This document shows, one piece after another, positions 1-32,090 of a stretch of DNA of 32,090 nt (position 1 is the first letter of the stretch; every line of letters starts with the position of its first letter). Source of the stretch: Cytophagales bacterium (GTDB lineage: Bacteria > Bacteroidota > Bacteroidia > Cytophagales > Spirosomataceae); the NCBI GenBank assembly GCA_013298125.1, contig JAAFJP010000050.1:1-32090 (forward strand), in the 5' to 3' direction. The notes below the pieces were generated by a model. It searched no databases. It was given only the letters and a program-made list of their open reading frames with translations, and was not told the origin of the DNA. A program made the position numbers and the translations under genes.

Positions 1-117
1 GAAATATTAACCAATGCAGTAGAAGAAATCTTAAATCAAGTAGGTTCAAAATTCAAAATTGACTTTAACGAAATCAAACATTTTACACAATTCAAAACGT
101 CGTTTAAATTTGAATGA
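1..117 (+). CDS. C-terminal end of an unidentified protein (partial)
   Basis: Frame 1 is open from the first base of the window to a TGA at 115-117 and gives 38 residues ending in FKTSFKFE. The segment is Lys/Phe/Asn-rich with no recognisable motif. It converges on the AddB-like gene, whose stop codon lies 23 bases further on. The gene start is outside the window. The frame could be spurious, but being open to the left edge and stopping just before a convergent gene favours a real gene end. No function can be assigned. Confidence 0.5.
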   Translation, partial: EILTNAVEEILNQVGSKFKIDFNEIKHFTQFKTSFKFE

Positions 118-140
118 CTACTTACTTCTCAATTAAGAAA

Positions 141-3100
141 TCAACGCCCACAAATCCGCCGATAATCGCAATACACACAATTTTCAACATCCTTCCGCTT
201 CTCAAAAGGCTTTTCTGGATTGAGTAAATCTTGGACGAATGCTTGCAGATATTGCTCTGATTCATGGAGGAAATCAAAGATGGTTTCGCCTTCATGGAAG
301 GAAATATTTTGTTGCAAAAGCCCTTCTTCAATATTTCGGAATGAATAAATCCCTGAGCTGACGGTGTTTTCGGTTTCGTCTAATTTTATGCCTCTGATGG
401 TCAAGCCCTTGGAGGAAACCATTTGCTTCAAAACCATGTATTTGTACAACCACAATTGTCGGAATTTATCTTTGTCTTTATCCGTCAAAAGTGTTTCGGC
501 AAGGTCTTCTGCATTGATTTTCAGGTCTTTGGCTTCTACTTTTCCAGTTTTGTAATCAATTACACGTACATGACTTCCGCCCGTTCTGTCCATTCTGTCA
601 ATACGTCCTGCAAATTTTACGGGTATCATTTTGTTATTGACATCCACCATAAATTGTACTTTTAAGGTCTTCTCAACGTCTAATAATTCAAGTGGGAATA
701 TCTCATTTTTGAGTTGATAAGTCAAAAATTTCTTCACTATTGTCTCTCCAACTTGATACAAAACATAGTTCATTCCTTCCTCCGCCCGCAAGCCCATGTT
801 GGTTTCTTTGAAGGCTTGTTTAAGGTAAGAATCTATGTTTTCTAAAACCTTTTCCAAATCTTCTTTTTCTACCACACCGCCATTTTCTACAAACTCTTTA
901 TCAATGTTTTCAAAGGTTTTATGAATCCAGTTTCCGAAGGTATCGACCCCAATTTTTTCTTCCACAACTTCCTCCTCCGCAATACCCGCAATCCTACTAA
1001 AATAGTATTTCAACGAACAATCCAAATACTGGTTCATGTGAGACGGGAAGATGCCTTTTTCGGTAATTTCTTTTTCGATAAAATCTAAAATATCCTCCGT
1101 TTTATGAATTTCTAATTTGGCTTCGTCTTGCTTTTCTTCATCACCCGCAATAAACTTCACGACGGGATAAGTCAGCGTAATATTAGGGTTCATTTTTGCC
1201 AATTCATGCTCAATTTGCAAAATAAAGCGACTTTTCTCGCCCGCCCCATACGTATCTGAGGGCAATACGTGAACTAAAACCACCTCTTTGGCACGTTGCA
1301 AAAGCCTAAAAAAGTGATACGCCATCACCGAATCTGCGTGATTGTGAGTCGGCAAATTGAACTGTGGGTCGGTCAAAGCATCAAACGGAATTAGCGTGTT
1401 TTGTCGTTTGCCTTGGGGCAAAGTTCCTTCGTTTACGGACAAAATTATCACCTTTTCAAAGTCCAAAGTACGGGTTTCTAACATTCCCATTATTTGCAAA
1501 CTTTCCTCGGTTTCCGACTCAAAAGGTATCTTGGTTTGCTTAATAAATTCATAAAGAAAAGTCTTGAAACTCCGCATCGTTACGGTGTCTTTTCGTTCTT
1601 CCAAAATGCCTTCCATGCGTTGCAAAATCAAGTAGAATTGATACAAATATTCCGTCTCAATCGCATCTTGATTTTCTTTATAAACGTCTCTTAATGAATC
1701 AATTAATTCATAAAAACACTTGATAGCGTTCTGTGGTTTGTTATTCCAATGTTTGAAAATTATCGCAAACATCGGGTCATCATTTGAGAGTTCTGCAAGG
1801 TCTTTTGAACTTAGGAAAACACGATTTCTGTCGGTGATTTCTTGGAGGGTTTTTCGGATGGGGTTGAGAACCTCACCCCCGACCCCTCTCCGATGGAGAG
1901 GGGAGTTTTCTTCCGCAAGTTCATCCTCTAATGTCGGACGAATGCTCCCCTTCTTAGAAGGAGAGGGGGCTGGGGCGACCGACGCTTCGGGGTGAGGTTG
2001 TTCTGTCTTATTCTTTAAATAATATAAAATCGTTTTTAAAACTTCATTATGATTATCAATAACCTCCTCATTTTTAAACCTCAAAACTCTAAAACCTGCT
2101 TCATTTAGTTCTAAGGTTCTATATTCATCATATTTTGGATTGTCATTTATTTGATGGATTTCTCCGTCGAGTTCTATGATTAGGTTTGTATCAATATTGA
2201 TAAAATCGACTATATAACCCAAAACAGCGTGTTGTCTTCTAAATTTATAGTCTTCTAATTGCTTTCCTCTCAAAAATTGCCATAATTTTTCCTCCGATTT
2301 AGTTGGATTTTTACGATTTTCTCTTGCAGGTGGTTTTAAATTTTTCCATGTTTGGGCATCTGTTGTGTGGAAGTTTGCAAGTTTTTCAACCTCACCCCCG
2401 ACCCCTCTCCTGCTGAGAGGGGAGAGTTCGTCCGAAGAATCTTGTGGTAGATTATTAATCTCTCTCCTGCTGAGAGGGGAGTATTCATCCGCAAGTTCGT
2501 CCTCGAATGTCGGACGAATACTCCCCCTCTCAGAAGGAGAGGGGGTTGGGAGGTGAGGTTCTTGTGGGTCTCCTTGATAATTCATCAACTCCCACCGCCT
2601 CAAAAACGGATGATTCAAAACTTTCACCACCTGTCGATGCGAAAATTTGGGAACCTTCACCGTCCCGCCCTCTTCGGTTTTAAATTCTACCAAATTTCTT
2701 TGTAATTCAAACAAAGAGTCAATCAACGTAAATAATTGAGAATTCCGAAGCGAAAGCCCCATCGTGATATTAAATTCCTTCACTGATTCATCCAAAGAAT
2801 TCATCACGGGAACGAGTAGATTTTCATCTCCGAGGACGATAGCAGTCTGAGGTGCTTGGCTTTTGGCTGTCGGCTTTTGGCTGTCGGCAATCGGCTGTTG
2901 GCTGCCAATTTCATCACTCTTTCCGCTTTCTCCTTCCTCCCTTTCTCCCTTCTTCCCTTTCTCCTTACCTCCCCAACCTCGATAAATATGCCCCGCCACC
3001 TTCGCCTGAATACTCGCATTCGATACACCAATAATTTGAACATTTTTATGACCTTTCAACAACTCGTCCGTTTCCCACGTCCATTCGTTGTTGAAAAGGG

Positions 3101-3893
3101 GCGTGATGCCGTTTTTATCATCGCCGTTTTTATAATATTTCAACCAATCCCCTGCCTTTTGGTCTTTATTTTTAATGAAGTAAGTATCTGAATCCCAGAG
3201 AGTTTCGCAGAGATTTTTATTTTTAAGTAACGTTCTAATAATTCGTTCTTCGGCATCACTGAGGGCATTGAAGCCTACGAAATAGTATTTGTTGTGGCGG
3301 TTTTTATCTAAGATATATTTGTCCACATTCTCCGCCAAATCACGATACGCCATTCCACGATAGACTAATCCTTTGTCAGTCAGTCGATTACGGAGATTTT
3401 GATAAACCGTATGGATATTCTCAAATAACTTAAAATATCGGTCAGTACGGTCAGTTTTGAGGTTTCTATCTTTCTGAGATTCACCCAATTGCATCTGCCA
3501 ACGCTCCAACGCTTTCGCCTCCGACATATACGAAAAAAGGGCTTTGGCATCGACTAAATATTGGTCAATTTTATCAAAATCATTCAAGAGCGTACTCGCC
3601 CAAGTCATAAACCGTTCAAAGACAACATTTGGGTCAATTTCTTTGAAAACATCATATAATTCAAAGAGCAAAGCCACAGGGTCAATCTGCCGAAGACCCG
3701 TCATTTCCATCACAAAATCATCCACCGCCAGTACATCAGGAGCAAGGAAAGGCACATCCGAAAGTCGAGCAAGGGCTTGTTTGAAATACAAAACTCCACG
3801 CCGAGACGGAAGCACAATGCAAGTCTTAGATAACTGATTATGAGTATGTTGTGAATAAATATGTTGAGCCGAACGGTCTAAGAAGGTTTGCAT
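141..3893 (-). CDS. AddB-like PD-(D/E)XK exonuclease/helicase subunit with an in-frame DUF559 insertion
   Basis: This 1250-residue protein begins with an AddB/RecB-type pattern (IVLPSRRGVLYFKQAL, residues 26-41). It ends with a RecB-type nuclease domain: RIDRMD, then VIDYKTGK with the catalytic Asp near residue 1113. Cysteines at about 1239, 1242 and 1248 (CVYCDYRRIC), plus an upstream Cys in YLDCSLKYYF, match the 4Fe-4S staple of AddB nucleases. The family role is double-strand break end-processing with an AddA helicase, which is not in this window. Residues ~445-675 are foreign to the family: two Pro/Ser/Gly-rich repeat peptides flank a DUF559 endonuclease domain (~510-625). Residues ~305-347 are a second low-complexity insert (Lys/Glu/Gly-rich, then a Ser/Gln/Pro/Lys repeat). 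From memory, Bacteroidota relatives are roughly 950-1000 residues, so the inserts explain most of the excess. The frame stays open throughout. Start ATG 3891-3893. Confidence 0.88.
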   Translation of the reverse strand: MQTFLDRSAQHIYSQHTHNQLSKTCIVLPSRRGVLYFKQALARLSDVPFLAPDVLAVDDFVMEMTGLRQIDPVALLFELYDVFKEIDPNVVFERFMTWASTLLNDFDKIDQYLVDAKALFSYMSEAKALERWQMQLGESQKDRNLKTDRTDRYFKLFENIHTVYQNLRNRLTDKGLVYRGMAYRDLAENVDKYILDKNRHNKYYFVGFNALSDAEERIIRTLLKNKNLCETLWDSDTYFIKNKDQKAGDWLKYYKNGDDKNGITPLFNNEWTWETDELLKGHKNVQIIGVSNASIQAKVAGHIYRGWGGKEKGKKGEREEGESGKSDEIGSQQPIADSQKPTAKSQAPQTAIVLGDENLLVPVMNSLDESVKEFNITMGLSLRNSQLFTLIDSLFELQRNLVEFKTEEGGTVKVPKFSHRQVVKVLNHPFLRRWELMNYQGDPQEPHLPTPSPSERGSIRPTFEDELADEYSPLSRREINNLPQDSSDELSPLSRRGVGGEVEKLANFHTTDAQTWKNLKPPARENRKNPTKSEEKLWQFLRGKQLEDYKFRRQHAVLGYIVDFINIDTNLIIELDGEIHQINDNPKYDEYRTLELNEAGFRVLRFKNEEVIDNHNEVLKTILYYLKNKTEQPHPEASVAPAPSPSKKGSIRPTLEDELAEENSPLHRRGVGGEVLNPIRKTLQEITDRNRVFLSSKDLAELSNDDPMFAIIFKHWNNKPQNAIKCFYELIDSLRDVYKENQDAIETEYLYQFYLILQRMEGILEERKDTVTMRSFKTFLYEFIKQTKIPFESETEESLQIMGMLETRTLDFEKVIILSVNEGTLPQGKRQNTLIPFDALTDPQFNLPTHNHADSVMAYHFFRLLQRAKEVVLVHVLPSDTYGAGEKSRFILQIEHELAKMNPNITLTYPVVKFIAGDEEKQDEAKLEIHKTEDILDFIEKEITEKGIFPSHMNQYLDCSLKYYFSRIAGIAEEEVVEEKIGVDTFGNWIHKTFENIDKEFVENGGVVEKEDLEKVLENIDSYLKQAFKETNMGLRAEEGMNYVLYQVGETIVKKFLTYQLKNEIFPLELLDVEKTLKVQFMVDVNNKMIPVKFAGRIDRMDRTGGSHVRVIDYKTGKVEAKDLKINAEDLAETLLTDKDKDKFRQLWLYKYMVLKQMVSSKGLTIRGIKLDETENTVSSGIYSFRNIEEGLLQQNISFHEGETIFDFLHESEQYLQAFVQDLLNPEKPFEKRKDVENCVYCDYRRICGR
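1869..1999. repeat. Palindromic CCTCACCCC/GGGGTGAGG repeat, copy A
   Basis: A 131-bp GC-rich dyad whose outer arms are AACCTCACCCC and GGGGTGAGGTT. Inner complementary blocks are CCCCTCTCC and GGAGAGGGG. A central block contains TTCATCCTCTAATGTCGGACG. On the minus strand it is translated as a Pro/Ser-rich peptide with GSIRPTLEDELAEENSPL and RRGVGGEV. The same reading frame is used by copy B. Confidence 0.85.
2388..2560. repeat. Palindromic CCTCACCCC/GGTGAGG repeat, copy B
   Basis: A 173-bp relative of the repeat at 1869-1999, in the same orientation. It is 42 bp (14 codons) longer because the CTCTCCTGCTGAGAGGGGAG block occurs twice (about 2404-2423 and 2462-2481). Translated on the minus strand it gives GSIRPTFEDELADEYSPLSR and SPLSRRGVGGEV. 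These are near-identical to the peptide from copy A. Confidence 0.85.
2850..2975. repeat. Low-complexity repeats translated inside the AddB-like protein
   Basis: Two adjacent word-repeats interrupt the AddB-like coding sequence without breaking its frame. At about 2855-2905 the plus strand repeats GGCTTTTGGCTGTCGG with variants, read on the minus strand as SQQPIADSQKPTAKSQAP. At about 2915-2970 a CTTTCTCCTTCCTCCC-type pyrimidine tract is read as a Lys/Glu/Gly-rich stretch. Neither resembles the surrounding family sequence. Confidence 0.7.
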
Positions 3894-3956
3894 TTAAAGG
3901 GGAATTATTGAAGTTTAAATTATTGATTTGTTGAATTGCTATTGGAATAAAAATAC

Positions 3957-3983
3957 AAAAAGCAACCTTTGAGATTGCTTTTT
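3957..3983 (-). terminator. Terminator downstream of the hicB-like gene
   Basis: AAAAAGCAA and TTGCTTTTT form a 9-bp stem around a 9-base loop, starting 24 bases past the hicB-like stop codon. On the minus strand the stem is followed by a U-rich run. It also separates hicB from the AddB-like gene. Confidence 0.6.
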
Positions 3984-4006
3984 AAAAATATTTGAATCGT
4001 AAATTT

Positions 4007-4180
4007 CTATATAGTTTCATCATCATTCATCGTTTCAACATAAGGCTCAATTGCCTCACGAATATTAGTCTGTGCTTCTTCAAAGGTATCACCCTGCGAA
4101 TGACAACCTTTCAGCTCTGGACAATAGGCGAAATACCCATGTTCATCTTTTTGAAATAAAATATTGAATTTATAACTCAT
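4007..4180 (-). CDS. HicB-like antitoxin-family small protein (orphan)
   Basis: A 57-residue protein, MSYKFNILFQKDEHGYFAYC..., continuing PELKGCHSQGDTFEEAQTNI and ending in REAIEPYVETMNDDETI. The pattern EDGYFAYCPELxGCxSQGDTxEEAxxNIxEAI is the N-terminal partial RNase H-like domain typical of HicB antitoxins and stand-alone HicB-like proteins. HicB antitoxins normally also carry a DNA-binding domain and pair with a ~60-residue HicA toxin. Both are absent here: upstream of the ATG (4178-4180) only about 107 bases separate it from the miaE stop codon, with no HicA-like frame. The gene has its own terminator (3957-3983) and sits inside an inverted repeat (3918-4278). It may therefore be a solitary remnant or a small mobile cassette. 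The role is inferred from family resemblance only. Confidence 0.75.
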   Translation of the reverse strand: MSYKFNILFQKDEHGYFAYCPELKGCHSQGDTFEEAQTNIREAIEPYVETMNDDETI

Positions 4181-4287
4181 ATGTTTTGATTTTGTGTAGG
4201 TAAAAATACAAAAAACTTATGATGGCACTGAAAAATACACAAACTAATTTAAAACAATAATTCAACAACTCAATAATTCAACAATTA

Positions 4288-4905
4288 TCAATGAACCCTA
4301 TCACCCCTAACTTCAAGGTTTTCAATCACTTGGGCTTCAATCTCTAACCATTCAGCCCAGCGTTTTTTTACGTATTCTGTCGATAAATATTTTTTGGCAA
4401 GGTCAATGAAATTTACGTAATGCCCCGCTTCTGAAATCATCAATTCGTGATAAAATTCTCGTAAATTTTCATCTGAAATTTCTTGGGATAAAATCCTGAA
4501 ACGTTCGCAACTACGAGCTTCGATGAGGGCATTCATAAAAAGTCTTTCGCCCAATTGTTCATCACGAGTACCTCCATGCTTCATGGCGGCGTATAGTTGG
4601 TGTACGTACTCATCTCTGCGAGGATTTCCGAACTTGATTCCACGAGCATCCATTTCTTTCAAAACCATTCTGAAATGAGCCCATTCTTCGGACACCACAG
4701 GCATCAAAACCTCTCTAAGTTTCTCTTTTTCAGGGAATTGGATAATCAACGATATACACGAAGAAGCCGCCTTTTGTTCACAATAGGCATGGTCAACCAA
4801 GATTTCTCCAATATTTTTTTCTGCCACATTTACCCAACGTGGGTCAGTTGGGAGTTTTAAGCCTAACATGGTTTTAGTGGCGTTATTTCTCTGTTCTGTG
4901 TTCAT
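4288..4905 (-). CDS. miaE: tRNA 2-methylthio-N6-isopentenyladenosine-37 hydroxylase
   Basis: This 205-residue protein matches MiaE, a non-heme diiron monooxygenase that hydroxylates ms2i6A at tRNA position 37. Recognisable segments in order are VDHAYCEQKAAS (about 38-48), EEWAHFRMVL (73-82), ALIEARSCERF (126-136) and SEAGHYVNF (159-167). They supply the Glu and ExxH ligands of a ferritin-like four-helix diiron site. Length is normal for the family. It is expected to be cytosolic and to act after MiaA and MiaB, neither of which is here. The TGA stop (4288-4290) abuts a TTGTTGAATTATTG-type repeat arm. Upstream, a 35-base repeat arm (4926-4960) begins 20 bases before the ATG. A TAAATTTG box at 5047-5054 could be its promoter. 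Confidence 0.92.
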   Translation of the reverse strand: MNTEQRNNATKTMLGLKLPTDPRWVNVAEKNIGEILVDHAYCEQKAASSCISLIIQFPEKEKLREVLMPVVSEEWAHFRMVLKEMDARGIKFGNPRRDEYVHQLYAAMKHGGTRDEQLGERLFMNALIEARSCERFRILSQEISDENLREFYHELMISEAGHYVNFIDLAKKYLSTEYVKKRWAEWLEIEAQVIENLEVRGDRVH

Positions 4906-4925
4906 TTTTTTGATAAAAAGTCTTG

Positions 4926-4960
4926 TAAGTAGTGATTAGTAAATAGTGATTGGTGATTAG
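4926..4960. repeat. GTGATTAGTAAATAGTGATT repeat, arm 1
   Basis: A 35-base word-repeat identical to 12645-12679. It matches the reverse complement of 5168-5202 at 32 of 35 positions. It lies 20 bases upstream of the miaE start, and the 12645 copy lies 21 bases upstream of rbfA, in the same orientation relative to the gene. Confidence 0.85.
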
Positions 4961-5046
4961 TAGTTGGAGTACTATATCAGTAACCTCCTAAACAAAATCA
5001 AAACCTCAATTAACATATCAACAGCTACTTAAATTATGACACTACA

Positions 5047-5054
5047 AATTTATC
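5047..5054 (-). promoter_or_regulatory. Candidate -7 box for miaE
   Basis: The minus strand reads TAAATTTG, an exact match to the Bacteroidota -7 consensus TAnnTTTG, about 140 bases upstream of miaE. No clear -33 TTG element was found at the usual 19-base spacing, so support is limited. The rest of 4961-5167 holds nothing else recognisable. Confidence 0.35.
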
Positions 5055-5167
5055 ATTTTTGTTTCAAGAATCTTTTACTATATTTCGAAATAAAAAAATA
5101 AGAAACTAATACGATCTAAACAAGGTTTTGGTTTTTGAAAATAATTGGTAATCGGTCGTTTGACATA

Positions 5168-5202
5168 CTAATCGCCAATCACTATTCACTAATCACCACT
5201 TA
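5168..5202. repeat. GTGATTAGT repeat, inverted arm 2
   Basis: The reverse complement of this segment matches 4926-4960 at 32 of 35 bases, so the two form a large inverted repeat around a ~207-base spacer. The spacer is the divergent promoter region of miaE and the deaminase-like gene. The arm ends 10 bases before the deaminase ATG. It can be read in frame as an N-terminal extension of that gene, but this is probably not translated. Confidence 0.8.
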
Positions 5203-5212
5203 TAAACATACC

Positions 5213-5914
5213 ATGAGAACTTTCTTTGCTTCCATTTTACTCATTTCGAGTTTTTCTGTAACAGCCCAATTCTCTGATTCTCTGTTTGTTACGCCCTCTA
5301 ATCGAGGAGAATTGATGCAGAGATTAATGAGTATTCCCTGTGGGATTCATGCTACGGATAACGTAAAAACGATTTGCCAGAAATTAGAAAAATTCTTGAT
5401 TTCCTATAAGAATGACCCTAATTTCCCCGATGATAAATTTGCAAAAGCTGCCAATTGGCAAGCCTTAAAATCCGTAAAAATGGGTGGATATGGCATTGGG
5501 GCAGTTATTTACGAAAACAAAACTCGTAAGATTCTTCACGCTGCCCACAATTCGCAAATGACAAAACTGAGGTCGGATTTACACGGTGAGATGACCCTTT
5601 TGAATGAATTTGAGGATAATCCTAAAAATAAAAAATATCGGAATAAATACGTCTGTAAAGAAGGATTGACCATTTTTAGTTCGGCTGAACCCTGTCCGAT
5701 GTGCTTTATTAGAATTGCAACGGTGGGCGTTGATACTAAATTTTGTACCGCTGGACCAGACGATGGCATGACGCAACGAGTGCAATGTTTGCCTCCCTAT
5801 TGGCGAGACTTAGCCTCAAAACATAAGTGCGAAAAAGCTCAATCTTCACCCGTTATGCAAATGATTTCTCACGTACTTTTTTATTCGTATATGCTTGATA
5901 ATCGTCACGTTTAG
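5213..5914 (+). CDS. Exported cytidine/deoxycytidylate deaminase-fold protein
   Basis: From the ATG at 5213 the protein has 233 residues. It opens with a Sec signal peptide (MRTFFASILLISSFSVTA, cleavage before Q19). An upstream in-frame ATG at 5135 would add 26 residues translated from the repeat arm and bury the signal peptide, so 5213 is preferred. The mature part has a zinc-deaminase signature: H124-G-E126 (proton shuttle) and P160-C161-P-M-C164. Spacing fits the CMP/dCMP deaminase superfamily. These enzymes are normally cytosolic, so an exported member is unusual, and the substrate cannot be inferred. Possibilities are extracellular nucleoside salvage or a deaminase effector. Additional Cys residues are present (C43, C55, C148, C178, C192, C206). 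Its TAG overlaps the convergent porin stop by 4 bases. Confidence 0.8.
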   Translation: MRTFFASILLISSFSVTAQFSDSLFVTPSNRGELMQRLMSIPCGIHATDNVKTICQKLEKFLISYKNDPNFPDDKFAKAANWQALKSVKMGGYGIGAVIYENKTRKILHAAHNSQMTKLRSDLHGEMTLLNEFEDNPKNKKYRNKYVCKEGLTIFSSAEPCPMCFIRIATVGVDTKFCTAGPDDGMTQRVQCLPPYWRDLASKHKCEKAQSSPVMQMISHVLFYSYMLDNRHV

Positions 5915-8034
5915 TCGAATAATAACCAGTGCAATCCGAAATTGAAGGTTCGTCCCATTCCTGCAAAACCTGGCGAGGTATAATAACCGCTACCAACAAG
6001 ACCTTGGTTTACATGGGCAAATTTAAAGTATAATCTCACCCTGTTTATTCGCATATCGGCAAATACATCCGCTTGTATATACCCCTCAACACTTTGTGCG
6101 TCTTGTGTTTTTTGCAAATAAAATTGCTGAATGGCAGGCATATAAGCGTTTGCCTGATAAGCTGATTTGTAATGAATATCAATGCCCGCTTGGATATAGA
6201 GTTTTTTCTTGTATAATAAATCGTAGGCAATTCTTGAATTAAAAAAGACAGGAGGCAAACGAATTAAATTATTAGCATCAGTTTTTTCAGTTAAGTAAAT
6301 TTGATTTGTCGTTGAGAGCCTTCCTTTTTTGAAATCAAATCCTAAACCTAATCTATAAATCTTAATATCGCTGTTTGTTTGGCGAACGTAACATAAAGAA
6401 TCATAGTAAATATAACTCGATATATTAGTCAAATCAATACTTGGACGGAGCGTTAATTGTTTGATTTTCAAAGTTGTATATCCAAAAATGTTAATGGTTT
6501 TTACATTTCGCAAAAAATTAGTTGCCGAAGGTTCGGTTGAATTCTTCCATCTAAAACCATTATTATAAGTTAGTTGCTGAACCAAAGTTGGAGCGTTTGA
6601 GATATATTCTCCTCCAATGTTTAACCATTTTCCTTGAAACTCTCCCTTAAATTTGAAATCATCTTTTCCCAACGAATATTCAACTTCTCCAAAAGCTCTC
6701 GTGCTATCTTTAAAATATTGATTTAGCCAAAGTCCTAAAAAGTTTTCATTGATTCCAGTTTTTGAATACTCACGATTTAATGGATTCGTAAAACTAAAAA
6801 ATCTATTTCTCAGATGTAAGCGATAATTAAAACCTTCGTAAAAACCTTTCAATCCTGATTTTACTTCAAAATTGGAGAATTGACTTTCGTTATACAGTGA
6901 ATCTAAAGCTAATTTATCACTTGCCCCGAGTTGATTAATCAAGACAGCATCACCTTTAAAATTGAATTTATCTACGCCTCCACTTTGCTTGTAAGCATAC
7001 GGGTAAAAACCATTTTGCCATCCCGTTGAAAAATCTTTATCAATGTATTGTACTCTACGAGTCTGATAATCAATTACTTGATAAATTTGAAAGGCTTTAT
7101 ACCCTACGTATTCGTGATAAATATGAAGATTATAAGATTTATCACGAGTTGAAGCATTCGCCAATATGGGAGTGTTATTTCCTTGTGAAAGCAATTCATT
7201 ATACGAAATTAATCGTGGTTTTCCAGAAAATGGGTCAGCTATTTCACTTCTGACTACCCCACCTTGATCATTTGAATTGTGGTCAGATAAATTCAAATAT
7301 GTCAACAGGGAATATTTTTTATTTTTTGTCTGATAGTTGGAGTGAATCATAAAATCCCAGTGACTGATGGCGGTATTATCACCTGTTGTGGTTCTGTCAA
7401 TGAGTTGTTTATTGGCTGCAATCCTCTGGACGTTGATTCCGATATTCCAAAGTGAATCAATATTTCTACTCAGTTCAAACTGCAATAAGTCCTGGTCATT
7501 GCCTCCAGGAGCATAAATAATATTCGAGAAAGGGGATTTTGTGTTGTAATAACGTACCTGGGAAGGTTTGAAAGTATAAAGTGTGAAGGCATCATAGCCC
7601 ATAAGTGTACCAATTTGTTCGGGAGCTTTATAGAAAACTGGACGAATTGCTGTTCCGATATTCCCTAAATCTTGGTAGAGATTTTTATTACGTTGGACAA
7701 AATTAAAATTATGAATACCGTCCATCGTAGTATCAATATTATAAAGTCGCTTACGATTATTAAAAACGTCTTCTTCTAAAAAATACTTCGTCGAGGTTGG
7801 TCCATAGATGACTTTGGTGGAATCATCAAGCCCGATTCGGTCATTTGGGCTTTTCTTTTTTGTGTCTTGCGGATTTCTTTGAGGAAAACCCGTTTGATTA
7901 TTCCCGTTTGGAAACCCTGACGTAGGAAAACCAGTTCCTCCGCCTTGCTGAGGGATATTCGTAGGAAATTGGGCTTTCAAAGTGGCTGAAAACAAAATTC
8001 CAATCGTGGTAAGGATATATATACTTAATTTCAC
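5911..8034 (-). CDS. Putative outer-membrane porin (Porin_10-like)
   Basis: A 707-residue protein with a signal peptide (residues 1-21, ending TLKA|Q). A Gly/Pro/Asn/Gln-rich linker (about 22-60) and a Lys-rich stretch follow. From about residue 75 there are alternating hydrophobic/polar strands rich in Tyr, Phe, Asn and Asp, as in a large beta-barrel. The segment TSTKYFLEEDVFNNRKRLYN followed by FVQRN.YQDLGNIGTAIRPV is characteristic of the Bacteroidota 'putative porin' family (Porin_10). The C-terminus ends in an aromatic-rich strand (FNFGLHWLLFD), as expected for BAM-dependent assembly. The start is GTG (8032-8034), with the signal peptide beginning directly after it and no suitable ATG nearby. 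The substrate is unknown. Tail-to-tail overlap with the deaminase-like gene excludes an intergenic terminator there. Confidence 0.82.
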   Translation of the reverse strand: MKLSIYILTTIGILFSATLKAQFPTNIPQQGGGTGFPTSGFPNGNNQTGFPQRNPQDTKKKSPNDRIGLDDSTKVIYGPTSTKYFLEEDVFNNRKRLYNIDTTMDGIHNFNFVQRNKNLYQDLGNIGTAIRPVFYKAPEQIGTLMGYDAFTLYTFKPSQVRYYNTKSPFSNIIYAPGGNDQDLLQFELSRNIDSLWNIGINVQRIAANKQLIDRTTTGDNTAISHWDFMIHSNYQTKNKKYSLLTYLNLSDHNSNDQGGVVRSEIADPFSGKPRLISYNELLSQGNNTPILANASTRDKSYNLHIYHEYVGYKAFQIYQVIDYQTRRVQYIDKDFSTGWQNGFYPYAYKQSGGVDKFNFKGDAVLINQLGASDKLALDSLYNESQFSNFEVKSGLKGFYEGFNYRLHLRNRFFSFTNPLNREYSKTGINENFLGLWLNQYFKDSTRAFGEVEYSLGKDDFKFKGEFQGKWLNIGGEYISNAPTLVQQLTYNNGFRWKNSTEPSATNFLRNVKTINIFGYTTLKIKQLTLRPSIDLTNISSYIYYDSLCYVRQTNSDIKIYRLGLGFDFKKGRLSTTNQIYLTEKTDANNLIRLPPVFFNSRIAYDLLYKKKLYIQAGIDIHYKSAYQANAYMPAIQQFYLQKTQDAQSVEGYIQADVFADMRINRVRLYFKFAHVNQGLVGSGYYTSPGFAGMGRTFNFGLHWLLFD

Positions 8035-8134
8035 ACTACAAATTTAGGCAAAAAAGGTGAAAGAGGTTGAAAACTAAATTTGTAAAAAGTTAAAGAACGT
8101 TAAAAATAAAAATTGATAAAAATGGTTCAGGTAA

Positions 8135-9490
8135 TCACTTCTTCCCACTTTTCTTTCCCTCCTCAACCGAGATAATTTTCATATATTGCTCAATATCCAA
8201 CTTCTTATTTGCCAATATCTTTTTGTCTTTATCCAACAACAAAAGATTAGGATAAACTGTCGTATTAAAATTATTGGAAAAATCAGTCATAGTATAAGAA
8301 TCATAGACATTTATGAATGGTTTTGTCTTGAATTCCCTCACAAAATTCAACCATTTTTTCTTATCTCTCGTACCACAAGCCATATATACTTTTAGACCTT
8401 TTACCGCTAATTTTGGATATTCTTCCAAGAGCTTTTTAGTCGTTTCTTGGCAATGATGACACTCTGGGTCGTATATCATCACGAGTGTATAATCTGCCTT
8501 CACGCCATACAGAGGTGTATAAATATCCAAAGTGTCAGTCATATCCATATTCAAAATCTTCTTGCCAAGCATCACAGGTTTCATCTTTGTTACATATTCT
8601 TTATTTCTACGAATAGACGAAGTGTCCCAACCAGAATCAGGGTCGTTGATAATGTATTTTTCAGCTACGTGGATGTACACATTCTCACGCCCCATGATTT
8701 CGGCGGCAATGAATTTTTGAGCAAATTTTCCTACCACATATTTCCGTAAATCTGATTTTAAGGGCGTTTGTTTGATGATATTTTCTGCAATTTGGATGAT
8801 GGTATCGGACTCAAAATAACTGATATTTTTTAAGTACATATCCATACGCTTACCAACAAACGGCGTGCGTAACATACGATCATCCGAGAGGGCTATATTG
8901 TCCCAATAATGCTTAAAATAATAGTTTGATTGGGCAATGGTATCTTGCAAAGTGGGCTTTGCAGGTAGTGGAGGTACTTCTATATCTACACCTGCCCTCA
9001 GAATATTACTCGTAAAAGTGCCTGCATGGGCTTTAGTATAGTCTTTTTGAAATTGCTCTAATTCACCATAAATTTGTTGTTTCTGAGCGGGTGTTGCTCC
9101 TTTTAATTTTTGAGCTTTTGCATTAGCTTGACTCACAAAATCTTGAAATAATTTTGCTTCAACCGAACCTGTAATTTTGAGATGATTGGTGTAATCAGAC
9201 GTATCGGTTTCCATCGAAAAATTTTGGTCATTAATCACCACGTCGAAGATTCTACTTCTACCCATTGCTACTACATAAAAACCCAAAGGCAATTTCTTCT
9301 TTCCTTCAAAAACCGCCACACCCGAAGCATTTACCTTGGCAGTATCTTGCGAAAGAAAAGTATCTTCATAGTGATGAACTAAATAAAGCGTAGAATCTCG
9401 TAAACCTTTGATTTTTAGTTCGATACGATGCTGGGAAAAAAGATTTTGACTAATAAAAAGTAAACAAATTAGGGTGATAATATTTTTCAT
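8135..9490 (-). CDS. Thioredoxin-fold envelope protein (DUF4369/DUF5106-like)
   Basis: A 451-residue protein with signal peptide MKNIITLICLLFISQNLFS|Q. An N-terminal beta-rich region (about 20-110: LKIKGLRDSTLYLVHHYED...) resembles DUF4369. A helical middle region (about 120-300) resembles DUF5106. The C-terminal thioredoxin domain carries C344-H-H-C347 in YDPECHHCQ and the cis-Pro segment VYPNLLLLD (P414). In Bacteroidota such proteins are periplasmic or membrane-associated thiol-disulfide oxidoreductases of the TlpA/ResA type. CHHC is an unusual dipeptide between the redox cysteines. It stands alone, separated from the porin start by about 100 bases that hold no feature. The redox partner is unknown. 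Confidence 0.8.
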   Translation of the reverse strand: MKNIITLICLLFISQNLFSQHRIELKIKGLRDSTLYLVHHYEDTFLSQDTAKVNASGVAVFEGKKKLPLGFYVVAMGRSRIFDVVINDQNFSMETDTSDYTNHLKITGSVEAKLFQDFVSQANAKAQKLKGATPAQKQQIYGELEQFQKDYTKAHAGTFTSNILRAGVDIEVPPLPAKPTLQDTIAQSNYYFKHYWDNIALSDDRMLRTPFVGKRMDMYLKNISYFESDTIIQIAENIIKQTPLKSDLRKYVVGKFAQKFIAAEIMGRENVYIHVAEKYIINDPDSGWDTSSIRRNKEYVTKMKPVMLGKKILNMDMTDTLDIYTPLYGVKADYTLVMIYDPECHHCQETTKKLLEEYPKLAVKGLKVYMACGTRDKKKWLNFVREFKTKPFINVYDSYTMTDFSNNFNTTVYPNLLLLDKDKKILANKKLDIEQYMKIISVEEGKKSGKK

Positions 9491-9601
9491 TTTTGAATTT
9501 TCTTGGACAAATTTGGGTTTTTTATCAAACGAAATTAAGAAGAAAATAGTCGAAAAATAAACTCTTCTTGGGGTTTAACAATCATTAACAAATTCAGAAA
9601 G

Positions 9602-9632
9602 ATTGTAAACTTCTTAAAAAGGTTTATTTTTG
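9602..9632 (+). promoter_or_regulatory. Candidate promoter of the TetR-family gene
   Basis: TATTTTTG at 9625-9632 matches TAnnTTTG. ATTG at 9602-9605 lies 19 bases upstream of it, close to the Bacteroidota -33 TTTG element. Transcription would start near 9640, placing the 9661-9728 hairpin in the leader. Confidence 0.5.
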
Positions 9633-9660
9633 TAAATATGGTATTTATTTACTGTCAAAT

Positions 9661-9728
9661 ACTGTAGCTCGAAGTGGCACTTCGAGACATTTCATAGACC
9701 CTCTCGAAGTGCCACTTCGAGCTACAGT
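9661..9728. repeat. Perfect 26-bp inverted repeat upstream of the TetR-family gene
   Basis: The arms 9661-9686 and 9703-9728 are exact reverse complements around a 16-base loop (ACATTTCATAGACCCT). Each arm contains a smaller dyad, CGAAGTGGCACTTCG. The right arm ends 5 bases before the ATG at 9734. It could be an inserted palindromic element, an autoregulatory operator, or both. The GC content is higher than in the flanks. Confidence 0.85.
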
Positions 9729-9733
9729 AAGTA

Positions 9734-10300
9734 ATGCCAATTCAAAAAGTAACCAGAGAGGAAATTCTCACGAAATCATTAGAAGTATTCCGTCATAGGG
9801 GGTATCACAATACTTCTATGAACGACCTCGCCAATGCCGTAGGATTGTTGAAAGGCAGTTTTTACCATTATTTTGACAGTAAAGAAACCTTGATGAAAGA
9901 AGTCTTGTCGAGTATAAATATCTTCTTGAAAGCCCAAGTTTTTCCGATTGCTTATGACACTACTTTGCCCATTGAGGAAAGAATGGAAACGATGTTGAAG
10001 AGGTTTTCAAAAACAGTTTTTAGTAAAGATGGAGGCTGCATCGTAGGAAATACCATTTTAGAAACAGTCAATCTTTATCCTCAATTCAAAGAAATTCTCC
10101 AAGAAATCATTACAGGTTGGATGGACGCTCTTACGTATATGTACGAGCAAACACATAGCTCCGAACACGCTATAAAACTTGCGGAACAAACTATCATGGA
10201 ATACGAAGGAGCAATTATGATGTCGAAACTATACGGCAAAAGTCATTTTTATAAGGATTGTTATATTAGAACGTTGGAGCGGTTAACGGTACACGGTTAA
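9734..10300 (+). CDS. TetR/AcrR-family transcriptional regulator
   Basis: This 188-residue protein has the N-terminal TetR helix-turn-helix: VTREEILTKSLEVFRHRGYH, then TSMNDLANAVGLLKGSFYHY and FDSKETLMKEVL (about 5-58). The ligand-binding half has the pattern of the TetR_C group (GGCIVGNTILE about 95-105, then helical). A dimeric cytosolic repressor is expected; the inducer is unknown. The last codons (RLTVHG) and the TAA stop are encoded by the first bases of a CGGTTAACGGTACAC repeat, so the natural C-terminus may have been replaced by repeat sequence. The neighbour 10486-10905 is a plausible but unproven target, because the hairpin at 10280-10395 separates them. The palindrome 5 bases before its ATG could be its own operator. 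Confidence 0.88.
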   Translation: MPIQKVTREEILTKSLEVFRHRGYHNTSMNDLANAVGLLKGSFYHYFDSKETLMKEVLSSINIFLKAQVFPIAYDTTLPIEERMETMLKRFSKTVFSKDGGCIVGNTILETVNLYPQFKEILQEIITGWMDALTYMYEQTHSSEHAIKLAEQTIMEYEGAIMMSKLYGKSHFYKDCYIRTLERLTVHG

Positions 10301-10395
10301 CGGTACACGGTTTAGACAAGATATTCTTTATCAAAAATATTTACCTTTTTCCGTTCACCATGAACCGTTTACCCTTCACCGAAAAAATACCGTTT
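10280..10395. repeat. CGGTTAACGGTACAC-family inverted repeat 1
   Basis: The left arm (about 10280-10313) carries two tandem copies of the 15-mer CGGTTAACGGTACAC. The right arm (about 10350-10396) carries complementary words such as CCGTTCACC, ACCGTTTACCC and ACCGTTTACT. The left arm supplies the end of the TetR-family gene. The same family recurs at 10909-11037, so the small membrane-protein gene is bracketed by two such pairs. Confidence 0.75.
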
Positions 10396-10485
10396 ACTCA
10401 ATCTTAGATTAAATCCTTGATAATGAGACAGTTTATGTACAAATTGTATAATAAAAATCAATTTTTCACATAAACCCACAAAATC

Positions 10486-10905
10486 ATGGAAAACAATACC
10501 CTTCCACTCGAAGCAGAGCTAGAACCAATCTTTACTAAACAATTACCCTCATTTCCCGATAATGTCAAAGATTTATTAGTCAAAATTGCTCCATTTTTAG
10601 CGATAATTGGCGTTGTTTTTGGCGTTTTGGGCGTTGGAGTTACAGCATTATTATCACCTTTCGCATGGTTCTCAGGCAGTTTAATTTATGGAATTGGAAT
10701 GGTTTTTTTAGTAGTAATGGTAGCTTTGGAAGGTTTGGCTATTCCAGGACTGTTTGCTCAAAAGAAAGATGGTTGGAAATATATGTACTATGCTCAATTT
10801 GTGAGTGTGATATATAGCCTTTGCATGGGAAGTTGGATTGGTGGGATTTTAAGTGCGTTTATTGGATTTTGGATTTTGTTTCAGGTTAAAGAGAAATATA
10901 ACTAA
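10486..10905 (+). CDS. Small conserved-type membrane protein of unknown function
   Basis: This is a 139-residue protein. A soluble N-terminal stretch (1-33) ends in LPSFPDNVKDLLVKIAPF. Predicted membrane segments lie at about 35-55, 60-88 (with a Gly/Phe-rich turn) and 105-134, and the C-terminus is FWILFQVKEKYN. The arrangement 'helix, PW/PF at the first membrane entry, basic QKKDGWKYMYY loop, LFQVK end' resembles a widespread family of small uncharacterised membrane proteins, recalled from memory. No catalytic motif is visible. It is bracketed by two pairs of CGGTTYACGG-type repeats (10280-10395 and 10909-11037) and followed by a strong terminator, so it is an isolated unit. Function is not assigned. 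Confidence 0.7.
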   Translation: MENNTLPLEAELEPIFTKQLPSFPDNVKDLLVKIAPFLAIIGVVFGVLGVGVTALLSPFAWFSGSLIYGIGMVFLVVMVALEGLAIPGLFAQKKDGWKYMYYAQFVSVIYSLCMGSWIGGILSAFIGFWILFQVKEKYN

Positions 10906-10908
10906 AAG

Positions 10909-11037
10909 CGGTTCACGGTGTACGGTCAAGGGTAAACGGTTCATAAAAAAGGGTTGAAACTTAAACGCTTCAACCCTTTCTATTGATTTGAATCTTATAT
11001 CTAAAACCGTTTACCTTTAACCGTTTACCCTTCACCG
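10909..11037. repeat. CGGTTCACGG-family inverted repeat 2
   Basis: The left arm (about 10909-10942) has CGGTTCACGGTGTACGG and GGGTAAACGG words. The right arm (about 11004-11037) has AAACCGTTTACC, ACCGTTTACCC and TTCACCG. The pair encloses the terminator 10948-10979. The right arm contains the TGA of the lolC/E-like gene (11032-11034). Confidence 0.75.
10948..10979. terminator. Bidirectional terminator between the small membrane gene and the permease gene
   Basis: AAAGGGTTGAA and TTCAACCCTTT form a perfect 11-bp stem with a 10-base loop. A-rich sequence precedes it and T-containing sequence follows. It sits between two convergent genes, so it can serve both. Confidence 0.75.
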
Positions 11038-12246
11038 TTGCACAGCCGCCTTTTTTGCAGGAAAATAAGAGGCAATCATTGTGATAATAACCACGACCAA
11101 AGCCGTAAAAAAGAAGTCCCAGAATTGCATTTTTACAGGATAAGCATCAATTAAAGCTCCCACAATTCCCATCGAAACTAAGCCGTAGGTTTGTTGTAAC
11201 CAACAAAGCGTAAAGCCTAAAATCAAGCCTACAATTGCCCCTGAAAAAGCTACTATTGCTCCTTCTGAAAGGAAAATCCTCTGAATCATCCCACGATTTG
11301 CCCCGATGGCGTACAAGGTTTTGACATCTTCTTTTTTCTCAATGGCTAACATCGAAAGCGAAAAGAAAATATTAAAACTGGCAATACCGATGATGAATGT
11401 CAAGGTCAAGAACACAAATAACTTCTCAATCTTAATTGCTCTTAACAAACTGGCGTGTTGTTGGTCTTGATTTTGAATTGTAAAATTTTCTCCAAGTTTT
11501 TCCTTTACTTCTTCTTGAATCTGATTAATTCGCTCACTATCAGATACTTGTATCTCTAAGGAAGTACGCTCATCGTTATAATCAAAAAGGTTTTGAGCAA
11601 AAGTTAGAGGAACAAAAATATAGTGGTCGTCGTATTGTTGCTCAATCGCAAATACGCCAGATGGAATCAAACTCATCTTATTGAAGGCATCGCTCGATGT
11701 GAAATCAATGGTTTTGGAATTGGTGTTTCGTGGATACCAAGTTTCCAAGGGCGTAAAAAAAGCATCGACATCAACTCCCAATGTGATTGCCACGCCTGAA
11801 CCTACGATGGCATGACTAATCCCATCAGCTTTCAATAGCATTTTGCCATCAATAATAGTTTTTTTGAGTCGGTCTTGTTTTAGGAAATTATCATCAACGC
11901 CTTTCAACGTAACAACCGTTTGAGCATCCCGATACCTAACAATTACATTCTCTTCAATTACTTGGTTGATACTTTTTACACCATCAATTTTACTAATTTT
12001 TTGTAAAAAAGAAGGTGGACAATCAAATCGTTTTCCTTTGACAGGACTGATTTTGAGGTCTGCATCAAAACTTTTAAAAAGACTTCTCTGAAAATCCTCT
12101 AAACCATTAAAAACAGACAATACCACTACCAAAGCCATCGTACCAACTCCCACCCCCAACATCGAAATGATGGAAATAAGCGAAATAAACGATGTTTTCT
12201 TTCGTGCGAAAAAATATCTTTTGGCTATGTAAAATGGGAAATTCAT
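11032..12246 (-). CDS. LolC/LolE-like FtsX-family ABC transporter permease
   Basis: A 404-residue permease. An N-terminal cytoplasmic/TM1 segment (FYIAKRYFFARKKTSFISLI, SIISMLGVGVGTMALVVVLS; about 5-46) precedes a large MacB_PCD-type periplasmic domain (about 50-260). Three C-terminal TM helices form the FtsX domain (about 270-400), including the EKKEDVKTLYAIGANRGMIQ coupling segment. The family (LolCE/FtsX/MacB) uses a separate ATPase to extract or move lipoproteins or other substrates. No ATPase gene is adjacent. Its ATG overlaps the rbfA stop by 4 bases (ATGA), so the two are co-translated. The protein ends SYFPAKKAAVQR directly at a TGA supplied by a repeat arm. Relatives usually continue for several more residues after PAxKAAxLxP, suggesting a short C-terminal truncation. 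Confidence 0.87.
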   Translation of the reverse strand: MNFPFYIAKRYFFARKKTSFISLISIISMLGVGVGTMALVVVLSVFNGLEDFQRSLFKSFDADLKISPVKGKRFDCPPSFLQKISKIDGVKSINQVIEENVIVRYRDAQTVVTLKGVDDNFLKQDRLKKTIIDGKMLLKADGISHAIVGSGVAITLGVDVDAFFTPLETWYPRNTNSKTIDFTSSDAFNKMSLIPSGVFAIEQQYDDHYIFVPLTFAQNLFDYNDERTSLEIQVSDSERINQIQEEVKEKLGENFTIQNQDQQHASLLRAIKIEKLFVFLTLTFIIGIASFNIFFSLSMLAIEKKEDVKTLYAIGANRGMIQRIFLSEGAIVAFSGAIVGLILGFTLCWLQQTYGLVSMGIVGALIDAYPVKMQFWDFFFTALVVVIITMIASYFPAKKAAVQR

Positions 12247-12623
12247 AGTTCAATCTCTTCTCCTTCTTTCAACGGTGGAATATCCAACTGTGAAAATACG
12301 GCATCCATGTGGGCAGCGTATTCGGCGGTATCGTCGATGAAAAATTCAAGGTTCGGAACGATTCTGACTTGATTTTTAATCTTATTCCCTAAAATACCCC
12401 TAATTAATTTCGTCTTTTCACGAATATCCTGCAAAAGCCCTTGCTTATCGTTGGTGAGCATAAAACTCAAATACGCACGTGCAATGGATAAATCGGGAGT
12501 CATTTTAACGTCTGTTATTGTTACAAAAGCATTTCCGAAGGTACTTCGCATATCTTTTTGAAAAATCTCGCTCAAATCTTGCTGAATTAATTTGCCGAAT
12601 TGTTGTTGTCTTTTAGATTCCAT
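12243..12623 (-). CDS. rbfA: Ribosome-binding factor A
   Basis: This 126-residue protein matches RbfA, the 30S maturation factor that binds near helix 1 of 16S rRNA. It has the family's N-terminal RxxQxxxxIQxDLSEIFQ helix (about 5-22), the ITDVKMTPDLSIARAYLSF segment (about 36-54) and the LGNKIKNQVRIVPNLEFFID KH-like segment (about 77-97) with the characteristic R-x-x-P-x-L-x-F-x-x-D. An acidic C-terminal tail follows. It is the first gene of a two-gene unit with the lolC/E-like permease. A 35-base repeat arm identical to the one in front of miaE begins 21 bases upstream of its ATG. Confidence 0.95.
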   Translation of the reverse strand: MESKRQQQFGKLIQQDLSEIFQKDMRSTFGNAFVTITDVKMTPDLSIARAYLSFMLTNDKQGLLQDIREKTKLIRGILGNKIKNQVRIVPNLEFFIDDTAEYAAHMDAVFSQLDIPPLKEGEEIEL

Positions 12624-12644
12624 GTTGTTGTATAGAATTGGTAT

Positions 12645-12679
12645 AAGTAGTGATTAGTAAATAGTGATTGGTGATTAGA
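12645..12679. repeat. GTGATTAGTAAATAGTGATT repeat, unpaired third copy
   Basis: All 35 bases are identical to 4926-4960, and it has the same position and orientation relative to the downstream gene (rbfA). No inverted partner is visible nearby. Confidence 0.85.
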
Positions 12680-12765
12680 ATTGTAAACACCTGATTATCA
12701 ATTATTTACAATAAATCAAGGCGATAATTAAATTGTATTAATTACCTAAATCTTCAATACCCTTC

Positions 12766-12773
12766 TATATTTG
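12766..12773 (+). promoter_or_regulatory. Candidate -7 box for the 13038 membrane-protein gene
   Basis: TATATTTG matches TAnnTTTG exactly. It lies about 265 bases before the gene, with the 12823-12965 inverted repeat in the presumed leader. No good -33 element was found, so this is tentative. Confidence 0.35.
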
Positions 12774-12822
12774 TATAATTTATATGCAAATTTCGGAATA
12801 ATTTTCTGAAACATATCATATT

Positions 12823-12965
12823 AGTATAAAGTAGGCAGTAAATATAGTTTGCAGTAGGCAGTCAATCCAGTTTGAAGTAAATAGTGAAATTTTATGTTTT
12901 TTAAAGTTTTTTATACTACAAACTGCCTACTGCCAACCATCTACTGCCTACTGTTCACTACTTCT
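12823..12965. repeat. GTAGGCAGT-family inverted repeat in the leader of the 13038 gene
   Basis: The left arm (about 12823-12886) repeats AGTAGGCAGT/AGTTTGCAGTAGGCAGT words. The right arm (about 12912-12965) carries ACTGCCTACTG words twice, plus TTCACTACTTCTG complementary to the left arm's AAGTAAATAGTG end. Arms are imperfect and separated by about 25 AT-rich bases. With 12645-12679, this accounts for most of the 414-base gap between rbfA and the next gene. Confidence 0.75.
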
Positions 12966-13037
12966 GTTTGCTAATTAGAGATATTATTACCAATATTGTT
13001 ATAAAAGTGTCATTCAGCCCAAAGACATCCACAAAAT

Positions 13038-14435
13038 ATGCTAAGTTTTTTTAGAGTAAATGCCGTTTACCAAATTTTCAGTTTGTTGATTCTTCTTCTT
13101 TTAATGCGTTTGCCTGTCTATCTTGTCGGAATTCCTCAGTTGATTCCTGAATTGCAATGGATGCTGGTAGGCGAGCAAATCAATAAGGGGTTTGTCATGT
13201 ATGCTGATATTTGGGATAATACTGCCCCACTTTCTGCCTTGATTTATGCTGGAATTGATATTCTCTTCGGGCGGTCTCAGGCTGCCTTTCAATTGGTGGC
13301 ATTGGCTTTTGCGTCTTTTCAGGTCATTTATTTTAATGTGATGATTAACAATCGAGATATTTTTTCAAAACGAAACTATGTCCCAGGGTTAATTTATGCT
13401 TTGTTTCTCAATATTTCGTTTGACTGTTCCACTTTATCTCCCGTTTTGATGGCAACTACTTTTGTGTTGATGTCTTTCGGAACAATTGTACGCCAAATGA
13501 GTAGATTACAAGCATCCGATGAAGTTTTTGAGATAGGTTTTTTAATCGGAATAGCTGCCTTATTTTATCCACCAGCGGGTATTTTTATTATTTGGGCGAT
13601 TGCATCCTTAGTATTTTTTACGGGTTCTACCATTCGCCAATATTCTCTTTGTGCTTTCGGATTTTTGTTTCCAGTATTATTGACGGCACTTTATTTTTAC
13701 CTTGATGGTTCGTATCAAGCATTTTCACGAAACTTTTTGTCTTCCGTTTTTCAAATCAGGCAATATAACCTCAATGATTTTAAGTCATTATTAGTAACCC
13801 TCATCATCCCATTTGGCTTAGGAATTTTAGGTTTTCTGAGATTGGTAAATGCCTTTGGGTTCAACAACTTTCAAGTACGTTGCCAGCAAGTAATGATGCT
13901 TTGGGCTATTGCAGGAGTACTTTCTATTGGTTTAATGCCTTTTTTAGCCCCTATGCAGTTCATCATTTTTGTACCTGCCTTAGCTTTTTTTACCGTCAAT
14001 TTTTTCAGTACATTCAAAAAACAATGGTTGTCTGAATTGATATTTTTAGGAGTATTTGCCTCGATTCTTTTGATTCATTACCAAGCTGTGTTCGCTACGG
14101 GTTCAGAGAGTTTTGTTCAATTAAAAAATCTAAAATTAAACGAAAAATTAGACGTAAAAATTAAAGATAAACGGATTTTGGTTTTGGGAGATGGCATGGA
14201 GGAATACAAAAATAACTACGCCGCAACGCCTTATTTGAATTGGAATTTGGCAAAATATGAATTACAAAATTTGGATAATTATAACAACGTAATCAGTATT
14301 CTTCGCAATTTTGAGAAAGATGCTCCTGATATTATTATTGACAAAGTAAATCTTGCTCCCAAATTATTCAAGCGTATTCCTGCCTTGGACAGACGGTACA
14401 AATTGGTCGAGAAAGGTATTTATAAGCGAGTATAA
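13038..14435 (+). CDS. Polytopic membrane protein with GT-C/PMT-like N-terminal signature
   Basis: A 465-residue protein with about ten hydrophobic helices up to residue ~350 and a soluble tail of ~100 residues (KNLKLNEKLDVKIKDKRILV, then LDRRYKLVEKGIYKRV). The segment GEQINKGFVMYADIWDNTAP followed by LIYAGIDILFGRS (about 47-80) resembles the 'G.xPY.DIWD.K.PL..LLYA' motif of PMT/ArnT-like GT-C glycosyltransferases. Here Asn-Thr replaces the usual His/Lys-Lys, and no clear catalytic Asp-Glu loop is evident. It could be a degenerate GT-C protein or a Bacteroidota family of unknown function. It is the first of three closely spaced plus-strand genes; 13 bases separate its stop from the next start. 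Confidence 0.7.
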   Translation: MLSFFRVNAVYQIFSLLILLLLMRLPVYLVGIPQLIPELQWMLVGEQINKGFVMYADIWDNTAPLSALIYAGIDILFGRSQAAFQLVALAFASFQVIYFNVMINNRDIFSKRNYVPGLIYALFLNISFDCSTLSPVLMATTFVLMSFGTIVRQMSRLQASDEVFEIGFLIGIAALFYPPAGIFIIWAIASLVFFTGSTIRQYSLCAFGFLFPVLLTALYFYLDGSYQAFSRNFLSSVFQIRQYNLNDFKSLLVTLIIPFGLGILGFLRLVNAFGFNNFQVRCQQVMMLWAIAGVLSIGLMPFLAPMQFIIFVPALAFFTVNFFSTFKKQWLSELIFLGVFASILLIHYQAVFATGSESFVQLKNLKLNEKLDVKIKDKRILVLGDGMEEYKNNYAATPYLNWNLAKYELQNLDNYNNVISILRNFEKDAPDIIIDKVNLAPKLFKRIPALDRRYKLVEKGIYKRV

Positions 14436-14448
14436 ACCCATAAAACGA

Positions 14449-15621
14449 ATGAACATAAAAGCCTACAATCCCCAATGGTCTGAGAATGAATTTATCAAAG
14501 AAACCGCCCAAGGGTGGTTCAAGAAAGGTTTTTTGCAAAAAGAACAACTTACTGAGATTCATAAATCGTACAGCTCAAACTTCTATGACCCTAATATTTT
14601 TCTCAAAATTGGCTTATTCATTTTTACGAATTTAGCTGCCAGTTTTTCGGGAAGTATTATCGCTGCCATCATATTCCTACCTTTTGAAAATCAATATCAA
14701 TATGCCTTAGTTGTGACGAGTTTTATCATGGGTAGTTTTATTATCTTCATCCTCGAAGTACTCATAAAAGGTAATAAACTCTATCATTCGGGGATAGATA
14801 ACGCATTACTTTACATCGCACTCGGAGCGTTCTGTTATACTATTATCACATCACTCGACTACACAAGTACGCCTACTTGGGTGTATTTAGTTTTATCTCT
14901 ACCACTTTTTGTATTGGCAACTATTCGATACGCAGACCTTCTGGTGGGTGTTGTCAGTTACATCATTTTATTTTCACTAATCGTTAATATTTCCGTAGAA
15001 ACATTTTGGGGTAAAACATTACTCCCATTTATCGTAATGATAGCATCATTGGGGGTATATTTTCTGGTAAAAAAACTCAAACAACGAAACGATTATCTTT
15101 ATTATAAAAATTGTTTAAATACCCTCAAAATACTCAGTTTAGCCACATTTTACTTGGGAGGCAACTATCTGATTGTCAGAGAAGGCAACGCTTCGCTCAA
15201 TCATTTGACTGAGTCAATCCAAATTGCTTTTGCTCCGCTATTCTACTTTTTTACGGTCATAATTCCATTGGCATACGTCTTCTTCGGACTCCGTAACCAT
15301 GACCGTTTGTTATTAATTTTAGGGTTTTTAGCCATTGGGTTTTCAATATTCACTTATCGTTTTTATTTGTCTCTTTTACCCGTCGAAATAGCCCTAACAC
15401 TTGGAGGAGCAATCCTAATCGCCCTCGCAAGTGGATGTATGTACTATCTACGCACGCCCAAACACGGATTCACAAATGCCCCCGATGATGAAAACAAAAG
15501 TCTCAATTTTGAAGCATTGGTGATGTCACAGATGGTTCAAAGTCAAATACCACAACAAGGAGATACTTTCCGTTTTGGTGGTGGAGATTCCGCTGGCGGT
15601 GGAGCGGGAGGAGAATATTAA
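14449..15621 (+). CDS. Polytopic membrane protein of unknown function
   Basis: From the ATG at 14449 this is a 390-residue protein. An earlier in-frame ATG at 14353 lies within the preceding gene and would add 32 unrelated residues, so it is rejected. A soluble N-terminal helical region (1-55: AYNPQWSENEFIKETAQGWF...) precedes about ten hydrophobic helices (about 60-355). The C-terminal tail is polar and ends in a Gly/Ser/Ala-rich stretch (FGGGDSAGGGAGGEY). The N-terminal 'xxGWFKKGFLQKEQLxEI' followed by many TM helices is reminiscent of DUF2157-type membrane proteins, but the match is weak. It is probably cotranscribed with 13038-14435 and 15644-16189. Confidence 0.65.
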   Translation: MNIKAYNPQWSENEFIKETAQGWFKKGFLQKEQLTEIHKSYSSNFYDPNIFLKIGLFIFTNLAASFSGSIIAAIIFLPFENQYQYALVVTSFIMGSFIIFILEVLIKGNKLYHSGIDNALLYIALGAFCYTIITSLDYTSTPTWVYLVLSLPLFVLATIRYADLLVGVVSYIILFSLIVNISVETFWGKTLLPFIVMIASLGVYFLVKKLKQRNDYLYYKNCLNTLKILSLATFYLGGNYLIVREGNASLNHLTESIQIAFAPLFYFFTVIIPLAYVFFGLRNHDRLLLILGFLAIGFSIFTYRFYLSLLPVEIALTLGGAILIALASGCMYYLRTPKHGFTNAPDDENKSLNFEALVMSQMVQSQIPQQGDTFRFGGGDSAGGGAGGEY

Positions 15622-15643
15622 AATCATTTTTCCGATTAAAAAC

Positions 15644-16189
15644 ATGAGCAAAATTTTAGAAAAACTAAATACAGACCGTATCTTATCTGTTTCAGCTATT
15701 TTGATAGGTTTGATGACATTGGTAGTCTATTTTATCCAAACTCGACTTATCATTGACCAACAGCACGCTGGGGTTTGGCCCTGTATTGAATTGTCAGGGA
15801 CAAATGATTTTAAAGGAACAAAAGATAAAGAGTCTTTTAGTGTTAATGTAATGAATAAAGGAATCGGTCCTGCTCTTATCAAAAAAGTAGAAATTAAGTA
15901 TAGAGGAAAAGTTTTTAATGATTTTGGAGATGTTTTTCGAGAAGCCACTGGGTCGAGTAATTTTATTAATAGTAGTCTTGAAGGAAGAACAATGGCATCT
16001 AATGAAGTTATTCAACCAGTTCAAATTCCTCTATCTATTGAGGGGCACAAATTTGCACAAGTATTTTATCATAGAGATACAACGCAAGTTAAGATTTACT
16101 ATCAATCCGTCTATGGTAAATGCTATGTAAGTTCTGGATTCGAGGTAAAAGAATTACCAGATTGCAGTGATTTAGAAGAGAAAAAGTAA
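15644..16189 (+). CDS. Single-pass membrane-anchored protein of unknown function
   Basis: A 181-residue protein with a short cytosolic start (MSKILEKLNTDR), one membrane helix (about 13-35, ILSVSAILIGLMTLVVYFIQ) and an extracytoplasmic domain (about 36-181). The domain contains GVWPCIELSGTNDFKG, VNVMNKGIGPALIKKVEIKY and a C-terminal YGKCYVSS; the two Cys could pair. The pattern 'helix, QQxAxVWPxI, VxNxGxGPAxI' is typical of small proteins with a one-TM anchor plus beta-sandwich domain that are scattered in Bacteroidota. An upstream in-frame ATG (15575) lies inside the previous gene and is rejected. The stop lies 3 bases from the convergent barrel-like gene. Confidence 0.65.
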   Translation: MSKILEKLNTDRILSVSAILIGLMTLVVYFIQTRLIIDQQHAGVWPCIELSGTNDFKGTKDKESFSVNVMNKGIGPALIKKVEIKYRGKVFNDFGDVFREATGSSNFINSSLEGRTMASNEVIQPVQIPLSIEGHKFAQVFYHRDTTQVKIYYQSVYGKCYVSSGFEVKELPDCSDLEEKK

Positions 16190-16192
16190 TTT

Positions 16193-17419
16193 TTATCTAA
16201 ACTGATAGGTAACTGTAGTTTGAAAATTAAGCCTATTATTTTCGATAAAATCAGAGCTATTGAAATATTGAAGTGTTAAAATACTTTTTTCAATTATTTG
16301 ATATTTTGCTCTAAGATTAAATTGTATTTTTTTGTATTCAAAACCTAATTCAGCTAAAATTTGATTATTAATTTCACCAGAATCGAATGAATATGAATCG
16401 TATTGATTAGATAAGATTTGAGACGTTGTGTATTTAATATTTAGTCCAAATCCATAAAAAGGATGAATTTTATTTTGGAGTAAAATATGTCTCCTATAAG
16501 TAGCACTCAAATAAAAATTATTTTGAGTAAATGAATACCCTGGCGTTTTTAATCCTAATGTTTCGTTTTCATATAAAATTTCTAAAAATAAGCTCCTACT
16601 TCCTCTATTTCTTCTTGAATAGATACTGAGATTCAACCCAATAACTGGGCTAAAAGTGGTTGCATATTCATTAAGGGGACTATTAGGAAGATAATTTGGA
16701 TAAATCCCATTTCTACTAATAATGGAAGTTCCTGCAACAATGCCCCATACAATTTTATTCTTATCCTCCGATTTTTTGATGTAACAAGTATAATTACATC
16801 CTTTGCATTTATTAAAATCTATGAATAAATCGGTGAGACTATTTTGCTGTAATACTGTATTTTTAGCTCTATTTTTAAGTTCATCACAGTCTCGAAAAAG
16901 AGAATCTAATTCTTTGATATACAGATTATTTTGTACTTCATAAGTTTTATCTTCATTCTTTTTTAAATATTTATGCTGTACCAATTCCTTCATTTTACTT
17001 CCCCTAACATTATAAAAAAAGTGCTCTTTATCTCTTTTATCCGTAAAATAGAACAAGCCATTTTCAGCTTTGAGAAGTACCAGAAGAGCTATGGTTGTAT
17101 CCTTAACAATTAACCTTTTGCTAACTTTCAACAATGCCGCTGATTGGTTTGGCGTAATATCCAAATCTACTTTTTTAACAACATAATGCTCTTTGTTTGT
17201 ACTACCAAAAGAAGTTAATTCATTAATGCTAAAATCCTTTTCAATATTATTAGTCTTGAATGTAATTTTAATAGGATTGATACCCCAATTTTGGTCATCA
17301 ATTAACCCTTTTAATGTATCAGTTTGATTGGCTTGAATGATAAATCCATCTACGAAGTTAGTCTGGGCAATTGTAGATGTAGTAATACAAAACAGTAATA
17401 ATTGTAGTAATTTTCTCAT
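16193..17419 (-). CDS. Secreted protein with C-terminal outer-membrane beta-barrel-like domain
   Basis: This 408-residue protein has signal peptide MRKLLQLLLFCITTSTIA|Q. The first half is soluble and beta-rich (NFVDGFIIQANQTDTLKGLI, about 20-130), with a Cys pair in NKCKGCNYTCYIKK (about 204-217). From about residue 225 amphipathic strands (IVWGIVAGTSIISRNGIYPN ... FSPVIGLNLSIYSRR ... LNFQTTVTYQFR) end in Phe-Arg. This fits the 'outer membrane beta-barrel' proteins common in Cytophagales, in which an N-terminal extracellular or periplasmic domain precedes an 8-10-strand barrel. No ligand or partner is suggested by the neighbours. It is monocistronic and nearly abuts the convergent 15644-16189 gene. 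Confidence 0.7.
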   Translation of the reverse strand: MRKLLQLLLFCITTSTIAQTNFVDGFIIQANQTDTLKGLIDDQNWGINPIKITFKTNNIEKDFSINELTSFGSTNKEHYVVKKVDLDITPNQSAALLKVSKRLIVKDTTIALLVLLKAENGLFYFTDKRDKEHFFYNVRGSKMKELVQHKYLKKNEDKTYEVQNNLYIKELDSLFRDCDELKNRAKNTVLQQNSLTDLFIDFNKCKGCNYTCYIKKSEDKNKIVWGIVAGTSIISRNGIYPNYLPNSPLNEYATTFSPVIGLNLSIYSRRNRGSRSLFLEILYENETLGLKTPGYSFTQNNFYLSATYRRHILLQNKIHPFYGFGLNIKYTTSQILSNQYDSYSFDSGEINNQILAELGFEYKKIQFNLRAKYQIIEKSILTLQYFNSSDFIENNRLNFQTTVTYQFR

Positions 17420-17601
17420 GAAGTGATTTTTTTTAGAAATTATAACTTTATTTTACGTAAAATAACAACTTTTATACCATTAATCTTTTACCACCGAAAT
17501 TATTATTCTCAAAAAAGTAGAAATAACTATTATCATTATAAAAATATTTTTCATAAATATTCATTGATAATCTAAGTAAAAACACGCATTTCATTCACAT
17601 A

Positions 17602-17633
17602 TTTCGTGAATTATTTTCAACTATGTATATTTG
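17602..17633 (+). promoter_or_regulatory. Candidate pgk promoter
   Basis: TATATTTG (17626-17633) is an exact TAnnTTTG -7 box. TTTCG at 17602-17606 lies about 19 bases upstream, near the -33 position. Transcription would start close to 17640, exactly where the repeat arm begins, giving a leader of about 140 bases dominated by an inverted repeat. Confidence 0.5.
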
Positions 17634-17773
17634 TTACTGGTTATTAGTTATCGGTTTATTAGTTATTGGTTGATTAGTAAATAGTTATTTGACAAAATTA
17701 TTAAATAATTATTTATTGAAGACGAGTTACGAATAACCAATAAACCAGTAACCAATAAACCAGTAACTAATAA
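17634..17773. repeat. GGTTATTAGTTATTGG-family inverted repeat in the pgk leader
   Basis: The left arm (17634-17677) reads TTACTGGTTATTAGTTATCG and variants. The right arm (17727-17773) contains two tandem copies of the 15-mer CCAATAAACCAGTAA plus CTAATAAC. The right arm ends 7 bases before the pgk ATG. This, together with the promoter, accounts for the second half of the 361-base gap; 17420-17600 is AT-rich with nothing else recognised. Confidence 0.8.
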
Positions 17774-17780
17774 CAAAAAA

Positions 17781-18968
17781 ATGCAAACGGTAAATTCTTA
17801 TAATTTTGCAGGCAAACGTGCCTTAATCCGTGTAGATTTTAATGTTCCTTTGAACGAGCGTTTTGAAATCACCGACGACACTCGTATCAAAGCGACTATT
17901 CCAACCATCACAAAGATTTTAAACGATGGTGGTTCAGTAGTTCTGATGTCTCACTTAGGTCGTCCAAAAGATGGACCAACGGATAAATATTCTTTAAAAC
18001 ACCTTGTCAATCCACTTTCTGTGGTGTTTGGTCGTCCTGTAAAGTTTGCGGATGATTGTATCGGACAATCAGCGATTGACCAAGCAAGTTCGTTACAAGC
18101 GGGCGAAATTTTATTAATTGAGAATCTTCGTTTTTATAAAGAGGAAGAAAAAGGAGATGTAGCGTTTGCTGAAAAACTATCAAAATTAGGAGATGTTTGG
18201 GTAAATGATGCCTTCGGAACGGCTCATAGGGCTCATGCTTCTACGGCAGTTATTGGGCAGTTCTTCCAAGACCGTGTGTCTGGTTTTGTGATGCAAGCCG
18301 AGATTGAAAATGCTCAAAAAGTTTTGGAACACGCTGACCGTCCTTTCACGGCAATTATGGGTGGTTCAAAGGTTTCGGATAAAATTTTATTGATTGAAAA
18401 ATTATTGGATAAAGTAGATAACCTCATCATTGGTGGGGGTATGACTTATACTTTCACGTTGGCAGAAGGGGGGAAAATCGGGAAGTCGATTTCTGAGCCT
18501 GATAAAGTGGAATTGGCAAAAGAAATTTTGAAAAAAGCGATAGAAAAAGGCGTAAAAATTTATATGCCTGTTGATAATTTATGTGCCGATAATTTCTCAA
18601 ATGATGCCAATCGTCAGATAGTAGCAACTGGCGAAATCCCTGATGGTTGGGAAGGTTTAGACATCGGTCCAGAGACGGCAAAATTATTCAAAAAGGTAAT
18701 AGAATCTTCAAAGACAGTGCTTTGGAATGGTCCAATGGGCGTTTTTGAATTTCCAAATTTCGCACATGGTACAAATGCCATTGCAGATGCGGTTGTTACA
18801 GCTACAGAAGAAAACGGTGCATTTTCGTTAATCGGAGGAGGAGATTCTGCTTCTGCGGTGAACAATGCGGGTTACGGTGACCGTGTGTCCTATGTATCAA
18901 CGGGCGGTGGTGCTTTGTTGGAATATATGGAAGGGAAAGTATTGCCCGGGGTTGCGGCATTGATGTAG
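17781..18968 (+). CDS. pgk: Phosphoglycerate kinase
   Basis: This 395-residue enzyme interconverts 1,3-bisphosphoglycerate + ADP with 3-phosphoglycerate + ATP in cytosolic glycolysis and gluconeogenesis. All family signatures are present: [12 protein letters not shown] (13-24), [40 protein letters not shown], the hinge [34 protein letters not shown] and the C-terminal nucleotide loop [12 protein letters not shown]. Length is normal. The stop TAG is also the first three bases of a TAGGGATTAGGG repeat. The presumed leader is an inverted repeat reaching within 7 bases of the start codon, which could influence translation. It is convergent with the ROK kinase gene. Confidence 0.98.
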
Positions 18969-19034
18969 GGATTAGGGTTTGGGTAATTAGGGATTAGGTT
19001 TAAAACTTAAACTCACTCCTAATTACCTAATACT
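18966..19034. repeat. TAGGGATTAGGG-family inverted repeat between pgk and the ROK kinase
   Basis: The left arm TAGGGATTAGGGTTTGGG begins with the pgk stop codon. GGTAATTAGG/TTTAA pairs with TTAAACTCACTCCTAATTACC on the right. The right arm ends a few bases from the ROK-kinase stop. As a hairpin between two convergent stops it may act as a bidirectional terminator. A relative abuts the rsgA stop codon (21442-21475). Confidence 0.75.
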
Positions 19035-19035
19035 C

Positions 19036-19935
19036 TCAAAGTAACGCCGCTCCAAAAACCCCTGCACTATCCCCCAAAAGAGGCTTTACGATAGGAGTTG
19101 TCAATTTTTTATTATTAAAAATATACTTCTTGATTCGCTCGTAGCCTTCTGTATAAAGTAAATCAATGTTTCCAACTCCTCCACCAATTACAATCAAATC
19201 TGGGTCGAGTACGTTGATTAAAGTCGAAATCCCACGACCATAAAATTCTAACATTCTGTCAATCGTAACTTCTGCGTGTGGGTCTGATTTGGCTTCGTAT
19301 CTTTCGAGTATCTCCTTCAATTTCAAAGAGTTACCGCTTATTTTTTCGTAATATTTCTCTAAACCCGTTCCAGAAATCACTTTCTCTACACAACCCGCTT
19401 TACCACAATAGCAAGGCTCTCCACCTTCTTCGATGATGTTGTGTCCCCACTCGCCTCCAATACCATGGTGTCCGCCAATCACTCGCCCATGTACGACCAA
19501 GCCACCACCTACGCCCGTACCCATGATGACACCAAAAACTAACTCAGCATCAGGATAATTTTTACCAGCCCCCATCAATGTTTCTGCCAATGCAAAACAG
19601 TTGGCATCATTCGCTAATTTTACAGGAACACCCAATGCCTTTTCTAAATCAGTTTGCATCGGTTGCCCATTCATGCAAACTGTATTAGAATTTTTCATGG
19701 TTTGCATTTCGGGGTCAAGAACCCCAGGGGTAGCAAAACCAATTTTTTGTGGACGTTCTCCTAATTCTTCTGAAACTAAATTTACCAATTTAACTATCTG
19801 ATTAACAATGTGTTCGTAGCCATTGTCTGCCTCGGTTGGAACACGTTTTCTGATGATTACAGATAAATTATTTTCACTGTCCAAAACAGCACATTCTATT
19901 TTTGTTCCACCTAAGTCGATTCCCCAGAGTTTCAT
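19036..19935 (-). CDS. ROK-family sugar kinase (glucokinase-like)
   Basis: A 299-residue protein with the ROK fold. It has the N-terminal phosphate-binding loop WGIDLGGTKIE (4-14), catalytic N109-D110 in LANDANCFALAE, GTGVGGGLV (140-147), and the ROK signature with E162-W-G-H165. The zinc cluster CYCGKAGC (C175, C177, C182 with H165) follows, then GGGVG near residue 253. These define cytosolic ATP-dependent hexose kinases such as glucokinase, N-acetylglucosamine kinase or fructokinase. The convergent pgk makes glycolytic glucokinase attractive, but specificity within ROK cannot be read from the motifs. Length is typical. The start ATG is followed directly by KLWGIDLGG, as usual. Confidence 0.92.
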   Translation of the reverse strand: MKLWGIDLGGTKIECAVLDSENNLSVIIRKRVPTEADNGYEHIVNQIVKLVNLVSEELGERPQKIGFATPGVLDPEMQTMKNSNTVCMNGQPMQTDLEKALGVPVKLANDANCFALAETLMGAGKNYPDAELVFGVIMGTGVGGGLVVHGRVIGGHHGIGGEWGHNIIEEGGEPCYCGKAGCVEKVISGTGLEKYYEKISGNSLKLKEILERYEAKSDPHAEVTIDRMLEFYGRGISTLINVLDPDLIVIGGGVGNIDLLYTEGYERIKKYIFNNKKLTTPIVKPLLGDSAGVFGAALL

Positions 19936-19994
19936 GGTTAGTATTGAGTTGTAAGCAATGAGCCTTTTGACCGTGCTTCATTAATAGTTTACTT

Positions 19995-21056
19995 TTATTT
20001 TCCAGATTTAAAAATCCAATTTAGTTTACTCAAAATAGTCTCATCTTGGGTAAAACCACGAACGTATTTTTCAATAAATTCACCATCTTTTTTATCAATC
20101 CCTTTAACTCCTTTGTAAAATTCGTTGATAACATCCGTTGCTTTTTCAGGCTGGTTTGATTTGAATAAAGCACGACTTTCAAGCAACAAAAAACGTCCTG
20201 TGATGGATTGTTTATCAATGCCTATTTTGGCTAAATTACTTTTCATCTCCGCAATTTTTTCCAAGGAATAATCATTAGCACGGCTACAATAAAGGCTGTA
20301 CATTACAATATTCTCAACCGTTGCAACAACATCTTTTTGAGGATATTTGGCATAAAAAGTTGGTAAATTATTGACTACGTGCTTGAAAATAGCATTTTCA
20401 TCATCAATGACTACTTTCTGCAATACTAAGAAATTAATAGGATTCTGAAACCCAGTGCTTGCTTGTTTGTCGGCAAAGGTTTTCATGGCAGCCATATTAC
20501 TAACCGTATCACAAATCATCCGACTCATGTAGCCAAATTCTATCAAAAAATTATCATCATTGACTCCTTGCTGAAAATAGTTTTTCCACGAAGCGGAGTT
20601 TTTGGTAGGGTCAATAGCACGGTCAGCCATCGCTTTTAGGGTTGGCTCATTATTTTGCTCATCACCCGAAGTTTGGATGTGCATTAATGTCTCGTCAGGA
20701 CTCCAAAAGCTCATCAAAGGCGTTGAAAGCACATAAATATTGTGTTTTTTACGAAACGCCTGAGCCTCGGGAGAATTAACTTCTAATTGATAAGACACAA
20801 ATTTATCGTTGTAATATTTCCCAACGCCTGCATTGTTATCCACAAATTTTTTAAATTTCTCACAATGGTCACAACCTATGGCGTAGATTTCTACAAAGAC
20901 AGGTTTGTTTTGTTTTTGAGCAATTTCAAAGGCATTTTTCAAACTCGTTTTTACGAATTTTATACCTACGCTTGTATGAGGGATGGTTTTTGTTTGCTGT
21001 GCATTGACATTTTGAGCAATAAGTAAACAAAGAATAATAAAGATATTTTTAAGCAT
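19995..21056 (-). CDS. Secreted thioredoxin-fold protein
   Basis: This 353-residue protein starts with signal peptide MLKNIFIILCLLIAQNVNA|Q. An N-terminal thioredoxin domain (about 30-150) has the redox motif C62-D-H-C65 in YAIGCDHCEKFKKFV, the strand KPVFVEIYA and the cis-Pro region VLSTPLMSFW. The pattern 'xAxxQNKPVFVExYxxxCxHCxxF' is that of DUF255/thioredoxin_7-like exported oxidoreductases. The C-terminal half (about 155-353) is helical, as in repeat-rich domains, with no recognised motif. Activity on envelope disulfides is inferred. A 184-bp MITE-like element lies 27 bases upstream of its start and could disrupt or provide its promoter. Confidence 0.8.
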   Translation of the reverse strand: MLKNIFIILCLLIAQNVNAQQTKTIPHTSVGIKFVKTSLKNAFEIAQKQNKPVFVEIYAIGCDHCEKFKKFVDNNAGVGKYYNDKFVSYQLEVNSPEAQAFRKKHNIYVLSTPLMSFWSPDETLMHIQTSGDEQNNEPTLKAMADRAIDPTKNSASWKNYFQQGVNDDNFLIEFGYMSRMICDTVSNMAAMKTFADKQASTGFQNPINFLVLQKVVIDDENAIFKHVVNNLPTFYAKYPQKDVVATVENIVMYSLYCSRANDYSLEKIAEMKSNLAKIGIDKQSITGRFLLLESRALFKSNQPEKATDVINEFYKGVKGIDKKDGEFIEKYVRGFTQDETILSKLNWIFKSGK

Positions 21057-21083
21057 AATACAGTATTTTTATGATAACGTAAA

Positions 21084-21267
21084 TACACTGTTTAATAAAT
21101 TTTCTGGGTAATTTTTATCATAAAATCTCTAACTATAGAACTTCCCGAAAGTAGAAATAACTTTCGGGAAGTGAAGTCAGCGTTTTATACTTCTCGAAAG
21201 TTCTTTTTACTTTCGAGAAGTTCTTTCTGAGAATTAAGCTTCCATAAAAAACTTATTAAACAGTGTA
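21084..21267. mobile_element. 184-bp MITE-like element with 15-bp terminal inverted repeats and a 5-bp duplication
   Basis: TACACTGTTTAATAA (21084-21098) and TTATTAAACAGTGTA (21253-21267) are perfect reverse complements. GTAAA occurs directly outside both ends (21079-21083 and 21268-21272), as a target duplication would. Inside are two similar 13-bp hairpins: ACTTCCCGAAAGT/ACTTTCGGGAAGT (21140-21172) and ACTTCTCGAAAGT/ACTTTCGAGAAGT (21189-21221). No coding frame of note is inside, so transposition would need a transposase in trans. Confidence 0.75.
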
Positions 21268-21300
21268 GTAAATGTCTTTTTATTTTTAATTTTAGATATT

Positions 21301-21373
21301 TGTCATGTTGAACGAAGTGAAATATCTGATATTGTGAGACTCCGACAGATGTTTCACTTCGTTCAACATGACA
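21301..21373. repeat. Palindromic repeat with 28-bp arms
   Basis: TGTCATGTTGAACGAAGTGA (start of the 21301-21328 arm) is mirrored at 21346-21373 with one mismatch in 28 and a 17-base loop. Its minus-strand translation contains CHVERSETS and HFVQHDK. That string recurs in many bacterial genomes as a translated dispersed repeat (from memory). With the MITE and the rsgA-proximal repeat it fills the 416-base gap 21057-21472. Confidence 0.85.
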
Positions 21374-21441
21374 AGAAAAATTTAGCCTATTTTCAAAAGC
21401 ATAAAAAAGCAGAATTAGTGATAAAATATTTTGAAGATTAT

Positions 21442-21475
21442 CCCCCCCCCCTAATCCCCAATTCCCCAATCCCTA
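21442..21475. repeat. TAGGGATTGGGG-family repeat with a 10-C tract at the rsgA stop
   Basis: On the minus strand the rsgA stop TAG begins TAGGGATTGGGGAATTGGGG, followed by ATTAG and a run of ten G (10 C at 21442-21451 on the plus strand). This is the same word family, in the same phase relative to the stop codon, as the repeat after pgk. No inverted partner was seen. Confidence 0.75.
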
Positions 21476-22396
21476 CCGCCTATTATCATCATCATCCATC
21501 ATACTCAGATAACTGGCATAACGGCTGTTTTGTATCTCCCCATTCGCAACTGCCTCTAATACAGCACATTTAGGCTCGTTGATGTGTTTACAATTGTGGT
21601 ATTTACATTGATTCAACAACTCTCGCATCTCTGGAAAAAAGTGAGAAAGTTCGGCTTTTTCGATATCGATTAACCCTAATTCTTTAATGCCTGGGGTATC
21701 GATAATGTAGGAATTTTCTGAGATTTCAAACATCGTTGAGAAGGTGGTCGTATGAACTCCTTTATTTGCAAAAGTAGAAATTTCAAGCGTTTTCAAGTCT
21801 AAATGAGGGGCAATTTGATTGACCAAAGAAGATTTCCCAACGCCTGAATGACCCGAAATTAAAGAGATTTTATCTTTCAAAATATCCTCAAATTGTTGGA
21901 TTCCTTTTCCCGTAGTTGCCGATGTAAATACTGACGGATAACCCACTTCATGATACATTGTCGCCAAGTCAATCATGTACTCTTTTTCTTCATCTGATAG
22001 TAAATCTATTTTATTGAAAACTATCGTCGTCGGGATTCTGAATGACTCTGCCGTAACTAAAAATCTATCTAAAAAACCTAACGAAGTTCTTGGAAAATTG
22101 AGGGTAATAATGATAATAGCTTGGTCGAGATTTGCAGCCAAAATATGCCCCTGAGCGGTTTTATGGACAGATTTACGGATGATATAATTTTCTCGTTGGT
22201 TTATATCATGGATAATTCCCGTGTTTTCTTTTTCGTCTTCAATGTCAAAAAATACCCTGTCTCCAACCGCAATCGGGTTGGAGGTTTTGAGACCTTTTAT
22301 TTTAAATTTTCCTCTCAATCGGCACTTCCAAGTATGTTTGTTTTCGTCTAAAACTTCATACCAAGACCCCGTCGAACGCATCACTAATCCTTTCAT
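21473..22396 (-). CDS. rsgA: Ribosome small-subunit-dependent GTPase A
   Basis: This 307-residue circularly permuted GTPase assists late 30S maturation in the cytosol. Domain order is diagnostic: N-terminal OB-fold (about 1-75), then G4 NKID (128-131), G5 SATTGKG (159-165), G1 P-loop GHSGVGKSS (182-190), switch regions with THTTTF-like VHTTTFS (214-220), and G3 DTPG (233-236). The C-terminal zinc finger has C264, C269, H271 and C277. The protein ends MMDDDDNRR at a TAG that is the start of a GATTGGGG repeat. A 21-bp AGTCTATAAGT-type inverted repeat lies between its start codon and the waaA stop. Confidence 0.97.
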   Translation of the reverse strand: MKGLVMRSTGSWYEVLDENKHTWKCRLRGKFKIKGLKTSNPIAVGDRVFFDIEDEKENTGIIHDINQRENYIIRKSVHKTAQGHILAANLDQAIIIITLNFPRTSLGFLDRFLVTAESFRIPTTIVFNKIDLLSDEEKEYMIDLATMYHEVGYPSVFTSATTGKGIQQFEDILKDKISLISGHSGVGKSSLVNQIAPHLDLKTLEISTFANKGVHTTTFSTMFEISENSYIIDTPGIKELGLIDIEKAELSHFFPEMRELLNQCKYHNCKHINEPKCAVLEAVANGEIQNSRYASYLSMMDDDDNRR

Positions 22397-22404
22397 TATT
22401 TTTT

Positions 22405-22500
22405 AAAAGTTGTAAGTCTATAAGTCTTTAAGTCGTAAGGTTGTTTAAATATACACCAACAAATCTGAGTGTTTCACTTATAGACTTACGACTTTAACAT
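22405..22500. repeat. AAGTCTATAAGTC-family inverted repeat between waaA and rsgA
   Basis: The left arm (about 22407-22441) reads GTTGTAAGTCTATAAGTC. The right arm (about 22475-22497) reads ACTTATAGACTTACGACTTT, its near-exact reverse complement. The right arm encodes the last residues of WaaA (VKVVSL) and its TAA stop. The left arm begins 10 bases before the rsgA ATG on the minus strand. Confidence 0.8.
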
Positions 22501-23794
22501 ACCTAATTACCTTATCCGTCCCCCCTAAATTCTCCTCCACGTATTTTTTGATGATGTCTGATTTTTGTTTTCTTAAATCTAAATTATCGTATAATTTTTC
22601 AAATTCTCTCTTAAAATTTTCTGTATTCTCAATAACAATTGCCCCTGTAAGTTTCTCTAAATCAGTAGCTTCTTGGAATTTTTGATAGTTTTTATTGCCA
22701 AAAAATATCGGTAAACCAAACGTTGCGGCTTCCAAAATATTATGTAGTCCTTTTCCATAACTTCCGCCAATCCACGCAAAATCGGCGTATTGGTACAGAC
22801 TTGATAACATTCCGATATTGTCGATTATTAAAGTTTCTAAGTTTTTAAGTTGTGAAGTCTCGAAGTTATTAAGTTCTGAAAATTTCTTTGTTTCTCTTTT
22901 CAACTCTTTACTCCAACTTTCAATTTCATCCTCATGTATCTCATGCGGGGCGATGATTACTTTTAATTCTTTTGTAAAATTATTCAAAAAAGGGGCAATT
23001 ACCGCAAAATCTTCTTGCCAACACGAACCTATGATTAATAAAGGTTTTCCATCCTTGAATTGTTCAATGATGGGCAATATCTTTCTGGCATCCGCAATTT
23101 GTTTTACTCTATCAAAACGAGTATCTCCGCCAACTATAACGTTCTCAATACCAACACTTTGCAATAATTCTAACGACAATTGATTCTGCACAAAAATATG
23201 GTCAAAATACCTTAAAATATTTCGATAAAATCCTCCGTACCATTTAAAAAATACTTGATTTGGTCTAAAAATAGCTGAGAAAGAAATGACGGGTATTTGC
23301 TTTTCGTGAAGGATTCGGAGGTAATTATACCAAAATTCATACTTCACAAAAAAGGCTATGGAGGGATTTATTTTTTCAATAAAATCTCGTGCATTAGCGG
23401 GCGTATCTGAAGGCAAATAACAGATAAAATCAGCCCCTGCATAGTTTTTACGCACTTCGTAGCCCGATGGTGAGAAGAATGTCAAGACGATTTTATGGTC
23501 AGGGAAGGTTTCTTTGTACTTTTCAATGACAGGTCGCCCTTGTTCAAATTCACCGAGAGAGGCACAGTGGAACCAAGCGGTTTTTATGGTTTTGAGTTCT
23601 GAGTTCTGGGTACTGGATTCAGGGTTCTGATTACTGAGTTCCAAGTTCTGGGTTTTATATTCTATTTTTTTTGAACCCAGAACCCAAAACTCAGAACCCA
23701 AAACCCTTAACTTCGCCTTCTTATTAAAAGGACTCACCGCCCAAATAATAAAATGATAGCAATAAATAGAAAGATTATATAGAAATGCTGACAA
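22478..23794 (-). CDS. waaA: 3-deoxy-D-manno-octulosonic acid (Kdo) transferase with in-frame repeat insertions
   Basis: A 438-residue WaaA/KdtA, which transfers Kdo from CMP-Kdo to lipid A precursor at the inner membrane. N-terminal hydrophobic anchor (about 5-22), then WFHCASLGEFEQGRPVIE (73-90) with the catalytic Glu, TFFSPSGYEVRKN, YEFWYNYL, GDTRFDRV, IIGSCW, APHEIHE, WIGGSYGKGLHNILEAATFG and a GG.DK.I end. The start is TTG at 23792-23794, since no ATG precedes the conserved FLYNLSIYCYH segment. Residues ~29-69 (with VLGSEFWVLGS and TQNLELSNQNPESSTQNSEL) are encoded by a palindromic repeat. Residues ~306-323 (FSELNNFETSQLKNLETL) look repeat-derived as well. The last residues VKVVSL come from a third repeat. 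A TAATTTTG box at 23818-23825 is a likely promoter. Confidence 0.93.
   Translation of the reverse strand: MSAFLYNLSIYCYHFIIWAVSPFNKKAKLRVLGSEFWVLGSKKIEYKTQNLELSNQNPESSTQNSELKTIKTAWFHCASLGEFEQGRPVIEKYKETFPDHKIVLTFFSPSGYEVRKNYAGADFICYLPSDTPANARDFIEKINPSIAFFVKYEFWYNYLRILHEKQIPVISFSAIFRPNQVFFKWYGGFYRNILRYFDHIFVQNQLSLELLQSVGIENVIVGGDTRFDRVKQIADARKILPIIEQFKDGKPLLIIGSCWQEDFAVIAPFLNNFTKELKVIIAPHEIHEDEIESWSKELKRETKKFSELNNFETSQLKNLETLIIDNIGMLSSLYQYADFAWIGGSYGKGLHNILEAATFGLPIFFGNKNYQKFQEATDLEKLTGAIVIENTENFKREFEKLYDNLDLRKQKSDIIKKYVEENLGGTDKVIRYVKVVSL
22826..22880. repeat. AAGTTTCTAAGTTTTTAAGT words inside waaA
   Basis: A short run of AAGTT(T/G)(C/T)-type words related to the 22405-22500 family. It is read in frame on the minus strand as FSELNNFETSQLKNLETL within a variable loop of WaaA, just before the conserved IIDNIGMLSSLYQYADFAWI segment. 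Confidence 0.55.
23589..23712. repeat. GAGTTCTGGGTTCTG-family inverted repeat translated inside waaA
   Basis: The left arm (about 23592-23664) repeats GAGTTCTG, GGGTTCTG and AGTTCTGGGTTTT. The right arm (about 23685-23712) reads GAACCCAGAACCC and ACTCAGAACCCAAAACCC, complementary to it. The whole palindrome is open in the waaA frame and lies between the membrane anchor and the catalytic WFHCASLGEF segment. Confidence 0.8.
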
Positions 23795-23817
23795 GGGAAT
23801 TTGCGTTAGATTTTACC

Positions 23818-23825
23818 CAAAATTA
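23818..23825 (-). promoter_or_regulatory. Candidate -7 box for waaA
   Basis: The minus strand reads TAATTTTG, an exact TAnnTTTG match 24 bases upstream of the TTG start, implying a leader of under 20 bases. No -33 element was checked convincingly. Confidence 0.4.
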
Positions 23826-23856
23826 ACGCTTATGAAATGAAGTCACAAATTGGAAT

Positions 23857-26067
23857 TTACAGATTCAACCAATAAGTCATTTTCAAAACCAAAGACCGAT
23901 TTTTGATTGTTAAACTGCCAGGTAAATAATTATCTGAATAAACCAAGAAAATATCTGAGGCAGGTTTATATCGCCATTGTACACGACTATTGATATTTAC
24001 ATTTTGGATTTGCTCATTGTACTGCATAAAGGTCGTCCAGAATAATTTATTGCTGAATGAAATATCAATTTTTGGACTCACCAACCAAAAATCAGTCTTC
24101 ACAATTTTATCGGGACTGTTTTTTACTGGAATTTTTACATCGCTGATATTCACATAGTTAATATTGGCAGAAATACTGGCAAAAGGTTGAAATCGGTATC
24201 CTATATTAAACCCAAGATTAATCAATTTCCCATTGCCATAATATCCTCCTATTGAACCATTAAAATCATTGATTAATTTCCTGCGAGGGGATGTTCTGTA
24301 AATCCAATTGATGGAATTAAAATGATGCTCACTTCCTGCTTTTAACACATCTGAAATGCCTTCATTGCTTGGGTCAAAATCAAATTGAAGTTTATAAAAT
24401 TCACTTTGCAGAAATAATACAAATGCACTTACTGACTTTGCTTGTGTTTCATAGCCTAATGTATAAACAGCATCGGTCAATTCTCCATTCTTATTCCAGT
24501 AATGGTCAATTGATGCCGTAGGTGCTTTATAAACGGCTTTACTGCTCGCTTTTTTAGGAAAAAACTGATACAAAATTTCTGGTGCTGCCATTCTTTGATA
24601 ACCTCTACGAAGAATAAAACCCATCTCGGGATTATAATTTTGTCCAACATTTTCATATTGTAAGCTGATTTTCCATCCTGATTTTATAAAGTTCAAATTA
24701 TAGGCTTGCAGCACTTCATCATCCATTTTTTTAGGGCTAAAAGACTTCATCACAACTGCTTTGCCCGTCCAAGCATTATTGCCAGAAGCTAAGTTATATT
24801 CAATACCAATATTTCGATTGAAATCCGTGAATCCTTTGTTTGTTTTGTCATTAAAATTCAAGGATTCTTTATTCAAAAACATCAATCCAACGCTTGAACG
24901 TTTGAAGACTTTTTGTTGTAAAACCAATGCAGTAAAATTTTGATTGGGTCGCTTGGTGCTATCCGTCAAATCTTGTGAGGCTGTCTGGATATTCATAGCT
25001 CCAATACGAAGATTATTGTTGAGTTTTCCACTCAGCCTCGCCCCGTACGTAATGGGTACGCCCAAACCTATACGCCTTGAAAAAAATGGTCTCAGACCAT
25101 CTAAACCAAAATTATTAAACAAATCAGCATTCTCTAAAAAGAACTGACGACGTTCTGGGAAGAATAATTCAAAGCGACTCAAATTGGTGACTTGCCTATC
25201 TACATCCACCTGCGAGAAGTCGGGATTTAAAGTTAAATCTAAATTCAAAGCTGATGAAAGTGCAATTTTAGCATCACCACCAAAATCTTTTCTGAATTTT
25301 GTGTCAGTATTATTCTGAAAGTTTTTATCTAAGCCCCCCAAAAGATAAGGAATTACTGAAATATTGCCTTTGGGCGTTGGTGGAGGCGCATCCCACGCCA
25401 ATACACCCGTGAAGGCAAGCGAAATTCCAAAGTATTGTCGCCCTATTTTTGTCCAGTTAGAAACTTCCTGTTGGTTAGGATAATTACGAGTAAAGTTCAA
25501 ACCCCACGTTGATACATCCTTTTTGTAGCGCAAAGTTTTGAAGGGAATTGCCATTTCCACAACCCAACGGTCAGTAAGGTATTTTACTTCAGAAGTCCAC
25601 TTATTATCCCAGTTCAAATTAGAGTTTTGTCCTTCTGAAATCAATCCTTCTAATTGAGCACCAGCGGCATTTACGCCAAAAAGAAATCCATTCGTTAGGT
25701 CATTGAAAGGGTCAATCACCACTTGGAAACACTCATTGGAGGGAATGACATAATCCCTTTTCATAGACTCAACGGTGGCGACTTTTCCATCATTAGCTTT
25801 ATAGCAAATAGCAGCAATATACAGATAAGTATCATCATAAGTTAGTCGAACCTCTGTTTGATTTTTTGCTCTGGCAGTATCAATGGGAATTCTTAGCCAA
25901 AAATCTTTGGCAACTTCCGTATTTTTCCAAGCCTCCTCATCAAGTACACCATCCACATTTATTTTAGAAGTTGCTGGTTTGATATGGAATTGATAAGATT
26001 CATTAATTTTCTGAGATTTGGCGGTTGAAAAATATAAAATAAAGATAATGAATAGAAGTTTTTTCAT
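23857..26067 (-). CDS. DUF5916 protein with N-terminal CBM9-like domain
   Basis: A 736-residue protein with signal peptide MKKLLFIIFILYFSTAKS|Q. A carbohydrate-binding-module-9-like beta-sandwich follows (about 30-210: INVDGVLDEEAWKNTEVAKD, TEVRLTYDDTYLYIAAICY, NEWDNKW-like NLNWDNKWTSEVKY, MAIPFKTLRY). From about 235 a DUF5916 domain starts with ISVIPYLLGGLD, then LNPDFSQVDVDRQVTNLSRF, ELFFPERRQFFLENADLF and FFSRRIG. Amphipathic strands continue to the end (VLKMTYWLNL), consistent with an outer-membrane barrel. In Bacteroidota this family often accompanies peptidases or TonB systems, but its substrate is unknown. There is no SusCD pair or hydrolase next to it. A TAAATTTG box lies at 26148-26155. 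Confidence 0.88.
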   Translation of the reverse strand: MKKLLFIIFILYFSTAKSQKINESYQFHIKPATSKINVDGVLDEEAWKNTEVAKDFWLRIPIDTARAKNQTEVRLTYDDTYLYIAAICYKANDGKVATVESMKRDYVIPSNECFQVVIDPFNDLTNGFLFGVNAAGAQLEGLISEGQNSNLNWDNKWTSEVKYLTDRWVVEMAIPFKTLRYKKDVSTWGLNFTRNYPNQQEVSNWTKIGRQYFGISLAFTGVLAWDAPPPTPKGNISVIPYLLGGLDKNFQNNTDTKFRKDFGGDAKIALSSALNLDLTLNPDFSQVDVDRQVTNLSRFELFFPERRQFFLENADLFNNFGLDGLRPFFSRRIGLGVPITYGARLSGKLNNNLRIGAMNIQTASQDLTDSTKRPNQNFTALVLQQKVFKRSSVGLMFLNKESLNFNDKTNKGFTDFNRNIGIEYNLASGNNAWTGKAVVMKSFSPKKMDDEVLQAYNLNFIKSGWKISLQYENVGQNYNPEMGFILRRGYQRMAAPEILYQFFPKKASSKAVYKAPTASIDHYWNKNGELTDAVYTLGYETQAKSVSAFVLFLQSEFYKLQFDFDPSNEGISDVLKAGSEHHFNSINWIYRTSPRRKLINDFNGSIGGYYGNGKLINLGFNIGYRFQPFASISANINYVNISDVKIPVKNSPDKIVKTDFWLVSPKIDISFSNKLFWTTFMQYNEQIQNVNINSRVQWRYKPASDIFLVYSDNYLPGSLTIKNRSLVLKMTYWLNL

Positions 26068-26147
26068 AGACTCGGTTTTATATGGGTGACTATTAATGCT
26101 TTTGAGGTAATCAAAAATAATGTTTAAGTCCGAATGTTGATGATATG

Positions 26148-26155
26148 CAAATTTA
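26148..26155 (-). promoter_or_regulatory. Candidate -7 box for the DUF5916 gene
   Basis: The minus strand reads TAAATTTG, matching TAnnTTTG, about 80 bases upstream of the ATG. A second match, TATTTTTG, lies at 26112-26119, so either could be used. Confidence 0.35.
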
Positions 26156-26325
26156 CGAATTGTTTAAGAAATGTGGTGTAGAGGAAGTGTAGTTATTGGG
26201 GTTGAGAAAAAGAGGTTTGGGAGAAAGGGGGTAAATTACATGAAAAATAAGTCCTACAAAGAGAAATAGCGTTTTGAAACAAGCGGATAAATCCCTAATT
26301 TGTATTAAAATCTTTTCTAACTCAT

Positions 26326-26486
26326 AGTAAGGGTTAAATAACAACTTAGAAAATTTTAGGGTGGTTATTTTAGTATCAGTTTTATATACATTTGAAGCGA
26401 ATAGCATCGCTATTTAATGAAAATGTAGATGAAAATGATGCTAAAAGAGTCGCATAAAAATTCTAAGTTGTTGTTTAACCCTTACT
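26326..26486. repeat. Inverted repeat upstream of the APC permease gene
   Basis: The arms begin AGTAAGGGTTAAATAACAAC (26326 on) and end GTTGTTTAACCCTTACT (to 26486). About 26 bp pair with one T-G difference, with weaker pairing beyond, around a ~96-base interior. The right arm ends 12 bases before the permease ATG. The interior holds TACATTTG at 26387-26394, a possible -7 box. No flanking duplication was seen. The rest of 26156-26325 shows nothing recognisable. Confidence 0.75.
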
Positions 26487-26498
26487 GAAAGCCACATC

Positions 26499-27911
26499 AT
26501 GCAAAAATCTTCTGAAAATCAAGGGCAATTAGTACGCTCTATTGGATTGACCTCCGCCATTGTCCTTATTATCAGTTCCGTAATTGGTACGGGGGTATTC
26601 AAAAAAATAGCTGCTATGTCGGCGGAGTTGCAGTCGCCTGTTTTGGTCTTAATCGCCTGGTTATTAGCGGGTTTGATTACCTTAGCGGGTGCATTGTCTA
26701 ATGCAGAAGTTGCCAGTATGTTAGCTGATTCGGGTGGTGAATTTGTCTATTTCCGTAAAATTTACAATCGCTTCTTTGCCTTCCTTTTTGGGTGGACGAA
26801 CTTTGCCGTTATTCGTACCGCTTCGATTGCCTCGATTGCTTATGTATTTGCTCAATCCTTGAATAGCCTTGTGTTATTTCCAGAAACTTCCAAAGAATTA
26901 GCTAATATTTCTTTATTTGGTTTACATCCTTTTGATAATTTGAGCGTAAAATTGGTCGCCATTAGTTTGATATTATTCCAAACGTATTTCAATTATAAAG
27001 GTTTAAAATTAGGCGAAAATCTGAGTAGGGTTTTGACAACGCTAATGTTTGCTACTATGTTGATAATCATTGTGTTAGGATTGTCTTCGAGCGTTGGAAG
27101 TTTAGAACATATCACTACAAATAGCGTAAAATACGACCCAAATACCATGACAGGCTCTGTCCTTTTCAAGGCTTTGGCATTAGCTTGTTTGAGTGCCTTT
27201 TGGGGGTATGAAGGTTGGGCTTCGGTAGGATTTATCGGAGGCGAAATGAAAAACCCTCAACGAAATCTACCGCTGACATTGGTCATTGGAACTTTGATAG
27301 TGATTGGGACTTACCTAATGATGAATTTTGTTTATCTCTATATTTTACCGATTGATGAATTTATTAATATCCACGAATCTAAAAATGGGATTGCAGCAGT
27401 TGCGGTGGTTAATAAATTTTTAGGTTCTTGGGGAGGATTGTTGATTTCGTGCTTAATTCTTATCACAAGTTTCAATTGTTCAAGCACTACCATACTGTTG
27501 GCTTCGAGGCTTTTCTATGCGATGGCGAGAGATAAAATGTTTTTCAAAAGTGCTGACTACATTCACCCCGAATACAATACACCCTCCAAAGCTCTGTTTA
27601 TTCAAGCAATTTGGGTTTGTCTTTTGGTACTTTCTGGTACATTCGACCAACTGACAGATATGCTGATTTTTGCGGCTTTTATCTTTTATGGTGCAACAAC
27701 ATTTGGGGTTTTTGTATTACGCAAAACTATGCCAGATACTCCCCGTCCGTATCGTGTGATAGGTTATCCAGTTGTTCCTGCTATCTTTATTTTATTTTGT
27801 ATTGCCTTGATTATCAATACTTTAATTGAAAAACCAGGTGAAGCATTAAGTGGATTGGGGCTAATGGCTACTGGTTTGCCATTTTATTTTTATTGGAATA
27901 GTAAAAAGTAG
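26499..27911 (+). CDS. APC-superfamily amino acid permease
   Basis: This 470-residue inner-membrane protein has about 12 hydrophobic helices. TM1 carries the unwound substrate loop SSVIGTGVFKK (27-37), as in LAT/APA-type amino acid transporters. Other family features are AWLLAGLITLAGALSNAEVA (53-72), EFVYFRKIYNRFFAFLFGW and AFWGYEGWASVGFIGGEMKN PQRNLP (about 235-260). The conserved 'DTPRPYRVIGYPVVPAIFIL' precedes the last helices. Transport is expected to be proton- or exchange-coupled; the substrate cannot be deduced. It lies 12 bases after a large inverted repeat, and a short AT-only hairpin (27935-27964) follows. The neighbouring DUF1648 gene runs in the same direction. Confidence 0.9.
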   Translation: MQKSSENQGQLVRSIGLTSAIVLIISSVIGTGVFKKIAAMSAELQSPVLVLIAWLLAGLITLAGALSNAEVASMLADSGGEFVYFRKIYNRFFAFLFGWTNFAVIRTASIASIAYVFAQSLNSLVLFPETSKELANISLFGLHPFDNLSVKLVAISLILFQTYFNYKGLKLGENLSRVLTTLMFATMLIIIVLGLSSSVGSLEHITTNSVKYDPNTMTGSVLFKALALACLSAFWGYEGWASVGFIGGEMKNPQRNLPLTLVIGTLIVIGTYLMMNFVYLYILPIDEFINIHESKNGIAAVAVVNKFLGSWGGLLISCLILITSFNCSSTTILLASRLFYAMARDKMFFKSADYIHPEYNTPSKALFIQAIWVCLLVLSGTFDQLTDMLIFAAFIFYGATTFGVFVLRKTMPDTPRPYRVIGYPVVPAIFILFCIALIINTLIEKPGEALSGLGLMATGLPFYFYWNSKK

Positions 27912-27934
27912 GGACTATCAAATTATCATACCAT

Positions 27935-27964
27935 TTATAGAAAATTAAGATAGTTTTTCTATAA
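27935..27964. other. AT-only hairpin after the permease gene
   Basis: TTATAGAAAA (27935-27944) and TTTTCTATAA (27955-27964) form a perfect 10-bp stem with a 10-base loop, 24 bases past the permease stop. It could be a weak terminator or part of the following promoter. A TAGCTTTG box at 27971-27978 follows, 26 bases before the DUF1648-protein start. Confidence 0.4.
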
Positions 27965-27970
27965 AACATT

Positions 27971-27978
27971 TAGCTTTG
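27971..27978 (+). promoter_or_regulatory. Candidate -7 box for the DUF1648 gene
   Basis: TAGCTTTG matches TAnnTTTG and would start transcription about 18 bases before the ATG at 28004. The -33 element is poor. Confidence 0.35.
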
Positions 27979-28003
27979 TTCATCAAACAAGAAATATAAA
28001 ACG

Positions 28004-28501
28004 ATGAAAACAAGAGCAAAATTTAATCTTACTTTAACGCCAACAGACAGGATGTTAGAAATGGCTGGATGGGTTGTTTTAGGTGTACTTTGGATACTAT
28101 CTGTTTGGAGTTTTTCTTTTTTACCAGATATTATACCTACCCATTTTGGGGCTTCTGGTCAGGCAGATGGGCATGGAAGTAAGGCAACTATTTTCTTGTT
28201 ACCAGTCATTGCTACAATTACTTCTTTGGGAATTACAGCACTGAGCAAACATCCACATCTTTTTAATTTTCCAGTAGAACTCACTCCTGAAAATTCAGAA
28301 AGACAATATACCAATGCAGTCAGAATGATTAGGTTTATGAAATTGTCTTTATCAATAACTTTTACTTTAATCGTTTTTGGTATGATACAATCTGCCCAAG
28401 GTAAATCAGATGGACTTGGCGTTTGGTTTTTGCCATTTACACTTGCTTTAATTGTTGTGCCGACAATGTATTTTATGGTTAAGTCATTTAAAATGAAATA
28501 A
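28004..28501 (+). CDS. DUF1648-domain membrane protein
   Basis: A 165-residue protein with four likely membrane helices (about 20-38, 60-80, 112-130, 140-160). The first loop holds the DUF1648 signature LPDIIPTHFGASGQADGHGSKATIFLLPV (P-x-H-F-x-x-x-G-x-x-D-x-x-x-S/G-K), split here for readability as IPTHFGASGQADGHGSK. Members occur alone or fused in SdpI-like immunity proteins, but here only the DUF1648 half is present, so immunity is not implied. A remnant of an AraC-type regulator follows directly, which may once have belonged to the same locus. Confidence 0.8.
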   Translation: MKTRAKFNLTLTPTDRMLEMAGWVVLGVLWILSVWSFSFLPDIIPTHFGASGQADGHGSKATIFLLPVIATITSLGITALSKHPHLFNFPVELTPENSERQYTNAVRMIRFMKLSLSITFTLIVFGMIQSAQGKSDGLGVWFLPFTLALIVVPTMYFMVKSFKMK

Positions 28502-28506
28502 TTACA

Positions 28507-28644
28507 TTGAAATTTTCTTTTGCTTACATTGCAGATATTTGCTACGAATCTGGTTTTAATAATCTCTCAAATTTTAATCGAAAATTCAAGGAAGTGATGA
28601 ATATTACGCCTTCTAATTATCAGAGAAATTTGTTGAAATCGTAA
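28507..28644 (+). pseudogene. C-terminal remnant of an AraC-family regulator
   Basis: The frame through 28522 to the TAA at 28642-28644 reads FAYIADICYESGFNNLSNFN, then RKFKEVMNITPSNYQRNLLKS. This is the second helix-turn-helix and C-terminal end of AraC/XylS proteins (pattern IAxxxGFxxxSxFxRxFKxxxGxTPxxYR). No upstream domain or start codon is present, and the frame runs back into the stop of the DUF1648 gene. It is therefore a decayed 3' fragment, probably left by a deletion that fused it to its neighbour. Confidence 0.82.
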
Positions 28645-28703
28645 GTGATTTTGGAAAGCTATAAGAAGAAATAGTCCTATTTTTTCTATTGTTCAATAAT
28701 CCG

Positions 28704-28711
28704 TACTTTTG
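28704..28711 (+). promoter_or_regulatory. Candidate -7 box for the AAA/PD-(D/E)XK gene
   Basis: TACTTTTG matches TAnnTTTG, 19 bases before the ATG at 28731. The upstream element at -33 is a T-rich run without a clear TTG. Confidence 0.4.
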
Positions 28712-28730
28712 CGTTAAATAATAGCTCGTA

Positions 28731-30251
28731 ATGATAAAACGCAAATACCCCGTAGGTTTACAAGATTTTTCGGAAGTCCGCACAGGCAACTATGTCTATG
28801 TGGACAAAACCCATTTTGTAGAGCAAGTCGCTACGGAATCTAAATACTATTTCCTCTCACGCCCACGCCGTTTTGGTAAGTCGTTGTTACTGAGTACGTT
28901 CCAATATCTCTATCAAGGGCGAAAGGAACTATTTGAGGGATTGTACATTGAGGATAAATGGGATTGGACTAAAAGAAATCCTGTCATAAAGATTTCGTTT
29001 AGTAGCATCGGACACAAAACTATGGGACTTGAACCTGCAATTCAACAAGCCTTAGACCAAAACGCCGAAGAATATGGTATTAGTTTTACTCAAAAAGAAA
29101 TTGACCAAAAATTTAAAGAACTCATCGAAACCCTGCATAAGCAACGAGGTAAAGTAGTTGTGCTAATTGATGAGTACGATAAACCTATTATCGACTATCT
29201 TGGAACGCCCCAAATTAGTACAGCCCTCGAAAATCGGGATATTTTCAAATCATTCTACTCCATTCTGAAAGATGCTGACCCTCATTTGGAGTTAGTCTTG
29301 ATTACGGGTGTTTCAAAGTTTACGAGGGTAAGTGTTTTTTCGGATTTGAATAATTTGACTGACCTCACACTTGACAAATCCTTTGATGCTATTTGTGGAA
29401 TCAGTCAGCAAGAGTTAGAAGTAAATTTTGCAGAAGAATTGCAAGAGGTTGATAATGAGGAAATTAAACGTTGGTACAATGGTTATTCATTTGGAGGAGC
29501 AAACTCAGTGTATAACCCTTTCTCATTACTTCACTTTTTTAGAAATAATGAGTTTAAAAATTATTGGTTTGAGTCTGGTACACCAACGTTCTTAATAAAT
29601 CTTGCTCGCCAACGAGACCTTTACGATTTTGAGAAAATTTCGGTTGATTCATCAGCTTTAAGTGCTTATGACATAGAAAGAGTACAGATTATCCCATTAA
29701 TGTTTCAGACGGGTTATCTGACAATCAAAAACTACGAGGACGGCATTTATGAATTGGATTATCCAAATTTAGAAGTACGACAGTCATATCTGAATATACT
29801 CTCAAAATCCTATATCCAAGACGATGTTTTGTCTGGAACATCGTGGGCAAATGAAGTAAAAAAAGTGCTTAATGAAGGTCAAGTCGAAAAGTTGGAAGGG
29901 CTATTCAATGCCTTGTTTAAATCTATTCCTTATGAATTATGGCAAAAGCAAAACGAACACTATTATCACGCAATTATTCATTTAACATTCAGGCTATTAG
30001 GTATTTATGTCGAAAGCCAAGTCCATAGTTCAGACGGACGGCTTGATGCCTTGGTACAGACCAAAGATTATGTGTATTGTTTTGAGTTCAAATTAAATGG
30101 TAAGGCTGACGTTGCTTTAAAACAGATAAAAGACAAAGGGTACTTAACGCCTTATATTCATAGTGGTAAAACGTGCATTGGCATTGGTCTTAATTTTTCA
30201 AAAAAAATGAAGAAGGTGGAGAAGATTTTGTGGGAGGAAATAAAAATATGA
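28731..30251 (+). CDS. AAA-ATPase-like protein with C-terminal PD-(D/E)XK nuclease-like domain
   Basis: A 506-residue protein of the AAA_9/'AAA-ATPase_like' plus DUF1703 (PD-(D/E)XK) family that forms large paralogous sets in Bacteroidota and Clostridia. The N-terminus MIKRKYPVGLQDFSEVRTGN followed by YVDKT is diagnostic. The degenerate Walker A is RPRRFGKS (44-51), followed by Walker B VVLIDEYDKP with D147/E148. A sensor region holds ITGVSKFTRVSVFSDLNNLT. The C-terminal part (about 425-465) has GRLDALVQ and YVYCFEFKLNGKADVALKQI, giving D...ExK as in nuclease cores. Its biological role is unsettled; defence or mobile-element association has been suggested for relatives. It ends at a strong terminator and has no partner gene. 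Confidence 0.9.
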   Translation: MIKRKYPVGLQDFSEVRTGNYVYVDKTHFVEQVATESKYYFLSRPRRFGKSLLLSTFQYLYQGRKELFEGLYIEDKWDWTKRNPVIKISFSSIGHKTMGLEPAIQQALDQNAEEYGISFTQKEIDQKFKELIETLHKQRGKVVVLIDEYDKPIIDYLGTPQISTALENRDIFKSFYSILKDADPHLELVLITGVSKFTRVSVFSDLNNLTDLTLDKSFDAICGISQQELEVNFAEELQEVDNEEIKRWYNGYSFGGANSVYNPFSLLHFFRNNEFKNYWFESGTPTFLINLARQRDLYDFEKISVDSSALSAYDIERVQIIPLMFQTGYLTIKNYEDGIYELDYPNLEVRQSYLNILSKSYIQDDVLSGTSWANEVKKVLNEGQVEKLEGLFNALFKSIPYELWQKQNEHYYHAIIHLTFRLLGIYVESQVHSSDGRLDALVQTKDYVYCFEFKLNGKADVALKQIKDKGYLTPYIHSGKTCIGIGLNFSKKMKKVEKILWEEIKI

Positions 30252-30274
30252 CACCACGAAATGGAGTATCGTTC

Positions 30275-30320
30275 AAAACAAAAAAGGCTTTTCAATCTCT
30301 TGAAAAGCCTTTTTTGTTTT
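30275..30320. terminator. Strong bidirectional terminator
   Basis: A perfect 21-bp stem (arms 30275-30295 and 30300-30320) with a TCTC tetraloop. The stem core is GGCTTTTCAA/TTGAAAAGCC flanked by A and T runs. It serves the AAA-ATPase gene on the plus strand and the 30372-31157 gene on the minus strand. Confidence 0.9.
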
Positions 30321-30371
30321 GAAGATGTTACACCGTCTAAAAGACAAAAGAAATATCAAAAAGTATATTTT

Positions 30372-31157
30372 TTATTTACAATCAACAGCTAAAATATTTG
30401 TTTCTGATGTCGTTTTTCCATTACACGTCTTCTTTTTGATAACTTTAAGTTGATTAGTTCCTTCTTGTTTAAAGTCGAATTCAACTTTAATTAATTTGTC
30501 ACAAGTATCGCTGTCTTTCAGTAAATAAGACTTCACCACTTTATTAGAAACAATTTCTATTAAATTCTCTGAACCACCCATACCTACATAAAATCCAAGT
30601 GCTACGGCTTTATTGGCTTGTGAGTTTTTATCAAAAATTTTATCAAAAGTTTGATTAGAATACGTGATTGCTTGTACCACTGATTCCTTCTTTTTTGACA
30701 TATTTTCCTCAAAATCTATCTTATTTAACACTCCATTGACATAGACAAATTTTGTAGTTGCCTGAAATTTAACACCCATAACATCCATGCTTGAAATAAT
30801 TTTATCCAGATTATTACCCAAATATGAATAGGCATTAACTATTTGATTCTGATTTGCTTCAACAGTGGCTTTTGAGAGCTTGTTACTACTGTTATAAGAG
30901 AGAGAAGATTTAGCTCCTCCGCTGGCACTTGTTTCTACACTTGTGCATTGGTTTTGGGTGTTATATTCCAATTTAACATTAGAAGTGATTGTACCACAAG
31001 AGTCAAAAACTATTTCTTGACATTTATTATTTCCATCAATTTTATAGATAGTTTTCTCACATTCTTTACTGTCAGTTAAGGTACATTGACCATTTACTTG
31101 GAAAATACTAAGTGTAAATAGTAAACTAAATAAAGTAATTGCTTGATTTTTAGACAT
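30372..31157 (-). CDS. Secreted protein of unknown function, paralogue of its upstream neighbour
   Basis: This is a 261-residue protein with a signal peptide (about 1-23, ...LSIFQVNG|QC). Cysteines cluster near both ends (C26, C33, C46, C54 and three near the C-terminus), suggesting disulfides. The middle is built of short beta-strand repeats with Tyr/Asn-rich turns (LEYNTQNQCTSV, LSYNSSNKLSKAT, YSYLGNNLDKI, ITYSNQTFDKI), resembling YD/RHS-like or DUF4595-like repeat sheets. No enzyme motif is evident. It is followed by the 31198-31970 gene, which shares the NSQC/NGQC start of the mature part and a similar strand pattern, so the two look like a tandem duplication. Export is likely; function unknown. 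Confidence 0.7.
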   Translation of the reverse strand: MSKNQAITLFSLLFTLSIFQVNGQCTLTDSKECEKTIYKIDGNNKCQEIVFDSCGTITSNVKLEYNTQNQCTSVETSASGGAKSSLSYNSSNKLSKATVEANQNQIVNAYSYLGNNLDKIISSMDVMGVKFQATTKFVYVNGVLNKIDFEENMSKKKESVVQAITYSNQTFDKIFDKNSQANKAVALGFYVGMGGSENLIEIVSNKVVKSYLLKDSDTCDKLIKVEFDFKQEGTNQLKVIKKKTCNGKTTSETNILAVDCK

Positions 31158-31197
31158 GAATTGGTTGGTTTTGATTGATTTTTATTTTTAGTTAATT

Positions 31198-31970
31198 CTA
31201 TTTGCATGAATAATCGAAACTTTCCAGAGTAGTTACTGTTTTACCTTCTGCAATTCTGGTCTCCGTAATTTTTAAAGGTCTTTTTTTATCATCAAATTCA
31301 AAAAATAATTTTACATTTTCATTTTTTGCACCCGTAGGAGAATCCATATAGTCATTTGATGTATATTCTACTGCGTTATTTTCTGATAATGCCAATAGTT
31401 TATTAAAATAATATTCACCATTATAATCAGCAAGAGCATACGCTTTGAATGAATTATTAGACTTCCAATTTACATACGTATCATATTTGACATTTTCTAA
31501 CATAACAAGTCTTTTCTCTTCTTCTTTATCATTGAAAATAATTTTGACTATGTTATTACCTTCATAAAATAATTCTGTTTCAACTATTTTAAGCCGTCTT
31601 CCCATATAGTCAAATTTTGTAATTATAAGACTCAATTTACCATCTTTATAAATATAATCATTACTATTAGGATGAGGGAAACCTTCAACCTTTTGTTCAG
31701 TTCTAATTAGTGTGTCATTTCTATAAACGAAGGAAAATGGATAACTTTTATCTAACAGAGGTTTCATAGAAAGGCTTTTCCCAGAATTACTTGAATATGA
31801 CATTGCATAATTTTCTCTTATATTATCACCATCAATAATTTGTTTCGTTTTTGATAGTCTATTTTGTGAATCATAGTCATAATAATTTATAATCTCAACG
31901 TCATCTTGTAAAGCTCGTTTTTTAATCAGTTTGCATTGGCTATTTACAATATTAGAATACATTATTGTGC
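31198..31970 (-). pseudogene. Secreted protein gene cut at its signal peptide by an insertion sequence
   Basis: The frame reads STIMYSNIVNSQCKLIKKRA and continues 254 residues past the internal ATG at 31960-31962. The hydrophobic residues before NSQC are the end of a signal peptide, as in the neighbour (IFQVNGQC). The start of the peptide is missing because IS-like sequence begins at 31971. The mature part has YD-like strand repeats (YYDYDSQNRLSKTKQIIDGD, YKDGKLSLIITKFDYMGRRL, FEFDDKKRPLKITETRI). Starting at the internal ATG would give a protein without an export signal. The coding sequence is otherwise open to the TAA/TAG end, so the insertion may be recent. Function unknown. Confidence 0.7.
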
Positions 31971-32090
31971 TGACCGTTAAAAACTGGACAGTGGGTTATC
32001 CTTATTTTAAGTTATAATTATTTGATTAATGGGGTTATTTTTCATATCAATACCTTTTGTTTTTAAGAACTCAGCGGGGCTTTGAAAACC
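31971..32090 (-). mobile_element. End of an insertion sequence (partial, probably IS3-like)
   Basis: The sequence starts with TGACCGTTAAAAACTGGACA, a TG-initiated end with the GGACAG-type word seen in IS3-family terminal repeats. A transposase-like C-terminus is encoded just inside it. The other end lies beyond the window, so the family, length and target duplication cannot be confirmed. Confidence 0.6.
32007..32090 (-). CDS. C-terminal end of a transposase (partial)
   Basis: On the minus strand the frame is open from the window edge to TAA at 32007-32009 and reads GFQSPAEFLKTKGIDMKNNP followed by INQIIIT. A short 'SPAEF' motif near the C-terminus is typical of IS3-family OrfB integrase-type transposases (SPxEF/Y). 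The stop is 36 bases from the presumed element end. The catalytic DDE core lies outside the window. Confidence 0.55.
   Translation of the reverse strand, partial: GFQSPAEFLKTKGIDMKNNPINQIIIT

Follow-up and report, generated by a model that had tools for sequence, protein, structure and literature searches.

The window, a stretch of 32,090 nucleotides, encodes on its reverse strand an AddB-like protein of 1250 aa (141..3893, minus strand) whose frame is open throughout and which carries a C-terminal PD-(D/E)XK nuclease domain (PDDEXK_1 match). Residues 445-675 (1869..2561, minus strand) form an insert that is open in the host frame and is absent at the same place from the AddB of G036. Within it, residues 519-626 (2016..2339, minus strand) were assigned to the DUF559 (Vsr-like) nuclease domain by profile (PF04480, E-value 8.6e-33, 112.9 bits against a curated cut-off of 20.6) and by fold. 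The only other Pfam match inside the insert is a weaker, overlapping one to MTES_1575, and no tethered DNA-binding module was found among these matches. The domain lies between two flanking palindrome units, one on its C-terminal side (1869..1999) with ends AACCTCACC..GGTGAGGTT and one on its N-terminal side (2388..2560) with the same ends. The first unit holds the palindrome CCCCTCTCCGATGGAGAGGGG (1883..1903) and an imperfect palindrome (1947..1968), and the second holds the palindromes CCCCTCTCCTGCTGAGAGGGG (2402..2422) and CCCCTCTCAGAAGGAGAGGGG (2524..2544).

A preliminary description of this DNA had proposed that paired palindromic repeats carry the nuclease in frame inside the host, adding about 230 residues that lack a methionine, with the spacing between matching ends divisible by three. 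This is borne out by an insert of 231 residues with no methionine in the frame 141..3893 (minus strand), and by spacings of 519, 561 and 576 nt. The description had also taken the flanks to be two direct copies of a palindrome. Direct copies are indeed present (85-87% alike), but each flank proves to be a complete unit that contains palindromes and has inverted matching ends. The length of the block 1869-2560, 692 nt, is not divisible by three, and the net gain relative to the insert-free G036 allele is 696 nt, so the remaining 4 nt would have to be small differences in the flanks. Elsewhere in the window, a different 14-nt direct repeat (GGCTTTTGGCTGTC, 2858-2906) lies in frame in the AddB gene far from the DUF559 insert, and a second protein (22478-23794) carries, close to its N-end, a degenerate repetitive stretch (VLGSEFWVLGSKK..TQNLELSNQNPESSTQNSEL), perhaps another type of in-frame repeat.

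We searched 61 genomes of the window's family for a stretch of AddB that lies immediately downstream of the insert, and 59 have it. The AddB frame is 1199-1272 aa long in three of these (the window, G052 and G028) and 737-1069 aa long in the other 56, so that by frame length the insert occupies 3 of 59 AddB genes; this rules out an ancient fixed domain. The site was inspected directly in the three filled genes as well as in G036, G001, G005 and G007. In G036, which belongs to the same genus, the empty site is VLNHPFLRRYELIRFKAEQENPIRKTLREIT, and the window has VLNHPFLRRWELMNYQGDPQ, the insert and then LNPIRKTLQEIT. Homologues without the block, which the preliminary description had proposed to look for, are thus the rule in this family (56 of 59 by frame length, with the site read in those four).

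The window's genome carries DUF559 twice, in the AddB-like gene and, in frame, in its only IleRS. The preliminary description had also suggested searching for the repeat around DUF559 in other genes, and repeats of the same kind were found around DUF559 in a second gene of this genome as well as in relatives. DUF559 is present in 28 of 61 genomes of the family and 192 of 396 of the class, each species being represented by one genome. Among the 150 class matches listed, at least 85 lie in frames of at least 300 aa (two being the window genome's own), and we newly fetched the regions of 60 of these 85 together with 20 short ones. A scan of relatives' contigs, covering the best 80 of 578, gave 67 matches in long frames and 14 in short frames; the named carriers among these 80 are two Anaerolineae assemblies and otherwise Bacteroidota by title. 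The in-frame copies L266 and L289 are in Anaerolineae (Chloroflexota) assemblies, L266 within an MmeI-like restriction enzyme. After domains with identical ends were dropped, at least 132 different copies in long open frames remained (131 and the window's), mostly from Bacteroidota, where the 131 include terminal fusions, frames truncated at contig ends and a single frame containing masked bases (L127). The collection was confined to open frames, and an out-of-frame copy inside a gene would be listed as a short frame; such copies are outside the sample, so these counts do not give a rate of in-frame insertion.

At least 23 host families with the domain inside were named by profile: AddB-like, LeuRS, IleRS, MetRS, chorismate synthase, adenine deaminase, PaaZ-like, Lhr, UvrA, MmeI-like, UvrD-type, CinA, CCA-type polymerase, HsdR, CoA transferase, MnmE, MetH, RecG, AcsA, RecJ, SpoIIE-type phosphatase, IcmF and MCM. 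This patchy distribution over many gene families differs from that of a phylum-wide domain with one fixed position, the outcome that the preliminary description had named as counting against it. Site labels for the 131 copies were assigned by flank motifs, and 32 remain 'other'. The HisF, IspF and RluD-like cases are terminal fusions; in L139, L146, L237, L246, L257 and L278 the DUF559 is at the N-end and the frame continues into other enzymes (HisF, IspF etc., by eye). In each of the eight genomes with a filled IleRS, that IleRS alone exceeds the cut-off. One MetH-type gene (L048, in G007) has two different DUF559 inserts, and its relative L049 (in G006) has an insert at one of the two sites and, at the second, a palindrome-like remnant of about 50 residues. 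Helicase-like proteins gave partial DUF559-like matches (L056, L057, L058 and L059) that had no flank peptides of the palindrome kind by eye and were not counted.

At LeuRS site 2, relatives have an empty loop, palindromes only or the full nuclease. The palindrome-only state was found in G143, G069, G179 and both LeuRS genes of the window genome. The latter pair (L214 on contig 2 and L326 on contig 3) are 978 aa each, one with palindrome-only inserts at both sites and the other at one. Across the class, the LeuRS frame carries DUF559 in 18 of 139 genomes (15 read directly and three by shared coordinates), a count that leaves out G195 and G175, whose LeuRS frames break at the same place but were not established to contain DUF559. 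Insertions made up of palindromes alone, at sites that elsewhere hold the nuclease, fit removal of the nuclease by recombination between the flanks, among other explanations. A predicted structure of one whole filled LeuRS (L292) was set aside (pLDDT 62, pTM 0.34).

Phylogenetic trees of the domains indicate both inheritance and movement. In a tree of 100 domains, built with a quick search on few columns, one branch (SH-aLRT 96) comprises 66 rows, 64 in genes and two freestanding, with hosts mixed within it, and eight in-frame copies fall outside this main branch. The matching branch of a 174-row tree (SH-aLRT 80) contains 124 in-frame and 16 freestanding rows, and again eight in-frame rows lie outside. 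On the 100-domain tree LeuRS site 1 needs eight changes, and the MetH and SpoIIE inserts cluster together. Distances between inserts correlate with distances between their hosts, with r of 0.32-0.83 across eight sites and a permutation p <0.05 at six of these. Simple inheritance thus explains some of the pattern; because the correlation is partial and sites are mixed within the clade, movement is indicated as well. G067 has two phosphatase genes with a host dN of 0.76 and near-identical inserts at the same site (dN 0.012). Similarity between these paralogues drops off past the right palindrome, the one boundary visible, since the other copy's left flank is lost at a contig end.

The palindrome pattern CCCCTCTCN2-6GAGAGGGG has 245 copies in the window's 5.85-Mb assembly and the reversed pattern, a control, has 0. 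We examined 24 units in fetched stretches of this genome. Moving outwards from CTCACC/GGTGAG, the bases are complementary in 24, 23 and 23 of 24 units and then in 9 of 24, and the end triplets beside CTCACC covary as AAC/GTT, AGC/GCT or CAC/GTG in nearly all 24. Terminal inverted repeats, the mark of IS and MITE elements, are therefore present, and GTAG-tagged ends were not found in these 24 units. No clear target-site duplication was seen at the AddB insert site. The 24 units have lengths in each of the three phases (10, 8 and 6), which excludes a reading frame built into the unit and makes it more likely that the open frames result from selection. In a 393-kb sample of the window genome (all of contig 2, the first 100,000 bases of contig 3, and parts of contigs 4 and 5 picked for holding palindromes), 7 of 23 palindrome units lie deep in open frames, five near frame ends or in short frames and 11 outside frames.

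Inverted ends are also found around DUF559 more widely. We compared 300-nt flanks with single-base shuffles and took control windows from these same loci, a few of the genomes being represented twice. The inverted match between flanks exceeded all 20 shuffles in 118 of 136 in-frame copies, 34 of 41 freestanding copies and 26 of 356 control windows, and GC stems of at least 7 bp on both sides were found in 74 of 136, 22 of 41 and 0 of 356, respectively. Five DUF559 loci on plasmid records from other phyla all have inverted matches above their shuffles (128/20, 41/26, 27/22, 29/24 and 28/27). The freestanding plasmid genes L330, L332 and L334 (Synechocystis, Pseudanabaena and Deinococcus) have inverted GC-rich flanks, and those of the Synechocystis gene have a similar core, CTCAC..CCCCTCTCC. 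As carriers of the element itself, plasmids and phages gave only distant matches (best identities 48% and 40%, in 38 and 2 records).

Of 72 copies found by profile, the window's included, all 72 keep the catalytic residues D58, E69, D71 and H75 (insert numbering), which agrees with the earlier claim that the acidic residues are intact. D58, E69 and D71 are present in all 132 copies, 60 of which are biased towards these residues because the motif that retrieved them includes E, D and H. Insert dN/dS is 0.03-0.10 in 8 of 10 close pairs, those with measurable dS (two domains were used twice; dS is saturated in two pairs and above 1.2 in three more), and on this measure the inserts are under strong purifying selection. 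An AlphaFold model of the nuclease domain (pLDDT 85.5, pTM 0.79) matched best to 3hrl, a DUF559 protein, and to I-Bth0305I, with Vsr the ninth match at a weak E-value of 0.15. Kinship with I-Bth0305I is seen in fold (Foldseek 6.5e-5, TMt 0.77) and by profile (1.6e-6; just 0.2 with the window sequence alone); in the one profile alignment an E and a D match and the conserved D, D and H fall on A, N and W. The preliminary description had further concluded that the module depends on its host for translation. This accords with the methionine-free window insert, but 16 of 140 insert-side tree rows are freestanding, and an in-frame ATG was found near the domain start (50 codons checked) in 72 of 131 inserts versus 38 of 42 freestanding copies. 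Lack of methionine is thus not a general rule of inserts.

With close relatives in frame inside many other everyday proteins, the insert looks like a mobile element within working genes. We consider it probable that it is a mobile nuclease element which has palindromic ends and is retained in the frame of its host proteins, and whose spread its own nuclease would drive. The earlier reading of a nuclease spliced into a host frame is supported overall, and the checks proposed with it came out its way. Such an element would consist of inverted palindromic ends with a Vsr/DUF559-type nuclease between them. It would enter many housekeeping genes at apparent loops or linkers (judged from host sequence) and persist where the host frame stays open across the entire block, so that host translation would make the nuclease as part of the host protein. 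The nuclease may cut the empty site, or the palindrome; repair from the filled copy would spread the element to alleles and paralogues, and rarer jumps would take it to new genes. Palindrome-only units would be its non-autonomous forms, and the insert would presumably stay in the finished protein as a tolerated domain. The element may be a parasite, or it may be tolerated or useful.

The palindromes might instead be the mobile part, moved by a Y1/RAYT-like transposase or by replication errors, with DUF559 a trapped passenger, which we judge unlikely while giving it real weight. Palindromes far outnumber DUF559 in the window genome (245 and 2), RAYT-type genes are common (Y1_Tnp is present in 55 of 61 family genomes), the window's domain sits between two complete units like a composite element, and G036 has 15 palindromes and no DUF559. 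However, palindrome number follows in-frame DUF559 rather than Y1_Tnp. At least five copies were found in 7 of 9 family genomes with in-frame inserts versus 4 of the 52 others (Fisher p 2e-5), and at least ten in 6 of 9 versus 2 of 52 (p 4e-5), with cut-offs chosen after the counts were seen and kinship among the 61 genomes uncorrected. G006 and G054 have inserts yet 0 and 1 copies of the window palindrome, their insert flanks being other palindrome types by eye, and G025 and G036 have 22 and 15 copies with no in-frame insert seen. Neither L205 nor L206, which gave the best matches among five Y1 loci in the window genome, contains the exact palindrome in its 3.3 kb; given this and the ubiquity of Y1_Tnp, no link to RAYT as the obvious mover was found. 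Freestanding members of the nuclease family are flanked as well, and the active site is under selection, which is unexpected for a passenger. The tracking of palindrome number favours DUF559 over RAYT as the palindromes' partner and leaves its role as mover putative.

Purifying selection would also be expected if DUF559 were a useful accessory domain recruited by its hosts, for example for DNA repair or defence, and several hosts are repair genes (AddB, RecG, RecJ, UvrA and UvrD-type). We find this improbable: tRNA synthetases, MetH, chorismate synthase and acetyl-CoA synthetase share no common function with them, occupancy is patchy (3 of 59 AddB genes by frame length, LeuRS in 18 of 139 class genomes), and a search for a PADLOC defence-system label gave no match. 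Removal of the insert by protein or RNA splicing before the protein works would make carriage neutral, which would help where the filled IleRS is the sole one above the cut-off, as in all eight cases. It is nevertheless very improbable, as no intein domain was found in Pfam searches with E-values up to 0.1, Rfam at gathering scores matched nothing in the window and so gave no intron RNA at the insert, the insert bounds have no Cys/Ser start or Asn end, and frames are open through the inserts (only open frames having been collected). Many carriers are metagenome assemblies and repeats break contigs (L124 begins inside an insert), yet an assembly or binning artefact can be practically dismissed because frames are open across both junctions and strain-titled records carry the insert (Flavobacterium cucumis, Winogradskyella litoriviva, Winogradskyella sediminis, Marivirga aurantiaca, Larkinella rosea and others).

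Homing nucleases are generally considered to need splicing (intein or intron) or an intergenic place to spare the host. If the mobile-element reading is true, in-frame residence in essential enzymes would be a third way. The family would then offer a candidate mover enzyme for in-frame palindromes, account for the extended versions of MetH and of certain tRNA synthetases in Bacteroidota, and provide a natural inventory of positions where essential enzymes can accommodate a domain of at least 100 residues. More tentatively, with the chances slightly against it, it could represent a mobile-element class of its own: a Vsr-type nuclease that spreads itself by homing into exact loop positions in essential genes with no intein or intron, escapes selection as a tolerated host domain and seeds hundreds of non-autonomous palindromes that behave likewise. 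No description of DUF559 as an in-frame insert was found in the literature searched, which lay mostly outside subscription papers.

Inteins are nuclease-bearing in-frame inserts in conserved proteins, patchy and at recurring sites. The window insert resembles them in its nuclease, patchiness and recurring sites, whereas the splicing domain and junction residues of inteins are absent from it. REPINs are dispersed pairs of inverted palindromes, and the element is like REP/RAYT systems in having dispersed inverted-palindrome pairs as probable non-autonomous forms and an enzyme gene flanked by repeats. The enzyme there is a Y1 HUH transposase and here a Vsr-like nuclease, and the two RAYT loci checked in the window genome are not flanked by the window repeat. 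REPtrons, as described in the sections of PMC3733652 drawn on here, likewise have an enzyme gene flanked by repeats.

The catalytic domain is akin in sequence and fold to that of the EDxHD homing endonuclease I-Bth0305I (PDB 3r3p). The latter was deposited as a mobile intron protein, whereas no intron, intein or extra DNA-binding module was found for the element. The EDxHD family is treated in part of PMC3943268, and a DUF559 gene is assigned to it in a passage of PMC9403480. Vsr-like DUF559 endonucleases (VsrA; NGO0050, PDB 3hrl) belong to the same domain family but are freestanding proteins. In Caulobacter, an SOS response of cells lacking a methyltransferase depends on VsrA according to PMC12907096, which supports nuclease activity of the DUF559 family.

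Short in-frame palindromes are already known as RPE and intragenic REP. The sections of PMC3733652 drawn on here report palindromic repeats inserted into the frames of functional genes, among them genes for DNA repair and for tRNA synthetases, and a palindromic insert at nearly the same position of recB in two Xanthomonas species; over half of the inserts encode 20-30 residues, and those sections describe no enzyme. The ends differ too, being AAC-CTCACC and variants in the window genome and not GTAG or CGTC. The likeness lies in a dispersed palindrome in frame inside genes (7 of 23 units in the 393-kb sample). RPE and intragenic REP are short units free of an enzyme, as are the palindrome-only units of the window element, whereas the element itself carries a complete nuclease.
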